This document shows, in pieces, positions 1 to 64,000 of a stretch of 64,000 bases of DNA. The translations under genes and the position numbers were made by a program. The notes beneath the pieces were generated by a model. That model saw only the letters and a program-made list of their open reading frames with translations. It was not told the DNA's origin and did no database searches. The DNA is from Alphaproteobacteria bacterium (GTDB lineage: Bacteria > Pseudomonadota > Alphaproteobacteria > Micropepsales > Micropepsaceae). Numbering within the stretch: position 1 is the stretch's first letter; every line of letters starts with the position of its first letter. Where the stretch lies: assembly GCA_019241645.1 (NCBI GenBank), contig JAFAWQ010000003.1, forward strand, positions 62,001 through 126,000, in the 5' to 3' direction.

Positions 1-64
1 TAGCAAAGAACAAGCATCGCAGGTCTCTAGCGGAGTGCGGAGGATGCAGACAAGGCGCGTAACG

Positions 65-93
65 TTGACAGATGACGGGTCGGTCCCTAGAAG
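65..93 (+). promoter_or_regulatory. candidate sigma70 promoter of the rpmH-rnpA operon
   Basis: A perfect -35 hexamer TTGACA lies at 65-70, followed after 17 bases by TAGAAG at 88-93 as a weak -10. It sits 43 bases before the rpmH start with no gene between. The call rests on motif match and position only. Confidence 0.5.
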
Positions 94-135
94 GCCGCCT
101 CCCGCGCCGGACGAATTGCCTGAGGAGTATCCGCC

Positions 136-270
136 ATGAAGCGCACCTACCAGCCGAGCCGGCTTGTCCGGAAGCGCCGTCATGGCTTTCGCGCCCGCAT
201 GGCCACCGCTGGCGGCCGCAAGGTGCTTGCCCGCCGCCGCGCCCATGGCCGGAAAAAGCTCTCGGCCTGA
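136..270 (+). CDS. rpmH: 50S ribosomal protein L34 (bL34)
   Basis: This 44-residue, very basic protein starts [18 protein letters not shown] and ends GRKKLSA, which matches the full length and signature of bL34, a structural protein of the large ribosomal subunit. It is preceded by the purine-rich ribosome binding site GAGGAG at about 122-127. The rnpA reading frame begins inside its last codons in another frame, so the two are translated from one mRNA. The order rpmH-rnpA-yidD-yidC is the usual bacterial arrangement. I see nothing unusual in it. Confidence 0.97.
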
Positions 271-673
271 GCCCGAGTCGACGGCCCCCACCCCAGCTCT
301 GACCATCGAGCGGCTGAAGCATCGGCCCGATTTCCTGCGCTGCGCGCGGGGCCTTCGAAAGGTAACCCCTTCGTTTGCGCTGGAGGCCGCTCCGACGCCT
401 GAAAAATTTCTCAAGCCGAATTGCGCCCGTGTGGGCTTCACCGCCACCAGGAAGACTATCGGCGGGGCGGTGCAGCGCAATCGCGCCAAACGGCGATTGC
501 GCGCGGCGGCGCAGGCCCAGTTTCCCCTTTATGGGATGCCTGGCCATGATTATGTTCTAGTCGCGCGCGCCGGCACCTTGACCCGGCCTTTCGTAGAGCT
601 TTTGGCGGACCTTGGCGCTTCGCTGAAGGACGTGCAGGAAAAACTCGGCCAGATGCGAATCTTGAGTATATGA
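245..673 (+). CDS. rnpA: ribonuclease P protein component
   Basis: RnpA binds the RNase P RNA and helps mature the 5' ends of tRNAs. The 142-residue product has the family core: the [22 protein letters not shown] region with the conserved RNR motif, followed by the basic RRLRAAA helix. I chose the ATG at 245, which overlaps the rpmH 3' end by 26 bases. A non-ATG start near 298, just before the conserved [11 protein letters not shown] segment, would give a more typical N-terminus and cannot be ruled out. The stop overlaps the yidD start (ATGA at 670-673), so the two are probably translationally coupled. Confidence 0.93.
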
Positions 674-924
674 ATAACGTTCTGCGGCGGTTTGGCATTC
701 AGCTGCTTCTGGCGCCGATTCACATTTATCGATGGTGCGTCTCCCCGATGTTTCCACCCGCCTGCCGCTTTGCCCCCAGTTGCTCGGAATACGCCGTTGA
801 CGCGCTGAAGCTGCACGGGCCGGTCAAAGGCCCATGGCTGGCTGCGCGGCGGCTTCTGCGCTGCCATCCGGTGAAATGGCTGGGCGGCGCGTCCGGCTTC
901 GATCCCGTTCCCCCACCGCGATAG
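670..924 (+). CDS. yidD: membrane protein insertion efficiency factor YidD
   Basis: This 84-residue protein carries the YidD core: an amphipathic N-terminus ([23 protein letters not shown]), then the Cys-containing [16 protein letters not shown] motif and [13 protein letters not shown]. YidD is thought to sit at the inner membrane and assist YidC/Sec-dependent insertion. It overlaps rnpA by four bases and ends four bases before yidC starts. Length and motif spacing are typical of the family. Confidence 0.93.
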
Positions 925-928
925 GCCG

Positions 929-2740
929 ATGGACAATAACCGCAACTTTTTTGTCGCCATCCTGCTGTGTGCCGCCGTCATCTTCGGCTGGCAGTATTTC
1001 GTCGCCGGTCCGCAGATGGCGAAGGAAAAGGCCCATCAGACGCTCCTTGCGAAGCAGAAGGGAGAGGAGGCGCAAACCAAATCCTCCAACCTGCCGAATG
1101 CGGCCGCCAACATTGCCAAAGTGATGTCCCGCAGCGCAGCGTTGCGCGAAGGCGGCCAGCGCATTGTCATCGCCACGCCGTCGGTCAATGGCTCGCTGCG
1201 GCTGAAGGGCGCCCGCTTCGACGACCTTCAGCTGCGCAAATACCGCGAGACGCTCGATCCCAAAAGTCCGGAGATCGTGCTCTTTTCGCCGGAGAGCACG
1301 GCCTTTCCCTACTACACGGTTTTCGGCTGGGCCGCTGGACCCGGGAGCAAGGTCAGAGTGCCGGATGACGCAACGCCATGGACACTGGCGAGCGGAAATG
1401 TGCTCACGCCGGAAACACCGATCACGTTGCGCTGGGACAACGGCCAGGGGCTCACCTTCACGCGCACGATCTCCGTGGACAAACAGTACATGTTCACGAT
1501 CGCGGACACCGTCGCCAATCACGGAGCGGCCGCGGCCGTCCTCTCTCCATATGCTTACGTGTCGCGGAGCAACATTCCGCAGGACACGCACTACATGGCG
1601 CTGCACGAGGGCTTCGTCGGCATTCTGGGCGACGACCTGCAGGATCCAAGCTACTCGGACATGAAGCCGGAGACCCGCGAGAAAAATTTCCACTCCACCG
1701 GCGGCTGGCTTGGCCTCACCGACAAATACTGGATGGCGGCGATCATCCCGCCGCAGAACCAGCAGATCGACGCGAGCTATCGCGCGACCGATCCGGAGGC
1801 GAAGAAGGATTTTCAGGCCAGCTACCACCTGGGGCCGCAAACCGTTGCGCCCGGCGCAAGCGTGAAAGTTACACAACGGCTTTTTGCCGGCGCCAAGGTT
1901 GTTTCCGTGCTGCGCGAATATCAGGACAGATTGAACATTGCCCGTTTCGACTATGCCGTCGATTGGGGTTGGTTCTTCGTCCTCACCCGGCCGATGTTCT
2001 GGCTGCTCGATTATTTCGGCACCGTGACGGGCAATTTCGGCATTGCCATCCTGCTGCTTACCATTGTCGTGCGCCTGATCTTCTTTCCGCTCGCGAACAC
2101 GCAGTTCAAGAGCATGAGCCGGATGAAAAAACTCCAGCCGCATGTCGAGCGCATCCGCGAGCGTTTTGCGGACGACAAGATGCGCCAGCAGCAGGAGATG
2201 ATGGAGCTTTACAAGCGCGAGAAGGTGAACCCGCTTTCCGGCTGCCTGCCGATCTTCATCCAGATCCCCGTGTTCTTCTCGCTCTACAAGGTGCTGCTCG
2301 TCAGCATCGAGATGCGGCAGGCGCCATTCTTCGGCTGGATTCGCGATCTCTCCGCGCCCGATCCGACGTCGATCTGGAATCTGTTCGGGCTGTTCCCCTG
2401 GCATACGCCTGGGTTCATCCCGGCTTTCCTGGTGATCGGCATCTGGCCGATCCTGATGGGCGCGACGCAATGGCTGCAGACGAAGATGAATCCTGCTCCG
2501 ACGGACCCGGTGCAGGCGAAGATGTTCTCTCTCATGCCGCTGATCTTCATGTTCATGCTGGCGAGCTTCCCGGCCGGCCTCGTGATCTATTGGACCTGGA
2601 GCAATCTGCTCTCGATGATTCAACAATATGTGATCATGCGCCGCGAAGGCGCGGAGATTCACCTGTTCAGCAATCTGAAAGTTCCGGGATCGATCAAGCG
2701 TCTGAGCGGTCCCAAGCCCGGCGCGGAAACTGGCGAGTAG
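929..2740 (+). CDS. yidC: membrane protein insertase YidC
   Basis: YidC inserts inner-membrane proteins alone or with SecYEG. The 603-residue protein has the Gram-negative layout: an N-terminal membrane anchor (about residues 5-22), a large periplasmic beta domain (about 55-330), and the conserved core from about residue 345 with five membrane segments. The groove arginine lies in TIVVRLIFFPL at about residue 381. The cytoplasmic hairpin around MKKLQPHVERIRERF and the NPLSGCLPIFIQIPVFFSLY segment are both present. It closes the rpmH cluster and engB follows after ten bases. Confidence 0.97.
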   Translation: MDNNRNFFVAILLCAAVIFGWQYFVAGPQMAKEKAHQTLLAKQKGEEAQTKSSNLPNAAANIAKVMSRSAALREGGQRIVIATPSVNGSLRLKGARFDDLQLRKYRETLDPKSPEIVLFSPESTAFPYYTVFGWAAGPGSKVRVPDDATPWTLASGNVLTPETPITLRWDNGQGLTFTRTISVDKQYMFTIADTVANHGAAAAVLSPYAYVSRSNIPQDTHYMALHEGFVGILGDDLQDPSYSDMKPETREKNFHSTGGWLGLTDKYWMAAIIPPQNQQIDASYRATDPEAKKDFQASYHLGPQTVAPGASVKVTQRLFAGAKVVSVLREYQDRLNIARFDYAVDWGWFFVLTRPMFWLLDYFGTVTGNFGIAILLLTIVVRLIFFPLANTQFKSMSRMKKLQPHVERIRERFADDKMRQQQEMMELYKREKVNPLSGCLPIFIQIPVFFSLYKVLLVSIEMRQAPFFGWIRDLSAPDPTSIWNLFGLFPWHTPGFIPAFLVIGIWPILMGATQWLQTKMNPAPTDPVQAKMFSLMPLIFMFMLASFPAGLVIYWTWSNLLSMIQQYVIMRREGAEIHLFSNLKVPGSIKRLSGPKPGAETGE

Positions 2741-2750
2741 ACAAGTTCTG

Positions 2751-3401
2751 ATGGCCAGCGACGTCGAATTCGCGCGCAAGCTGTTCGCTGGCCCGTGCGA
2801 GTTTGTGGCCGGCGCCGTCAGCCTTGAAGCGTTGCCGGAATCGAGCTTACCGGAAGTCGCCTTTATCGGCCGGTCCAATGTCGGCAAATCGAGCCTGATC
2901 AACGCGCTGGTCGGCCGCACCAAGCTCGCGCGCGTTTCGCAGACACCGGGCCGCACCCGCCAGATCAATCTCTTCCGGCTGCGCGACGCGATCGTCCTTG
3001 CCGATCTGCCCGGCTATGGTTTTGCGCGCGTCTCCAAAACGGAAGCCATAGCCTGGAACGCGTTGATCTCAGGATACCTGGTGAGGCGCGCAAGTCTTCG
3101 ACGCGTTGTGCTGCTGTTGGATGCACGGCGAGGAGTCATGGAGTCCGACCGCGAGGTCATGGCTTTGCTGGATCGGTCTGCTGCTGCATATCGCCTGGTG
3201 CTGACCAAGAGTGACTTGCTGAAGACGGCCGAAATAGACGGATGGGTTCAAAACGTAACAGCCGAGGCAGCCGCGCACCCGGCTGCATTGGCCGGCGTTA
3301 TCGCGACATCATCGGAAACCGCCGCAGGCATGGAAAATCTCCGCCTTGACCTCGCGGAACTCGCCCAGTCCTTCCAAGGCGGCGCGGTGGCGGGCCGGTA
3401 A
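2751..3401 (+). CDS. engB: ribosome biogenesis GTPase EngB (YihA/YsxC)
   Basis: EngB is a small GTPase needed for large-subunit assembly. The 216-residue protein shows G1 GRSNVGKSS at about residues 40-48, the following switch segment with QTPGRTRQIN, G3 DLPGYG at about 85-90, and G4 TKSD at about 152-155. Position directly behind yidC and before argB is conserved in many Alphaproteobacteria. Length is normal. Confidence 0.96.
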   Translation: MASDVEFARKLFAGPCEFVAGAVSLEALPESSLPEVAFIGRSNVGKSSLINALVGRTKLARVSQTPGRTRQINLFRLRDAIVLADLPGYGFARVSKTEAIAWNALISGYLVRRASLRRVVLLLDARRGVMESDREVMALLDRSAAAYRLVLTKSDLLKTAEIDGWVQNVTAEAAAHPAALAGVIATSSETAAGMENLRLDLAELAQSFQGGAVAGR

Positions 3402-3436
3402 GGCTTGGTCTATAAGCCGGAAGCTCAGAGGAACAG

Positions 3437-4366
3437 ATGGCGCTCCAGGACGACGCCGGCGCATTGGATATGAGTCTGCGTACGCTCGCGCGCTGGCGCT
3501 CCACCGCCCGCGTGCTGGTGGAGGCTCTTCCCAACATCCTCAAATATGACGGCAAGACCATCGTCGTGAAGTATGGCGGCCATGCCATGCAGGGCGGCGT
3601 CTCCCAGCATTTTGCCCAGGATATCGTGCTGATGAAGCAGACCGGAATCGATCCGGTCGTCGTGCATGGTGGGGGTCCGCAGATCGGCTCGATGCTGAAC
3701 CGGCTCTCCATCCCATCCAATTTCGTCGATGGCTTGCGCGTGACGGATGGCGCGGCCATCGAGGTGGTCGAGATGGTGCTGACCGGCTCGATCAACAAGC
3801 AGATCGTAAGCGGCATCAACGCTGCCGGCGGCCGCGCCGTCGGCATCTCCGGCAAGGACGGCAATCTGGTGGTGGCGCGCAAACTGGAGCGGATGAAACT
3901 CGATCCGCGCACCCTGCAAAGCAAGGCTGTGGATTTTGGATTCGTCGGCGAGCCCGAGGCAGTGAACGCCGAAGTCCTGCGCACCATCATCGACTCCGCC
4001 CTGATCCCGGTGGTTGCCCCCATCGGGGTGGGCCGCAAAGGCGAGACCTACAACATCAATGCGGACACCGTGGCCGGCGCGGTGGCGAGCGCGATGGCGG
4101 CGACGCGGCTGATGCTGCTCACCGATGTGGAAGGCGTGCTCGACAAGGAGGGCAAGCGCATCCGCAGGCTCGCGGTCGCGGATGCGCGCGCGCTGATCGA
4201 GAAGGGCACCATTTCCGGCGGCATGATTCCCAAGATCGAAACCGCCATCGAAGCCGTCGAAGGCGGCGTGAGCGCGGCGGTCATTCTGGACGGCCGCATT
4301 CCCCATGTCCTCCTGCTCGAACTGTTTACCGAGCACGGCGCCGGGACGATGATTACAGCGGCATGA
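3437..4366 (+). CDS. argB: acetylglutamate kinase
   Basis: ArgB phosphorylates N-acetyl-L-glutamate in the second step of arginine synthesis. The 309-residue protein contains the ATP-binding KYGGHAM motif near residue 45, the substrate motif [11 protein letters not shown], and [15 protein letters not shown] in the C-terminal half, followed by GGMIPK. The ATG at 3437 is preceded by AGAGGA at a good distance and supports this start. The stop overlaps the start of the next gene (ATGA at 4363-4366), which suggests co-translation with the DUF1036 protein. Confidence 0.96.
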
Positions 4367-5382
4367 AGGTATCGTGGGTTGCGGCCGCTGGCGTGCTGGC
4401 TTCAGGTTTGCTTGCGCAATCGGCGCCTGCGTCTGCGGCGCTGAAGCTTTGCAACCAGACAAGCTACATCGTCTACGCGGCCATAGGCGCGGCGACGAAA
4501 ACGCAGCTCGATACGCGCGGCTGGACGCGCATCGTACCGGGCGACTGCGCCACGCCAATTCTGGACCGGCTGAGCGCGCCGGCCTATTTTGTCTATGCGC
4601 ACACCTCCCGGTCGCATTCCGGTCCTCCTCGCGCATGGGGCGGTAACGTTCCGATCTGCGCGCGCGATTCGAACTTTTCACAGCACACCAAGCTTCCGGC
4701 TCGCGGCTGTCCGGGCAGCGATTTCTACAAGATGCCGTTCGCGCTGCTCGACCGTCACGGTGCGAATTCCTGGACCACCACATTCAACGAATCTCCCGGT
4801 CTCAGGACGCCGCGGGATGCCAGGCGGGCCGGCATCGCGCGGCTGCTGGAGGATCTGCATTATCGCGTCAATGTGCCGGGAGAACGTGCGCGCGACCTGG
4901 CGCTCGAGGATTTTCACAAGCGCGCGCATCTGCCGGCGGATGCCAACGAGGCGGAGCTGTTTGCAGCGCTCGAGACCGAGGCTATGAAAGCGGCGGCTCC
5001 TGCAGGTTTTGCCGTGTGCAATTACACGAGCCGGCCGCTGGTGGTGGCCCTTGGTCTTCCGGCAGGAAAGGGCGCGGCAACGCGCGGCTGGTGGGAAGTC
5101 GCTCCCAGCGCCTGCCCCCATCTTTTCACGGAACCGCTGAAGACCGATCGGGTGTTTCTGCTGGCGGAAGAAAAAGGCCATCGCCCTGTCGTATCCGGGC
5201 CCGTCAGGCTGTGCGTCGCAGATGGCAAGTTCGATCTGAGAACCGCAACCGAATGCAAACGCCGCGGATTGCGCGAGGCGGGGTTTGCCGCCGTCGATGT
5301 GAAGGGGCGGACCGGCTACGTCGCGAATATCGATGAGAGCGGCCTTTCGTCGCCCACCTCTCCTCGCGCCAAATCGCGCTAG
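4363..5382 (+). CDS. secreted protein with two DUF1036 domains
   Basis: The 339-residue product has a Sec signal peptide with a likely cleavage after ASA near residue 25. Two DUF1036 units are visible: one beginning [16 protein letters not shown] directly after the signal, and a second beginning [16 protein letters not shown] in the C-terminal half. Both share the C-N-T-S, aromatic and R-G-W pattern (TRGWTRI and TRGWWEV). A helical segment rich in charged residues separates them. DUF1036 proteins are exported and of unknown role. The four-base overlap with argB ties it to that operon, although no arginine-related job is evident. Confidence 0.8.
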
Positions 5383-5432
5383 CGCGACTTCGTGACGTTG
5401 CGGATTTTTCCGGTTTGTCCCACGCTGCGTCA

Positions 5433-6257
5433 ATGTACTCAGAAATGGCCACCATCATCGAAGACGCCTGGGAGCAGCGCGAGTCGCTCGATACGCGCAC
5501 AACCGGCGCCGTTCGTGACGCCGTGGACCGGGCACTCGCGGGCCTCGATGCCGGCCAGCTTAGGGTGGCGGAAAAAATCGGCGGCGAATGGCACGTGCAT
5601 CAGTGGCTGAAGAAGGCCGTGTTGCTGTCCTTCCGCCTGAACGGGACGAAGCTCATCGAAGGCGCGCCGGGCGGGGCGGCGTGGTGGGACAAGGTCGATT
5701 CCAAATTCGCAGGGTGGGGCGAGGCGCAGTTTCGCGCCGCCGGTTTCCGGGCCGTGCCGGGCGCCATTGTGCGTCGCTCGGCCTTCATCGGCCGCGGCGC
5801 GGTGCTGATGCCGTGCTTCGTCAATGTCGGCGCCTATGTCGGCGACAACACGATGATCGACACCTGGGCGACCGTCGGCAGCTGCGCGCAGGTCGGCGCC
5901 AACTGCCACATCTCGGGCGGCACCGGGATTGGCGGAGTGCTGGAGCCGCTGCAGGCCGCGCCGACCATCGTCGAGGACAATTGCTTCATCGGCGCGCGCT
6001 CGGAAGTGGCGGAAGGCGTGATCGTCGGCGAAGGCGCGGTGTTGTCCACCGGCGTGTTTCTCACCGCATCGACCAAGATTGTCGATCGGCAGACCGGCGA
6101 GATCGTCACCGGCCGCGTGCCGCCCTATTCCGTGGTGGTGTCGGGTTCGCTGCCGCAAGGAGAAGGGCGGCCGTCGCTCTACTGCGCCGTGATCATCAAG
6201 AAGGTGGACGCGCGCACCCGCGCCAAAACCGGCATCAACGACCTGCTGCGGGATTGA
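5433..6257 (+). CDS. dapD: 2,3,4,5-tetrahydropyridine-2,6-dicarboxylate N-succinyltransferase
   Basis: DapD adds a succinyl group to tetrahydrodipicolinate in the succinylase route to diaminopimelate and lysine. The protein of about 274 residues has the N-terminal helical part ([13 protein letters not shown]) and a left-handed beta-helix of hexapeptide repeats from about residue 105, including [15 protein letters not shown] and [16 protein letters not shown]. The C-terminus carries the usual [11 protein letters not shown] and conserved [17 protein letters not shown]. The start is 5433 or the ATG at 5445; neither has a clear ribosome binding site. dapE follows within 50 bases. Confidence 0.95.
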
Positions 6258-6305
6258 AAGCGCGGTTCGTTGACCGGCGAAGGGCCGCAGCCTAAAGCCC
6301 CAGTC

Positions 6306-7487
6306 ATGGCGAACATCGATCCCATAGCTCTGGCGCAGGCTCTGATCCGGTGTCGCTCCGTGACGCCAAGGGATCGCGGCGCCATCGCAATCGTGGCGGG
6401 CGAGTTGGAGCGGCTTGGGTTCACGTGTCACTGCCTGCGCTTCGAAACGCCGGGCACCGCTCCAATCAAGAATCTCTATGCCCGCTACGGCGACGCAGCG
6501 CCCAATTTCTGTTTTGCGGGTCATACCGATGTGGTGCCGCCGGGCGATGCGAGCTTGTGGCAAAGCGATCCGTTCGCCGCGGAGATGCGCGAAGGCTTGC
6601 TCTACGGCCGCGGCGCCGCCGACATGAAATCCGCCATCGCGGCGTTCACCGCTGCGGCCGAGCAAACGCTCGCGAAGGGAAACGTGCGCGGCTCCATCAG
6701 CTTGTTGATCACCGGCGACGAGGAAGGGCCGAACATTAACGGCACGAGGCGGGTGCTGGAGTGGCTCACGGAGAAAGGCGAGCGCATCGATCATTGCCTG
6801 GTCGGCGAACCCACGGCGCAAACCACGCCCGGCGACACCATCAAGATTGGCCGCCGCGGCAGCATGCGCGTGGAGTTTACCGTGCGCGGCCGCCAAGGCC
6901 ACACCGCCTATCCGCATCGCGCCCTCAATCCGATACCTGTGCTGGCGAAGCTGGTGACGACCCTGGCGAACGAGCCGCTCGATTCCGGCACGGCGCATTT
7001 CGAGCCGTCGACGCTGGCCTTCACCACTTTCGATGTCGGCAACAATGCCGGCAATGTTTCCCCGGCCGAAGCGCGCGCCGCCTGCAACATCCGCTTCAAC
7101 GATCTGCATACGCCGGACAACATTCTTGAGCGCATCGACTCGCGGGCGCGGGCGCTGGCGATGGTGTCCGGCGCGGAGATCGCGGTGACCGCGAACGTTG
7201 GCGGCACCGCGTTCGTGACCGAGCCGGGTGCGTTCACCGATCTTCTCAGCCGCGCCATTGAACGGGTCACGGGATCGGCGCCGCTTCTCTCCACAACCGG
7301 CGGGACTTCGGACGCGCGCTTCATCAAGGATCACTGCCCGGTGGCGGAAGTAGGATTGGCCGGCGCCACCATGCATCAGGTGAACGAATGCGTGCCGGTT
7401 GCCGACATTCATCGCCTCACGGAGATCTACGCCTCTATTCTGCAGGATTACTTCGGTGCGCCGCCCGCGGCCGCCGTGAAGGCCTGA
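6306..7487 (+). CDS. dapE: succinyl-diaminopimelate desuccinylase
   Basis: DapE is the zinc hydrolase that releases LL-diaminopimelate from the succinyl intermediate. The 393-residue M20-family protein shows the first metal ligand in FAGHTDVVPPGD (about residue 72), the bridging Asp in GRGAADMKSAIAAF, the catalytic pair Glu-Glu in GDEEGPNING near residue 138, and a C-terminal HQVNECV ligand. The dimerisation domain begins around RRGSMRVEFTVRGRQGHTAYP. I chose ATG 6306 over an upstream TTG at 6270 because the family begins close to the IDPIALAQALIRCRSVTP segment. Confidence 0.95.
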   Translation: MANIDPIALAQALIRCRSVTPRDRGAIAIVAGELERLGFTCHCLRFETPGTAPIKNLYARYGDAAPNFCFAGHTDVVPPGDASLWQSDPFAAEMREGLLYGRGAADMKSAIAAFTAAAEQTLAKGNVRGSISLLITGDEEGPNINGTRRVLEWLTEKGERIDHCLVGEPTAQTTPGDTIKIGRRGSMRVEFTVRGRQGHTAYPHRALNPIPVLAKLVTTLANEPLDSGTAHFEPSTLAFTTFDVGNNAGNVSPAEARAACNIRFNDLHTPDNILERIDSRARALAMVSGAEIAVTANVGGTAFVTEPGAFTDLLSRAIERVTGSAPLLSTTGGTSDARFIKDHCPVAEVGLAGATMHQVNECVPVADIHRLTEIYASILQDYFGAPPAAAVKA

Positions 7488-7491
7488 CCGC

Positions 7492-8574
7492 ATGTCCCTC
7501 AACCGCGGCTTCCACAAACTGAAGATTGCCGAAGTGCGGCGCGAAACGGCGGATGCGGTTTCCATCCGCTTCGACATTCCCGACGAGCTGAAGGAGCGCT
7601 TCGCCTTCCAGGCCGGCCAGCATCTCACCTTGCGCACCGACATCAACGGCGAAGATGTGCGGCGGAATTATTCTGTCTGCGTGTCGCCGTCGGAAAACGA
7701 GATCCGCATCGCCATCAAACAGATGCCGGCGGGGCGCTTTTCTTCGTGGGCAAACACCGCGCTGCGCGAAGGCGAGATGGTGGAGGTGCTGCCGCCGATG
7801 GGCCGCTTCCTCGTTCCGGAAGATACCGGCAACGATGGTTATTATGTGGGCCTCGTCGGCGGCTCCGGCATCACGCCGGTTATCTCCATTTTGAAGACGA
7901 CGTTGGAAACGCAGGCCTCAGCGAAATTCGTGCTGCTGTACGGTAATCGCAGCACGGCGTCGGTGATGTTCCTGGAAGAGCTGGCAGGCCTGAAGAACCG
8001 CTACATGGATCGGCTCGAGCTTTATCACTTCCTGGAAGACGAGGCGGACGAGATCGATTTGTTCAACGGCCGCCTCGACCAGGAGAAATGCGAGGCCGTT
8101 TTCGACTCCCTCATCGATGTGGGCTCTGCCAGAGCTTTCTTCATTTGCGGGCCCGGGCCGATGATGGATGCGGCTGAAACCGCCCTTGTGGCGCGCGGCG
8201 TGCCGCCCGAGAAAATCCTCATCGAGCGCTTCACCTCCAGCGCGCTTTCCGCCGAGCAGCTGGCCGCGCGCGAGGCGCTGCAGCAGAAGGCGGCGGGGAC
8301 GGAGCTGACCGTCACGCTCGACGGCCGCCGCTCAAAGCTCGCCTTCGATCCCACCAAGGGTAGCATCCTCGATTGCGTGCAGGCGGCCGGGTTGCCCGCG
8401 CCCTACGCCTGCAAGGGCGGGGTGTGCACAACCTGCCGGGCCAGAATTCTCGAAGGCCGGGTGACGATGACGAAGAATTATGGTCTGACGGACGAAGAAG
8501 TCGCCGGCGGCTACGTGCTCACCTGCCAGTCCGTGCCGGCAAGCGATCATGTGGTCCTGAGCTACGACGAATAA
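7492..8574 (+). CDS. PaaE-like flavin/2Fe-2S oxidoreductase
   Basis: The 360-residue protein combines three modules: an FAD-binding ferredoxin-reductase barrel (RRNYSVCVSP about residues 58-67), an NAD(P)-binding domain (VGLVGGSGITPV near 120 and FICGPGPMMD near 217), and a C-terminal plant-type 2Fe-2S domain with CKGGVCTTC plus a downstream Cys in VLTCQS. This is the layout of PaaE, the reductase of phenylacetyl-CoA epoxidase. No paaABCD genes are in the window, so the electron acceptor is unknown and I leave the symbol blank. It starts four bases behind dapE. Confidence 0.85.
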   Translation: MSLNRGFHKLKIAEVRRETADAVSIRFDIPDELKERFAFQAGQHLTLRTDINGEDVRRNYSVCVSPSENEIRIAIKQMPAGRFSSWANTALREGEMVEVLPPMGRFLVPEDTGNDGYYVGLVGGSGITPVISILKTTLETQASAKFVLLYGNRSTASVMFLEELAGLKNRYMDRLELYHFLEDEADEIDLFNGRLDQEKCEAVFDSLIDVGSARAFFICGPGPMMDAAETALVARGVPPEKILIERFTSSALSAEQLAAREALQQKAAGTELTVTLDGRRSKLAFDPTKGSILDCVQAAGLPAPYACKGGVCTTCRARILEGRVTMTKNYGLTDEEVAGGYVLTCQSVPASDHVVLSYDE

Positions 8575-8597
8575 GAACGCGGGTGGTGGAGAGAGGC

Positions 8598-9788
8598 ATG
8601 TTCGAAGATTTGCGGCCGCGCCCGCCGGATCCCCTGCTCGATACCATTCGCCAGTTCCGCGCCGATCCGCGCGCCAGCAAGCTCGACCTCGGCGTCGGCG
8701 TCTATCAGGACGCCCAGGGCCGCACGCCGGTGCTGCGTTCTGTGAAGGATGCCGAGCGCCGCCTGCTGGAGACACAACAGACGAAAACCTATCTCGGCGC
8801 GGAAGGCGATCTCGACTATGCCCGCGCGCTGGGTGCGCTGGCGCTGGGTAACGACGTCGTCGGCGACGACACCGTGTTCGGCGTGCAGGCGCCGGGCGGC
8901 ACCGGCGCCTTGCGGCTGGGGGCGGAACTCATCCGCGCCGCCAACCCCCAAGCGCAGATCTGGCTCGGCCGCCCCAGCTGGGCCAATCACGATCCCATCT
9001 TCAACGCCGTCGGCGCCACCATCCGCGACTACCAGCATTTCAACGCGGAGAAGCAATCGGTCTGTTTCGATTCGCTGATGGCGGCGATGAAGGAGGCGAA
9101 CGCGGGCGACGTGTTCGTGCTGCACGCCGCCTGCCACAACCCCACCGGCGCGGATTTCAGCATGGAAGAGTGGCAGGAGATCGCACAGGCACTGTTGCGC
9201 TACCGGCTCGTTCCTTTCCTAGATACCGCGTATCAGGGTTTCGCGCGCGGGCTGGAGGAAGACATGGCAGGCGCGCGGTTGGTGTTTCGTGCCGTGCCTG
9301 AGGCTTTCGTGTCTGTCTCGTGCTCGAAGAATTTCGGCCTGTATCGCGAGCGCACCGGCGCCCTGTTCGTGCGCGCCTCCGACGCGGCGAAAGCGGACTC
9401 CGTGCGCTCGAATGTGCTCGGCATCGCGCGCGCCAATTACTCCATGCCGCCGGATCACGGTGCCGCCATCGTACGCACCATTCTCAGCGAGACTGCGCTC
9501 CGCAGCATGTGGGAAGAGGAGCTGGTGGCGATGCGCGAGAGCCTGCAGGGCGTGCGCGCGCGGCTGGCGCGGTTGCGCGTCAACAGCATCGATTTCGCGC
9601 CGATCGCGCAGCAGAACGGCATGTTCGCCACCCTGCCCCTCACCAAAGCACAGGTGGCGAGGCTGAAGGACGAGCACGGGATCTACATGGCGCCGTCGGG
9701 CCGCATCAACATCGCCGGTCTGATGTCCGCCGATCTCGACTCCTTCGCCGCCGCCCTGCGCTCGGTGCTGGTCGACACGGCGGCATAA
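8598..9788 (+). CDS. tyrB: aromatic/aspartate aminotransferase (class I, TyrB/AspC type)
   Basis: This PLP-dependent enzyme transfers amino groups between aromatic or acidic amino acids and 2-oxo acids. The 396-residue protein has the family features: LDLGVGVYQD near the N-terminus, HAACHNPTGADFS, and the PLP lysine in SVSCSKNFGLYRERTGAL at about residue 244. The ATG at 8598 is preceded by GGAGAGAGG. Substrate choice between aromatic and aspartate cannot be read from the sequence. Its last 105 bases (9684-9788) have a 92 percent identical copy at 10707-10811, beyond the next toxin-antitoxin pair. Confidence 0.9.
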   Translation: MFEDLRPRPPDPLLDTIRQFRADPRASKLDLGVGVYQDAQGRTPVLRSVKDAERRLLETQQTKTYLGAEGDLDYARALGALALGNDVVGDDTVFGVQAPGGTGALRLGAELIRAANPQAQIWLGRPSWANHDPIFNAVGATIRDYQHFNAEKQSVCFDSLMAAMKEANAGDVFVLHAACHNPTGADFSMEEWQEIAQALLRYRLVPFLDTAYQGFARGLEEDMAGARLVFRAVPEAFVSVSCSKNFGLYRERTGALFVRASDAAKADSVRSNVLGIARANYSMPPDHGAAIVRTILSETALRSMWEEELVAMRESLQGVRARLARLRVNSIDFAPIAQQNGMFATLPLTKAQVARLKDEHGIYMAPSGRINIAGLMSADLDSFAAALRSVLVDTAA

Positions 9789-9816
9789 GCGAGGCAATAT
9801 TCGATTCAAACGCGTA

Positions 9817-9845
9817 TTGACATCGTATATACGAAGTCTCATACT
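9817..9845 (+). promoter_or_regulatory. promoter with palindromic operator for the tacA-tacT pair
   Basis: TTGACA at 9817-9822 and CATACT at 9840-9845 are separated by 17 bases. The spacer holds a perfect 12-bp palindrome TCGTATATACGA at 9823-9834. Ribbon-helix-helix antitoxins of the DUF1778 class autorepress by binding palindromes inside their own promoter, so this is the expected operator. The assignment is by position and symmetry. Confidence 0.6.
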
Positions 9846-9851
9846 GGGTTG

Positions 9852-10190
9852 ATGGCACCGCGGCGCTCCGGATTTTCAGAACCCGAAGTTGGGGTAGTTG
9901 CGCTTGCAGAACGCCCTCCGCCCAGCGAGGCCAGAGGCAGCATCAATCTGCGAATCGAGACTGAAACTCGGCGGCTGATCGACGATGCCGCCGCCATCCT
10001 CGGTAAGACGCGCACTGAGTTCATGATTGAAAGTGCGCGGCGGGAAGCGGTTGATGTGCTGCTGGATCAACGACTCTTCTTGCTGGACGCCGAACGATAT
10101 GATGCGTTTGTCAGCGCGCTCGACAATCCACCCGCACCCGGGCCGAGACTGCGTTCACTGCTCCGCCGGGTTCCGGCATGGAAAAGGTAA
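9852..10190 (+). CDS. DUF1778 (TacA-type) antitoxin
   Basis: The 112-residue protein has a ribbon-helix-helix N-terminal core beginning SINLRIETETRRLIDDAAA and the DUF1778 continuation GKTRTEFMIESARREA, then an acidic and proline-rich tail that would neutralise the toxin (ERYDAFVSALDNPPAP). It overlaps the acetyltransferase gene behind it by 13 bases, as in TacA-TacT pairs. The family acts as DNA-binding autorepressor and as antidote. An in-frame TTG three bases upstream is a possible alternative start. Confidence 0.88.
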   Translation: MAPRRSGFSEPEVGVVALAERPPPSEARGSINLRIETETRRLIDDAAAILGKTRTEFMIESARREAVDVLLDQRLFLLDAERYDAFVSALDNPPAPGPRLRSLLRRVPAWKR

Positions 10191-10822
10191 CAGGCGGGCC
10201 GAAGGGTGGTCTCGCGCCGCCGGTTCCGCTCGTATCAGATCACGATCTGGCCGGGTTCGATTGCGGCGAGCCCGTGCTCAACGATTGGCTGCGGGAACGC
10301 GCCCTGGAAAACGAGAGCCGGTTCTCGCGGACATATGTCGTCTGTGACGGTAACAGGGTTGTTGCTTATTTCTGCATTTCCGCCGGAGCGGTGGAGCGCG
10401 CTGCCGTCCCAGGGAAGCTACGGCGCAACGCACCGGCCACAATTCCCGCCTCGGTGATCGGTCGGTTGGGGGTCAGCCGCGATCATACCGGCAAAGGCCT
10501 CGGCGCGGACATGCTGTCGGACGCGCTCCGCCGCATTGCCGTGGCCTCGCAGAGCATTGGCATCGGTGCAGTGCTGGTTCATGCGAAGAACGACGCCGCC
10601 AGGCGCTTCTATCTGAAGTGCGCCGAGTTCGTGGAATATCCGGAAGGCAGCCGCACCCTGTTTCTCCCCATCGAAACCGTAGTGGCTGCGTTGGTTGACC
10701 GGAGCATACATGGCGCCATCCGGCCGCATCAACATCGCCGGCCTGATGGCGGCCGATCTCGACTCCTTCGCCGCCGCCCTGCGCTCGGTGCTGGTCGACA
10801 CCGCAGCTTAAGGCGGCCCTGA
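10178..10822 (+). CDS. GNAT acetyltransferase toxin (TacT-like) with aberrant C-terminus
   Basis: TacT toxins acetylate the amino group of charged tRNAs and stop translation. The core of about 170 residues fits: FDCGEPVLNDWL near the N-terminus, acetyl-CoA loop GVSRDHTGKGLGADML, and the ARRFYLKCAEF tyrosine motif. The family normally ends soon after a segment like RTLFLPIETVVAAL. Here the frame has no stop at that point and runs from codon 177 into the displaced tail of the aminotransferase gene in a different frame, adding about 38 arginine-rich residues that have no family counterpart. Whether toxicity survives this extension is unknown. Confidence 0.85.
   Translation: MEKVTGGPKGGLAPPVPLVSDHDLAGFDCGEPVLNDWLRERALENESRFSRTYVVCDGNRVVAYFCISAGAVERAAVPGKLRRNAPATIPASVIGRLGVSRDHTGKGLGADMLSDALRRIAVASQSIGIGAVLVHAKNDAARRFYLKCAEFVEYPEGSRTLFLPIETVVAALVDRSIHGAIRPHQHRRPDGGRSRLLRRRPALGAGRHRSLRRP
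10707..10811 (+). pseudogene. displaced 3' tail of the aminotransferase gene
   Basis: These 105 bases align without gaps to 9684-9788, the last 34 codons and stop of tyrB. I count 8 mismatches (97 of 105 identical). Read in the tyrB frame, seven codons differ and six of them are synonymous; one changes Ser to Ala. Homology stops abruptly at the TAC codon on the left side. The remnant is not translated in its own frame now; the TacT frame reads through it. Confidence 0.9.
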
Positions 10823-10823
10823 C

Positions 10824-10852
10824 TTGACGCGGTAAGGGAATTTCCTTACTTT
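10824..10852 (+). promoter_or_regulatory. promoter and near-palindromic operator of prlF-yhaV
   Basis: TTGACG at 10824-10829 and TACTTT at 10847-10852 are 17 bases apart. Between and touching them lies GTAAGGGAATTTCCTTAC at 10832-10849, a palindrome with one mismatched pair at two symmetric positions. PrlF-type antitoxins have a swapped-hairpin DNA-binding domain and repress their own operon, so this is the likely operator. Confidence 0.6.
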
Positions 10853-10880
10853 GCGGCCAGGAAAAATCCACGGCACTGCT

Positions 10881-11201
10881 ATGGCCCGCATAGAAGAAAT
10901 CAGTACTATCACTGCCAAAGGCCAGACCACGGTCCCCAAAGCAGTGCGGCAGGCGCTGGGCGTGAATTGCGGCGGGCGACTCGTGTACCGCGTCGAAGGC
11001 AACCGCGTCACCGTGCACAGCGCGGCTGCGGAGCATCGCGATCCCGTGCTGGCGTCATTCCTGCAACTCCTGGGTACCGACATGGCCAAGGGCCGCAACG
11101 TCCGCGATCTCCCAAAAGGGCTGGCGTCGGCGATGCGTAAGGCGATGCGGCAGATTGCCATCTCGTCCGAAGAAACGCTGGAAGGCGACGTGGCCATCTA
11201 G
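10881..11201 (+). CDS. prlF: PrlF (SohA) family antitoxin
   Basis: The 106-residue protein opens with an AbrB/MazE-like swapped-hairpin domain (STITAKGQTTVPKAVRQALGV, then GGRLVYRVEGNRVTV) and continues with the PrlF-specific region DPVLASFLQLLGTDMAK and a helical C-terminus. PrlF is the antidote to YhaV and an autorepressor. The start at ATG 10881 keeps the DNA-binding domain at the N-terminus, as in the family. The toxin gene begins two bases after the stop. Confidence 0.92.
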   Translation: MARIEEISTITAKGQTTVPKAVRQALGVNCGGRLVYRVEGNRVTVHSAAAEHRDPVLASFLQLLGTDMAKGRNVRDLPKGLASAMRKAMRQIAISSEETLEGDVAI

Positions 11202-11203
11202 CC

Positions 11204-11653
11204 ATGGTCGTCAATGGCTGGACGCTGTTGTTTCACCAGGCAATTCTCGATCAGCTCGCGGCTCTGGAGCAGGCAAGCGCCCGCGCACGCAGGAACGATC
11301 CGAAAAACTTCCATACCAATGCGAACGTAAAGCTGTTCGCGGCGCTCTCCAGGCTAATCTTCGAAACCATTCCCGCCGATCCCGTCCGCGCGGAATACCG
11401 CCAGGGCAACACGCTTGGCCCCGAGTACCGACACTGGTTCCGGGCGAAGTTCCTTGGCCGCTTCCGCCTTTTCTTTCGCTATGATACGCGCGCCACGCTG
11501 ATCGTGTATGCCTGGGTCAACGACGAGCGCAGTCTGCGCCAAAGTGGCGGCCGGAGCGATCCGTATGAAGTGTTCCGCCGCATGCTGAAAAGCGGCACTC
11601 CCCCAAATGACTGGAGTGCGCTGGTGAAAGCGGCACGAATCGCGCCGCGATAG
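11204..11653 (+). CDS. yhaV: YhaV family type II toxin (ribonuclease)
   Basis: YhaV is a RelE-superfamily ribosome-dependent RNase inhibited by PrlF. The 149-residue protein starts MVVNGWTLLFHQAILDQL and has the family segments GNTLGPEYRHWFRAKFLGRFRLFFRY, TLIVYAWVNDERSLR and a final PYEVFRRML. Family length and the PrlF neighbour agree. It is the second toxin-antitoxin pair in tandem here, immediately beyond the tyrB tail remnant. Confidence 0.93.
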   Translation: MVVNGWTLLFHQAILDQLAALEQASARARRNDPKNFHTNANVKLFAALSRLIFETIPADPVRAEYRQGNTLGPEYRHWFRAKFLGRFRLFFRYDTRATLIVYAWVNDERSLRQSGGRSDPYEVFRRMLKSGTPPNDWSALVKAARIAPR

Positions 11654-12151
11654 ATGCGCGTGGAGGAATGGCATGGAGCGGTGTTCTCTGAGCCCGGTGG
11701 AGCCGGCTGCCAACACTCCTCGCGTTCTCCATTTTGCTCCGTAGGCGGAGCGGATTGATCGGGCGTAATCAGCGGCTTAAGAAAAATTTGCGTGCCGGCC
11801 GTCTACCACCGGCAGAGTCGGGTTATAATGCCCCCATGAGACCGGAATCAGTCACCTTCGGGACGATCGAAGGCAGCGGGTTTGCGCGGGTGAGGGCTGG
11901 CGCCCGTCTTGCGCCCGCCCATGCGGATGCGGGGCTTGGCGTGCGCAATGTCGAAAGTGGTGATTTCAAATGCTATGGCACCGCACAAAGCACAACATCT
12001 GGTCCTTTGGCGAATGCAGAAGATAGGGGCCCCACACCCTGCTTTTTGCAAACGAATGCCGACACAGACTTGCGCGTATCCCCCGAAAACAATTCATGGT
12101 GGCCATACGTGCAACGCAGACACCATATATTGATGGAAGCCCGGTGAACGC
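11654..12151. other. intergenic region, no protein gene recognised
   Basis: This 498-base gap between yhaV and def holds several open frames but none with family-like sequence. An imperfect hairpin is possible between 11673 and 11732 (ATGGAG pairing with CTCCAT, then GGTGTT with AACACT). It could belong to a structured RNA, but I cannot identify one. A TATAAT-like box is at about 11823-11828. Confidence 0.4.
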
Positions 12152-12730
12152 ATGGCTATCCTGAAAATCGCACGCATGGGCCATCCGGTTCTGGCCCGCA
12201 AGGCCGATCCGGTGGCCGATCCCACCGCGCCCGAACTCCTTCTACTCGTTCAGAGCATGATCGAGACTATGGTGGATGCGAACGGCGCGGGGCTGGCGGC
12301 GCCGCAGGTGCATGTGCCGCTGCGGCTTGCCATCTTCCAGGCGCCGGAAGAGCGGCTCGATCCCGGCCTCTCTCAAGCCGAGCGCTACGACCACACAGCG
12401 CCGCTCACCGTGCTCATCAATCCGGAGCTCGAGGTGCTGGGGCCAGACATCGAGGGCGGCTGGGAAGGCTGCCTTTCCGTTCCCGGCATGCGCGGCCTGG
12501 TCGAGCGGCCGGCGCACATCCGCTATCGCGGCGTGAATTTGCAGGGGGAGAAAATCGAGCGTACGGCGCGCGGCTTTCATGCCCGCGTGGTGCAGCATGA
12601 ACTCGATCATCTCGACGGCATTCTTTATCCGCAGCGCATGGGCGATTTGTCGAAGCTGATCTTCGAATCGGAGGCGCGGCATTGGATGGCGCCCGAGGCG
12701 CAAGAAGAACTGGAAGAGGCGCAGACGTGA
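12152..12730 (+). CDS. def: peptide deformylase
   Basis: Peptide deformylase removes the N-terminal formyl group from new proteins. All three motifs are present in the 192-residue protein: GAGLAAPQ (about residues 45-52), EGCLSVPG with the metal-ligand Cys at about 107, and QHELDHLDG with His ligands at about 149 and 153 and the catalytic Glu between. An insertion of about ten residues after RLAIFQAPEERLD is longer than in the E. coli enzyme. The stop codon overlaps the GTG start of the COQ9 gene. Confidence 0.96.
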   Translation: MAILKIARMGHPVLARKADPVADPTAPELLLLVQSMIETMVDANGAGLAAPQVHVPLRLAIFQAPEERLDPGLSQAERYDHTAPLTVLINPELEVLGPDIEGGWEGCLSVPGMRGLVERPAHIRYRGVNLQGEKIERTARGFHARVVQHELDHLDGILYPQRMGDLSKLIFESEARHWMAPEAQEELEEAQT

Positions 12731-13407
12731 GCGCGGAGGCTGGCTCGAAGACAGACACGCGAGACGATGCGACGCTGAAGCGCGCGGTATTCGAGGCGGC
12801 CCTGCCGCATCTTGCGGAGGATGGTTTCGGCGAGAAGAGTCTGAACGCTGCTGCCGCAACCGCGAACGTCGATGCAGCAACCCTGCAGCGTCTGTTCCCC
12901 AACGCCGGCCAGGATCTGGCCGATGCGTTCTCGGCCTGGGCAGACGAGCGGATGGATGCAACGCTCGCCGGCGCCACGCTCTCGGAGATGAAAATTCGCG
13001 AGCGCATCAAGGCGGCCGTGCGGGCGCGCCTTGCGGCTTTGCGGCCTCACAAGGAAGCGGCACGCCGCGCCGCCGCGTTCCTCAGCCTGCCGCAAAACGC
13101 AGCGCTCACCGCGAAGCTGCTCTATCGCACCGTCGATAACATGTGGCGCGCCGCCGGCGATACCTCGACCGATTTCAACTTCTACACCAAGCGGGCGATT
13201 CTCGCCGGCGTTTATTCATCGACCTTGCTGCGCTGGTTCACCGACGCGAGCGAAGACGAGAAGGATACCAACGAATTTCTCGACGCGCGGATCGAGAACG
13301 TGATGCAGTTCGAGAAATTCAAGGCGCAGGTGAACGATCAGCTTTCGAAATTCCCCTCGCTCACCGAACTGCTGTCACACCTCAGCGGGCGGCCGCCTTC
13401 GGCTTGA
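12727..13407 (+). CDS. COQ9 family protein
   Basis: COQ9 proteins resemble TetR regulators in fold but bind lipids and support hydroxylation steps of ubiquinone synthesis. The 226-residue product has an N-terminal three-helix TetR-like part (RAVFEAALPHLAEDGFGEKSL to LQRLFPNAGQDLADAF) and the COQ9 C-terminal region with LLYRTVDNMWRAAGDTSTDFNFYTKRAILAGVY split across its helices. The start is GTG 12727, overlapping the def stop. It converges with purK and the ends overlap by 26 bases. Confidence 0.9.
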   Translation: MSAEAGSKTDTRDDATLKRAVFEAALPHLAEDGFGEKSLNAAAATANVDAATLQRLFPNAGQDLADAFSAWADERMDATLAGATLSEMKIRERIKAAVRARLAALRPHKEAARRAAAFLSLPQNAALTAKLLYRTVDNMWRAAGDTSTDFNFYTKRAILAGVYSSTLLRWFTDASEDEKDTNEFLDARIENVMQFEKFKAQVNDQLSKFPSLTELLSHLSGRPPSA

Positions 13408-14485
13408 GCCAGGTAATGTGGCCCATCTTGCGGCCGGGCCGGATGTCCGACTTGCCGTAGAGATGCAGCGCTCCGCCGCGCGCCACCAGCGCCTGCCAGT
13501 CGCGCGCCTCCTCGCCGAGGATGTTTTCCATCACCGCATCCGAATGGCGTTCCGTTGAACCGAGCGGCCAGCCGGCCACGGCGCGGATGTGCTGCTCGAA
13601 CTGGCTCACAAGGCAGGCATCGATGGTCCAGTGGCCGGAATTGTGTACCCTGGGCGCAATCTCGTTGACGAGCAACTTGCCGTCTGCGCACACGAACAGT
13701 TCGACGCAGAGCACGCCGACGTAATCCAGCGCATCGGCGATCTTTCGCGCCATCGCCTTGGCTTCGATGGATTGTTCGCTGTTCAGGCGCGACGGAACGG
13801 TGGAGCGCCGCAGGATGTGCTCGCTGTGGTCGTTCTCCGGCGGATCGTACGCGGCGAACGCGCCGTCTGCACTACGCACCGCGATGACCGACGCTTCGAA
13901 GGCGAAGTCGACAAATGATTCCAGCAGCAGCGGAGCGCCCTTGAAGAGATCGAACGCGGCTGCGGCTTCGTCAGCACTGGTGACGATCGTCTGCCCCTTG
14001 CCATCGTAGCCGAGGCGGCGGGTTTTCAGCACGGCCTTGCGCGAACCAAGCTCCGCAAACGCCGTTCGCGCGCGCTCTACGGAATCGATCGCGAGAAATG
14101 CGGCGGTGTTCAAACCTAAGCCAGAAACAAACGTCTTCTCCTCGAATCGCTCCTGCGTCGTTGCCAGCGCCTGCGCGTTCGGATTCACCGGCGTGATTTG
14201 CGCCAGAAGTTCGAGCGTCTCCGCAGGCACGTTCTCGAACTCGCAGGTGATCGCGTCGCAGGCCTGTGCGAATTTCTTCAGCGCGTCGGCATTGCGGTAG
14301 GAGGCATAGGTCTGCGTCGCGCTGACCTGGAAGGCCGGCGCGTCATTCTCCTCGGAAAAAACGTGCGCCTTCAGGCCAAGCCTGGCGGCGGCTAGAGCGA
14401 GCATGCGTCCGAGCTGGCCGCCGCCCAAAATTCCGATCGTGCCTCCCGGCGTTACGGGAGCGGAAAGCATCGTGGGTTCGCTCAT
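13382..14485 (-). CDS. purK: 5-(carboxyamino)imidazole ribonucleotide synthase
   Basis: PurK uses ATP and bicarbonate to make N5-CAIR in purine synthesis. The 367-residue ATP-grasp protein begins with a Rossmann-like [19 protein letters not shown], followed by the central [13 protein letters not shown] loop and the metal-binding [19 protein letters not shown] region. It lies downstream of purE and overlaps it by four bases, the normal purE-purK unit. It is a typical full-length family member. Confidence 0.96.
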
Positions 14486-14967
14486 TCGGCGGGGTTTTCA
14501 GCGACGGATTCGGTTTGCTGCTTGCGCCAGTCGGCGAGCTTTTTCGCAAGCGCCATGTCCGACAACGCAAGAATAGCGGCGGCATGCAGCGCTGCGTTCT
14601 TCGCGCCGGCTTCGCCAATAGCAAACGTCGCCACCGGCACTCCGCCCGGCATCTGGACGATGGAGAGCAGGCTATCCATTCCCTTGAGGGCCTTCGACTC
14701 GATCGGCACGCCGAGCACGGGCAATATAGTCATCGATGCCGCCATGCCGGGAAGATGGGCCGCGCCGCCCGCGCCGGCGATGATCAGCTTGAGCCCGCGC
14801 GAAGTAGCACCCGTCGCGTATTTGTAGAGCCGGTCCGGCGTACGATGCGCGGAGACGATGCGGGTCTCGTAGGCGATGCCGAGCTGATCGAGAATTCCGG
14901 CCGCGTATTGCAAGGTCGGCCAGTCGGACTGGCTGCCCATGATGATACCGACGGCCGGCGCGCTCAT
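14482..14967 (-). CDS. purE: N5-carboxyaminoimidazole ribonucleotide mutase
   Basis: PurE converts N5-CAIR to CAIR. The 161-residue protein has the class I signatures: [13 protein letters not shown] near residue 8, the SAHRTPD motif near residue 40, [14 protein letters not shown], and [23 protein letters not shown] split around the substrate site. Its start overlaps the stop of the threonine ammonia-lyase gene by four bases, so the three genes form one minus-strand unit. Confidence 0.96.
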
Positions 14968-16271
14968 TCGGCGCCGGTCTCCGCGCTGGCAGCGTAAAGG
15001 CGGCGCATCGGCGACGTCGCGCGGGAAATCTGCGGCTCGCGCAGCACGAAACCTGCGTCTTGCAGTTTCTGCCGGATCTCCTCGGCGTGCTCGGAATCGC
15101 GGGCTTCGATCATGAGACCCAGATCGGCGCCTTTGGCGCTGATGTCCGTCATCATGCGGTTGTGGGAGACTTCGAGGATGTTACCACCAGCTTCGCTGAC
15201 CACGGTAGCAATGCGTGCAAGCCAGCCCGGCTGGTCTTCGATCTCAACGATGACGGAGAGCAACCGCCCCTCGCGGGAAAGCTCGCGCAGGATGACGTTG
15301 GACAGCAGCCGCATGTCGATGTTGCCGCCCGAGAGAATGATGCCGACCTTTTGTCCCGCAAAAATCTCGCGATTGGCGAGCACGGCTGCGTAGCCGGTGG
15401 CGCCGGCGCCTTCGACCACGGTCTTCTCGATTTCGAGCAGGTGCGCCACCGCGCTTTCGATCTCGTCCTCGCGCACGAGGAACACGTCTTCCACCAAAGC
15501 GCGAATGATCTCCTTGGTGAGTGTTCCGGGCGATTTGACGGCGATGCCTTCGGCGATGGTCTGCCCCGCGCAGGAAACGCTCGTTCCCTTGAACGCATCG
15601 TACATGGAGGGATAAAGCGCGGTCTGTACACCGTAGATTTTGATATCCGGCCGGATCGCCGTGGCCGCGATCGAAATACCCGAGATCAGGCCACCACCGC
15701 CAATCGGCACCACGATGGTATCGAGGTCCGGCGTATCCTCGAGCAACTCTAGCCCGACGGTGCCCGTGCCGGCGACAATCTTGGGATCGTCGTAGGGGTG
15801 GACGAGCGTGAAGCCGTTTTTCTCGGCCAGCTCGCAGGCCCGCGAATAGCCTTCGGTCAGCGTCTCGCCGAACTGCACGACCTCGGCGCCGAATTCCCGC
15901 GTGCGTTTCACCTTCACGAACGGCGCGCCGTCCGGCATCACGATGGTTACGGGAATTCCCAGCCGTCCACCGTGATAGGCGACCGCCTGCGCGTGATTGC
16001 CGGCGCTCATCGCCACCACGCCGCGGCGCCGCTGTTCCGCCGTGAGCGACATCAGCTTGTTCACCGCGCCGCGTTCCTTGAACGAAGCGGTGAACTGCAG
16101 GTTCTCGAACTTCAGATAGATTTCGCAGCCCGCGATTTTGGACAGCGTTCGCGAGTGATGCGTTGGCGTGCGTTCCACCGCGCCGCGGATCTGCTCGGCG
16201 GCCGCGCGAATGTCATCGATGGTTGGAATCTGAAAGCCTTCGGGAGCGGCTTTGGTCGCGCCTTTCGACAA
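14964..16271 (-). CDS. ilvA: threonine ammonia-lyase with C-terminal ACT domain
   Basis: This PLP enzyme deaminates threonine to 2-oxobutanoate, the first step toward isoleucine. The 435-residue protein has the PLP lysine in [12 protein letters not shown] at about residue 65, a glycine-rich phosphate loop [11 protein letters not shown], and [10 protein letters not shown] near the end of the catalytic domain. A single ACT-like domain ([18 protein letters not shown] and after) spans about residues 340-425. This is the medium form, unlike the long biosynthetic IlvA with two ACT-like repeats; it may be biosynthetic or catabolic. A tRNA gene lies just upstream. Confidence 0.92.
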
Positions 16272-16298
16272 CGCTTTATCCGATCCTCAAGTTGGGGC

Positions 16299-16373
16299 TG
16301 GTAGCAGCGGAGGGATTTGAACCCCCGACCAAGGGATTATGATTCCCCTGCTCTACCACTGAGCTACGCTGCC
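16299..16373 (-). tRNA. tRNA-Met (CAT), elongator type
   Basis: The minus strand folds as a full cloverleaf of 75 bases including an encoded CCA: acceptor GGCAGCG with CGCTGCT, D-arm GCTC/GAGC, anticodon arm GGGGA-ATCATAA-TCCCT, and T-arm GGGGG-TTCAAAT-CCCTC. The anticodon is CAT. The acceptor pairs fully, which speaks against initiator tRNA. A loop starting with A at position 32 favours elongator Met over the lysidine-modified Ile2 tRNA, but the two are hard to separate by eye. Confidence 0.93.
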
Positions 16374-16433
16374 CGGCCAAGAGGCGGGGATGTATAGGGA
16401 ATGGGGCTGCGAAGGCAAGGGCGCGCGGTGCTG

Positions 16434-17543
16434 CTAGGCGGCCGCGCGAGATACGTCGGTCGCGGCGATCCAGCCGCCGCCCAGGATGCGGGTTCCGTTG
16501 GTTTCGTAGAACACGCAGGCCTGTCCCGGCGCCACCGCTTCCTCACCCGCGATCACGTCGACCAAGGCATCGGCGCCGTTCGGCGTCACCCGTGCTTCGA
16601 CCGGCGGGCGGGTCGACCGCACCTTTACAAGGCAATCGAACGGTCCCGAACGCGGCACCAGCCAGTTCACATCGTTCAGCGCGATCGTTCGCGCGTGCAG
16701 CGCCGCCCGCGGACCGACAACCACGCGCCTCCGCGGCGCATCGATGCGGACCACGAAGAGCGGCTCGCCGTTGCCAGACAATCCAAGTCCCTTGCGCTGA
16801 CCGACGGTAAAATGAATCACGCCGGAATGTGACCCGAGTACCCGCCCCGACAGATCGAGGACATCGCCCGGAACGGCCGCATCTGGATCAAGACGCTTTA
16901 CAAGCGACGAATAATCTCCGTTCGGGACGAAACAGATGTCCTGGCTGTCTGGCTTCTCTGCGACCGCAAGCCCCAGTTCCGTGGCGACGGCGCGCACTTC
17001 ACTCTTTTGCATGTCGCCCAGGGGGAAGCGGAGGAACGCCAGTTGCTCGCGGGTCGTGCGAAACAGAAAATAGCTTTGGTCCCGGCTTGCGTCCGCCGCC
17101 CGATGAAGTTCGGGTCCGTCAGCTCCTTCCAGGCGCCGTACATAGTGTCCTGTCGCGAGCGCATTCGCGCCAAGATCCCTGGCCACAGTCAGCAAATCCG
17201 CGAACTTCACGCGCTCATTGCAGCGGATGCAGGGAATTGGCGTCTCGCCCCGTTGGTAGGCGGCGGCAAAATCCGCGATCACGGCCTTGCGGAAACGCTC
17301 TTCATAGTCGAGCACGTAGTGCGGAATACCAAGGTCCTGGGCGACCCGCCGGGCATCATGGATGTCCTGCCCGGCACAGCACGCGCCCTTTTTCGTGATC
17401 GCGGCACCATGATTGTAAAGCTGCAGCGTGATGCCGACGACATCGTAGCCTTGGCGCACCATTAACGCGGCGGTGACGGATGAATCGACGCCGCCGGACA
17501 TGGCAACGACGACGCGCTGCTTGTGGTTCGGCTTGGCGCTCAT
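16434..17543 (-). CDS. mnmA: tRNA 2-thiouridine(34) synthase MnmA
   Basis: MnmA thiolates the wobble uridine of tRNAs for Lys, Glu and Gln. The 369-residue protein has the PP-loop AMSGGVDSS at about residues 14-22, the catalytic Cys in [14 protein letters not shown], the DQSYFLF motif, and a second Cys in [20 protein letters not shown]. The start at 17543 places the PP-loop at the usual distance from the N-terminus; the open frame extends further upstream but without family sequence. Confidence 0.95.
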
Positions 17544-17778
17544 GCGGAGCGTATAAGGCTGCTCGCGCGCGCGGACAACCCGTCCGTATCGAGCGTGATT
17601 GCCCGCGCCGTTACGGCGATTAACGGATTGCTCATCTCTCTTATTGAGATCGCGATGTTCGTATTCCCAATTCCGCACATTGGATCGTGCAAAGTACGGG
17701 TTCTTTTACCGTGCGCTTTTGGCCTTTCTTAAATGAGCATCGCTATTCTCCCGGCGGGTAGTGTTGGGAAACATCAGC

Positions 17779-18057
17779 ATGATCGGTGAGGAACGCAGAG
17801 GTCGCGTCAGCTATGTCATCGGACCCGATGGCAGCCCGCTGACGATGGCTGACCTCCCGCCGCCCAACACGCGGCGCTGGGTCATCCGGCGCAAGGCGGA
17901 AGTGGTGGCCGCGGTGCGCGGCGGCCTGCTTAGCCTGGACGAGGCGTGCCGGCGCTATACCCTGACGGTCGAGGAGTTTCTCGCCTGGCAGCGGGCCATC
18001 GACCGTTTCGGGCTTGCGGGTTTGCGCGCCACGCGGCTGCAGCAGTACCGAAACTAG
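17779..18057 (+). CDS. sciP: DUF1153 protein SciP, CtrA inhibitor
   Basis: SciP binds DNA or CtrA and blocks transcription of CtrA-activated genes in G1 in Caulobacter. The 92-residue protein carries the highly conserved stretch YVIGPDGSPLTMADLPPP, then WVIRRKAEVVAAVRGGLLSL and a helix-turn-helix ending FLAWQRAIDRFGLAGLRATR. I chose ATG 17779; an in-frame GTG at 17761 would add six residues. ctrA itself lies only 3.2 kb downstream on the same strand, so regulator and antagonist are linked here. Confidence 0.93.
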   Translation: MIGEERRGRVSYVIGPDGSPLTMADLPPPNTRRWVIRRKAEVVAAVRGGLLSLDEACRRYTLTVEEFLAWQRAIDRFGLAGLRATRLQQYRN

Positions 18058-18110
18058 GCCGCCACCTGGCCGGGTAGACGGCCGCACTGCAACACATTAA
18101 CGTCCCGGTA

Positions 18111-18668
18111 ATGGGGCTCCTGATTCTACTCGGCATTGTCGTGTTGGCCGCGCTTTGGGCGGTCTCCATCTACAATTCGCTGGTTCGCCGCCGAAACATC
18201 GTAGCGGAGGCGTGGAGCGGGATCGAGACGCAGCTGAAGCGCCGCGCGGACCTCATTCCGAACCTGGTCGAAACGGTGAAGGGCTATGCGGGCCACGAGC
18301 GCGAAACGCTTGAGGACCTCGCCAGGCTGCGGAGCCAGGGGCAGTCTCAAACCGACGTCGCGGCCCGGGCGCAAACCGAAACCGCCATCACCGCCGCAAT
18401 CGGACGGATCATGGCCGTGGCGGAAGCGTATCCGCAGTTGCGCGCCAGCGAGAATTTCCAGTCGCTGCAGAAGGATTTGGCGGAGGTCGAGGATCAAATT
18501 CAGCTGGCCCGCCGCTACTACAACGGCGCGGTTCGCGACCTCAACGTGATGATCGAGCAGTTTCCCTCAAACCTCGTCGCCAACTGGGGCGGCTTCAAGC
18601 AGGCGCCGTTCTTCCAGATCGAGGATACCGCCGATCGCGCGGTGCCAAAGGTCGCGTTCGGAACATGA
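18111..18668 (+). CDS. lemA: LemA family membrane protein
   Basis: LemA proteins have one N-terminal membrane helix and a periplasmic or cytoplasmic helical bundle; their biochemical role is unclear. The 185-residue protein has the helix [19 protein letters not shown] at residues 3-21, then the signature [24 protein letters not shown] and [13 protein letters not shown], and ends with [16 protein letters not shown]. The last codons overlap the start of the DUF2207 gene by four bases, an association seen widely between lemA and DUF2207 genes. Confidence 0.93.
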
Positions 18669-20584
18669 GCGTGCGCGCCGCGATTGCGGCAGCCCTGATA
18701 TGTCTTTCAAGCCCGGCGGCAGCTGAAGAACGGATCACCTTTTACGGCAGCAATGTCGAGGTGGCGCGAAACGGCGCCCTGACTGTCACCGAAACGATTT
18801 CCGTCATTTCGGAAGGCAATCGCATCCGGCACGGCATCTATCGCGATTTCCCCACGACATACACCGACAGGCTGGGGCGTCGGGTGCATGTCGGCTTCAC
18901 GGTCTTGAAGGTGACGCGGGACGGTAGCGACGAGCCGTATGACCTCTCGCGTATCGACAGCGGTCAGCGCATCAAGATCGGGAGCGCCGAATCCTTCATT
19001 CAGGACGGGCCGCACCGCTACACGATTTCCTATACGACCGACCGGCAGATCCGGTTCTTCGACAAATACGATGAACTTTACTGGAACGTCACCGGCAATT
19101 TCTGGGCGTTTCCGATCGACCGCGCGGAAGCCACGATCACGCTCCCCGGCGGCGGGCGAATAACGCAGTTCGCTTCCTACACCGGCGGTGCCGGCTCTCG
19201 GGCGAACAACGCGACCTGCCGCGCCTGGAACATCCGCACGCTTCACTGCTGGACCAATGCGGCGCTCGACAGCAATGAAGGCCTGACGGTCGCCGTCGGC
19301 TTCGCGAAAGGCGCCATCCTGCCGCCCACCGCCGCGGAACTGCGCTCGCAATTCATTCGTGACAATGCCAGCGCCGTCGCCGCGATTGCGGGCCTTATCG
19401 TCCTGCTCACCTTCTTTACCGCGACGTGGTTCGAGTTCGGCCGCGATCCGCGCCGCGGCACCATCGTCCCGCTGTTCGCGCCGCCGCAGAATTTTTCTCC
19501 GGCGGCTGTCCGCTATGTCTGGCGCATGGGATACGACAGCAAGGCTTTCGCGGCCTCGCTGATCGACATGGCGGTCAAGGGCTATCACAAGATCGATGAG
19601 GACGGCGGCGTCTACACGCTGACGCGCACTGGCAAAAGCAACAGCGCCGCCGGACTCGATCACGGGGAAAACGCGATAGCGGGGCGTCTGTTTTCGCCGA
19701 ACAATTCCATCGAGCTCAAGCAAAGCAACCACACCAGCATCGGGGGCGCCGTGACCGCCCTGCAGGCCACGCTGAAGAGCGAATACGAGCGTGCCTATTT
19801 CGTCACCAACAAGCACTGGTTCTTCGGGGGCGTGGCGATTCTTTTGGTCACCGCGGCCGCCGCCGCGCTGCTGTCCGACGACCCCGCGCCGGCGGGGTTT
19901 CTCCTTTTCTGGCTGTCCGGCTGGTCCATCGGGACGACCGTGCTGCTGCATAAGGCCATAGAGGCGTGGCGAGATGTTTTTGCAGAATCGGGCTGGTCGC
20001 GCTTCCTCAGTCTTATTGGCGCGCTGTTCTCATTGATCTTCGTCGTGCCGTTCGTGGGCGGACTGGTTGTCGCCCTCTACTTTTTCGGTGGCTTGATCAC
20101 CTGGGCGTCGAGCGCCGCGCTCATGGCTGGCGGCGTGGCGACCTACGTGTTTTATCACCTGCTGAAAGCGCCGACGCTGGCGGGCGCGAAAATTCTCGAC
20201 CAGATCGAAGGTTTCCGGATGTTCCTGAACACTGCGGAAAAAGATCGGCTGGAGAAACTCCATCCCCCGGCGGTTACGCCGGAAGTGTTCGAAAAATTCC
20301 TGCCCTATGCCATCGCGCTCGACTGTGAAAACAGCTGGAGCAAGAGGTTCGAAGAGGAAGCTGCGGCGGCAGGCATTGAGCTGCAGCGCAGCACCAGCTA
20401 CTCGCCCGGCTGGTATTCGGGCAGCTCATTTGGCCGCTTTGGCGCGGCCGGCTTCGGTGCCGCCATTGGTTCCTCGCTGGCAAGCGCGGCCGCCTCGGCG
20501 GCGACCTCGCCGTCAAGTTCGGGGAGTGGCGGCGGTGGGTTCTCCGGCGGTGGCGGTGGCGGTGGCGGAGGAGGCGGTTGGTAA
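18665..20584 (+). CDS. DUF2207 membrane protein with Gly-rich tail
   Basis: The 639-residue protein has a signal peptide (cleavage near AAAEE, residue 20), an extracytoplasmic beta-rich DUF2207 domain beginning [22 protein letters not shown], a membrane helix near residue 240, a cytoplasmic segment, and a cluster of membrane helices around 385-490. It ends in a run of glycines with few serines (about residues 618-638), as in YciQ-type proteins that partner LemA or TPM-domain proteins. Function is unknown; the four-base overlap with lemA suggests a complex. Confidence 0.88.
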
Positions 20585-20596
20585 AAGGGGGCCGCG

Positions 20597-21022
20597 CTAC
20601 GTCCGCAGCCCGTGTTTTCGCAGATGGCGGACGATAGCCGCTTCGTCCACGCGCGAACGTGCCCTGCGGTCTTCCGCATCCGCCGCGCGCCTGGCTTCCT
20701 GCGCCATGGTCTGTTCCATCGCGCTCAGGTCCTGATGCGCGACGGACAATTCGCCTTCGCATTGGGCATGTTCGCGTTCGATGTCCTTCAGGCTGTCGCG
20801 AAGGTTCTCCCTCCGGCTTTCGATGGAACGCAGGAAAGAAGGAAACGCCAACCGGCCGATATCGGTATCGTTGGCGCGATGGCGCTCACGGGCCACGCTC
20901 TGATCGAGATCGGCAAGTTTCTTTTCGAGGTCCGCCCGCATGGTGCCCAAGGTCGCCACCCGCCGATTGAGGTCTTCGACCCTGAAGCGCTTCAGGCGCA
21001 GTACGGTATCCCGGCGCTTCAT
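20597..21022 (-). CDS. fliJ: FliJ-like flagellar export protein
   Basis: FliJ is the coiled-coil stalk of the flagellar type III export ATPase. The 141-residue product starts MKRRDTVLRLKRFRVEDLNRR and is almost entirely charged heptad-like helix (ATLGTMRADLEKKLADLD, then RESRRENLRDSLKDIE-like repeats), which fits FliJ in length and pattern. It is divergent from ctrA, an arrangement known from Caulobacter-like genomes. No fliI ATPase gene lies downstream here, so it is an orphan relative to the usual fliI-fliJ pair. Sequence conservation in this family is low. Confidence 0.7.
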   Translation of the reverse strand: MKRRDTVLRLKRFRVEDLNRRVATLGTMRADLEKKLADLDQSVARERHRANDTDIGRLAFPSFLRSIESRRENLRDSLKDIEREHAQCEGELSVAHQDLSAMEQTMAQEARRAADAEDRRARSRVDEAAIVRHLRKHGLRT

Positions 21023-21129
21023 AGAGGCCGGGCCTTCGCGGAAGAGCGGCAAGCCTGCACGTCTTTTGAAAAACACGCCAACGGTGAAGCGCCCCACTAT
21101 TTTGTTCCGCGCATCTTGCCCGGAACAAT

Positions 21130-21236
21130 TTAAGTCGCGGTAAACTTAACAATGGCGAATCAGGGATAGGGCCGACCCGCCACCCTTGGCATCGGGGGAG
21201 CAAGCCCCATGCCAAAGGTTAAAGGCGATATTAACC
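21130..21236 (+). promoter_or_regulatory. ctrA/fliJ divergent control region with CtrA-like sites and GANTC
   Basis: Three elements sit in the 283-base gap. TTAA-N7-TAAA at 21130-21144 is one base from the CtrA consensus TTAA-N7-TTAA. A GANTC site (GAATC, 21157-21161) is a substrate for CcrM methylation, which controls ctrA P1 in Caulobacter. A perfect inverted repeat GGTTAA-N8-TTAACC spans 21217-21236; its two TTAA halves are one base too far apart for a standard CtrA box. Regulation by CtrA and CcrM is inferred from these motifs. Confidence 0.5.
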
Positions 21237-21305
21237 ATTTCCCTTTACTCTCTCGCCATGGATTAACGCGCCGCAGCGGGGTTGCGGGCGAAGAGGGGTT
21301 CAGAC

Positions 21306-22010
21306 ATGCGTGTGCTTTTGATCGAAGATGATGGCGCCATGGCGCGCTCGATCGAGCTGATGCTTCGCTCCGAGGGCTTTAACGTTTACACGACCGACCT
21401 CGGCGAGGAAGGCATCGATCTCGGCAAGCTGTACGATTACGACATTGTCGTGCTCGACCTGCAGCTGCCGGACATGAGCGGCTTCGAGGTGCTGAAGTCC
21501 CTCCGGCTCGCCAAGGTGCAGACCCCCGTCATGATCCTGTCGGGCAATGCCATCGTGGAATCGAAGGTGAAGGCGCTGGGCTTCGGGGCCGATGATTACC
21601 TCACCAAGCCATTCCACAAGGATGAACTGGTGGCGCGCATCCAGGCCGTGGTGCGGCGTTCCAAGGGCCATTCGCAATCCGTCATCACCACCGGCAAGCT
21701 CACCGTCAACCTCGACGCCAAGACGGTGGAAGTGGACAGCCAGCGCGTGCACCTGACCGGCAAGGAATACCAGATGCTGGAGCTGCTTTCGCTGCGCAAG
21801 GGCACGACGCTGACCAAGGAGATGTTCCTCAATCATCTCTACGGCGGCATGGACGAGCCGGAGCTGAAGATCATCGACGTCTTCATCTGCAAGCTGCGCA
21901 AGAAGCTGGCGGCCGCCACCAATGGCGACAACTACATCGAAACGGTGTGGGGCCGCGGCTATGTGCTGCGCGATCCGGAGAACGAGAAGCCGGCCGCCGC
22001 GGCAGCCTGA
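21306..22010 (+). CDS. ctrA: cell cycle response regulator CtrA
   Basis: CtrA is the master response regulator of the alphaproteobacterial cell cycle. The 234-residue protein is nearly diagnostic: [20 protein letters not shown], the phospho-acceptor Asp at residue 51 in [14 protein letters not shown], the [25 protein letters not shown] block, and an OmpR-type winged helix ending [10 protein letters not shown]. The C-terminus ends in five alanines, matching the Ala-Ala degron used by ClpXP. A promoter region with GANTC lies upstream and an intrinsic terminator directly downstream. A 75-bp copy of its 3' end occurs at 23317-23391. Confidence 0.98.
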
Positions 22011-22033
22011 AAGCATTCTTTAAGCGGTCAAAC

Positions 22034-22064
22034 AAAAAGGGCGCTTACAATGGGCGCCCTTTTT
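22034..22064 (+). terminator. intrinsic terminator of ctrA
   Basis: AAAAAGGGCGC at 22034-22044 pairs perfectly with GCGCCCTTTTT at 22054-22064 around a nine-base loop, and the T-run continues into TTGGTTTT. It lies 24 bases behind the ctrA stop. Confidence 0.85.
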
Positions 22065-22101
22065 GGTTTTGTGCCTGATGCGAACTTACGTTGGCTGGCG
22101 T

Positions 22102-23211
22102 CTATTGCGGCGCAAACACGGAGACCGTCGATCCTGCATTCACGATCAGCGCACCTTGTCCGGCACTCAGAGCATCGATTGATGCTCCCACATTCGTCGA
22201 CCAAAGTTTCTTGCCCTTGCCGGAATCCAGCGCGAACAGCATGCCGGAGCCCGAGCCCACGTAGACGACACCGTTCACCACGACAGGCAGGCCTCTAAGG
22301 TCGCCGTCGCCCGTAAAACTCCACGTGACGTTCTGCGTCTTGTATCCCCAGCAATAAAGCTTCCCGTCGACGAGAGAAAGGCCTTGGCCCTTTCCCTTCG
22401 AATTGGTGAAGAGGCCGGGCGTGGCGTTGCCGGCATACGTACCGACGATATCGCCGGTGCTGGCGTTCAGGACGTAATTGCCGTTCGCCCAGTCCTGAAT
22501 AAATACGCGTTTGCCATAATATGAAGGAGTGGCGCCACCGCCGCCCTCGCAGCCTCCGCTGTAGTGCCACAGCAATTTTCCATCCGTGGCAAATTTGTAA
22601 AATTGGCACGGGTACGAGACGTAAAGTCCGCCATCGCCGTAAGCAGGTGAACTGTCATCGCCATTCTCCACCCCGGCCGTCCATTGAACGTGGCCGTTGC
22701 TTTCGTCCACGCCGTAGACGGTACCACCGCTGCCTGCGCCTCCGGTAAACACTTGGCCGCCGATCGCGGTGGGCGGCGACGAGAACGCATACTGACCGGG
22801 CAGTTGTACTGACCAGTTGACCTTGCCGGACAGCGATTTCAGCGCGGTCATTGTGCCGCCGAAGCTCACAAAGAACAGCTGGCCGTTGTCGTATGCGGCG
22901 CCAATGCTGTCGCCAAGGAGATGCTCCCACTTCGTCTTGCCGGTGATCAGGTTAAGGGCAAACACATCGTTTCGGTTCGCGGTTTCGAACACCATGCCAT
23001 CCGCGACCAGCGGATATGAAAGCGAAGCCTTGAGGTCCTTGCTCCAAACCTTCGCCAATGGAGGTGCAAATCCCGCGGCAAAGTTCATTTCTCCGGAGTG
23101 GGCCGGAGTGATCTGGTAGGTTACCGCATATTCGCTTTGGTCTGCCGCGTTGGCAGCGGTGACCGGCACCGTGCAAGCAAGCAGGCCAGCACACAACAAT
23201 GTAGATTTCAC
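22102..23211 (-). CDS. secreted PQQ-like beta-propeller protein
   Basis: The 369-residue product has a signal peptide (cleavage near VTAANA, residue 22) and a series of PQQ/YWTD-type propeller blades, each with a GxVYA or LYAL-type core and a conserved Trp: VFALNLITGKTKWEHLLG, MTALKSLSGKVNWSVQL, VYGVDESNGHVQWTAG, LFALDSGKGKKLWSTNVG. The usual quinoprotein catalytic residues are not evident, so a structural or binding role is more likely. The start is GTG at 23211 with GGGGGAT before it. It sits between ctrA and the displaced ctrA tail. Confidence 0.75.
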   Translation of the reverse strand: MKSTLLCAGLLACTVPVTAANAADQSEYAVTYQITPAHSGEMNFAAGFAPPLAKVWSKDLKASLSYPLVADGMVFETANRNDVFALNLITGKTKWEHLLGDSIGAAYDNGQLFFVSFGGTMTALKSLSGKVNWSVQLPGQYAFSSPPTAIGGQVFTGGAGSGGTVYGVDESNGHVQWTAGVENGDDSSPAYGDGGLYVSYPCQFYKFATDGKLLWHYSGGCEGGGGATPSYYGKRVFIQDWANGNYVLNASTGDIVGTYAGNATPGLFTNSKGKGQGLSLVDGKLYCWGYKTQNVTWSFTGDGDLRGLPVVVNGVVYVGSGSGMLFALDSGKGKKLWSTNVGASIDALSAGQGALIVNAGSTVSVFAPQ

Positions 23212-23316
23212 GTGATCCCCCTCTTAATGCCCGCGCGCAGACAACAGTGTTTGGATTCCTAAGTCAAACCCTCTTAATTCTCTTCGGACGACAACTACTT
23301 ATTTTGGCAAATGCTA

Positions 23317-23391
23317 ATCGAAACGGTGTGGGGCCGCGGCTATGTGTTGCGCGATCCGGAGAACTAGAAGCCCGCCGCCGCGGCAGCATAG
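23317..23391 (+). pseudogene. displaced 3' tail of ctrA
   Basis: These 75 bases match 21936-22010, the last 24 codons and stop of ctrA, with 6 mismatches and no gap. In the ctrA frame it reads [16 protein letters not shown], then a nonsense codon (GAG to TAG), then KPAAAAA and a TAG stop in place of TGA. The other changes are synonymous. Homology breaks off on the left after the first ATC codon. It is untranslated debris but indicates a former ctrA end. The rest of the 359-base gap up to 23570 has no gene. Confidence 0.9.
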
Positions 23392-23507
23392 GACTCATTT
23401 CGGCGCGAAGACCGGGAATGCGGGTTGGTAGCACGCACGACGGCCAGACCGATCATCCTGGCCGCGCGGTTCGAATGCGGCGACTAGTCTAGCACTTTGC
23501 CCCATAT

Positions 23508-23529
23508 CTCCCCCGCTTGGGCGGGGGAG
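23508..23529. repeat. GC-rich hairpin, CTCCCCCGC type
   Basis: CTCCCCCGC (23508-23516) and GCGGGGGAG (23521-23529) form a perfect nine-base stem with a TTGG loop. The same stem occurs at both ends of the palindromic element at 43276-43406, so it belongs to a dispersed repeat family. It could also slow transcription between the ctrA remnant and the next minus-strand gene. Confidence 0.6.
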
Positions 23530-23570
23530 GGGAACGCGATGGCGGCAGAAGTTGGCGCCTACATTCGAAC

Positions 23571-24596
23571 TCAGCGCACGGTCCAGGGAATGGGGTTGCG
23601 AACGTAGCCGTGCGTTAAGCCGTCCGATGTCACATAGTCGCCGGCTACAGATCCCACACTGTTGATCGCGTTCCAGAAGCTGCTGACGGCGCCCGGCGGG
23701 TTGAAAGTGAGGAGCCGACCGCTACCCGAACGGATAAAGCTATGGTTGAGGATCGACTTGTTGTCACTCCAGGTACCGGCGACCGCGCCGTGAATGTTAA
23801 TGCCGCGTGGATAGGTTGCGAGCGAGCCGGGGGGATCGAATAACGTCAGTGTCCCGTCCGCCGCGCGAACGAAACCGTGCCGCTCGCCGCCCACCACAAA
23901 ATAGTTGCCGGCAATCGCGTTCTTCGCATTGATGACCAGACCCGAAGTACTCAAGCTGCCTGGAACATCGAAGCTCGTGACGTTTCCCTGAGCGTCCCGC
24001 AGGAAGCCGTGCCCCGCATACGACTGATCCACAATCAGTCCGGTAATCGAGCCATTATTGGCAATCGCGGCCGGAAGGGTGCTGTAGCCTGCATCGAAGA
24101 TTGTGATCTGTCCATCGGCCGTTCTCAAAAGGCCATGCTGCACATCGCTGGAAAAGCCGGCCAGCACGGTGCCCGCATTGTTGATCCCGTAGACCGTAAA
24201 GAACGACGAGCCGGCCGGCGGATCGTAGGTGATCACAGTGCCATCGGCGGCGCGAATGAAGCCCCATGGTCCTTGTGAGCCCTGACAGGCGTAGTAGTAA
24301 CCTGCGACATCTCCCGCATCGTTGATACCGGCGACCACTGCCCTGCTGAGGCCGAGCGTTCCCTGCGGATCGAATTTGGTTATCGTTCCATCCGGGGCGC
24401 GCACGAAGCCTTGCTCGCATCCGTTGGCGACATGGTATTGGCCCGCGATCGTGCCGTCGCGGTTGATGCCTTTCGGGCCCGTGTAAGTAGCTCCCGGCAC
24501 GTCGAAAGTCGTGATGGTTGTGGCGTGTGCCGGCAGTTGCGGCGCCGAAAGAGCAAGTGCGGCTGCGACCTGCGCAATCGAAATGATGGATTTCAT
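23571..24596 (-). CDS. secreted HAF-like repeat protein
   Basis: The 341-residue product has a signal peptide (cleavage near AHA, residue 25) and about seven repeats of roughly 40 residues. Each repeat has the pattern GIN-x-x-G-x-V/I-AG-x-Y/F, then GFVRAxDGTITxFDPPG, for example GINDAGDVAGYYYACQ and GFVRAADGTLTLFDPPG. This is the extracellular HAF-type repeat of unknown function. An AGGAGG ribosome binding site precedes the ATG. A related protein lies at 40630-41658 on the other strand. Confidence 0.78.
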   Translation of the reverse strand: MKSIISIAQVAAALALSAPQLPAHATTITTFDVPGATYTGPKGINRDGTIAGQYHVANGCEQGFVRAPDGTITKFDPQGTLGLSRAVVAGINDAGDVAGYYYACQGSQGPWGFIRAADGTVITYDPPAGSSFFTVYGINNAGTVLAGFSSDVQHGLLRTADGQITIFDAGYSTLPAAIANNGSITGLIVDQSYAGHGFLRDAQGNVTSFDVPGSLSTSGLVINAKNAIAGNYFVVGGERHGFVRAADGTLTLFDPPGSLATYPRGINIHGAVAGTWSDNKSILNHSFIRSGSGRLLTFNPPGAVSSFWNAINSVGSVAGDYVTSDGLTHGYVRNPIPWTVR

Positions 24597-24684
24597 GCTT
24601 TCCTCCTGAATTGGACGAATTGTTGCCGGTGGTTAGTGTTTTGGCCGATTCGATCGCACGCGCGTCTGCCGACGGGTTTCCTTC

Positions 24685-26226
24685 TCAGTCGTCATGCGGC
24701 CGTCGGCCCTTGGAAATGACTGCTGCTGCGGTTCCGTCGAAGGCGGGTTTCAGTTTGAAGTCTGGATGCAGCGATGCGTAGGCCGGCCGCGGACTGTGCC
24801 GTCGGTAAATCGCATTCGAGCCGCCATCGAGGGCGTAGGCCGTCAATTGGTCGGCCGTGTTGAAGTAAACCGTGCCATCCACGACGATAGGCGGAACGCC
24901 TACATATCCGCCGGCCGCGGCTGTCCAAAGCACGCTTCCTGTCCGCGCGTCGAAAGCAAAAAGCTTGAGGTCGTCACAGCCCGCGAAAACCACGCCATTG
25001 GCAACAGCCGGCCTGCGGGCAACGCCGGATCCGGTGCTCGCGGTCCACAGCAAAGTCCCGCTTCCAGCGTCGAATGCGTATAGCTTCTTGTCTCCACAAG
25101 TAAGGTAGACCATGCCGTTGCCAACGGCCGGATCGTAGCAGGTGGACCCTCCCGTGTTGGCAGTCCAGAGCGTGCTTCCGGTCTGCGCATTGAAGGCGTA
25201 GAGCTTTCCGTCGATTTGTGACGCGTATACGATGCCATTCGAAACAACGGGGCTGCCGTAGCTGTTATCGACAAAGGCCGTCCACCGGACGCTGCCCGTC
25301 GCCGCATCGAGGGCGACAACGTTGCCTAGGTAAGTCACTCCATAGACAAGGCCGTTGGCGGCAGCGATGGCGCCCCCTTGGGTCATCACGTCGCCCGGCG
25401 CGAGGTTGTAGGACCATTTTACCGCGCCGTTGCTCGCGTCCAGGGCGTACAAGATGCCGTCGCTGGTATCGCTCGCAGTGGCAACGACGACGATGTTCGC
25501 ATTGTTCACGATGGTCGGCGACGTGAAACCGCCGGCCGGGGCGGTAAATCGCCAGGCTTCGTTGTGAGTGTCCAAATTGACCGCGTGAACGACGCCGGAA
25601 AAATCGCCGAGATATAAGTAGTAGCCATTCGTCGAAAGGGCCGGCGTCCCCATTCCAAAGCTATCGAAATAGGCTTGCCACTCCTCCTGCCCGGAGTCCG
25701 CATCCAGCACGACCACGCCATAAATGTTGGGAACGTAAAGATGACCCTTCACGATGCTGGGTGCGTCGTAACTGGCCTTGAGGGAATCCGTCCAAAATGT
25801 ATCCAACGTCTTGGCGTTGTCTGTCGCGATGACATTTTCATACGGGTTTAGACTCTTCGCCTGGGGAACAAAACCGATCTGAGGCCAGTCCGTGCGCACC
25901 CGAAACGAGACCTGGTCGGCAATGCCGTCCCGCCGCCCGATGGCCGTGACCCAGTGCGTCCCGGGCGTTGCGCTAGCCGGGATCCTCAGATTGTAACCCG
26001 AAAACCGGCCGGCTTTATCGGTGACGGCGAGCAGCACATCGGCAGTATCGAAATAGATGTCCACCGCTTCCTTTGCGCCGAACCCCCGACCGTCGATGAA
26101 GACCTTGAGTTTGGGATGGCCGCCATCGGGCGATACGGTGACTTTGGCGGAACCTTGAGCAAGGCCGGGGCCCATACAGAACAACATCGCGGCTGCGATC
26201 TGTGGAACTGTTGCAAGGCGTTTCAT
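24685..26226 (-). CDS. secreted protein, Ig-like domain plus PQQ-like propeller
   Basis: The 513-residue protein has a signal peptide (cleavage near GLA, residue 23), a beta-sandwich of about 100 residues (KVTVSPDGGHPKLKVFIDGRGFG to GTHWVTAIGRRDG), and then a PQQ-type propeller. Blades repeat the form LYAFNAQTGSTLWTANTGG, LYAFDAGSGTLLWTASTG, LFAFDARTGSVLWTAAAGG with intervening PAVGNGMVYL. ATG 26226 follows an AGGAGG site. The near-identical blades point to recent internal duplication. Function is unknown; it is probably exported to the periplasm or surface. Confidence 0.78.
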   Translation of the reverse strand: MKRLATVPQIAAAMLFCMGPGLAQGSAKVTVSPDGGHPKLKVFIDGRGFGAKEAVDIYFDTADVLLAVTDKAGRFSGYNLRIPASATPGTHWVTAIGRRDGIADQVSFRVRTDWPQIGFVPQAKSLNPYENVIATDNAKTLDTFWTDSLKASYDAPSIVKGHLYVPNIYGVVVLDADSGQEEWQAYFDSFGMGTPALSTNGYYLYLGDFSGVVHAVNLDTHNEAWRFTAPAGGFTSPTIVNNANIVVVATASDTSDGILYALDASNGAVKWSYNLAPGDVMTQGGAIAAANGLVYGVTYLGNVVALDAATGSVRWTAFVDNSYGSPVVSNGIVYASQIDGKLYAFNAQTGSTLWTANTGGSTCYDPAVGNGMVYLTCGDKKLYAFDAGSGTLLWTASTGSGVARRPAVANGVVFAGCDDLKLFAFDARTGSVLWTAAAGGYVGVPPIVVDGTVYFNTADQLTAYALDGGSNAIYRRHSPRPAYASLHPDFKLKPAFDGTAAAVISKGRRPHDD

Positions 26227-26405
26227 GATGCCCTCCTGCACCGTAAGGTGCTTCTTCGATTGACCGGCGCCTGTTCAGCCAGCGGCCGCGGCGGCGCGAC
26301 AGGAACCGACGCCGTCCTGTCCGACTGCTTTTGCGGCCTCGGCACCGCCGCGGCGGTTCTGGAGCCCCGGCGGTGCGTTGATCGAGCGTACGATTGCCGC
26401 CGCGA

Positions 26406-26954
26406 TTACGGGGCGGCGATGCGCTCGCCGGTGGTGGTGCCGGTGTCTTCCTCGAGCAGGTTGCCGTCGGCGTCGTAGATCTTGGCGTCGAAGGTGCCCT
26501 TGAGCTTGGCGCCATGATTGGTGACTTTGCGCGGGCCTTCGATGGTGAAGGTGCCGAACGGGTTGCCGGAATCGTCGAAAATCCAGCCGATATGGTACAG
26601 CGATACGGTCTTCGAATCCGTTTGCGTGAACACGCCCATGCAGACGTCGCCGAGGATCGGGTTGATGTTGGCGAACTCGAACTCGGTTCCGTCGCTGTGA
26701 TAGTGCTCGAAGGATTCGAAATAGAGGCTGCCGTCAGGCAAACGGTGCTCGACGTGCCAGAGGCCGACGATCGAATCGCTGTTGCGTGAACCGCGGTCTG
26801 CGGGTGTTGCTGCAAGCGGCGGAAGCTTCATGGACTTGGCAACAACCGCATTGTTTCCCGTGGTGCGATGCACGCAGGCGGCCTGCGCCGAATAGGTGGC
26901 GGCGGCCAGCGCCATCGCCGTCGTGGCGATCAGAAGTGAGGTTTTCATTGACAT
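26406..26954 (-). CDS. secreted protein of unknown function
   Basis: The 182-residue product starts MSMKTSLLIATTAMALAAA and is cleaved near AQA (residue 26). The mature part has a repeated beta pattern: SIVGLWHVEHRLPDG, FESFEHYHSDGTEFEFA, GDVCMGVFTQTDSKTVSLYHIGW, FTIEGPRKVTNHG, KGTFDAKIYDADGN. This looks like a lipocalin-type or DUF-style barrel but I cannot name the family. AAGGAG precedes the start. The gene is divergent from the CadC-like regulator, which may control it. Confidence 0.65.
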   Translation of the reverse strand: MSMKTSLLIATTAMALAAATYSAQAACVHRTTGNNAVVAKSMKLPPLAATPADRGSRNSDSIVGLWHVEHRLPDGSLYFESFEHYHSDGTEFEFANINPILGDVCMGVFTQTDSKTVSLYHIGWIFDDSGNPFGTFTIEGPRKVTNHGAKLKGTFDAKIYDADGNLLEEDTGTTTGERIAAP

Positions 26955-27235
26955 GCTCCTTGGCTCGGCCCGCCGACCATCGGCGTGCCATTCGCGAAGC
27001 GTCACGTCCGGCCGCTGCGAGCAGGGACTAGGTTCGGGCGAGAAGGCGTATAGAATGGCCGTTCGCCGCCTTGGGGCTGCTGCCGGCCGATGTCTTCCGC
27101 CCGTTCCCGATCCCTGCTCGCGTTGCGCGGAGCATGTCGCTTCGCCGGGGCATTGGGCGCCGCGACGGGGTTAGCCGACAGGATTCAGAACCGCCCGGCT
27201 GCCGCCTTTTCGCCGCCTGCGCGGCCTTATTGGCC

Positions 27236-29218
27236 GTGAGCGCGCCGGCAAGCCCGAAGGACAACGGCGGCACCATCGATCTCGGCCGCGAGGTGGACTT
27301 CTTGCTCGGCGGGCTGCGCATTCATCCCTCGACCTGTGAGGTCGCAGCCGGCGACCGCCGCGAGATCGTTCAGCCCCGCGCGATGCAGGTCCTGGTGGCG
27401 CTGGCGCGGGGCAACGGCGCGGTGGTTTCGCGCGACCAGTTGATTCAGCTGTGCTGGGAAGGACGGGTAATCGGCGAAGACGCCATCAACCGCGCCATCG
27501 CCAAAGTGCGGGCGGTCGCCGATCTAACCGATCCGCCCGCCTTTGAAGTGGAAACCATTCCCCGCGTCGGCTTTCGGCTGAAGGTGTCTCCAACAGCCGA
27601 GGCTGCGTCGGACCCTGCGTCGCGGCCGCTGATTCCAGCAGGTGCCGATGAGAAACCATCTGTAGCAGCCAATTGGATTCGTAGCCGCGCGGCTGTCATG
27701 CTCGCGGTTGCACTGGCAACAACAATTATTGCGGCGCTCTTTTTCTGGCAACGCAATCCGATTTCACAACAACAGCTTGCACGAAAGCCGGCCGAAGCGT
27801 CCATCGCTGTCCTGCCGTTCGTCAACATGAGCGGCGATCCCGCGAAGGATTATTTCAGCGACGGCTTTTCCGAGGAACTGCTGAACGATCTCGCCAACAC
27901 GCCGCAACTGCGCGTCGCCGCGCGCACCTCCTCCTTCGCTTTCAAGGGCAAGCGCGCCGACATTCGCGACATTGCCCGAAAGCTGAACGTACGCATGGTG
28001 CTGGAAGGAAGCGTCCGGGAATCGGGCAATCACATCCGCATCACCGCCCAGCTCATCGATGCCGGAAGCGGTTTCCATGTCTGGTCCCAGGCTTATGACC
28101 GTGATCTTGGCGACATGCTGCGCGTCCAGGACGAGATATCCCGTTCGATCGCGGCGGCGCTTAGCCTGCGGCTGGCCTCTGCCGAGGGCAACGCGACGAT
28201 TGCACGGATCAAGCCGGACGCATATCGCAAGTTCTTGCAAGGAAAGTTCTACTTCGACCGGCGAACCGATCCCGACAATCGACTTGCAATCGGACTCTTG
28301 CGTGAGGCGACGGCCTTGCAGCCTGACTTTGCTGAGGCGCAGGCCATGCTCGCCTATGCCTATCTGCAGAGCCTCCGCGCACGGCTCGCGTCGCCGCCGA
28401 GGCAGGAATTCGAACGCTTGCAGTCCTCCTTGCAGACAGCCTTGAGACTCGACCCAGAAAACGTCACTGCCCTGTATGTCAGCCTGCATCTGTCGTTGCA
28501 GCGGCAGGAGTGGAATGCCGCCGGGGAATTCGTGCGGCGACTGTCGTCTGTCAGTCCGGCACATCCGCTGACGGCAAGGGCCCGGGGTTTCTATCACGCT
28601 GCGCTGGGATTTCCCGACCGCGCACTTGCCTCATGGGAACTCGCCACGCGACTCGATCCGTTGTCGCCGGCGGCCTGGCAGACCCTGATTGTGACTCTAA
28701 TGGCGGCCGGCAAAAATCGAGAGGCGATTGAAACCGGAGAGACCGCCGTCGGTCTCAAACTGGAAGGGGCCTATCTGCGCGGCTTTCTCTGCACGGCCTA
28801 CGCTCAGGGCGGCCGGTTGGACTCTGCCAAAAAAATGGAGACGCAGATCGCCAACACGGCAGATCGAGCGTCGTTGCTCTACTGTCGATTCGTGATCGCG
28901 CTCGTCTCCCGCGACTTCGCCCGCGCCCACGCTATGGCAGACACAATCGCTTCTGAAGCCGGCTCGCTCAACCTCGACGCGCAATCGATCGCAGAGAATT
29001 ACATAGGTCTCGGTGACCGAACGACAGCGCTCGCATGGATCAATCGCGCTTATGAGGCTGACGATTACGGACTGTACAGCCTGCCCTATGACAAGGAACT
29101 CCCCCGGTCTTTTTTTCAGACGACCGAGTGGAAGGAGCTAACGCAGCGGCCGCGCTTCCGCGCCTGGCAGGCCGCACATGACAAACTGGCCGGCGAACTG
29201 AAGATGCAGCACCAGTAG
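27236..29218 (+). CDS. CadC-like transmembrane transcriptional regulator with TPR domain
   Basis: The protein of about 660 residues has an OmpR-type winged helix at the N-terminus (about residues 12-110, with QPRAMQVLVALARGNGAVVSRDQLIQLCW and INRAIAKVRAV), a single membrane helix near 153-173, a FlgO-like domain (SIAVLPFVNMSGDPAKDYFSDG, about 187-300), and TPR-like helices to the end. Such proteins sense signals outside the cytoplasm and bind DNA inside it. GTG 27236 is my start choice; the frame is open to 27071, which would add residues without family match. It is divergent from a block of secreted proteins. Confidence 0.78.
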   Translation: MSAPASPKDNGGTIDLGREVDFLLGGLRIHPSTCEVAAGDRREIVQPRAMQVLVALARGNGAVVSRDQLIQLCWEGRVIGEDAINRAIAKVRAVADLTDPPAFEVETIPRVGFRLKVSPTAEAASDPASRPLIPAGADEKPSVAANWIRSRAAVMLAVALATTIIAALFFWQRNPISQQQLARKPAEASIAVLPFVNMSGDPAKDYFSDGFSEELLNDLANTPQLRVAARTSSFAFKGKRADIRDIARKLNVRMVLEGSVRESGNHIRITAQLIDAGSGFHVWSQAYDRDLGDMLRVQDEISRSIAAALSLRLASAEGNATIARIKPDAYRKFLQGKFYFDRRTDPDNRLAIGLLREATALQPDFAEAQAMLAYAYLQSLRARLASPPRQEFERLQSSLQTALRLDPENVTALYVSLHLSLQRQEWNAAGEFVRRLSSVSPAHPLTARARGFYHAALGFPDRALASWELATRLDPLSPAAWQTLIVTLMAAGKNREAIETGETAVGLKLEGAYLRGFLCTAYAQGGRLDSAKKMETQIANTADRASLLYCRFVIALVSRDFARAHAMADTIASEAGSLNLDAQSIAENYIGLGDRTTALAWINRAYEADDYGLYSLPYDKELPRSFFQTTEWKELTQRPRFRAWQAAHDKLAGELKMQHQ

Positions 29219-29238
29219 CGCAGGCGACTCCCGCCCGA

Positions 29239-30441
29239 TCAGTACCGGAGATAGCGCTCGCGTTCTGCGCGCCAGCTTTGCTCATCGGCCAGGGCGAGTG
29301 CGTCGAGATCGTGCGGCGTCGCGTTTGAATCGTCGACCCATCCGCGCAGCAACGGACTGCCATTGATCACGTCGATGGCGAGGCGGTCACGCTCGTACTC
29401 ATAGGCGAAATCGCGCCACAACGGATAATCCGGATACAGCCGGCGAATGGCCTTGAACGCCAGCGCCTGGATGCGCCACGGCCGGAAGGCCGCATGATGG
29501 TAGTCCGGCGATTCCGTGTGAATTTGCACGCCGTTGCAGAGCTTGCCGGCATGCTTGTGAAAGGTGGGCTCGAACCAGCAATCGCGCAGTCTGCAACCGT
29601 TCAGCCAGTCGGGCGCGAGCGCGTGCATTTCCGCGATCAGCGCGCGGGCCCCGATGTCCGGCGCGCCGAATAGCTCCAGCGGCCGCGTGGTGCCCCGGCC
29701 TTCCGATAAGGTGGTGCCTTCCACCATCACCGTTCCCGCGTAAGCGCGGGCCATGAACACGTTTGGCGCATTGGGGCTGGGGTTCACCCAGCTGCGTTCG
29801 CCCAACGGCCAGCCGAATCCGGGCGCTGCCTCAGGCTGCCACCCTTCCATTTCGATCAGCCGGTATTCGACATCCAGCTTCAGCGTGTCGATGAACCACT
29901 GTCCCAATTCGCCCAGCGTCAGTCCGTGGCGCATCGGCAGCGCGCCGGCGCCGACGAAACTCTCCCAACCCTCTCGTAGCCGCAGCCCTTCGACCGGCCG
30001 GCCAACGGGATTGGGCCGATCCAGCACCCACACCGCTTTGCCGTGCCGCGCCGCCGCTTCCAGCATGTAACGGAGCGTCGTGATAAACGTGTATATCCGG
30101 CAGCCGAGGTCCTGCAGGTCAACCAGCACGACATCGAAGGTATCCATCATCGTGTTCGTCGGCCGCCGCGTCGCGCCGTACAGGCTGAACACGGGAATGC
30201 CATGCACCGGATCGTTGAAGTCCGGCGATTCCACCATGTTGTCTTGCTTGTCGCCGCGCATGCCATGTTGCGGGCCGAAGGCGGCGGTGATTTCGAGATC
30301 GCCGAGCGCCGCGAGCGCATCCAGCGAATGGGTAAGATCGGCGGTGACGGAAGCCGGGTGTGCAAGCAGCGCCACGCGCTTGCCCTTGAGTGGCGCGCGC
30401 AGTTCGGGCTCGCTTAGGAGGCGGTCGATGCCGAATTTCAT
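29239..30441 (-). CDS. DUF1343 exo-beta-N-acetylmuramidase NamZ-like
   Basis: NamZ enzymes release N-acetylmuramic acid from the non-reducing end of peptidoglycan fragments. The 400-residue protein has the family blocks AFGPQHGMRGDKQDNM, HGIPVFSLYG, VVLVDLQDLGCRIYTFITTL, VLDRPNPVGR, GLTLGELGQWF, VNPSPNAPN and VEGTTLSEGRGTTRPLELFGAP. No signal peptide is seen, so it would act on internalised fragments in cell-wall recycling. Its start overlaps the stop of the DOMON-like gene by four bases. Confidence 0.88.
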   Translation of the reverse strand: MKFGIDRLLSEPELRAPLKGKRVALLAHPASVTADLTHSLDALAALGDLEITAAFGPQHGMRGDKQDNMVESPDFNDPVHGIPVFSLYGATRRPTNTMMDTFDVVLVDLQDLGCRIYTFITTLRYMLEAAARHGKAVWVLDRPNPVGRPVEGLRLREGWESFVGAGALPMRHGLTLGELGQWFIDTLKLDVEYRLIEMEGWQPEAAPGFGWPLGERSWVNPSPNAPNVFMARAYAGTVMVEGTTLSEGRGTTRPLELFGAPDIGARALIAEMHALAPDWLNGCRLRDCWFEPTFHKHAGKLCNGVQIHTESPDYHHAAFRPWRIQALAFKAIRRLYPDYPLWRDFAYEYERDRLAIDVINGSPLLRGWVDDSNATPHDLDALALADEQSWRAERERYLRY

Positions 30442-31001
30442 CCCGCGGACGGTGGGGGAAGTTCCAGGGCAAAGCAATCGGGATGGTGGAAATCCGGCTT
30501 GCCCGCCGGGTGCCGCAGCGCCCAATAGGATTTGCGGCCGTTGGTTTCCTCGATGACGGCCGACAACCCGATCAGCCATTCCTTATCCGAAGGCATATCG
30601 GCGGCTTCCTGAAAATCCAGATTGGCCTGCAACTGAAGCTGCGCGTCGCTGTCAGTCCACTCCTGCTGGGGGACAATATCGTCCGGGCAAGTCCTGCCCT
30701 CGCGATATTGCGCGAAACGATACACCGCCCATTCCCTGGAAGGAGAAAAATTGAATTCGTAATAGGGGTAGTCCGGCCTGGCGCGAAGAAAGGCTTCGAA
30801 ACAGGTGCTTTTCCAAAGCTCTTCCGCGCGCCGCGAGAGCACAGCCGGCGAGCGGAGGATGTCCGCGATTTTTCCCCGCGCGGTGAAACGCACCCATAGC
30901 CCGGCGTGCATCCGCCGGATTTCCGCATCGATTGCGGTCAGCGCATCGCAGCGCGAGTCCGGATGGAGCTGTAGGGTCTGGTGCACGCGCCAGCATAGCA
31001 T
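30438..31001 (-). CDS. DOMON-like domain protein
   Basis: The 187-residue product shows the pattern of DOMON-like proteins found beside NamZ-type genes in Alphaproteobacteria: LWVRFTARGKIADILRSPA, RRAEELWKSTCFEAFLR, YYEFNFSPSREWAVYRF and ending WALRHPAGKPDFHHPDCFAL. DOMON folds usually bind heme or sugars, but the exact ligand here is not evident and no signal peptide is present. It is translationally coupled to the NamZ-like gene, which suggests a sugar-related job. Confidence 0.75.
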   Translation of the reverse strand: MLCWRVHQTLQLHPDSRCDALTAIDAEIRRMHAGLWVRFTARGKIADILRSPAVLSRRAEELWKSTCFEAFLRARPDYPYYEFNFSPSREWAVYRFAQYREGRTCPDDIVPQQEWTDSDAQLQLQANLDFQEAADMPSDKEWLIGLSAVIEETNGRKSYWALRHPAGKPDFHHPDCFALELPPPSAG

Positions 31002-31048
31002 CTTGGGGGCACTTATATCTCGCGGCAGCAGGGTCTATCTTGCCGACG

Positions 31049-31237
31049 ATGGGCAACGCTCTGATCATCGTCGCGCTGGGCGTGGTGCTCGCCATTCTGT
31101 TGGCGGGGTTGTTCGTGATGTCGCTGGGCGGCGCGATCGACAAGCAATGGTCCAACCGGCTCATGCGCTATCGCGTGCTGGCGCAAGGCGTCGCCATTCT
31201 GCTCATCCTGATCGTGCTCTATTTCAGCCAGCGCTGA
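31049..31237 (+). CDS. twin transmembrane protein (HIG1-like)
   Basis: The 62-residue protein consists of two membrane helices, ALIIVALGVVLAILLAGLFVMSLG and VLAQGVAILLILIVLYF, joined by a short basic loop DKQWSNRLMRYR. That loop with the RLMRxRV motif is typical of the small twin-transmembrane (HIG1-like) proteins common in Alphaproteobacteria, which are linked to respiratory complexes. The start ATG 31049 is 47 bases from the divergent DOMON-like gene. Confidence 0.8.
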   Translation: MGNALIIVALGVVLAILLAGLFVMSLGGAIDKQWSNRLMRYRVLAQGVAILLILIVLYFSQR

Positions 31238-31246
31238 TCGCGACGG

Positions 31247-31274
31247 TTGATTTTCTACCATTTCGTGGTAGAGC
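31247..31274 (+). promoter_or_regulatory. candidate operator-promoter of vapBC
   Basis: A perfect inverted repeat CTACCA-TTTCG-TGGTAG lies at 31255-31271, nine bases before the vapB ATG. TTGATT at 31247-31252 could be a -35 and TAGAGC at 31269-31274 a poor -10. VapB proteins repress their own operon, so the repeat is a plausible binding site. Confidence 0.5.
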
Positions 31275-31279
31275 GCCCT

Positions 31280-31579
31280 ATGGGCCTAAATATCAAAAAC
31301 GCGGACGTAGAAACCAATATCCGCAAATTGGCTGATAGAACGGGAGAAAGCCTTACCGACGCGGTGGATCGCGCCGTGCGCGAGAAGTTGGCTCGCTTGG
31401 AAAACGAGGCGCCGCGGATCGCGCCTGCTAGGACGGCCGATGAGTTCCTCAGGGCCATTAAACCCCTACAGGATTCGATTGCGCGGGAACGTCAAGCGCG
31501 CGGTGACACACGCTCCGTTCGGCAGGTCCTTCGGGAGGCAGACGAAAATTTCTATGACGACCACGGCCTGCCGAAGTGA
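31280..31579 (+). CDS. vapB: VapB-type antitoxin
   Basis: The 99-residue protein opens with MGLNIKNADVETNIRKLADRTGESLTDAVDRAVREKL-type sequence typical of the Rv0623-like VapB family (beta strand then helices for DNA binding) and ends in an acidic-basic tail, VRQVLREADENFYDDHGLPK, that would wrap the toxin. Its stop overlaps the GTG of the PIN-domain gene by four bases. Confidence 0.9.
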   Translation: MGLNIKNADVETNIRKLADRTGESLTDAVDRAVREKLARLENEAPRIAPARTADEFLRAIKPLQDSIARERQARGDTRSVRQVLREADENFYDDHGLPK

Positions 31580-31962
31580 TCGTTCTAGACACGTCGGTGT
31601 TGATTTCGATTCTGCTTCGCTCGCCGGATCTGAAGACACTATCCAGGAGACTTTTCAGCGACACAGATCGAAGGATATCCGCCGTCTCGGTCGTTGAAGC
31701 GACCATGGTCCTGTCACGCAATCATGCTGACCCGCAGGACCTGCTGTCAAAACACTTTGCGCATGCAGCCATTTCCGTAATTCCAGTCGATCAGGACCAC
31801 ATACGATGGGCGCAGATCGCCTTCATGAAGTTTGGCAAGGGCCGCCATCCCGCTCGGCTGAATTTCGGAGATTGTTTTTCCTACGCAGCCGCGAAGGTGT
31901 TGAACGCACGACTGCTGTTTGTCGGCGAGGATTTTTCCCAGACAGATATCCGCGCAGCATGA
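31576..31962 (+). CDS. vapC: VapC family PIN-domain ribonuclease toxin
   Basis: The 128-residue PIN protein has the acidic active-site residues in order: VLDTSVLISILL (Asp near residue 5), AVSVVEATMVL (Glu near 41), LNFGDCFSYAAAKV (Asp near 99) and GEDFSQTDI near the end. PIN toxins cut specific RNAs. The start is GTG 31576, overlapping vapB. It ends three bases before the convergent priA stop. Confidence 0.92.
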   Translation: MIVLDTSVLISILLRSPDLKTLSRRLFSDTDRRISAVSVVEATMVLSRNHADPQDLLSKHFAHAAISVIPVDQDHIRWAQIAFMKFGKGRHPARLNFGDCFSYAAAKVLNARLLFVGEDFSQTDIRAA

Positions 31963-31965
31963 TCC

Positions 31966-34158
31966 TTAGAAAAAGCTCACCGGGTCGACATCCACGGTCA
32001 CGCGCACCGAGTTCGGTAGCGTGGTGCGAGCCAGCCAGGCACGGACATAAGCCTGCACATCCACATGGCGTTCGGCCTGCACCAGCAGCCGCTCGCGCGT
32101 TCGCCCGCGCAGCATTTGATAGAAGGCCGGCGTCGGTCCCCAAACCTTCACGCCGCTGGCGGGGGGGGCCGCATTGGCCAATGCCCGGCTGCTGTTTCGC
32201 ACCGCATCGCCATCGGCACCCGACAATATGATCGCAGCGAGACGCCCGAACGGCGGCGCCTGCGCTCGCTCGCGATACATTCGCTCCTGCTCGTAGAAAG
32301 CATTCCGGTCGCCGGACGCCAGAGCCTTCATCACCGCGTCCTCTGGATTGCGGGTTTGGATCAGCACCAGGCCGGGCTTGGCTTCCCGCCCCGCGCGCCC
32401 CGAAACCTGATGCAGCAGCTGGAAGGTCCGCTCCCGGGCGCGGATGTCGCCGTCGGCGCTGCCAAGATCGCCATCGACCACGCCGACGAGCGTGAGCTGC
32501 GGGAAGTGATGACCTTTGGCTACGATCTGCGTTCCCACCACCACGTCGATCTCATGCTTCGCCATGGCGCGGATGGCGGCCTGCGTCTCCGCGGGGCCAT
32601 GCAAGGTATCGCTGGAGGCAATCGCCATGCGGGCTTGCGGGAACACCGTTGCGACTTCCTCCGCCACGCGCTCCACGCCGGGGCCGCAGGCAACGAAGCT
32701 GGCCGGCGTCTGGCATTGCGGACAGACGGCCGGACGCGGCGTCTCGTATCCACAATGATGACAGACGAGCTTGCGATGGTAGCGGTGCTCCACCAGCCAT
32801 GCCGAGCACTGGCCGCAGGTCATCTTGTGGCCGCACGCTTCGCAGAGAGTGAGCGGCGCATATCCGCGGCGGTTGAGGAACAGCATCGCCTGCTCACCGG
32901 CGTCAAGTGTTGCCGTCAGCGCTTCACGTAGCGGTTCGGACAGCCAGGTACCGGGTTCGGAGCGCGCATGGCGCGAATCGATCAGGCGAATCTCCGGCAT
33001 CACGGCCGCTCCGTGACGCCGCGGCAGCTTCAGCCATTGGTAGCGGCCGGTGGAGGCGTTGACGTAGGTTTCGAGCGATGGCGTCGCGCTCGCCAGCACC
33101 ACCGCGCAGGCCTCGATGCGTCCGCGCACCACCGCCATATCGCGCGCGTGATAGATGGCGCCCTCCTCCTGCTTGTACGCCTGCTCGTGCTCTTCATCGA
33201 CCACGATCAGTCCGAGATTCGCGAACGGCAGGAACAGGGCCGAGCGGGCGCCGGCAACAACCCGCGCTTCACCCCGCATCACTGCCCGGTATGTCCGCTT
33301 GCGCTCCTTCTGCGACAGGTCGGAATGCCACTCCGCCGGCCGGCAGCCGAAGCGTGCGGCGAAGCGATCGAGGAACTGCGTTGTCAGGGCGATTTCCGGC
33401 AGCAGGATCAAAACCTGCTTGTCCCTGCGAAGCGCCTCCGCGACAGCTTCGAAATAGGTTTCTGTCTTGCCGGAGCCGGTAACGCCGTCCAGCAGCGCTG
33501 CCGAATAGCGCGCGCTGGCGACAGCAGCGCGCAAGGTGCGCGCGGCGGCTTCCTGTTCCAGACTCAATGTGGGCGTATGGAACGAGGGATCGGGAAAGGC
33601 GAAGGGATCGAATTCCGGCAGGGTTGTGGGTTGAAGCGCGCCGGTTTCGATCAGACTTCGGACCACGCCGGTCGAGGCGTTCGCTTCCTCAGCCAGGGCC
33701 TGGATGCCGCGCGCAAGGCCATCGTCCGCCACGCCGAGAACGCGGCCGCGCGGCGGCGTCATCCGTTGTGGCGTTGCGTTGCCGCGCACATATCCGACAC
33801 GCGGAACGTCCGGCTCGAACGCGCCATGGGTCCGCAATGCAAGCGCCAGCACAATGCCCGGCGACGTTACGGTATATTGCGCCACCCAGTCGATGAATTT
33901 GCAAAGCGCTTCCGGCAGGCGCGGATGGCCCGGGAACAAAGTGGCCCGCTTTAGCTTAGCCTCGTCAAAATCGCCTTCGGCGTCCCGCCAGACGACGCCC
34001 ACATATTCGCGCGGACCGAGCGGCGCGGTCACCAGCGAACCACGCGGTGCATCCTGATCGATGAGATAGTCGTATGTGCGCCCGAGCCGCAGCGGAAGAA
34101 GCACGCCCGCACGCGATAATTTCGAGTTGGAAGCGGGCTTCACCGGAAGCAGATTCAT
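31966..34158 (-). CDS. priA: primosomal replication restart helicase PriA
   Basis: PriA reloads the replisome at stalled forks. The 730-residue protein has the N-terminal 3'-binding domain (RVGVLLPLRLGRTYDYLID-like start), Walker A DGVTGSGKTETY near residue 223, the VDEEHEQAYKQEE box, and the zinc-binding segment with CEACGHKMTCGQC and CHHCGYETPRPAVCPQC. Helicase motifs V and VI (LVGVVDGDLGSADGD and QVSGRAGR) follow. I placed the start at 34158, MNLLPVKPASNS; the open frame runs further without homology. Confidence 0.96.
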   Translation of the reverse strand: MNLLPVKPASNSKLSRAGVLLPLRLGRTYDYLIDQDAPRGSLVTAPLGPREYVGVVWRDAEGDFDEAKLKRATLFPGHPRLPEALCKFIDWVAQYTVTSPGIVLALALRTHGAFEPDVPRVGYVRGNATPQRMTPPRGRVLGVADDGLARGIQALAEEANASTGVVRSLIETGALQPTTLPEFDPFAFPDPSFHTPTLSLEQEAAARTLRAAVASARYSAALLDGVTGSGKTETYFEAVAEALRRDKQVLILLPEIALTTQFLDRFAARFGCRPAEWHSDLSQKERKRTYRAVMRGEARVVAGARSALFLPFANLGLIVVDEEHEQAYKQEEGAIYHARDMAVVRGRIEACAVVLASATPSLETYVNASTGRYQWLKLPRRHGAAVMPEIRLIDSRHARSEPGTWLSEPLREALTATLDAGEQAMLFLNRRGYAPLTLCEACGHKMTCGQCSAWLVEHRYHRKLVCHHCGYETPRPAVCPQCQTPASFVACGPGVERVAEEVATVFPQARMAIASSDTLHGPAETQAAIRAMAKHEIDVVVGTQIVAKGHHFPQLTLVGVVDGDLGSADGDIRARERTFQLLHQVSGRAGREAKPGLVLIQTRNPEDAVMKALASGDRNAFYEQERMYRERAQAPPFGRLAAIILSGADGDAVRNSSRALANAAPPASGVKVWGPTPAFYQMLRGRTRERLLVQAERHVDVQAYVRAWLARTTLPNSVRVTVDVDPVSFF

Positions 34159-34234
34159 CGCTACAGTTTCAGGCGGCGTTCGGAAACGGTCAAATCGTTT
34201 CGCGTCCGCCGGCGTAAGTGAGAGTCGAAGGCGT

Positions 34235-34921
34235 ATGTCGAAGCGAGCGCAATCCCTGAGTCCGGCAGCCGCCGCGGCGGAAGCGGTCAAGAGCTACATA
34301 CGCATCCATCGCGAAGAGCTTTCGCGGGACGGAGAATTGCTGGCGCTGCTGTTGCCGGAGCGCTTTGCCGGCAAGCCCGTCCATGATTTGCAGCGGCATG
34401 TCATCGATCAGCTTCGCGCGGAGAATACCGCACTCAAGTCAGGGCGCGACAGGTTTCGCGACGCGCCGCCTTCCCCCGAAGCGCCTCCGGCGCGGGTACG
34501 CTCCCTTATTTTCGACCTCCTCGATGCGCGGAGCTTCGAGGAAACACTCGGTATCGCCGTGGACGCGGCTGAGGCGTTCGGCGCGGCAAAGGCCTCGCTC
34601 TATGTTGAGGCCGAAGACAAATCGCCGAAACATGGCGCAACCGTCAGGATCGTTCGGCCTGGCACCGCGGCAATGCTGCTGCGCGATGCGAATCGCTACA
34701 CCGTTTTGAAGCGCGCGGCGGCCCGTTTTCTTGGCGAGACCGCCGGGCATTATCAAAGCGCCATTGTCTTCCGCCTTCAGCTTGAACGGGACGGGCCGCC
34801 ACTGCTGTACGCGCTCTGGTTTGCCGATCCGCACAGGCCGGACACGGAAGTCGATCTGTGTTTTTTTGCCGACGCCCTCGAACGCAGCTTTCGCGCATGG
34901 CTCGATCTGCCGAAAGTCTGA
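34235..34921 (+). CDS. DUF484 family protein
   Basis: DUF484 proteins have a GAF-like C-terminal domain and are usually encoded just upstream of xerC. The 228-residue product has the N-terminal signature VKSYIRIHREELSRDGELLALLLPERF split by a linker, HDLQRHVIDQLRAEN, and a GAF-like part beginning SLIFDLLDARSFEETLGIAVDAAE. It overlaps xerC by 25 bases. The role is unknown. Confidence 0.9.
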   Translation: MSKRAQSLSPAAAAAEAVKSYIRIHREELSRDGELLALLLPERFAGKPVHDLQRHVIDQLRAENTALKSGRDRFRDAPPSPEAPPARVRSLIFDLLDARSFEETLGIAVDAAEAFGAAKASLYVEAEDKSPKHGATVRIVRPGTAAMLLRDANRYTVLKRAAARFLGETAGHYQSAIVFRLQLERDGPPLLYALWFADPHRPDTEVDLCFFADALERSFRAWLDLPKV

Positions 34922-35817
34922 AGCGGGAATGGCTGGCAGCCCTGGCACAACAAAAGCGTGCCAGCGTTCATACGGTGCGAGCCTATGGCGACGATCTCTC
35001 GCGCTTTCTGGCATTCCTGCGGGAACACAAAGGCGGTGAAGTCGACGATTCCGTTCTAACCTGTGTGTCCCAGGCGGACATTCGGGGCTTCATCACACGG
35101 CGGCGCAAGGAGCAACTCGGACCGCGCGGCGTCCATCGCGCATTGTCCGCCATCCGCAGTTTTTTCCGGCACCTCGCGCGGGAAGGCGTGCTCGACAATC
35201 CCGTTCCGCGAACCGTTCGCGCGCCGAGGCTGCCGCGCACCCTTCCGCGGCCGTTGAGCAAGGTCGACGCCGGTCGCGCTCTGCAGGAAGCGGCACGAAA
35301 GAAACCGGGCGCGAAGGGAACGGACTGGATCGCCGCGCGCGACGCGGCCCTGCTGACGCTGCTCTACGGAGCAGGCTTGCGCATTTCGGAAGCGCTGAGC
35401 CTCAAGCGCAAGGATGTGCCGCTGCCCGAGTCGTTGGTGATACTCGGCAAGGGCCGCAAGGAGCGGGTGATTCCGATGTTGCCGGAAGTTCGCGCCGGCG
35501 TGGAGCGCTACGCCGCGCTGCGGCCCGCGGCTGAAGCCTCCGACGCGCTCTTCCTATCGCGGCGCGGAAAGGCGATGAGCGCGCGCGAGGCGCAAGCGCT
35601 GATGCAGCAATTGCGCGGCGCGCTCGGCCTTTCGGAGCGGGCGACGCCGCATGCCTTGCGGCACTCCTTCGCCACGCATCTGCTGGACGGCGGCGCCGAT
35701 CTGCGCAGCGTACAGGAATTGCTGGGTCACGCCTCGCTATCCACGACGCAGGCCTATACGCAGGTGGAAACCAGCCGCCTTATGCAGGTCTATAAGAAAG
35801 CCCACCCTCGGAGCTAG
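34897..35817 (+). CDS. xerC: tyrosine recombinase XerC
   Basis: XerC resolves chromosome dimers at dif with XerD. The 306-residue protein has the SAM-like N-terminal domain (WLAALAQQKRASVHTVRAYGDDL) and the catalytic domain with Arg in YGAGLRISEAL (about 161), Lys in LGKGRKER, His-x-x-Arg in HALRHSFATHL (about 252-255), His in LLGHASLSTT and the nucleophile Tyr in AYTQVE (about 286). Linkage to DUF484 and priA supports XerC over XerD or a mobile-element integrase. Confidence 0.93.
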   Translation: MARSAESLKREWLAALAQQKRASVHTVRAYGDDLSRFLAFLREHKGGEVDDSVLTCVSQADIRGFITRRRKEQLGPRGVHRALSAIRSFFRHLAREGVLDNPVPRTVRAPRLPRTLPRPLSKVDAGRALQEAARKKPGAKGTDWIAARDAALLTLLYGAGLRISEALSLKRKDVPLPESLVILGKGRKERVIPMLPEVRAGVERYAALRPAAEASDALFLSRRGKAMSAREAQALMQQLRGALGLSERATPHALRHSFATHLLDGGADLRSVQELLGHASLSTTQAYTQVETSRLMQVYKKAHPRS

Positions 35818-35923
35818 TATTAAAGGGAGCGCCGCGCACCGCTGCACACTCTCGTTCTCGACGCTTCCTTACCCGACCAACGATATCGTTGAAAGCATAC
35901 GCCACTTCAGTTTCGCGGTTGCG

Positions 35924-37114
35924 TCATGGATTTACAGCGAAGATTGTTCCACAGCCAGCAGCACCGCAGCCATCTGAGGTACCCCCGTTGAGGGTTATCC
36001 CGTACAATACGCCATTGACCTCTACTAAGTTCGTTTCCGGATAGCTTCCGTCAGGAGCGCCACCGAATGCATGCAAAATAGTCTCGGCACCATTTTTTGC
36101 CTTCAGCCTAAACACGGTGCCGCAGCCATTGCCCCCGCAGCCGGTCCCGCCGCCAGCAGTTGCCGTGCCATAAAGATTCTTTTTTATCGACAGCAACGGT
36201 CCTTGAGGATGGGCGCTGTCAAATCCGCAAGCGAATGAGTGAAGTATGAAATGGCCGAAGCCGGTCGTGGTGTAAAAAGCCGTTCCGCAATCGCCACTGC
36301 CACCATAGTAAGTTGTACCGTACAAGCCGGGTGTGGTTAGCCCTGCAAACGGCTGAGAGGAGTCCGGGGCCCCAAGGAAATCGTCGAATTTGGTATAGGT
36401 GGCCTGCTCGAGGTCATACGAAAAAGCAGTGCCGACATCTGCCTCGCCTCCACGTGACGTCGTCCCGTAAAAGACACCGTCCAACTCAGTCAAACCTGCC
36501 TGGGGATATGCGCCATCGTGCTGCTGACTTCCTCCGAAAGCGACAAGGACGGCCTCAAGACCAGAATTTGTTTCTACGACATATATGGTGCCGCAACTTT
36601 GAGGACAGTTTCCGTTTCCTCCGCCTGTCTCCGTTGTGCCATAAAGTCTCCCATATAGATAAGCCAGGTCGCCCACAGGATGCTGACCGTCTTGCCCACC
36701 CGCGAAAATATGCAGCGTCTGCATGCTGCCTGTTTTCGGATTCACCGAGAAGACGGTGCCGCGTCCGTTCGTGCCACCTTCATAAGCGGTGCCGTAGAGC
36801 TTTTTCTTCACATAAATCATATGCGAGATTGGATGAGAACCATCAGGGCCACCGGTAAACGCGTAAACTGTTTTGAACTGTCCGTTGGTCGGATCAATGG
36901 AGAAAATGGTGCCAGCATCGGAAGCGCCGCCGTACCGTGTTGTCCCATAGAGTAGCGACCCAACAGAAACCAACCCCGCACTTGGATGACTCCCGTCAGT
37001 GCAATTTTGTTTGCTGCAAAAGGAATACAAAACCGATTCGCTAGACGCGTTTCCTGTGGACGCCATGGCAGCGCAAAGACCTAAACCGAAAACACCTAAA
37101 ACAACTTGCCTCAT
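35924..37114 (-). CDS. secreted GloVer tandem-repeat protein
   Basis: The 396-residue product has a signal peptide (cleavage near GNA, residue 23) and about eight repeats of roughly 45 residues with the pattern L-Y-G-T-T-x-x-G-G-x-x-x-x-G-T-I/V-F-S and HxFxGGxDGSHP, for example LLYGTTRYGGASDAGTIFS and GRLYGTTETGGGNGNC. This is the choice-of-anchor GloVer repeat, found in secreted proteins of unknown function. Base composition is clearly lower in GC than priA or xerC, which hints at transfer. The upstream Shine-Dalgarno region is G-rich. Confidence 0.8.
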   Translation of the reverse strand: MRQVVLGVFGLGLCAAMASTGNASSESVLYSFCSKQNCTDGSHPSAGLVSVGSLLYGTTRYGGASDAGTIFSIDPTNGQFKTVYAFTGGPDGSHPISHMIYVKKKLYGTAYEGGTNGRGTVFSVNPKTGSMQTLHIFAGGQDGQHPVGDLAYLYGRLYGTTETGGGNGNCPQSCGTIYVVETNSGLEAVLVAFGGSQQHDGAYPQAGLTELDGVFYGTTSRGGEADVGTAFSYDLEQATYTKFDDFLGAPDSSQPFAGLTTPGLYGTTYYGGSGDCGTAFYTTTGFGHFILHSFACGFDSAHPQGPLLSIKKNLYGTATAGGGTGCGGNGCGTVFRLKAKNGAETILHAFGGAPDGSYPETNLVEVNGVLYGITLNGGTSDGCGAAGCGTIFAVNP

Positions 37115-37261
37115 CTTTTTTCCCCCATTTTCCCGAAACGAGATGGAGATTCTTTCACAGTCTAGCAAAGAGGCGCAAGGGTATTTGGGGGGCGCCTTGT
37201 AAAGAATAATTCGCGGAGCGCGCTGCATCCGAACGGCGGCAGCGTGGTGAATTCGTAAAGC

Positions 37262-39493
37262 TCAGCCGAACAGCAACACCGCGAATTCCGGCTTCGGGCT
37301 GATCCAGGAGCGTTCCAGCCGCCAGCCGCTCTCTGCCGCCCGTGCCGCGAAATTTTCGACGATGTATTTGCGGCTGTTCTCGGTGTGGATGGATTCACCG
37401 GCGCGGAAACGGAACTGCCGGCCGGAGACCGTGACCGTCTGATCGATTTTCGAGACGAGATGGGCTTCGATACGGCGCTCCGCCTCGTTCCACAAGGAGT
37501 GGTGGGTAAAGGTGCGCACGTCGAAATTGGCGTCGAGCTCGCGGTTCATGCGCACGAGCAGGTTGAGATTGAACGCCGTGGTGATGCCGGCCTTGTCGTT
37601 GTAGGCGGCGATCAGCGTCTCGGGATCCTTCACCAGATCGAGACCGATCAGCAGCCGGCCATTTTTTCCAAGCAACGCGCGGGCGCGCGCGAGAAACATC
37701 TGCGCTTCTTCGTCCGAGAGATTTCCGATGGTCGAGCCGGGGAAGAATCCCAGCAGCGGCCGCGCCCGCAGGTCTTCCGGCAAGGTCAAAGGCTGCATGA
37801 AATCGCCCGCGAATGGACGGATGCGCAGATCGGGATATTGGGTCCCCAGCATGCGGCTGGTGCGATCCAGCGATGAGGGGGCGATGTCGATGGGGACGTA
37901 ATCGCGAATCTGCGGCACATGGTTCAGCAGAATGCGCGTCTTGAGACTGGCGCCGCTGCCGAACTCCACGAGCGCTGTCTCCGGCCCCAGCAGCTGCGCC
38001 AGCTGCGGCCCAATATCGCCCAACAGTCCGCATTCGGTGCGCGTCAGATAGTATTCCGGCAGGCAGCAGATTTCCTCGAAAAGCTCGGCGCCGATCTCAT
38101 CGTAGAAATACTTGCTGCTCAGCTGCTTTTGCGGACGCGCAAGTCCCTCCCAGACGTCTCCGAGAAAGGCGGAATTGTCCTGGCTCTCCGCATTCGCGCG
38201 CGGACGCGGCGGCGCATCGTCCGCCAGCCGCAATCCGCTGAACTGCCAGCGCTGGTGCGGATAGAAGAAGTTGCGATAGCTGGCCCGCACATGTCCGCGC
38301 GGTGTGACGCAGGAGCCGCCGCGCAGCACCATCTGGTTGATCATGAACTTGCCGTTGTATTCGCCGACGGCGCCTTCCGGCATGCGATAACCGGGGTATG
38401 GCGCGTAGGCGCTCGCCGTCCACTCCCACACATCGCCGAACATCTGGCGGGAATTGCCCGCGGGAAGCGGCCGCAGAAAGCCATCCTCGCGATAATTGCC
38501 TTCGCTCACCTCCTCAGATGAGGCGGCATGTTCCCATTCCGCCTCGGTCGGCAAGCGCTTGCCGCGCCAGCGCGCGAAAGCGTCCGCCTCGTAGTAGCTG
38601 ACATGCGCGACCGGCGCGTCCGGATCGATCGGCTGCTCGCCGGCCAATGTCATTGCAAACCATTGCCCGTCGCGCTGTTCCCAGTAGAGCGGCGCGTGCC
38701 AGCCGCTTTCCGTTGCGCACTGCCAGCCGTCCGACAGCCAGTGTTTCGGATCGCGGTATCCGCCCGCGCTCATGAATTCCAGCCATTCGCCATTATTGAC
38801 GAGGCGGTTCGCCAGCGCGAAGGGCTGTAGCAGCACATCGTGGCGCGGACGCTCATTGTCGAAGGCAAATCCGTCGCCGGCCTGCCCGATGGTGGCGATG
38901 CCGCCATCGAACCGCTCGAACGCGAACGCCGCGGGATTGGACTGCGCGGCGGAACGATAGTTGGCGTAAGAAGGCCGCAACGGATTTTGGGCGAAGGCGT
39001 GCAGGATGTCGGTGAGGATCAGCTCCTGATGCTGCTGTTCGTGATGCAGCCCGAGTTCCACCAGCGCCGCCGTTTCCGCCTTCACCTCGCCCGCTAACAG
39101 ATCGCGCATCGCCGCATCGACATGCCGGCGGTAGGCGCCAATCTCATCCGCCGATGGCCGGGAAAGCAGTCCGCGCTGTGGCCGCGCATGCCGCGCGCCG
39201 ACGGCGTCGTAATAGGAGTTGAACAGGTAGGAATACGACGGATCGAACGGCCGGTATGCGGCGACCTTCGAAAGCACAAACGTTTCGAAAAACCACGTGG
39301 TGTGCGCGCGGTGCCATTTCGCCGGGCTCGCATCCGCCATTGACTGCAAATTCTGGTCTTCAGCAGAAAGCGGAGCCGCCAACGCTTCCGTCGCCTCGCG
39401 CACGTCGCGGAAGGGTTGGAACAGGCCTGAATCCGCGTTGCTTGCCTGATGCGGCACAGTGCGGGCGAGCCGTATCTTTGGTTGAACGTTCAT
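37262..39493 (-). CDS. fused ergothioneine enzyme: EgtB sulfoxide synthase plus EgtD methyltransferase
   Basis: One uninterrupted 743-residue frame holds both enzymes. Residues about 25-430 are EgtB: DinB-like part with WHRAHTTWFFETF (His 61 and 64) and the iron motif HHEQQHQELILTD (His151-x3-His155-x-Glu), then the formylglycine-enzyme-like part ending GGSCVTPRGHVRASYRNFFYP. After a linker near 425-455, EgtD follows: SSKYFYDEIGAELFEEI, the SAM loop LVEFGSGASLKTRILL (about 506) and GFFPGSTIGNL. EgtD trimethylates histidine; EgtB adds cysteine with oxygen. Both domains look complete. In fungal Egt1 the order is reversed (EgtD first). Confidence 0.92.
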   Translation of the reverse strand: MNVQPKIRLARTVPHQASNADSGLFQPFRDVREATEALAAPLSAEDQNLQSMADASPAKWHRAHTTWFFETFVLSKVAAYRPFDPSYSYLFNSYYDAVGARHARPQRGLLSRPSADEIGAYRRHVDAAMRDLLAGEVKAETAALVELGLHHEQQHQELILTDILHAFAQNPLRPSYANYRSAAQSNPAAFAFERFDGGIATIGQAGDGFAFDNERPRHDVLLQPFALANRLVNNGEWLEFMSAGGYRDPKHWLSDGWQCATESGWHAPLYWEQRDGQWFAMTLAGEQPIDPDAPVAHVSYYEADAFARWRGKRLPTEAEWEHAASSEEVSEGNYREDGFLRPLPAGNSRQMFGDVWEWTASAYAPYPGYRMPEGAVGEYNGKFMINQMVLRGGSCVTPRGHVRASYRNFFYPHQRWQFSGLRLADDAPPRPRANAESQDNSAFLGDVWEGLARPQKQLSSKYFYDEIGAELFEEICCLPEYYLTRTECGLLGDIGPQLAQLLGPETALVEFGSGASLKTRILLNHVPQIRDYVPIDIAPSSLDRTSRMLGTQYPDLRIRPFAGDFMQPLTLPEDLRARPLLGFFPGSTIGNLSDEEAQMFLARARALLGKNGRLLIGLDLVKDPETLIAAYNDKAGITTAFNLNLLVRMNRELDANFDVRTFTHHSLWNEAERRIEAHLVSKIDQTVTVSGRQFRFRAGESIHTENSRKYIVENFAARAAESGWRLERSWISPKPEFAVLLFG

Positions 39494-39685
39494 CCGTCAC
39501 ACCCCAACCCCGCCGGCGTCTCTCTTAGGGAGAAACCACGGAAACTCTCATTTGATACAAAAGTTCCCGCGTCTCGCGGTCAAGGGCTGAAGGCAGCGCG
39601 TTGAATGTGAACGCGAATTCCGGTAGCCGGCCGGAACCGCGCCGCTGCCCTTCCGTTTGCAAACCATCCTTCCGGAGCAAGCCCC

Positions 39686-40252
39686 ATGACCAAGATCAAC
39701 GACGCGCGCATTCTCATCATAGCCACCAACGGTTTCGAACAGTCGGAGTTGGAAAAGCCACGCGACGGATTGCGCGCCGCTGGCGCGACTGTGGATGTCG
39801 CGTCGCCCGATGGCAAAAGCATCCGCGGTTGGCAGAAGGGGGATTGGGGGCAGGCTGTCGAGGTCGACAAGAAAATCGCCGACTGCAACTGCGCCGATTA
39901 CGACACGCTGGTGCTTCCCGGCGGCGTGATCAATCCCGACAAGCTGCGCGTGGATCAGGATGCCATGCGCACGGTGCGCGAATTTCTCTCCAGTGGAAAA
40001 ATTGTCGCTGCCGTCTGCCACGGGCCGTGGCTGCTGGTTGAGGCAGATGCCTGCAAGGGCCGCAACATGACCTCCTACAAATCCATCCGGAAAGACGTGG
40101 AGAATGCCGGCGCCAACTGGGTGGATGAGGAAGTCGTCACCGATCTTGGCATCATCACCAGCCGCAACCCGGGCGATCTGGACGCTTTCACCAAAAAGAT
40201 CATCGAGGAAGTGCGGGAAGGCCGCCACCAGCGCCGCGAAGCGGCGGAGTAA
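39686..40252 (+). CDS. DJ-1/PfpI family protein (type 1 glutamine amidotransferase fold)
   Basis: The 188-residue protein starts with the class-typical ARILIIATNGFEQSELEKPRD, has the nucleophile elbow AAVCHGPWLLVEAD (Cys near residue 111 with an adjacent His), and ends with a TSRNPGDLDAFTKKIIEE segment typical of PfpI/YhbO. Members are deglycases, chaperones or proteases; YhbO-like stress protection is the closest guess. It stands alone on the plus strand with its own spacer. Confidence 0.9.
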   Translation: MTKINDARILIIATNGFEQSELEKPRDGLRAAGATVDVASPDGKSIRGWQKGDWGQAVEVDKKIADCNCADYDTLVLPGGVINPDKLRVDQDAMRTVREFLSSGKIVAAVCHGPWLLVEADACKGRNMTSYKSIRKDVENAGANWVDEEVVTDLGIITSRNPGDLDAFTKKIIEEVREGRHQRREAAE

Positions 40253-40313
40253 TTTGTCTTAATACCGTTGAGCGGCGACCTCGCTGGCCGCGAGATCGCC
40301 GCCAGCGCTTACA

Positions 40314-40439
40314 TCATTTGTGGCAATGATGATGGCCGTGCTCGTGCTTGCATTTCATATTGTCGATGCCGGCTGAAGCGGCGGTGGCGCCCAATCCGAT
40401 CATCAGCGCGGTAACGGCCATAACGAGACGTGCGATCAT
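40314..40439 (-). CDS. secreted His/Cys-rich mini-protein
   Basis: This 41-residue frame has a clean signal peptide, MIARLVMAVTALMIGLGATA then ASA (cleavage near residue 23). The mature peptide is only 18 residues, GIDNMKCKHEHGHHHCHK, with six His and two Cys. This composition suggests binding of copper, zinc or nickel in the periplasm. I do not recognise a named family. It is too short for most gene callers, but the signal peptide and composition make a chance frame unlikely. Confidence 0.65.
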   Translation of the reverse strand: MIARLVMAVTALMIGLGATAASAGIDNMKCKHEHGHHHCHK

Positions 40440-40629
40440 AACGAACTTCTTTGTTGTTGCTTTTGGTACGCGTCGCATCCCGGTGGCCCGACATCCGGTG
40501 GGTTGCCGATGTGATGACGGATTTGCGCGAAGTCCAACAACACTGTTGGCGTGCTTCATGATTCGCAAACTTCAGTTGCTTTTCCCTGCCATGTGCTGGA
40601 AATATGTGCTGCAGATTGGAGGGGGTGTT

Positions 40630-41658
40630 ATGGTCGCGCCGCGAGCAAATCATTTGGCAGGGCATCGCCATCTCAATTTGCTGGGCTCATGTTCCGTCAC
40701 CATGTTCCTGGTCTTGTCTGGACACGCGGCCATCGCCGAAAGCCAGATCACAAGCTTCGATGTGACGGGAGCGCAGGGCACTTACGCGCTCGCCATCAAT
40801 GCGGTGGGTTCCATCGCCGGTTACTATCTCGACAGCGGCTCCCATAAGCATGGCTTCGTTCGCGGCCCGGATGGAACCATCCAAAAGTTCGACGTGAAGA
40901 AGGCCGTCGAAACCGAGGCCGACTGCATCGATACGCAAGGCACGATTGCGGGAATGTATATAGACGGGGCAGGCGCGGCCCATGGTTTTGTCCGGCACCC
41001 CGACGGCACAATCGAGAGCTTTACGCCCGCCAACGGGCGAGCAACGCATGCATTAGGCATCAACGATGCCGGGACCGTGGCCGGCTGGTATCTGGATCAG
41101 AGCGCGAATGGTGCTGGGTACATCCGGAGCGCAGACGGGACGATCACATCGTTCTCGGCGCCAAAAGGGTCCGGAACGATTGCGGTTTCCATCAATACGA
41201 AAGGGGCAGTCACGGGGTCGTGGATCACATCCGAAGGTTATCCCAGCGGATTTGTTCGGACTACCGGCGGCAAACTGAAGACATTTGGATTTCCCGGCGC
41301 GCTTTTCACCACGCCCGAAAGCATTAACGACAAGGTCGTTGTTGCCGGCTACTATTACACGCCGGACTTTGTGGAGCACGGCTTCACCTACTCCTCGGTA
41401 AAGAAAAATGCCACCATTGACGTTCCGGACGCGACCGCGACGGAAGTTCGGAGCATCAACAGCCGGGGCGCGCTCGCGGGAAATTTCACGGCACAATCCG
41501 TCAGTCACGCATTTTTTCACACCGCCGGCGGTAAGCTCATTCCTTTCGACCCTGCAGGGTCGACCGGCAGTGTGGCGACGAGCATCAACGACGCGGGCGT
41601 GATCGCCGGTTACTACGCGATTGACGCTTCAACCCACGGATTTGTCCGCACGCCCTGA
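40630..41658 (+). CDS. secreted HAF-like repeat protein
   Basis: The 342-residue product has a signal peptide (cleavage near AIA, residue 36) and repeats of about 40 residues with the pattern INAVGSIAGYYLDSG then HGFVRGPDGTIQKFDV, recurring as GINDAGTVAGWYLDQS, SINDAGVIAGYYAIDA. It is the same repeat family as the protein at 23571-24596. GGAGGGGGT precedes the ATG at 40630. Function is unknown; export is likely. Confidence 0.78.
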   Translation: MVAPRANHLAGHRHLNLLGSCSVTMFLVLSGHAAIAESQITSFDVTGAQGTYALAINAVGSIAGYYLDSGSHKHGFVRGPDGTIQKFDVKKAVETEADCIDTQGTIAGMYIDGAGAAHGFVRHPDGTIESFTPANGRATHALGINDAGTVAGWYLDQSANGAGYIRSADGTITSFSAPKGSGTIAVSINTKGAVTGSWITSEGYPSGFVRTTGGKLKTFGFPGALFTTPESINDKVVVAGYYYTPDFVEHGFTYSSVKKNATIDVPDATATEVRSINSRGALAGNFTAQSVSHAFFHTAGGKLIPFDPAGSTGSVATSINDAGVIAGYYAIDASTHGFVRTP

Positions 41659-41694
41659 GAGCGCAACATCCTGGGGTAGAGAGTCGGCTGGGGA

Positions 41695-42162
41695 TCAGCC
41701 CTCGTCGTCGTGCGGCAGCGCCGGCCCCACCTTGCGTTCGATCCATTTTTCGCCCTGCCGCCCGAACATCAAGAGCAGCATCGCCAGCGCAAAGCCGATG
41801 CCGAGAATGCGCCAATCGGAAACCGCGCAGGCGGTGCCGAGCGCGGCCGTCACCCACACGGTCGCCGCCGTTGTGATGTTGCGCACCGTCTCCTTGGCTT
41901 CGCTGCGCAGGATCACGCCCCCGCCGAGGAATCCGATGCCGGTGAGGACGCCCTGCACCACGCCCTGTAGCACGCGGCTGTAGGCGTCGTTGTCGAAGGC
42001 AATGTGCGCCTCATGGGTGAGGCCCAAGGTCACCACCGCGGCGCCGAGGCTGACGAGCCCGAGTGTGCGGATGCCCGTCGGCTTGCCTTTGAGGTCGCGG
42101 TTCAGCCCCAGCGCCATGCCGATGGCGACAGCGGCCAGCAATCGGAGAATGATGTCAGTCAT
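41695..42162 (-). CDS. MgtC/SapB family membrane protein
   Basis: The 155-residue protein has four predicted membrane helices and the MgtC signature: IGMALGLNRDLKGKPTGIRTL-type N-terminus with the GxxxGxxREx-like acidic/basic motif, LGLVSLGAAVVTLG, and VLTGIGFLGGGVILRSE. MgtC-type proteins affect membrane ATPases and Mg2+ homeostasis; short forms of this type have unknown targets. There is no clear C-terminal ACT-like domain. Confidence 0.9.
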   Translation of the reverse strand: MTDIILRLLAAVAIGMALGLNRDLKGKPTGIRTLGLVSLGAAVVTLGLTHEAHIAFDNDAYSRVLQGVVQGVLTGIGFLGGGVILRSEAKETVRNITTAATVWVTAALGTACAVSDWRILGIGFALAMLLLMFGRQGEKWIERKVGPALPHDDEG

Positions 42163-42189
42163 TTGGTCTGATATAGCAGCGACACGCGG

Positions 42190-42750
42190 CTATGGCGCGT
42201 ATTGCGTGAACACGAAATCCTGGTCCTTACCCGGCGCGTGACACACGAAGCAGGTCTTGTGCACCGCTTCGCCGTCGGGCTTGCCCGCGGTGAATTCGCC
42301 GAAGCCCCAGCCGCCGCTGGACGCGTATTTCTTCGAATCTTTCACCATGACCTGCACGTTGGTCGGCGCACCGGCCACGAACGAGGAGGCCAGCATCTTT
42401 TCGATCACCGCCGTGGGCACGCCCTGTTTCTCGCCGGCAGCGCGGAAGACCTTGTTGTTCAGTTCCGATGTGGCCTGCCGGTAGGCAAGGCGCACGATGA
42501 TGCTGCCATCCGGGAAAGGCCGCGTTCCGTCGCGAAACGCCTTCATGGCAATGGCATTGGCGAGCTTGGCGCGCAGATCGTTCTGCGGCGCGCCGACGCT
42601 GGCGATGGAGACCATCGGCCAGTCGCGGTATCCGTCAGGGAGCTTGACTCCATAGATCGGAGCCGCGCCGCCGTCCTGCCCGGAGGCAACGGACATCGCC
42701 GCGCCCGCAACGGCGGCAACCACCGCACCCAACACAATGGCCTGTTTCAT
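42190..42750 (-). CDS. cytochrome P460 family protein
   Basis: The 186-residue secreted protein has an N-terminal signal sequence and the P460 domain blocks VKLPDGYRDWPMVSIASVG, NDLRAKLANAIAMKAFRDG, FPDGSIIVRLAYRQ and the heme-binding CFVCH near residue 171. P460 proteins bind a cross-linked c-type heme and oxidise hydroxylamine or detoxify nitrogen oxides. No other nitrogen gene is nearby. Confidence 0.9.
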   Translation of the reverse strand: MKQAIVLGAVVAAVAGAAMSVASGQDGGAAPIYGVKLPDGYRDWPMVSIASVGAPQNDLRAKLANAIAMKAFRDGTRPFPDGSIIVRLAYRQATSELNNKVFRAAGEKQGVPTAVIEKMLASSFVAGAPTNVQVMVKDSKKYASSGGWGFGEFTAGKPDGEAVHKTCFVCHAPGKDQDFVFTQYAP

Positions 42751-42921
42751 CTCATCCCCCGATCATTGGGGCCAACCTATCATGGACACGGCACGGCCAC
42801 AGGCCCCACAGACTGATGGACCCGGGCGAGGGCGGATCGCCTCCGCCGTTATCCGCCTCGCATGGGGTGGACGGTCGCGATCTGAAGAAATCCCGTCGAC
42901 CGCTTGATCTGCGGGCCATAT

Positions 42922-42936
42922 GTTCCTATATTGTTC
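42922..42936 (+). promoter_or_regulatory. LexA-type SOS box
   Basis: GTTC-CTATATT-GTTC matches the alphaproteobacterial LexA site GTTC-N7-GTTC exactly. It ends two bases before an ATG at 42939 and lies in an AT-rich stretch unlike its surroundings. Binding by LexA is inferred from the motif. Confidence 0.55.
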
Positions 42937-42938
42937 TT

Positions 42939-43650
42939 ATGATCAGTTTATGTTCGGCCCTGGAGGAACATCTCCAGGCGCAGGTGGCTTTGGGAGGAGC
43001 GTTTCGGGAGCGGGCGATGGAAGCTGCCGACCCACGCCTGCGCTCGGCCTGGATCCGGCATTTCCTGCGCCTTACCAATGGGATAGCGGCGACCGGCCAC
43101 GCGATCGCGCGGCTCCGGCATGCCGACGGCGAGTCCGCAAGCTTAGCCCTGGCCGCGATGAGTCTGCCGCCCTTGCCGCCCCTGCCGGAGGAGGGGGAGG
43201 GGGTACCCGTCGAAATCCGCAAAACAACTCCAGCCGGAATTTGTAGTGAAAATAACAGCTTACACGATTCCTTGTCCTCTCCCGCTTGCGGGGGAGGTGG
43301 ATCGCATGAGCGCAGCGAGTGCGAGACGGTAGGGGGAACAACGCAAGCCCCCCTTCCGCCTCGCAAGCAACCGCTTGCTCGGCACCTCCCCCGCACGCGG
43401 GGGAGGATAATAGGCGCCAAATCCAAAGGCGGGGCGCCGAAGGGCAACCGGAATGCCCGGAAGTCTGGCTGCCACACCGCCGCGTTCCACGATTTCAGCC
43501 GGGCGGTGACCGTCTACCTGCGAGCTCTGAAGGCCCAGTTGGCAGTGGCGACCGCGGCGCTGCCACCGCCTTCACGGCAGATCACCTATGTCATCACCAC
43601 GCCAGAACGCTGCTACACCCGAACCCTGCGGAGCCGCCGGCCATCGGCAC
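42939..43650 (+). pseudogene. decayed SOS-linked ORF carrying a palindromic insertion
   Basis: From ATG 42939 an open frame reads MISLCSALEEHLQAQVALGG and a helical segment up to about 43165, then low-complexity proline/glutamate sequence, then the palindromic element (43276-43406), then AKSKGGAPKGNRNARKSGCHTAA. The GGAPKGNRNA motif is known from small proteins of Alphaproteobacteria and phages, where it is followed by a basic tail. Here the frame shows no natural stop before it enters the aldehyde dehydrogenase gene in a different frame. I judge the gene disrupted; the end coordinate is approximate. Confidence 0.45.
43276..43406. repeat. 131-bp MITE-like palindromic element
   Basis: The left 24 bases (43276-43299) and the right 24 (43383-43406) are inverted repeats matching at 22 of 24 positions. 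Each end is itself a hairpin built on CTCCCCCGC/GCGGGGGAG-type arms, the same stem as at 23508-23529. The centre contains the short palindrome around GAGCGCAGCGAGTGC. It keeps the surrounding frame open. Translations of such repeats (GGGSHERSECETVG) appear inside many alphaproteobacterial annotations. Confidence 0.75.
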
Positions 43651-43776
43651 CACCGGCACCGCAACCGCGCGACACCGCAGCAGCGCAAGGATCGAAGCCG
43701 GTCATTGGCCGCCCCGCCCCGCGCCTCTATATTGGCGGGAGTTCATTCCCGAAATCGCGCGCACCCGGAGCCGCCA

Positions 43777-45213
43777 ATGCTGAACAGGCTGCAATTCTAT
43801 ATCGATGGCCAGTGGGTCGATCCCGCCACGCCACGAACGCTCGACGTGATCGATCCCTCGAACGAAGAGCCGTTCGCCCGCATCAGCCTGGGCTCGAAGG
43901 CCGATATCGACAAGGCGGTGGCGCTGGCGCGACGCGCCTTCCCCGCCTTCTCGCGCACCACACGGGGCGAGCGGCTCGCGCTCCTCCAGAGAATCATGGA
44001 CGTCTACAAGCGGCGGTACGACGAATTCGCCGAAACCATCTCGCGCGAGATGGGCGCGCCGCTGTCGCTGTCCAAGAATTCGCAGGCTGCTGTCGGCCTC
44101 AATCACATCAAGACCGCCGCGCGCGTACTGAAGGATTTCGAATTCGTGACGCCGCAGCGCACCACGGCGATCTGCTACGAGCCGATCGGCGTGGTGGGCA
44201 TGATCACGCCGTGGAACTGGCCCATCAATCAGATCGCCTGCAAGGTGGCGCCGGCGCTGGCCGCCGGCTGCACGATGATCCTCAAACCCTCGGAAGTCGC
44301 GCCGCTGAACGCCATGCTCTTCGCCGAAGTGCTGCACGAGGCCGGCGTTCCAGCCGGCGTGTTCAATCTGGTGAATGGCGATGGGCCGACGGTGGGGGAA
44401 GCGCTGAGCGCGCACCCGGATATCGACATGATGTCGTTCACCGGCTCCACGCGCGCCGGCATCGCCGTCACGCAAGCCGCGGCGCACACAGTGAAGCGCG
44501 TGTCCCTGGAGCTGGGCGGCAAGTCGCCGAACATCGTGCTGGAGGACGCCGATCTTTCGAAGGCGATTCCGGAAGGGGTGATGAACATGTTTTCCAACTC
44601 CGGCCAGTCCTGCAATGCGCCGAGCCGCATGTTGGTGCCGCGTGGGTTACAGAGCGAAGTGATCGCCATCGCCAAGGCGACGGCGGAGAAGGTGAAGGTC
44701 GGCGATCCGTTTGCCGAAGGCACCAGGCTCGGACCGGTGGTGAGCGAGGTGCAGTTCAACAAGATCCAGGGCTTGATCCAGAAAGGCATCGACGAAGGCG
44801 CCACCCTGGTGACGGGCGGCACCGGGCGGCCGGATGGTTTGAACCGCGGCTACTACGTGCGGCCGACCATCTTCGCCGATGTGAAGAACGACATGACTAT
44901 CGCGCGCGAGGAAATCTTTGGGCCGGTGCTGGCGATCCTGCCTTACGATTCGGAGGCCGAGGCGATCGAGCTCGCGAACGACACGCCCTACGGCCTCTCG
45001 AGCTATGTGCAGTCCGGCTCGCTGGAACATGCGAAAGAGGTCGCCGCGCAAATGCGGACCGGCATGGTGCATCTGAACGGCGCGGGGACGGACATCAACG
45101 CGCCGTTCGGCGGCTACAAACAATCGGGCACGGGGCGCGAATGGGGCGCGGCCGGCTTTCACGAATATCTCGAAGTGAAATCCGTGATGGGCTACGAGCC
45201 GGCACAGGCTTAA
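43777..45213 (+). CDS. NAD(P)-dependent aldehyde dehydrogenase
   Basis: The 478-residue protein starts LNRLQFYIDGQWVDPATP and has the family motifs: ITPWNWPINQI for cofactor entry, FTGSTRAGIAV in the Rossmann part, the general-base Glu in VSLELGGKSPNIV (about 245), and the catalytic Cys in SNSGQSCNAPSRM (about 279). It ends in EIFGPVLAILPY and PFGGYKQSGTGREWG. Substrate is unknown; the sequence resembles general aldehyde dehydrogenases. ATG 43777 fits the family N-terminus. Confidence 0.93.
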   Translation: MLNRLQFYIDGQWVDPATPRTLDVIDPSNEEPFARISLGSKADIDKAVALARRAFPAFSRTTRGERLALLQRIMDVYKRRYDEFAETISREMGAPLSLSKNSQAAVGLNHIKTAARVLKDFEFVTPQRTTAICYEPIGVVGMITPWNWPINQIACKVAPALAAGCTMILKPSEVAPLNAMLFAEVLHEAGVPAGVFNLVNGDGPTVGEALSAHPDIDMMSFTGSTRAGIAVTQAAAHTVKRVSLELGGKSPNIVLEDADLSKAIPEGVMNMFSNSGQSCNAPSRMLVPRGLQSEVIAIAKATAEKVKVGDPFAEGTRLGPVVSEVQFNKIQGLIQKGIDEGATLVTGGTGRPDGLNRGYYVRPTIFADVKNDMTIAREEIFGPVLAILPYDSEAEAIELANDTPYGLSSYVQSGSLEHAKEVAAQMRTGMVHLNGAGTDINAPFGGYKQSGTGREWGAAGFHEYLEVKSVMGYEPAQA

Positions 45214-45217
45214 CGCA

Positions 45218-46810
45218 ATGAATCCCGACAAGAGCGACGCCATTTTCGTCGGCAAGAGCGGCAAGCCGGAATACCTCGCGCTACCCTTCGCCAATCGTCA
45301 CGGCCTCGTTGCAGGCGCGACCGGCACGGGCAAGACGGTCACCTTGCAGGTGCTGGCGGAAGGATTGTCTCGCGCCGGCGTTTCGGTGTTCGCGGCCGAC
45401 GTGAAAGGCGATCTTTCCGGCATCGCCGCGGCGGGTGAAGCGAAGGACGCCTTCGTGCAGCGCGCCAGCCAGCTGGGTTTCGATTACGAGCCGGATCGCT
45501 TCCCCGTGGTGTTCTGGGATCTGTTCGGTGAGCAGGGCCACCCGATCCGCGCCACCATTTCGGAAATGGGGCCGCTGCTGCTGTCGCGCCTGCTTGATCT
45601 CAATGACACGCAAGAGGGCGCGCTCAACATCGCCTTCCGGGTGGCGGATGAGCAGGGCCTGCTGCTGCTCGACCTGAAGGATCTGCGCACGATGCTCAAC
45701 TACATCGCCGAGCACGCCAGCGAGCTGACCACGCAATACGGCAACGTCACCAAGGCGACCGTCGGCACCATTCAGCGCGCGCTGCTGGTGCTGGAGAATC
45801 AGGGCGGCGAGAAATTCTTCGGCGAGCCGGCGCTGTCGCTCAAGGATTTCATCCGCACCGACCGCGACGGACGCGGTGCCATCAACGTGCTTGCCGCCGA
45901 CAAGCTGATGGAGAATCCGCGCCTCTATGCGACGTTTCTGTTGTGGCTCTTGTCAGAGCTGTTCGAGGACCTGCCGGAAATCGGCGATCAGCCCACGCCG
46001 AAGCTCTGCTTCTTCTTCGACGAGGCGCATCTGCTCTTCACCGACGCGCCGAAAGCGCTGCTCGACAAGATCGAGCAGGTGGTGCGGCTGATCCGTTCCA
46101 AAGGCGTCGGCGTTTACTTCGTCACCCAGAACCCGCTCGACGTTCCAGACAAGGTGCTGGCGCAGCTCAGCAACCGCGTGCAGCACGCGCTGCGCGCCTT
46201 CACGCCGCGCGACCAAAAGGCGGTGACGGCGGCGGCCGATACGTTCCGGCAGAATCCGGACCTCGACACCGCGAAGGTCATCATGGAATTGGCGAAAGGC
46301 GAAGCGTTGACATCGTTCCTCGAAGGCAACGGCACGCCATCGATTGTGGAGCGCACAACCATTCGGCCGCCGTCCGCGCGGCTGGGGCCGATCACGGACG
46401 ATGAGCGCAGGGCGGTGATGAACGCATCACCCGTGCGCGGCAAATACGATCAGGCCATCGACGAAGAGTCCGCTTACGAAAAGCTGACGGGCAGGGTGCA
46501 ATCCACCGCTGGCCCGTCAACAACCTCAGCGCCACAAGCGCCGCCGACTGATCCGCAAGGCAGTGACGCGGCCGGTGGCATACTGGGCGGACTTGGCGCG
46601 GTGCTTGGCGGCATCTTCGGCACAAGCCGCCCCCGCAATCAGCGGCTCAGCGAAGGCCAGCTGATCGCGCGCAGCGTGACGCGAGCGGTCGCCGGCAGAG
46701 TCGTGGGACAAATGGGCGCCAACATCGGGCGCTCGATCGGCGGCTCGATGGGCGGAACGGTCGGCCGCGCCATCGTGCGCGGCGCCCTCGGCGGCATTTT
46801 GCGGCGCTGA
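45218..46810 (+). CDS. HerA-like ATPase (DUF853)
   Basis: The 530-residue protein has Walker A GATGTGKT at residues 33-40, a DUF853 continuation (VFAADVKGDLSGIAAAGE), a sensor-like QEGALNIAFRVAD, and Walker B LCFFFDEAHLLF near 264-275, followed by the arginine-rich LSNRVQHALRAFTPRDQKAV. The last 90 residues are rich in Gly/Ala with repeated IGGSMGG and are probably flexible or membrane-associating. HerA-type ATPases pump DNA or act in repair; the function of DUF853 is not settled. It starts four bases behind the aldehyde dehydrogenase. Confidence 0.88.
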   Translation: MNPDKSDAIFVGKSGKPEYLALPFANRHGLVAGATGTGKTVTLQVLAEGLSRAGVSVFAADVKGDLSGIAAAGEAKDAFVQRASQLGFDYEPDRFPVVFWDLFGEQGHPIRATISEMGPLLLSRLLDLNDTQEGALNIAFRVADEQGLLLLDLKDLRTMLNYIAEHASELTTQYGNVTKATVGTIQRALLVLENQGGEKFFGEPALSLKDFIRTDRDGRGAINVLAADKLMENPRLYATFLLWLLSELFEDLPEIGDQPTPKLCFFFDEAHLLFTDAPKALLDKIEQVVRLIRSKGVGVYFVTQNPLDVPDKVLAQLSNRVQHALRAFTPRDQKAVTAAADTFRQNPDLDTAKVIMELAKGEALTSFLEGNGTPSIVERTTIRPPSARLGPITDDERRAVMNASPVRGKYDQAIDEESAYEKLTGRVQSTAGPSTTSAPQAPPTDPQGSDAAGGILGGLGAVLGGIFGTSRPRNQRLSEGQLIARSVTRAVAGRVVGQMGANIGRSIGGSMGGTVGRAIVRGALGGILRR

Positions 46811-46815
46811 TTGGC

Positions 46816-49338
46816 ATGGTCGCATTGCCGCTTCCGAATCTGCCTGAAGGTCTGTCGGATTTGCGCGATCTGGCGCTCGATCTGCGCTGGACCTGGAATC
46901 ACGAAACGGACACGCTCTGGAAGGATATCGATCCCGCGCTGTGGGAACGGTCGCGAAATCCATGGAGCATCTTGCAGGGTGTCCCGCCTCAGGTTCTGCA
47001 GCGATTGGCGAGCGATCACGCCTTCCGCGAAAAGCTGGCGGAGTTTGTCGCCGCCCGGCGCCGATATCTCAAGCATCCGGGATGGTTTGTATCGGCCCAC
47101 GGCACCGAGTCGCTGAAAGGCGTTGCCTATTTCAGCATGGAATTCGGGCTTGGCGCCGCGCTGCCGCTCTATGCCGGCGGTCTGGGTGTGCTTGCCGGCG
47201 ATTATCTGAAGACGGCAAGCGATCTCGCCGCCCCTGTGATCGGCATCGGCCTGCTGTATCAGGAAGGCTATTTTCGTCAGATCGTCGACACGGAAGGAAT
47301 GCAGCAGGAGCTCTATCCTTACAATGAGCCCGCAAGCCTTCCCATCGCGCCGGTCATTTCCGACGAAGGCGGCTGGTTGCGCATCCAGCTCGAATTCCCC
47401 GGCCGTCCGGTGCAGCTGCGCGTATGGAAGGCGCAGGTCGGCCGCGTGCCGCTATATCTGCTTGACAGTAACGATCCGCTGAACAGCCCGGCCGATCGCG
47501 GCATCACCGCGAAGCTTTATGGCGGCGGCAGTGAAATCCGGCTCATGCAGGAGATCGTTCTCGGCATCGCCGGCTGGCGCGTGGTGAAAGCGCTGCATCC
47601 GGATACCGAGATCTGTCATATCAACGAAGGTCATGCTGCGTTTGCGATTATCGAGCGGGCACGGCAGTGCGCTGTCGCCTGTGGCATGAATTTCCACGAT
47701 GGGTTCTGGGCCACGCGCGCGGGAAACGTGTTCACCACGCACACGCCGGTGGCGGCGGGCTTCGATGCCTTTCCCGCGGCTCTGCTCTGCAAATATCTGC
47801 CTTATGCCGAGCGCGATCTGCAGCACTGTGACATCGCCACCGATGACCTGGTCGCGTTGGGCCGTCTCGATCCGGACGATGCGGACGAACCGTTCAATAT
47901 GGCCTATCTGGCCCAGCGCGGCTCGGCGACAACTTTGGGCGTGAGCCGGCTGCATGGCGAATTCAGCCGGCGCATCTTTCAGCCGTTATTTCCACGATGG
48001 CCGGACTGCGAGGTGCCGGTCGGGCACGTCACCAACGGCGTGCATATTCCGACATGGGATTCGCCGGCAGCGGACCGGTTGTGGACGGAAGCATGCGGCA
48101 AAGAGCGGTGGCGCGAGATGCCGGATGCTCTGGCGGAACGTGTGGGTTCGCTCTCGGACGAAAGCCTTTGGGCAATGCGCGGCGAAGGCCGCCAACGTCT
48201 GGTCGCAACGGTCCGCCATCATATGGCGGCTCAATTGCGCGAGCGCGGCGCAGAGCAGAGGACAGTAAGCGAAGCGGACACCGTGCTCGATCCCAACATC
48301 CTCACTCTGGGATTTGCGCGGCGATTCACCGAATACAAGCGGCCCAATCTCCTGCTTCGCGACACGGTCAGGCTGGGCCGCCTGCTGACCGACGCTCAGC
48401 GGCCGATGCAGATCGTGGTCGCCGGCAAGGCGCATCCCGCGGATAGCGAAGGCAAGGCGATGATCCGCGCGTGGATCGAATTGGCGCGCGATCCTCGCTA
48501 CCGCCGGCACGTGGTGTTTCTGGAGGATTACGACATCGCGGTGGCGCAAGAACTGGTCCAAGGCGTCGATCTGTGGATCAATACGCCGCGCCGGCCATGG
48601 GAAGCTTGCGGCACCAGCGGCATGAAGGTGCTGGTGAATGGCGGCATCAACTGCTCGATCCTCGACGGGTGGTGGGACGAGGCGTTCCGGGCTGATGCCG
48701 GCTGGGCGATTGGCGACGACAAGGGCGGCGAGGCCAACAAGATCGACGCCAGGGATGCGGAAAGCCTTTATTCGCTCCTCGAAACGCGCATTGTCCCGGA
48801 ATTTTACGACCGCGATGCGGAAGGATTGCCGCGCCGCTGGCTCGGACGGGTTCGCCGCAGCACGGCGACGCTGACACCACTGTTCGCCAGCACGCGGATG
48901 TTCCGCGAATATGTGGAGGATGCTTATCTGCCCCTAACTCAGTTGTACCGCGAACGCGGCGCGGATGCATGTGCCAAGGCACGCGGTGCACGGGAGTGGG
49001 CTGATAATCTGGCGCGCCGCTGGCCGGGTCTGCAAATCGAGAAACCCACAATCGCCGGCTGCGAGAATCGTTGGCGGGTTTCCGTGCCGGTGTTCCTGGG
49101 CGAAATACCGCCCAAATCGGTGCAGGTGCAGCTTTTTGCAAACGTGAATGGCGAGAAGCCGGCCGAAGCCGTGGTGCTTCATCAGGAGCACAAGATTCCC
49201 GGCGCGCTCAACGGTTACATCTACGCCGGCGAAGTGCCCGTCACGCGTCCGGCCGACGATTACACGGTGCGTATCGTGCCTTTCAGGGACGGCGTGCAGA
49301 TACCCGCCGAGCTACCCCTCATCGCCTGGCAGAGATAG
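46816..49338 (+). CDS. glgP: alpha-glucan (glycogen) phosphorylase
   Basis: The enzyme releases glucose-1-phosphate from alpha-1,4-glucans. The 840-residue protein has the DUF3417-type N-terminus of the short phosphorylase class (LALDLRWTWNHETDTLW), the block FSMEFGLGAALPLYAGGLG, the NEGHAAF motif, THTPVAAGFDAFP, VTNGVHIPTW, and the PLP-lysine region RPWEACGTSGMKVLVNGGIN at about residue 604. An added C-terminal carbohydrate-binding-like beta domain is present. No other glycogen gene is in the window. Confidence 0.93.
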   Translation: MVALPLPNLPEGLSDLRDLALDLRWTWNHETDTLWKDIDPALWERSRNPWSILQGVPPQVLQRLASDHAFREKLAEFVAARRRYLKHPGWFVSAHGTESLKGVAYFSMEFGLGAALPLYAGGLGVLAGDYLKTASDLAAPVIGIGLLYQEGYFRQIVDTEGMQQELYPYNEPASLPIAPVISDEGGWLRIQLEFPGRPVQLRVWKAQVGRVPLYLLDSNDPLNSPADRGITAKLYGGGSEIRLMQEIVLGIAGWRVVKALHPDTEICHINEGHAAFAIIERARQCAVACGMNFHDGFWATRAGNVFTTHTPVAAGFDAFPAALLCKYLPYAERDLQHCDIATDDLVALGRLDPDDADEPFNMAYLAQRGSATTLGVSRLHGEFSRRIFQPLFPRWPDCEVPVGHVTNGVHIPTWDSPAADRLWTEACGKERWREMPDALAERVGSLSDESLWAMRGEGRQRLVATVRHHMAAQLRERGAEQRTVSEADTVLDPNILTLGFARRFTEYKRPNLLLRDTVRLGRLLTDAQRPMQIVVAGKAHPADSEGKAMIRAWIELARDPRYRRHVVFLEDYDIAVAQELVQGVDLWINTPRRPWEACGTSGMKVLVNGGINCSILDGWWDEAFRADAGWAIGDDKGGEANKIDARDAESLYSLLETRIVPEFYDRDAEGLPRRWLGRVRRSTATLTPLFASTRMFREYVEDAYLPLTQLYRERGADACAKARGAREWADNLARRWPGLQIEKPTIAGCENRWRVSVPVFLGEIPPKSVQVQLFANVNGEKPAEAVVLHQEHKIPGALNGYIYAGEVPVTRPADDYTVRIVPFRDGVQIPAELPLIAWQR

Positions 49339-49345
49339 TGCCGTT

Positions 49346-49624
49346 TCAGGCAGCGACGGAATGATTCGGCGACAGGCGTTGGGACAGCATGAGCTGCGGG
49401 CGGCTCGAAATCCGCGGCTTTGGCTGGACGACGCGCTGCCATTCTTCGAAGCGATACAGGACGGTGTGATATTCGAAGGTCCGGCCCGCCTGCCTGGAAG
49501 CCGCCGCTTCGTTCTCCAATTCTTCCTTGGCTTGGATCCAGTGGACGAATGCCCGTCCTGCCGGACGGCCTTCGCGCTCCCAAATCTCATAACTCCGCTG
49601 GCGAACCGCCTCTTCCGACACCAT
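49346..49624 (-). CDS. DUF2934 domain protein
   Basis: The 92-residue protein starts MVSEEAVRQRSYEIWEREGRPAG and continues RAFVHWIQAKEELENEAAA, the conserved core of DUF2934, a small helical domain found in many Alphaproteobacteria. The C-terminal 40 residues are basic and unconserved. Function is unknown. The gene converges with glgP and their ends are seven bases apart. Confidence 0.8.
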   Translation of the reverse strand: MVSEEAVRQRSYEIWEREGRPAGRAFVHWIQAKEELENEAAASRQAGRTFEYHTVLYRFEEWQRVVQPKPRISSRPQLMLSQRLSPNHSVAA

Positions 49625-49777
49625 AACCCACCTCCAACCGCCATTACCCAATGGCGGCGTTTGCTTAACGCTCCAGATCGTGCTGGGTTGCGAATTTGTC
49701 CGGCAATGCTCGGCTGGACAGGGAAAACCGCTTCTGATATCTAGCCGCGCCTTTCCGGGACCAAGCAGGAGTAGCCT

Positions 49778-49990
49778 TTGCAGATCATCGTGCGCGACAA
49801 CAACATCGACCAGGCGCTCAAGGCGCTGAAGAAGAAGATGCAGCGCGAAGCCATTTTCCGCGAGATGAAGCTTCGGGACCACTACGAAAAGCCCAGTGAG
49901 AAGCGGGCCCGCGAACGGGCCGAGGCCGTACGCCGCTATCGCAAGCTCCAGCGCAAGCGCCTGCAGCGCGAAGGCGTCCTGCCGAGATAG
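49778..49990 (+). CDS. rpsU: 30S ribosomal protein S21 (bS21)
   Basis: The 70-residue protein has the bS21 sequence [20 protein letters not shown] followed by a very basic helix with [35 protein letters not shown]. bS21 sits near the anti-Shine-Dalgarno of 16S rRNA and helps initiation. The start codon is TTG 49778, with AGGAG nine bases upstream; no ATG gives the conserved N-terminus. Confidence 0.95.
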
Positions 49991-50220
49991 CTCCGTTCCC
50001 GAATTCCTCGATGTAAGTGCTTGAACGCAGGGATCGAATTTTCCCGCGAGCCGCTGCTTTGGCAGCGTCGAAATTTTCCGCCGGTACAGGCGGCCTACCC
50101 ACCAATCTGATGTCCACACCGGTGCGCCAACGGAGCCGTTAAATAGTGGATTGCTAGGGGCGCCAGTTTCCAACAAGCTGGGACTCGGCTGGCCGCTCCT
50201 GGTGTGGCTGAAGGGGATTT

Positions 50221-52128
50221 ATGTCTGATGACGGTGAGGACCGGCCTGTGGCCGGCACCGACGCGCTGCTTGCGGCGACGCTTGGCACTGTCTCAGCCAA
50301 CCCCAAAGTCGACGAGCTGCTCAGCCGGCAGATCGCGATCGCCGATCTGCAAATCCACGATATGCGGCGCGAGGACCGTGTTCGCCATTGGTCCCTGCGT
50401 GTCCGTCACATCAGCGACGTCTTCAAACTGTCCTTCGAGCTCGGAGCAGCGCTGGTGTTTCTGGCGCTCGCCATTTTTGTCGCGACCGCGATCTGGACGG
50501 CCGCGCATGACCGCGCGCTGGTGATTGAAGCGTTCAACGTGCCGTCGGATATGGCGGCCAATGGACTGACAGGCCAGGTCGTCGCCACGCAACTTGAATC
50601 TCGGCTTGCCTGGATGCAGGCGCACACCGACACGATGCGCGCCGCGGAGACCTTCAAGAACAGCTGGACCAACGACATCAAGGTGCAGATTCCTGACACC
50701 GGTGTGTCCATCGGCGAGGCTTACCGCGCACTCGTGGGCTGGCTGGGACACCAGACACATATCAGCGGCGCGATCTGGAGAGCGCAGGGCCAGCTTAACG
50801 TCGCTGTCCGCAGCGGAGCGGGCACTTACGAATTCATCGGCCGCGAGGCCGCTCTGCCGGAGCTCATCGCGAAAGCAGCCGAACGCGTTTATCGCGACAC
50901 ACAGCCCTATCGTTACGGCGTCCTTCTGATGGAGCAAGGGCGGCCTGAAGCGCGCGCAGTCTTTCGCGATCTCGCGTTGCATGGACCTGCGAACGAGAAG
51001 CCGTGGGCCTGGATGGGCTGGGGCCTCATGATGACAGGCGATCTCAAGGGGCAACTGGAGAAGGAGCGCGTGGCAGCGTCGCTCGAACCGGCATTGCCGA
51101 ACTTTGCAAGCGATTTGGCCGATGCGGAGTTCAATCTCGGTCACGATGAAGCGGGATTGGCCGCGTCTAGGAAAACGGTCGAACTCTTCCGGCGGCAACA
51201 ATCCATCCGGCAACTCGCGCCCCATGCCGCCAAGATTCTTTTCGTCATGAAGTCTGCGGCCATCGCCCAGATTCTGGGCGACTACAGCGCCGCCGTGGAT
51301 TTCGACCGGCGGCTTGCGCAGCAGCCCGAGTATTATCGGTCGGGACAAACAGGCGCGATCCTCCGAAGTCTTGATCTTGCGCGCCAGCACGACATCGCAG
51401 CGTCCTTGCGGCACGATCCGGGCGCTGCCTCCACCCTCGAAGCAACCGTGGGCTACGGCCTGCCACCGTCGCTTCAATACTTGCGGTCGGCCCTGCTAGA
51501 GCGATGGCGCGAGGCCCTAAGCACTCTCCTGACGGTGCAACGGCTGCCAGTCCTGGCCGATCCCAATGTCAAATCCACACTGCCTTATAATTTCTGGCCG
51601 TGGCTTGCGGACGCTTACGCCCATAGCGGCAAGTTTCCCGCGGCGCACGCTTTAATCGATCGCACGCCGGTGGATTGTTATCTCTGCGTCCGATCGAGAG
51701 GCAAGATCGACGCCCAGGAAAGGCACTGGGCCGGCGCCGGATATTGGTTTGCGCGCGCGGCGAAGATGGCGCCGTCGATTCCGTTCGCCTATCTCGAATG
51801 GGGCGCGATGCTGATGGCGAAAGGAGATCTTGATGGGGCAATGGCGAAGTTCAAAGTGGCAAGCGGGAAGGCGCCACGCTTCGCCGATCCGTTGGAGATG
51901 TGGGGCGAGGCGTTGATCGCCAAGAACCGCTCCGATCTCGCGCTGGCGAAATTCGAGGGAGCCAACGGGCACGCGCCTCGCTGGGGCCGCCTGCATCTGA
52001 AATGGGGCGAAGCGCTCCTGTGGTCCGGCGACAAGGCCGGCGCGCAAAGGCAGTTTGTCGTGGCGTCGCCTCTTGGCCTTTCGTCGGCGGAGAAAGTTGA
52101 ACTGGAAAAGGTGTCAGCGCATTTATGA
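50221..52128 (+). CDS. membrane-anchored TPR protein
   Basis: The 635-residue product has one membrane helix at about residues 73-95 (LGAALVFLALAIFVATAIW), preceded by about 70 cytoplasmic residues with MRREDRVRHWSLRVRHI. After it come an alpha/beta segment and TPR-like helical repeats such as YRYGVLLMEQGRPEARAVFRDLA and FAYLEWGAMLMAKGDLDGAMAKFKVA. The TPR units are regular near the C-terminus. I do not recognise a specific family; it resembles sensory or scaffolding TPR proteins. Confidence 0.75.
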   Translation: MSDDGEDRPVAGTDALLAATLGTVSANPKVDELLSRQIAIADLQIHDMRREDRVRHWSLRVRHISDVFKLSFELGAALVFLALAIFVATAIWTAAHDRALVIEAFNVPSDMAANGLTGQVVATQLESRLAWMQAHTDTMRAAETFKNSWTNDIKVQIPDTGVSIGEAYRALVGWLGHQTHISGAIWRAQGQLNVAVRSGAGTYEFIGREAALPELIAKAAERVYRDTQPYRYGVLLMEQGRPEARAVFRDLALHGPANEKPWAWMGWGLMMTGDLKGQLEKERVAASLEPALPNFASDLADAEFNLGHDEAGLAASRKTVELFRRQQSIRQLAPHAAKILFVMKSAAIAQILGDYSAAVDFDRRLAQQPEYYRSGQTGAILRSLDLARQHDIAASLRHDPGAASTLEATVGYGLPPSLQYLRSALLERWREALSTLLTVQRLPVLADPNVKSTLPYNFWPWLADAYAHSGKFPAAHALIDRTPVDCYLCVRSRGKIDAQERHWAGAGYWFARAAKMAPSIPFAYLEWGAMLMAKGDLDGAMAKFKVASGKAPRFADPLEMWGEALIAKNRSDLALAKFEGANGHAPRWGRLHLKWGEALLWSGDKAGAQRQFVVASPLGLSSAEKVELEKVSAHL

Positions 52129-52242
52129 CGAGGCCGGGAATGTTTGTTTCTGCGGCGCTGCACAGATGACGCGGCGCCACTCTCGCCCTTCCAAAGAAAC
52201 GTGAATGCTGCCGAGAACGACTTCGCTAGTCGATTCGATCGA

Positions 52243-52290
52243 TGGCGCACCCGGAAGGATTCGAACCTCCGACCCCCAGATTCGTAGTCT
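52243..52290 (-). other. attachment site: 3' fragment of tRNA-Arg (ACG)
   Basis: On the minus strand these 48 bases read as a tRNA from the end of the 5' anticodon stem to CCA: loop CTACGAA with anticodon ACG, stem TCTGG, T-arm GGAGG-TTCGAAT-CCTTC, acceptor CGGGTGC, G discriminator and CCA. The 5' half (acceptor GCACCCG, D-arm) is missing; homology stops at 52290. This is the classical displaced tail left by integration into a tRNA gene. The intact copy would be at the distal end of the element. Confidence 0.85.
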
Positions 52291-52446
52291 TAGTTAGTGT
52301 GTTTTCTGGTACCTGGAAGTCGTCAAGCCACAGTTGAAAAGTCAGGTTCTACTTGAGTTTACAACGGCTTAGCGTATGACTTATACTGCTTGAGCAATCC
52401 GCTGTGTCACCCTGCGGTGTGTACATGGTTTGACTTTCGAAGGCTC

Positions 52447-53721
52447 ATGCCAACATTGAAAATCGGACGACGAACGGTCGCCAACCTTCCTGCGGTTGAG
52501 CACACAACTCTCTTTTACGATTCCGATCTGAAGGGTTTTGGCATCCGGGTAATGCCGTCGGGAGTTCGGAGCTACATCATCAGCTATCGTGTTGCGCCGG
52601 GCGGCCGAAAGGCCCCTACCCGCCGAATGAGTTTGGGGCGGGTCGAACTCGTTACGCCAGAAAAGGCCCGAGAGAAGGCCCGTGATCTGTTGGCCCGGGC
52701 TCGCTTGGGTGAAGATCCGGCCGCGGATCGCGCCGAGGCCAGGAAGGCCGCGACCGTAACCGAGTTATTGCCACGCTATAACGCCGAGACGGGAGCTGGC
52801 CGGCGGGAGAGCACCCGCAAGCTCTATGAGATGTACTGGCGGGTCCACATCTTGCCCGCGATCGGGTCGAAACGCGCGCGCCACGTGACCTATTCGGACG
52901 TTGCCGGGCTGCATCAAAAGATCGGACAGAAATCGCCGCCGACCGCAAATCGGGTTCTGGTTGCCTTGGCCTGCTTCTTCGATTGGGCGCGGCGGATTGG
53001 TGAGCGTCCGGCTGGAGAGAACCCGGCGCGCGATATCGAGAAATTTCAAGAGGAGCCTCGCGAGCGTTTTCTCACGAGTGAGGAACTCGGCAGGCTCGGA
53101 GCAGCGATCCATGAGGCTGAAACCATCGGCCTCCCCTGGGAGCCTGACCCGAACAAGAAGGTCAAGCATTGTCAGAAAAATCACCGCACGAAAATAGATT
53201 CGTTATCGGCGGCAGCGCTGCGCCTCATACTGTTTAGCGGCGCTCGTCACCGCGAGATCCTCCATGCGAAACGAGCGGAGCTTGATCGGCAGCGCGGCTT
53301 TCTGAATTTGGCACGGAGTAAGACCGGGAAGAAGACGATCGTTCTGAACGCATTGGCGTTGGCGGTGATCGATACCATTCCCGATACGGGGCCGTATCTG
53401 TTTCCGGGCACTGAGAAGCCGCAGTGTTCGAAGAAGGACAAATGGGAGCCGAAGCCACGGACGAGCCTGAAGCGTGCATGGACCGCAATACGCAAACGTG
53501 CAGGGTTGGAAGATGTTCGCATCCATGATCTGCGTCACACGTTCGCCAGCGTTGGCGTTGCAGAAAATCTCGGTCTGCCGGTGGTCGGCAAGCTGCTAGG
53601 TCACGCCAACCTAGTTTCTACGGCGCGCTACGCACATCTTGAAGCCGATCCGGCGCGCCGCGCTTCGAACGCCATCGGCCAATCGATTGCAAATGCACTG
53701 AACAGCGGAGTCGCTGCATGA
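52447..53721 (+). CDS. int: tyrosine-type site-specific integrase
   Basis: The 424-residue protein has the Arm-DNA-binding N-terminus (DUF4102-like: LFYDSDLKGFGIRVMPSGVRSYII), a SAM-like core-binding domain (about 110-200) and a catalytic domain with Arg in FSGARHREILHAK (about 265), Lys in RSKTGKKTI, His-x-x-Arg in HDLRHTFASV (about 359-362), His in LLGHANLVSTARYAHL and Tyr in it (about 395). It lies 156 bases from the tRNA-Arg fragment. Its stop overlaps the next gene (ATGA at 53718-53721), which suggests coupled translation. Confidence 0.95.
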   Translation: MPTLKIGRRTVANLPAVEHTTLFYDSDLKGFGIRVMPSGVRSYIISYRVAPGGRKAPTRRMSLGRVELVTPEKAREKARDLLARARLGEDPAADRAEARKAATVTELLPRYNAETGAGRRESTRKLYEMYWRVHILPAIGSKRARHVTYSDVAGLHQKIGQKSPPTANRVLVALACFFDWARRIGERPAGENPARDIEKFQEEPRERFLTSEELGRLGAAIHEAETIGLPWEPDPNKKVKHCQKNHRTKIDSLSAAALRLILFSGARHREILHAKRAELDRQRGFLNLARSKTGKKTIVLNALALAVIDTIPDTGPYLFPGTEKPQCSKKDKWEPKPRTSLKRAWTAIRKRAGLEDVRIHDLRHTFASVGVAENLGLPVVGKLLGHANLVSTARYAHLEADPARRASNAIGQSIANALNSGVAA

Positions 53722-55211
53722 CTATACATGAAAAGACAGCATCATCGATCGCCGACCTGCTGCCGCCGCAAATTGCCACCGCCAAGAAGGTTTTTAGAAA
53801 AGCCACGCCCGCGATGAAAAAGCGGACCCACGAATGGATTAAGAACTACAATCCACATCCTGATTGTTTTGAGATCAGCCAGCGTGGGGAGCTCGAAAAA
53901 CTAGGGCCGATGGATTTTCCAGAGCAGTACTACACACGACTAGTGGTGGAGAATAGAGCATCGAAGAAGCGCCCCTTTGCCGAAGACGGCAATGATGCTG
54001 TCGATACAAAACATGACGGCCTGGCGTGGCAGTCATATCGCGAAGAACTGCGACGACGAGTAGAGCTGGTCCTGCTTTCTATCGGCAAACCACTTATTGG
54101 CTTTTCGGGAGCGATGGCCGATTTGCCACCATTCTCTATCGTTTGTCCCAGCGTCGGCATTTTCGCAGATAAACCGAGACATCGTCCGGCCGTCATGCAC
54201 AACCGATTCATCATCGAATGTCTGCTCAGGGAGTTGCGACCGGAGCGTAGGCAAGCATCACAGGCGCGGCTGGTTCGGGAGGCGTACGAAAAAGCCGATC
54301 GAGATCAAATCGGCCAAAAAATGTTGCGGGAAGAGCTTCTTAGACGAGTTGTCCAATCGCGTGAGGACGCGAATCGAAAGGTTACAGAGGTTCGCGCGCT
54401 GTTCGACACAACGTTGGAAAAGCAGCGCATCTCAAACAGAAGCCTGGCGAAACTCATTGGCTCAGATCCGGAAACAGTAAAGTGGATTTTGGAGCATTAC
54501 GATGACTGGTGCGGACCGAGGGCGCTTTTGGGCGAGCATTACAAGGATAGTTTGGCACAGGTCCATTCGACAGAGATAGAAGCGGCGATTAATGAGGTTT
54601 GCGCCGGCTACGCGATGCTCCATCTTCGCCTCTTCAAAATTTCACGCCATACATCGGCTGAAAACAAGGAACTGGAAGAAAAACCCCTCGTCCATGCTGC
54701 CATACGACGAATGAAGGCGAACGGCCAAGAAAATCCTACACACAAGGAACGTAGGACGTTTGAAAATGAGGTTCGAAGAGTCTTCGACTTCAGCCGAGAG
54801 TGTTTCCGCGCTTTGCCAGAATATCTAAAAGCTAGAGCAGAGGAAATTACGGATTTGTCCGGTTCGCTCACCGAAAAGCGGCTAAATTCAACGCGGTTGC
54901 CCAAAAACAACAAGATGTCGTCGCGCCATCTTTCCTTCTATTCGGAGAGCGGGTCACAACAGCAACCGAAAAGTATCGCGACCTTCAATGATGGCACCGA
55001 ACTGAAATTTAATTCTAGTGGCGACGCATTACTTCTGGTCCCTAGTCCTCCAGAACCGGAATTAGACGACAAGTCGCGGCAACGCCAAGAAGCTGAGAGT
55101 CGGAAATGCCAGATGTACTATGCGGAGTGTGCCGAGCAAGAACGTCAGAGGCAAATAAGGGCGTTGGAGGAAATCAGGCTGAGAAAATCCGGATGTCCGG
55201 TAGCTGCTTAG
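53718..55211 (+). CDS. unknown protein coupled to the integrase
   Basis: The 497-residue product starts MTIHEKTASSIADLLPPQIA and does not resemble a family I know. It is rich in charged helices, with a possible helix-turn-helix at ISNRSLAKLIGSDPETVKWIL and a heptad-like tail (SRQRQEAESRKCQMYYAEC). There is no signal peptide or membrane helix. GC is clearly below the host genes. The four-base overlap with int suggests a role in integration, excision or establishment of the element, or cargo expressed with it. Confidence 0.6.
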   Translation: MTIHEKTASSIADLLPPQIATAKKVFRKATPAMKKRTHEWIKNYNPHPDCFEISQRGELEKLGPMDFPEQYYTRLVVENRASKKRPFAEDGNDAVDTKHDGLAWQSYREELRRRVELVLLSIGKPLIGFSGAMADLPPFSIVCPSVGIFADKPRHRPAVMHNRFIIECLLRELRPERRQASQARLVREAYEKADRDQIGQKMLREELLRRVVQSREDANRKVTEVRALFDTTLEKQRISNRSLAKLIGSDPETVKWILEHYDDWCGPRALLGEHYKDSLAQVHSTEIEAAINEVCAGYAMLHLRLFKISRHTSAENKELEEKPLVHAAIRRMKANGQENPTHKERRTFENEVRRVFDFSRECFRALPEYLKARAEEITDLSGSLTEKRLNSTRLPKNNKMSSRHLSFYSESGSQQQPKSIATFNDGTELKFNSSGDALLLVPSPPEPELDDKSRQRQEAESRKCQMYYAECAEQERQRQIRALEEIRLRKSGCPVAA

Positions 55212-55434
55212 GGCTCGGTACAAGTGCTAACATGATGTTCCTGAACAACGTCGGTTTCTTGGCATCCGGTTATGGCTCTTGCGGGAACCGTGAGCATCAC
55301 CACAGCGGGGCATGGACTTCCCCCCAATGCCTGGCGCGTCCAAATCCTGCCAAAGGAACATGAACACCCGCGGAATTCCGTTGCACGGATCGGAAATGCA
55401 ATTCCCCTACACACCCCACGTCGCGTTGGCGCGC

Positions 55435-55635
55435 TCATCGAGTGCGCCGCTTGCTCTTGAGCTTCGACGCAGCCGCATTGAGCTTGTTCCGGTTGCTGCC
55501 GATCCGCTCGATTAGGCCGCGGGCTTGGCCTGATGAGAGATTGTGTTTCAGCGCGAAGTAACGAACCTCGTAGCCTTCATTGCCCGCCACGGTAGCACGA
55601 TCACGAGCACCACGCTTCTTTTTGTTATCCGCCAT
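55435..55635 (-). CDS. DUF3606 domain protein
   Basis: The 66-residue basic protein starts MADNKKKRGARDRATVAGNEGYEVRYFA and continues with KHNLSSGQARGLIERIGSNR and a Lys/Arg tail. This is the DUF3606 pattern, a small helical domain of unknown role common in Alphaproteobacteria. The start at 55635 is the only ATG giving the conserved N-terminus. It is isolated, with 223 bases of no recognised content on its left. Confidence 0.75.
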   Translation of the reverse strand: MADNKKKRGARDRATVAGNEGYEVRYFALKHNLSSGQARGLIERIGSNRNKLNAAASKLKSKRRTR

Positions 55636-55856
55636 TTTCGGTTTCCGCCCGTTGAAAATCGTTACCCAAAAGCGAATAGCCCATTCCGGGGTTGCCACAA
55701 CGAGCCCTCCACGATCATTCACATTCTGGCTAAGTTCAAGCCGCTGCCGACCGGGCACTGGCGCCTTTCCGGCGCGAAGTGGAAGCCGAGCATGACGGCC
55801 GCGAGCCGGAATGCGAGGACGGGTGCACAGGTAGATTGAAAGACCACCCCACCAAC

Positions 55857-55908
55857 GGGGGGGGCGCAGCAGCGCGCATGATGATTCTTGCGAGCGCCCC
55901 CCTTTTTT
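55857..55908 (+). terminator. intrinsic terminator
   Basis: GGGGGGCGC at 55859-55867 pairs perfectly with GCGCCCCCC at 55894-55902, followed by six T at 55903-55908. It faces rightward. No plus-strand gene ends just before it, so it may insulate the gene at 55949 from transcription coming from int. The remaining 313-base gap holds no gene I can support. Confidence 0.7.
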
Positions 55909-55948
55909 GTTCAAGATCACTCACCACTAAATTTCCAAGGGGGATACA

Positions 55949-56359
55949 ATGAGAATTGCTTTCGTCATCGCCGCTGCGATGCTGTCATCGACAACTTGCT
56001 TTGCTCAAAGCGCTGGAACTCTGGAATGCTACAATGGCAAGGGGGGCTCTCATCCGCAATTTGCTCTACATGCTGTTAGGCCGGGTGTCGCAGAGTCGGA
56101 TCCAATCCAATTCAATATCAATCGGGATCCAGAAAACGGGACGATTATCTACGTCGCTGCCGGAAACAATGGCGTGTGCAGACTTGTGCATGGCACGAAC
56201 GCCACTTCTATGGCGTCGCGTTTTCAAGCTGGGAGTTTAAGCCCACCCGATATGCCAAGCCACATCACAGTCCAGTCAACTGCTGCATCCGAGATGCAAG
56301 TTATCAGTCGGGATGGAACTATGGGTAACGTCGCCATCATTTTCACGGTAAGGAACTGA
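55949..56359 (+). CDS. small secreted protein, unknown
   Basis: The 136-residue product has a signal peptide (MRIAFVIAAAMLSSTTCFAQ, cleavage near residue 19-20) and a compact beta-rich mature part (GTLECYNGKGGSHPQFALHAV, GNVAIIFTVRN). Two Cys in the mature part could form a disulfide. AAGGGGGATAC precedes the ATG. I do not recognise the family. It ends in a hairpin similar to that behind the next gene. Confidence 0.6.
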   Translation: MRIAFVIAAAMLSSTTCFAQSAGTLECYNGKGGSHPQFALHAVRPGVAESDPIQFNINRDPENGTIIYVAAGNNGVCRLVHGTNATSMASRFQAGSLSPPDMPSHITVQSTAASEMQVISRDGTMGNVAIIFTVRN

Positions 56360-56371
56360 GCTTCATTTGCT

Positions 56372-56406
56372 GAGAGGCCCGGCCGCCGGCGACGGCGGGG
56401 CCTCTC
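56372..56406 (+). terminator. GC hairpin behind the 55949 gene
   Basis: GAGAGGCCC (56372-56380) pairs with GGGCCTCTC (56398-56406), with an inner GCCG/CGGC stem. No T-run follows, so it may be a weak terminator or an mRNA-stabilising stem. It shares GAGAGGCCCG and GGCGACGGCGGG with the hairpin at 58257. Confidence 0.5.
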
Positions 56407-56621
56407 CTCATTGATGCAGGAAGCCCTTCGGCACCGGACAATTCGGACTTCACTGTCGCAACGTACGAGGACGGCGCACATTTTCGCATTGAAGGCGGGA
56501 AATGGGTTGTGCGCACAGGCAACGGAAAAATCGAAAGCGAACAGGGCCTTTTGCCGTAGCTATTGATCTTTCTAAAAATCGACTGCGTAATCATCAGACA
56601 ACTTGAGGGGGGAAAGCAGAC

Positions 56622-58223
56622 ATGAAGAGGGCCTTACTTTGTTTAGCCGTCTCAGCGATCGCGTTTATGGGAATCCGGTTAGCAGCGAAAGCTGATATCG
56701 ATCTGGACTTGCCGCCAGTGCCCGTGGCCGACGACCACCATATTCACCAAATGCCCGATCCTTGTGGAGGATCGAGCCCGCAATGCGTTCACAATTGGGG
56801 TAGGGTGCTAGACATCTTCTTCGCGCAGAAAGTCTGCCGACAATCGGTCGGAGGAGACATTGTCGTGGACGTTGGTCCGCTCGACGGCGACGCTCGGTGC
56901 GCGGTCTTGGATTACATAGACTCCACTGCTGTGGGCTACAATGATCCTGTGGATTACAATAACCTACCGTATCATAAAGCAGACCGGCACGGGAATATTT
57001 TTGATGATCTGCTGTTTCACGACGCCAACGGTGATCCCATTGATGTCATGTTTCAATGCGGCCACCCGTGCCAAGCCCCCGACCCTCTCCATAACCATTA
57101 TTGGGACCTGGGCCACGGCTTGAAATTCGTATACAACTGGACGCCCGCCGGCACGCTTCCGGGAACGGTAGCCGCTGTATACAACGATGATGGCGGCGGT
57201 CCCAACGTGCGCGTCACTCATGATTGCGCAAATGGAAGCAACACCGGGACGATTACGCTGGCGGCACTAAAAAACACCAGGGTGCAACTCGACAGTCGAG
57301 TCGTTGACGGGTTGGCGGACGGGACGGTGGATGACAACCCTGGTATACAAGGCGAAGAAAAAGCCTTCGAAGATATCAGAGATCAATGGTGTCCTGATAA
57401 CGTGGACTGGTACCGCAGGCACCCCGACGCTTGGCACTTCATATGGGCACGATGGCCCATGAAAATCGGAGGGGAAAACCAAATCGATCGCTATAACAGC
57501 AACTGGATTCTGACCTTGGTCCATACGGAGTCTACCAGTGACGATTGTCACCTTGAACAGGAGTACTACATCCGAGAGTTGGGCAAGGTACGACACGAAT
57601 CCCTCAACAAAGATCAATGCCCGAGCGGCGGTAAATATCGAAAGAAAAAACAAATTAAGTTCGCGAAGCATCCCGAGGATGATCCTTGGATCAATTGCGG
57701 ATTGGAAGGCGAAAATCCCATGTTCATCCCCTTTGATCTTACGGGGTGGCACAGGGAGACCTGCAGCCTTTACACGAGCAGCGTGGCACACGATGCAACA
57801 AATGGATTGGCGGAGGGAGACGCAGCTAGCTACATCCTGCACCGGAGCAATTTAACCTCTGCCTTGTATAACTACCAGGCGTACGACGAGAATTTCACGA
57901 TCACAGCACTCACGGAAAATGGCGTGACGATTGGAGCACCCCATTGCGTCTACCCTGGCCACACCTACAACCTGGTTGGAACCTTCTCCGGTAACCCATG
58001 GTTCGGGAAAAACGTCATGATCATTTTTGGGGCGAGCGGAGGCATCCCCGACCTAGTGATCAATGCCTCTGGGGGCACACTCCACACCATAACTTTTCCC
58101 ATCAACGATCCGCACACCGAATGGGAGAATCACCCAAAGGAAGTTCACGTCTACGATGGGGTGAGCACTTCGTCTCAGGGGGGTGGTGGCGAATTCACAA
58201 TAAGGGCCAATTGCCCGAACTGA
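56622..58223 (+). CDS. large secreted protein, unknown
   Basis: The 533-residue product has a signal peptide (cleavage near AKA, residue 24) and at least ten Cys, suggesting several disulfides. It contains many aromatic and acidic residues, with DIVVDVGPLDGDARCAVLDYI and a C-terminal beta-sandwich-like region (AYDENFTITALTENG to EVHVYDGVSTSSQ). An exoenzyme or surface protein is possible, but no catalytic motif is recognised. GAGGGGGGAAAG is a strong ribosome binding site. GC is lower than the host core. Confidence 0.6.
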   Translation: MKRALLCLAVSAIAFMGIRLAAKADIDLDLPPVPVADDHHIHQMPDPCGGSSPQCVHNWGRVLDIFFAQKVCRQSVGGDIVVDVGPLDGDARCAVLDYIDSTAVGYNDPVDYNNLPYHKADRHGNIFDDLLFHDANGDPIDVMFQCGHPCQAPDPLHNHYWDLGHGLKFVYNWTPAGTLPGTVAAVYNDDGGGPNVRVTHDCANGSNTGTITLAALKNTRVQLDSRVVDGLADGTVDDNPGIQGEEKAFEDIRDQWCPDNVDWYRRHPDAWHFIWARWPMKIGGENQIDRYNSNWILTLVHTESTSDDCHLEQEYYIRELGKVRHESLNKDQCPSGGKYRKKKQIKFAKHPEDDPWINCGLEGENPMFIPFDLTGWHRETCSLYTSSVAHDATNGLAEGDAASYILHRSNLTSALYNYQAYDENFTITALTENGVTIGAPHCVYPGHTYNLVGTFSGNPWFGKNVMIIFGASGGIPDLVINASGGTLHTITFPINDPHTEWENHPKEVHVYDGVSTSSQGGGGEFTIRANCPN

Positions 58224-58256
58224 CTCTCGCAAGAGAGCAAAACGGTTCATTCGAGA

Positions 58257-58290
58257 GAGGCCCGCTGGCGACGGCGGGCCTCCTATTTTA
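58257..58290 (+). terminator. intrinsic terminator behind the 56622 gene
   Basis: GAGGCCCGC (58257-58265) pairs perfectly with GCGGGCCTC (58274-58282) and is followed by CTATTTTA. It lies 34 bases after the stop. Confidence 0.75.
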
Positions 58291-58748
58291 CTGCCGCAAT
58301 AAATGCACCACTTAGAGGGGTAATGGTCCTGGGTATATCGCTTGCAGGACGACTGCCGATCTGTCCGGGCTTGCCGCATAGGTAACGACGTGGAGCCGCT
58401 TCTAGCGCCCCGCTATCGCTTGGCTTGCGCTTTCTTATAACCCCTTGCGCCATGACGAAGCATGATGTGGCGGTCCGGTATGCTTTCGAGCGCCGCCTCC
58501 TCGCCGATCATACCGATATTGCCTGACAAGAGGCGGGCCGGACTCGCTGCTTCCCCAAGGGACGAGTGTCCTCAGCGCATCCGACCCTAACCGAGTAACC
58601 ACCGGGCCTCAGGCTTCATTCACCTAGCGCTCTATTTTCCGGCAACACAATGGCGCGGAAATGTCCCAAAGCACTTTCATGCTCTGCTTCGTCACCCGGC
58701 CCGTGCGGTGAAGGTGATGGATGTTGGAACTGGCACGAGGCACGGTCG
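58291..58748. other. gap without recognised gene
   Basis: This 458-base stretch between the secreted-protein terminator and the lectin gene has only short, low-quality open frames. I see no RNA gene or strong repeat in it. Confidence 0.4.
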
Positions 58749-59087
58749 CTATTTTCCAGCGGTTCCGCTGTTCCACACCGCTTTCCGCTGATCGGCTGTA
58801 TAGATCACGAGATTGCCGTCATCTTGAGCCGCCAGGTAGGCATTTGAATGCCCAGTAGTGCCGCTAGACCAGATGCACTCTCCGCGCGAATCATAGATCG
58901 TGAGATTGCCGTCGGCCTGCATGGCGAGGCGATCGCCCCGCGTGCCGCTCTCCCAGACCACGCCGTTGTTTCGAATATTCCAAAGCTGCAGGTTGCCCAC
59001 AGGATCAAACCACAGCCGATAATACACCCCGACGTGCCACGAGGTGTCGCGGCCGAACTCTATCGCCTGAAATAGCACTTTGCCCAT
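58749..59087 (-). CDS. bulb-type mannose-binding lectin domain protein
   Basis: The 112-residue product from ATG 59087 has two B-lectin motifs, MQADGNLTIY and AQDDGNLVIY, each fitting Q-x-D-x-N-x-V/I-x-Y, plus the typical VVWESGTRG and CIWSSGTTG turns. Such domains bind mannose-type glycans. GGGGCGGGGG lies before this start. The frame is open to 59411 with ATGs at 59192 and 59237, so a longer N-terminus is possible. It sits inside the integrated element. Confidence 0.75.
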   Translation of the reverse strand: MGKVLFQAIEFGRDTSWHVGVYYRLWFDPVGNLQLWNIRNNGVVWESGTRGDRLAMQADGNLTIYDSRGECIWSSGTTGHSNAYLAAQDDGNLVIYTADQRKAVWNSGTAGK

Positions 59088-59592
59088 GCACGCCCCCGCC
59101 CCGAAGGCGGCGGCACTCTGCCTGTGAACCCGGGCTAGAGCAAGGCGCCCCGCCCGACCAGGAGGCAAGCCGCTTACTGTGGATAAGTCCATACTTTCAG
59201 CCGACTCGCAAGCGCTTTGGCTGGCGCTGATATTCATGGCGTCATAAGGGCGAGCGGCATGCGCCTGCTTGGCGGTGCAATGGAACGGCTTGGCCCTTCC
59301 CCCAAAATATGTCGGGCCGTTCCATTTAAGTCGTTGCGCGCGCCGAAATAACTCAGGCGAAGCTCTGGCCCATGCAAAACTCTCGCATGGCCGCGATAAG
59401 TCACCACCCACGACCCTAGACGCCGCTTCGAGGTAAACCCCGCGCTACGAGTCGTTTTACCGTTTCGTCTGAAATGCCGTTGGGCGCCTTGCCACGAGGC
59501 CACCGGGACAGCCAAGCCGGGTCGAGGCTCGGAAAACTGTAGACGCACTCTTGTAAGGAGCGATAACCGGGCTGACGTGCCGCGCCAGTTTT
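59088..59592. other. gap without recognised gene
   Basis: This 505-base stretch may include an N-terminal extension of the lectin gene up to 59237 or 59411. Beyond that I find no coding sequence, RNA gene or clear repeat. Confidence 0.35.
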
Positions 59593-61152
59593 TTAAGCCA
59601 CTGCACCAAGTCGCTGGTCAAGCCGCTCCCCCGGTATAATGATCGTAGCTGTTGTTCCTTCACCGGACGCGCTGACCAATTCCAAACATCCGCCGTGTGC
59701 CTCCACCAGTTGGCGGGAAATAGCGAGTCCTAGGCCTGCTCCCTCGTACTTCCGGGACATTGTGTTATCCACTTGGGTAAAACGCTCAAAGACCCGTGCA
59801 ATATCTGAAGGGGCTATGCCAATCCCAGTATCGCGCACTGATACGGCCAAGTCTGGACCTCGTAGGTCGGCCATCACCGTTATTTGCCCACCCGCAGTGG
59901 TAAATTTGATCGCGTTGGAGAGGAGATTGATTAGTACCTGTCTCAAGCGGCGGTGATCCGCGCGGATTGATGGTAGGTCAGGGGCGACGTTCTGATCAAT
60001 GCTCAGGTTTGCCTTTTCGATATGCCCGCGAACCATACGGATTGTTTCTGCGATAACCGTTGATATTTCAAAGGTGTCTTCGTGCAAGCCCGCCCCGTCA
60101 GCATCAAGCCGCGACAGGTCGAGTATATCATTGATTAGCTGCAGCAGATGCGAGCCGCTCGCGCGAATATCGTTCGCATAATCAACGTAGTTTTTGTTTC
60201 CCAGCGGGCCGAAAGTCTGCTGCGCCATTATTTCGGCAAAACCAATGATGGCATTCAGCGGAGTGCGCAACTCATGGCTCATTGTTGCGAGGAATTGCGC
60301 TTTCGTCTGATTGGCAAGCGCCGCGGCCGCCAATGCAGACCGAAGGTGTCCGGATGTTCGCTCGACTTCGCTGTTGGCAGTTTCCAGCTCCGCAATATAG
60401 GCGCGGAGACGTTCAGCTTCTCGCGCATCCCGTTTAGCAAGGTGTGAGTCGAGACGGGCCCCGATGAAGCCAACCGCCACGATCAGTATCGCCACCGCGG
60501 CGACCGCGACGATAACAGAGGCTGGGTCGAGAACAGCCCCATGGAAGGCGATGGTTGGGTCCGGAATGAGTGTTAGCGCGGTCATGCCTGTGAAGTGCAT
60601 CCCACAGATGCCCAGGGTCAGCAGCAGCGCCGCCAGTGCGTGGCCCGCCACTTTACCGAATGAGACAAGCGCGTGTCCCGCAAGTGCTGCAAAGACAATA
60701 CCCGTGATGACGGAGGCCACCACGTACTGACTGCTCCAGATCTGGTGGAAGGGTCCCTGAAGCGCAGCCATCCCGGTATAGTGCATCGCTCCGATCGCTG
60801 CACCTGAAATCCCGGTTCCAAGGGCGGCCATTCCGGTTCGCAAGGCAATAAAGAAGCCGGCAGCCGAGACTACTATAGCCATGACGATGGATACTGTCGT
60901 GAGGGACACGTCATAGCCGACAGGCAGACCAGGCTTATAAGCCAGCATTGCCACGAAATGGGTTGACCAGATTCCCGCGCCAAAAACCGTCGCTGCACTG
61001 ATTACCCAAAGCGTACGAATGCTACCCTCGCTCAACCGGCCCCGCGAAAGCATGTTCATCGCCGTCCAGCAAGCGAAGAGACAGAGAACGCCCGCAAGAA
61101 AAACAAATCGCAGGTCGTGTTCGCCCGCGATGCACCCCAGCACCCTTAGCAT
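59593..61152 (-). CDS. MHYT-domain sensor histidine kinase
   Basis: The 519-residue protein has seven predicted membrane helices at the N-terminus with three MHYT-type motifs: WSTHFVAML (about 62), GAMHYTGMAAL (about 121) and CGMHFTGMTAL (about 186). A coiled region (RLRAYIAELETANSEVERT) leads to HisKA with the phospho-His in ATMSHELRTPLN (about 291), then an HATPase with NLLSNAIKF, VRDTGIGI and GAGLGLAISR. MHYT domains are proposed to sense O2, CO or NO through copper. No response regulator gene adjoins it. Confidence 0.9.
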   Translation of the reverse strand: MLRVLGCIAGEHDLRFVFLAGVLCLFACWTAMNMLSRGRLSEGSIRTLWVISAATVFGAGIWSTHFVAMLAYKPGLPVGYDVSLTTVSIVMAIVVSAAGFFIALRTGMAALGTGISGAAIGAMHYTGMAALQGPFHQIWSSQYVVASVITGIVFAALAGHALVSFGKVAGHALAALLLTLGICGMHFTGMTALTLIPDPTIAFHGAVLDPASVIVAVAAVAILIVAVGFIGARLDSHLAKRDAREAERLRAYIAELETANSEVERTSGHLRSALAAAALANQTKAQFLATMSHELRTPLNAIIGFAEIMAQQTFGPLGNKNYVDYANDIRASGSHLLQLINDILDLSRLDADGAGLHEDTFEISTVIAETIRMVRGHIEKANLSIDQNVAPDLPSIRADHRRLRQVLINLLSNAIKFTTAGGQITVMADLRGPDLAVSVRDTGIGIAPSDIARVFERFTQVDNTMSRKYEGAGLGLAISRQLVEAHGGCLELVSASGEGTTATIIIPGERLDQRLGAVA

Positions 61153-61359
61153 CTGGCGAGTGTGTCAACAGTCGGTAAAAAAGGACTAAAGCAAAGAGTC
61201 CAACGGCCAGTTCGGTAGGCTACAGCGACCGCTTTCGCCAACTAGCGCGCGCCGCTCCCCGTGCCCTATCTTCTTGATCATGTTGGCCTTCCTGATACCG
61301 CCGTTCGTGTGGGACATCTGGAGGCCTGAGAGTTGCCTTGTGCTGAGCCGCGCGGCAAA

Positions 61360-64000
61360 TTATCCGAGGGCCGTCTTTATCGCGCTGCGGTTTTTTCCGA
61401 CGAAATTGAGGAACGCCTTCTCACCGACTTCCGTATTGAGGCCGTGCGAAAACACATCACCATGATCGAAGACATTTACGTTCTTGAGCTTTACGATCGG
61501 ATCTTGACCCACTCCACCATTCAGAACGTGACGCGGATCGTTCCGCCGCAGGACTTCCTCGCCGCGTTCCAGGATCGCCGGCACTTCGCCCCTCCGCAGG
61601 CCGGGGAGCCCGCCCCGATGGAAGCGTTGGGCTCCGGCGAAGACGGCGGCGTTAATAGCGCGTGACCGTCCGTCGCGCCCCACAATTCCACCTTCGTGGA
61701 ACTCTCCGAGAAACGTGAGTGCATTGTCGAGGAAACCAGATTCTCCTCCGACCTGACTAAACGCGGAAGAAAGGGCCAGTGTTTGCAGAGCGGCCGTCGC
61801 CGCCGTTGCCGCCCCCGCAAGACTGGTGACTGCTGTTGCGGCCAACGAACTAGACGTATTCAACGCGGCTAGCCCGGTGCCCGTTGCGTCATTGACGGCA
61901 CCCGACAAGAATTTCCCGATGCCGGTTCCAGACAGGGCATTGAGAACCTGTTGCTTTAGAATCATCTCCTCTATTTTCGTCACGAAATCCAAGGCGAATT
62001 GAAGAAGAGCCGTTCGCAGGGCGACGAAAACCTTGCGCGTCTGACCGAGGGTCGTATTGAAATTGCCCCAGGCGCTGACAATGCCATCGGCAATCAGCGT
62101 GTTCATCTGCCTGGCATCGGTGAGGCCGGTTTTGACGGTAGCGAGAGCCTGAGCCGCCTTCTCCAAGGTCTCGACCATTTTTTGATCGCCGATGGAGGCG
62201 GCTACGGATTGTGCGATCGGTAGAACTTGTCGAAGCGTCTCCCCAAGTTCCGCCACTTTCTTTTTCAGCGCATCGACTTCTTCTGCAGAGGAGCCATCGG
62301 AGAACGCGCGTTGCAGTTCCTGCGCCGCAGTCGTGTATTGCTCCGACAGAGCGGAAATCTGTTGTATGACCGTCTGCGCGTTCTGAGCCTGGTGGCTTAT
62401 GTCATAGTAGTAGCCTGCCGCTTGTTTCAGGGAATCGAGCACTCCAGGAGGGAAGCCGCCGCCGGCGTCAGCGAATTTTTTCGTCCACTCGCTGATCTGT
62501 TTTTGGATGAATAGGGACCGCTCGGCGCCTTCGCCGTACAGACGAGCCGCCATCGAGGCGTCCTGTGCTGCTTTGGCGTCGTCCTGCCACGCCTTGATCT
62601 GATCGTTCAGATCGGTCGTGACCTTCTCTATTTGGGTCTCGCCGGTCGAAAGAATAGGGGACGCCCCACCCATTTTTGTCGCGGCAAAGTTCAAAACATC
62701 CGCAACAGTCCGACCTCCGCCGAGGATGGACGGGTTTGAGCGAGTAGCCGAAGCGCCAGCGATCTTCGACGCCAGCTCATCCGGGTTGGCGAGAATCATT
62801 TTGATCGCGCCGGACGCTCCGAGAAAATGCGCAAGATAGGTGTTTGCCGCCGTAACCGGAACACCGGCTAGCGCGAGTGCGACTTGGTTCTGCCGGGTAA
62901 AAGCTTCCAGAACTTGCCGAGCCGCGTCAGCGTTGGCGCGTTGCGCCAGCTTCGCCTGTTCGGTCCAGTCCGCCAATTTCGGAAAGACCTGATCGAATAG
63001 CTGCAGCCAGGTTGCATTCGTGAATTGGCCGATGCCGAACGCGGAGGAGTTAGGATTCCTCGCCGTGACTTTGCCGCCACTCTCGACATAGATTATGCGT
63101 TCGATGATCGCCTTGTTATCGACAGGGAATGCCGACGCAGCGTCCTTCGCAGCCAGCGCGTGAACCTTGGCGACGACTTCGCTGTACATCTGTATCGCGC
63201 GAGCGAGAAGAACAGGGTCGTTCGCCGCCTGGTCTATAAGTTTCAGGAAAATGGTGGTGGCTTTATTGATTTGGTCTTCAAAACCGAATTGCTTCTTTAG
63301 GTCGGGTGCTATGTCGCCCAATGATCGCAGTGTATCTGCAAAACCTTCGGCGGAATCCCGCGCCTTGTCGAAGCCTGTCGAGGCGTCAAGACCAAGTGTC
63401 TTCAGGTCTCCGGGTGTTCCTTTGCCGCGGGAAAGGCGCAGTTCGGCTTCACCTTCTTTGACGGCTTTAAGCAACTCGCCGTATTTCTTCGCAATGTCGA
63501 GCAATTGGGCCGCGAAATCCTGGTATTGAGGATTCGCTACTCCGAAATCGCTTACTGCTTTCCTGAACTCCTCATAAGAAGCCTTGCCCCTCCGAAACTT
63601 GTCGATGATGGAATCGAGTTTCTTGCCAAGAGCATCCTGTTCAAAGACGGGAACATCGGAACCCGTGCTAACGACTTGCGGCACTGAGGGTAGGTTGTTT
63701 TGCGCCGTCGCGAGTTCGTTCTTGAGTTTCGTCAGGTTGGCGAGAATCTGGACTTCCGTAACGTCCTTGATCTTCTTCGCCCAATTCTCGACCTTTCCCG
63801 CAGCCTCGTCGTAGCCCTCTTTGATTTTTTCGAGGTGACGAGCGTGCTCGTCGAGCGCGGCAGTAGCGCCATCGACACTTGTAATCCACTTCCCCAGAAC
63901 GGTTTCGAGCGCGAAAGCGACTCCGGTGATGATGAGTCCGGTGCCACCGCCAATCGCCGCCCAGAACGCCCGGGCCGCCGCCGCCACAGTGCCGAACTTG
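61360..64000 (-). CDS. phage tail tape-measure protein with lytic transglycosylase domain (partial)
   Basis: At least 879 residues are visible; the 5' end lies beyond the window. The tape measure sets tail length and passes through the envelope during DNA injection. Long helical segments alternate with hydrophobic Ala/Gly stretches (GTGLAALNTSSSLAATAVTSLAGAATAATAA region, about 730-790). An internal SLT-type domain has the catalytic Glu in IIYVESGGKVTARN and the NSSAFGIGQFTNATW motif. The C-terminus, KLKNVNVFDHGDVFSHGL to FVGKNRSAIKTALG, is typical of tape-measure ends in this class. Confidence 0.85.
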   Translation of the reverse strand, partial: KFGTVAAAARAFWAAIGGGTGLIITGVAFALETVLGKWITSVDGATAALDEHARHLEKIKEGYDEAAGKVENWAKKIKDVTEVQILANLTKLKNELATAQNNLPSVPQVVSTGSDVPVFEQDALGKKLDSIIDKFRRGKASYEEFRKAVSDFGVANPQYQDFAAQLLDIAKKYGELLKAVKEGEAELRLSRGKGTPGDLKTLGLDASTGFDKARDSAEGFADTLRSLGDIAPDLKKQFGFEDQINKATTIFLKLIDQAANDPVLLARAIQMYSEVVAKVHALAAKDAASAFPVDNKAIIERIIYVESGGKVTARNPNSSAFGIGQFTNATWLQLFDQVFPKLADWTEQAKLAQRANADAARQVLEAFTRQNQVALALAGVPVTAANTYLAHFLGASGAIKMILANPDELASKIAGASATRSNPSILGGGRTVADVLNFAATKMGGASPILSTGETQIEKVTTDLNDQIKAWQDDAKAAQDASMAARLYGEGAERSLFIQKQISEWTKKFADAGGGFPPGVLDSLKQAAGYYYDISHQAQNAQTVIQQISALSEQYTTAAQELQRAFSDGSSAEEVDALKKKVAELGETLRQVLPIAQSVAASIGDQKMVETLEKAAQALATVKTGLTDARQMNTLIADGIVSAWGNFNTTLGQTRKVFVALRTALLQFALDFVTKIEEMILKQQVLNALSGTGIGKFLSGAVNDATGTGLAALNTSSSLAATAVTSLAGAATAATAALQTLALSSAFSQVGGESGFLDNALTFLGEFHEGGIVGRDGRSRAINAAVFAGAQRFHRGGLPGLRRGEVPAILERGEEVLRRNDPRHVLNGGVGQDPIVKLKNVNVFDHGDVFSHGLNTEVGEKAFLNFVGKNRSAIKTALG

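Follow-up and report, generated by a model that had tools for sequence, protein, structure and literature searches.

Why does the end of ctrA occur twice in this genome, with a gene for a secreted propeller protein between the two copies, and does this arrangement affect the CtrA protein? The question is raised by a stretch of 64,000 nt from an alphaproteobacterium of the Micropepsaceae (here called the window). The initial annotation had described positions 23317-23391 as a copy of the last 24 codons and the stop codon of ctrA (21936-22010) with 69 of 75 identical positions, and these coordinates and counts were correct. In a repeat search of the window the two segments were recovered as 21936-22006 versus 23317-23387 with 96% identity, while no repeats of at least 50 nt and at least 85% identity were present in 20 Markov-shuffled windows. 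When the 75-nt tail was searched against the whole 2.87-Mb genome, it was found in these two places only. The six differences over the 75 nt fall into five codons. Codon comparison agrees with the annotated view that the changes are synonymous or stop-to-stop, with a single nonsense codon as exception: three are synonymous (working to displaced copy CTG>TTG, CCG>CCC and GCC>GCA), one exchanges the stop codon (TGA>TAG) and one is a nonsense change (GAG>TAG). Positions 23289-23298 (CGACAACTAC) represent an exact 10-nt match to the ctrA sequence just upstream of 21936, and the duplication may therefore start a little further upstream. Eighteen extra in-frame bases separate this match from the displaced tail, and words of 12-17 nt from these bases and their edges have a single occurrence in the window. 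The tail repeat and the gene order at ctrA are real, and they exemplify a type of gene insertion that has been described before. The features of this locus are listed in Table 1, together with those of a second case in the same window.

Table 1. Features of the ctrA locus and of the aminotransferase locus (positions within the window).
Feature	Position	Strand	Basis or remark
ctrA, 234 aa, intact	21306-22010	+	Response_reg and Trans_reg_C; 92-97% identity to CtrA of 29 relatives
Proximal (working) ctrA tail, 24 codons and TGA	21936-22010	+	Repeat search, codon comparison
Strong intrinsic terminator-like hairpin with T run, directly 3′ of ctrA	22033-22065 (lax scan); 22036-22062 (strict scan)	+	
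Cargo: secreted PQQ_2/BamB-like beta-propeller, 369 aa, convergent with ctrA	22102-23211	-	Pfam
A+T-rich upstream side of the propeller gene	23212-23288	-	No match in other genus genomes
10-nt ctrA match and 18 additional in-frame bases at the border of the duplication	23289-23316	+	
Distal (displaced) ctrA tail with 69 of 75 identities, an internal TAG and TAG as last codon	23317-23391	+	
Class I/II aminotransferase gene; working tail 9684-9788	8598-9788	+	PF00155, 1e-66
Cargo: TacA-type antitoxin	9849-10190	+	PF08681, 2e-25
Cargo: GNAT (TacT-like) toxin; frame continues out of phase into the displaced tail	10178-10822	+	
Displaced aminotransferase tail, 92% identical, homology stops at the stop codon	10707-10812	+	

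A cargo consisting of a secreted propeller gene and a terminator had been annotated between the tails, and both elements were confirmed; secretion of the propeller was judged by inspection of its signal-like N-terminus. The DNA between the tails (22011-23316) has a G+C content of 56.5%, compared to 61.2% for the window. It contains the PQQ_2 gene alone and no transposase or integrase gene. Apart from the terminator hairpin and a single internal pair, the insert has no inverted repeats of at least 14 nt, and its two termini lack them. No functions for mobility are encoded by the cargo. Behind the displaced tail no strict terminator is present within 180 nt.

At E ≤ 1e-60, 67 of 81 genomes had a CtrA match, and this genome had exactly one. 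We compared the ctrA locus of this genome to those of 29 relatives, all from the same genus, for which the flank behind ctrA was longer than 1.4 kb in 27 cases (L014 153 bp, L030 660 bp). In the flank available, none of the 29 relatives had a displaced ctrA tail or a propeller match downstream of ctrA; the sole downstream tail-like matches, of 19 and 24 nt, were in L022. The gene downstream of ctrA varies among the relatives. As named by inspection of translations, SMP-30-like genes are commonest and others include an ABC transporter and an mtnA-like gene. Conservation of the terminator had been suggested as a check and was confirmed: a strict terminator is located at most 60 nt from the ctrA stop codon in 25 of the 29 relatives versus 11 of 1000 random window positions. 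A lax scan was uninformative (matches at 111 of 200 random positions), and the strict scan was therefore used. A 359-nt junction query, with the best ten candidates scored per genome, had matches in 62 of 68 other genus genomes, always through its ctrA-tail part (query positions 102-171), and the only other match, of 25 nt, was at another place in G015. The sequences on either side of the displaced tail had no match in the 68 genomes. Propeller matches at E ≤ 1e-20 were obtained in three of these 68 genomes with at best 59% identity, and the closest propeller, in G035, is encoded on another contig than ctrA, at least 60 kb away.

These comparisons leave the annotated insertion model as the best reading, with all 29 relatives lacking the displaced tail, while the uninterrupted state of this species was not found. 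The initial annotation had suggested a test of whether relatives without the propeller gene have the distal type of tail joined to ctrA: in the flank available a single ctrA tail is present in all 29, but none of the 68 genomes has the flank on the 23392 side. A wider set comprised 80 named ctrA loci (1.17 Mb), of which the seven best have 92-95% CtrA identity and the rest are from other alphaproteobacteria; relatives among the named CtrA records include UBA1301, palsa_914 and REEB202. A somewhat looser scan gave repeat pairs in eight of these loci, and in L067, L076, L100 and L120 one of the repeat copies reaches the 3′ terminus of a predicted ORF. Judging by these four loci, displaced gene ends may also occur outside the genus.

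The initial annotation had also pointed to the same displaced-tail arrangement elsewhere, and indeed a similar 106-nt repeat is present at 9684-9789/10707-10812. Here the last 105 nt of an aminotransferase gene are repeated at 92% identity beyond a TacA antitoxin and a GNAT toxin, and no integrase lies between the repeats. The frame of the GNAT toxin has no stop codon of its own before the displaced tail, so that the tail now encodes an extra C-terminus; matches to the GNAT toxins of most relatives end at about residues 165-190.

Direct repeats (at least 40 nt, at least 85% identity, 300-6000 nt apart) were surveyed in 864 kb of this genome, to which the window belongs, and in three relatives (600 kb each of G046 and G028, 400 kb of G081). 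This resulted in 29 direct-repeat pairs versus 4 inverted-repeat pairs under the same rule. The direct pairs were sorted by inspection of tables and for some pairs also of sequence: six pairs at four loci were kept (three loci in this genome, one in G028), and 23 were dropped as paralogues, within-gene repeats, shared domains or intergenic REP-like repeats. The 864 kb of this genome thus contain three loci with four insertions, and the 1.6 Mb of the three relatives contain one. The third locus of this genome lies on contig C43 (92.0-94.2 kb; L157:12016-14198), where the 106-121 nt head of a small gene without Pfam match is present in three copies with 87-98% identity. A PrlF/MazE-like-PIN pair and a Phd/YefM-PIN pair are located between these copies, apparently because two insertions took place at this site one after the other. 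In G028, an ABC-F type gene (two ABC_tran domains, ABC_tran_Xtn linker, ABC_tran_CTD) has its tail repeated at 90% identity beyond a SatD-family gene. In G085, a TacA/GNAT pair and a further gene separate a phosphotransferase-like gene (named by inspection) from its displaced tail of 84 nt with 88% identity. Displaced gene ends are thus present at three loci of this genome and in two other species. Among relatives' loci used as controls they were found in 0 of 29 for ctrA, 0 of 8 for the aminotransferase and 0 of 4 for the C43 gene. The homology ends at or within about 10 nt of the stop codon (ctrA, aminotransferase, G028, G085) or the start codon (C43 head), and the repeat boundaries look as if gene ends alone were shared.

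Screening by cargo gave fewer cases. None of 30 PIN loci from the genus, with up to 1.5 kb of flank, had flanking repeats, the two C43 PIN modules being outside these 30, and a displaced gene tail was present at 2 of 30 GNAT loci (L223 in this genome and L231 in G085). L248 and L252 had other repeats, that of L252 being a copy of the toxin's own end. Within the 16 GNAT-family loci of this genome only L145 has a displaced tail, and this is the aminotransferase case itself. Toxin-antitoxin cargo recurs, yet too rarely in these samples to prove enrichment, and it is not established as a general driver.

The presence of similar structures at other loci and in other genomes also bears on the quality of the assembly. 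This is a draft of 53 contigs, and strain variants might have been joined in it; the propeller-to-tail junction, however, shares just 10 nt with the ctrA context, which should be too little for a false join, and together with the other loci this makes an artefact extremely improbable.

The differences between the copies provide information on their origin. If the resident ctrA end had been duplicated locally in tandem, together with the DNA behind it, and the second copy of that DNA had later been lost, no other genome than the resident one would be required, and both tails carry this genome's own residues, which are found in none of the 29 relatives. After local copying and decay, most changes would be expected to alter the protein. 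Instead, the ctrA tails differ by four synonymous codons (including the stop-to-stop change), no missense and one nonsense codon (P=0.006). The synonymous-bias test covered three further loci and gave six synonymous and one missense codon for the aminotransferase tails (P=0.0009), six and two for the G028 ABC-F tails (P=0.004), and one and two, and thus no bias, for the C43 head copies (P=0.60). Because of the synonymous excess at three of the four loci, both copies at these loci seem to have been coding sequences in the past, in different genomes; purifying selection on the working copy after the insertion could be an extra source of synonymous changes. Local duplication is also opposed by the distal ctrA tail, which is followed by neither a terminator nor a repeated piece of the propeller gene, and by the displaced aminotransferase tail, which has relatives' states that are missing from the working tail. 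We therefore consider it very unlikely.

In the aminotransferase case the displaced tail shares TCC (codon 4) and Ala (codon 14) with G041 and G095, and the working tail is derived at these positions; at codon 3 (CCG) G095 agrees with the working tail instead. On balance, the displaced tail looks native and the working tail incoming. At ctrA, both polarisable changes are in the displaced copy: TTG, in place of the CTG found in all relatives but G035 (28 of 29), and the internal stop, which cannot be ancestral. Both are consistent with decay of the displaced copy and give no sign of which tail came in. The presence of both TTG and the closest propeller in G035 might be a hint of another history.

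Some integrase-borne elements target the 3′ end of a gene and restore it, as is reportedly the case for e14 at icd. Replacement tails with synonymous changes that end at the stop codon are typical of such integrase sites. The ctrA insert could be the remnant of an element of this kind, deleted down to one gene: its tails resemble those at integrase sites, and five Phage_integrase matches are present in the genome. Elements of this type carry an integrase gene, however, which is lacking between the repeats at ctrA and at the aminotransferase as well as among the predicted genes at C43 and in G028. Moreover, the targets are unrelated genes, one of them affected at its 5′ end in three copies, and the start of the closest tyrosine recombinase gene, XerC-like by inspection, is at a distance of about 11 kb. 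Considering these points, a remnant is unlikely.

The best reading is that the ctrA insertion belongs to the class known as insertion with long target duplication. This class was reportedly described by Nobusato in 2000 and Furuta in 2010 for restriction-modification genes in Helicobacter pylori and others. The accessible parts of three papers describe long, variable direct repeats "in the order of 100 bp" (PMC3874152, PMC1643837, PMC3031569); in the accessible parts of two more the pattern is only mentioned or cited (PMC2654758, PMC3154945). The repeats observed here have 71-75 nt at ctrA and 106 nt at the aminotransferase, and an insert without known mobile machinery and long direct repeats at both ends are common to this class and to the ctrA case. 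Unlike the restriction-modification cargo of the classical cases, the cargo is a propeller, a TacA/GNAT pair, PIN modules or SatD, and the repeats are gene ends with about 2-13% divergence between the copies, the differences being biased towards synonymous ones at three of the four loci tested. Two features stand out: the duplicated sequences are the ends of genes whose alleles have apparently diverged, and toxin-antitoxin pairs are found repeatedly among the inserts. In the literature searched, where most subscription papers were outside reach, neither TacA/GNAT pairs nor propeller genes were found flanked by a displaced gene end.

The divergence between the gene ends suggests related strains as donor and recipient, so that one half of the mechanism would be ordinary homologous recombination. 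With a probability of roughly 60%, an incoming fragment from a related strain was joined to ctrA homologously in the tail and non-homologously at its other end, after circularisation and by a single crossover. The short piece of DNA would have contained the donor's own ctrA end, its terminator and a propeller gene. As the simplest route, a linear fragment broken inside ctrA would have been circularised, the other end of the incoming piece providing the non-homologous join, and a single crossover in the resident tail, by homologous recombination within the last approximately 100 bp of the gene, would have provided ctrA with the incoming tail and terminator and pushed the old tail 1.3 kb away. 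The old tail would have been cut at the break point of the fragment and would be decaying there, as suggested by its nonsense codon. We infer donor, circle and direction at ctrA; since neither the donor nor the uninterrupted recipient arrangement was found (flanks of the 29 relatives; junction query in 68 genomes), the direction is taken by analogy with the aminotransferase case. The mechanism builds on direct observations, namely the repeat, the gene order, the single-copy relatives, the terminator behind the proximal tail only, the synonymous bias and four similar loci.

A related outcome is described in the accessible part of PMC3240628 for linear DNA with homology at one end: 56 of 60 Lac- clones gave a PCR product diagnostic of duplication, 14 sequenced clones had 109-950 bp of the lacZ end duplicated, and the authors interpreted this as a single crossover of a trimmed, recircularised plasmid. 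As in these clones, part of a gene's end is duplicated beside foreign DNA at our loci; there, laboratory plasmids in E. coli gave duplications of 109-950 bp, whereas the repeats here have 71-121 nt and are mostly below that range. One-sided repair would lead to the same product as the circle: a break in ctrA near codon 210 would invade a linear donor ctrA (homology-facilitated illegitimate recombination, HFIR, or break-induced copying), the donor tail, terminator and propeller would be copied, and the new end would be joined to the other side of the break. This has the observed geometry, and for Vibrio T6SS loci HFIR has been put forward to explain orphan genes and a shifted 3′ end (PMC5361080, accessible part). 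In these effector 3′ ends and immunity-gene arrays an incoming module likewise replaces the end, and the old end moves downstream; the same part of PMC5361080 describes a replaced end that alters function, while ctrA receives the same tail. In the accessible data of PMC3240628, however, only 4 of 60 clones apparently resulted from HFIR, for which a deletion is predicted, against the 56 duplications. One-sided repair is therefore a doubtful route, although the present evidence at our loci fits both routes alike.

Additive integration with a homologous ctrA side and a non-homologous other side, by circle crossover or one-sided repair, is the best reading of the locus. The insertion is favoured by the fact that the proximal tail, not the displaced one, precedes the usual terminator. 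Against it, the displaced tail would be expected to be followed by the resident terminator, which must have been lost; this is the main loose end. The lack of synonymous bias in the C43 head also speaks against it. In other species ctrA is essential. Only insertions that restore the end of ctrA should survive, so that selection would explain the insertion address. The ctrA event is most likely an insertion by an ordinary mechanism at an unusual address.

An influence of the insertion on CtrA proteolysis had been considered in the initial annotation for the case that the tails differ. Such an effect is not supported, and we reject it for the present genome, since the working tail has full length and an intact Ala-rich end, and both tails encode the same residues up to the nonsense codon of the displaced copy. 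The last two residues of 30 CtrA proteins, including this one, are AA in 18, VA in 9, AS in 2 and AV in 1; the working CtrA of this genome ends with Ala-Ala, as do 17 others. Deletion of the last three residues stabilised CtrA in Caulobacter and raised its level in Sinorhizobium (PMC4433202, accessible part); the accessible part of PMC6169604 just has references on these residues and CtrA turnover. As the last three residues matter for turnover, a shortened tail would have consequences, but it is the unused copy that is truncated. Only an excision left of repeat codon 17 would truncate CtrA.

These findings imply that accessory genes can settle beside an essential regulator without harm to the regulator, and a pattern described mainly for restriction-modification genes is now extended to toxin-antitoxin pairs and other cargo. 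For cell-cycle biology they advise caution, since the 3′ flank of ctrA is variable and the end of CtrA is kept. Rather speculatively, there might be a common additive route in this genus by which short accessory cassettes, often toxin-antitoxin pairs, enter the chromosome. The gene that is hit would retain a complete end in replaced form, and insertions would be tolerated even at essential genes such as ctrA. Loss of the insert left of repeat codon 17 would then result in CtrA minus its last eight residues and act as a built-in excision penalty.

A secreted-protein gene (23571-24596; no Pfam match over the cut-off, HAF-like repeats by inspection) lies 3′ of the displaced ctrA tail and is followed by a second secreted PQQ_2 propeller gene (24685-26241). 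Secreted propeller genes may thus tend to accumulate in the 3′ flank of ctrA. Elsewhere in the window, a tyrosine integrase gene (52390-53721, 443 aa, P4-like N-terminus by inspection) is located far from the sole tRNA gene, tRNA-Met at 16299-16373. An antitoxin-like/PIN toxin pair at 31247-31962 has no flanking repeat of at least 40 nt. With 28 PIN-domain matches this genome (G000) has the most of the 69 genus genomes, followed by G041 with 23 and G034 and G095 with 19 each.
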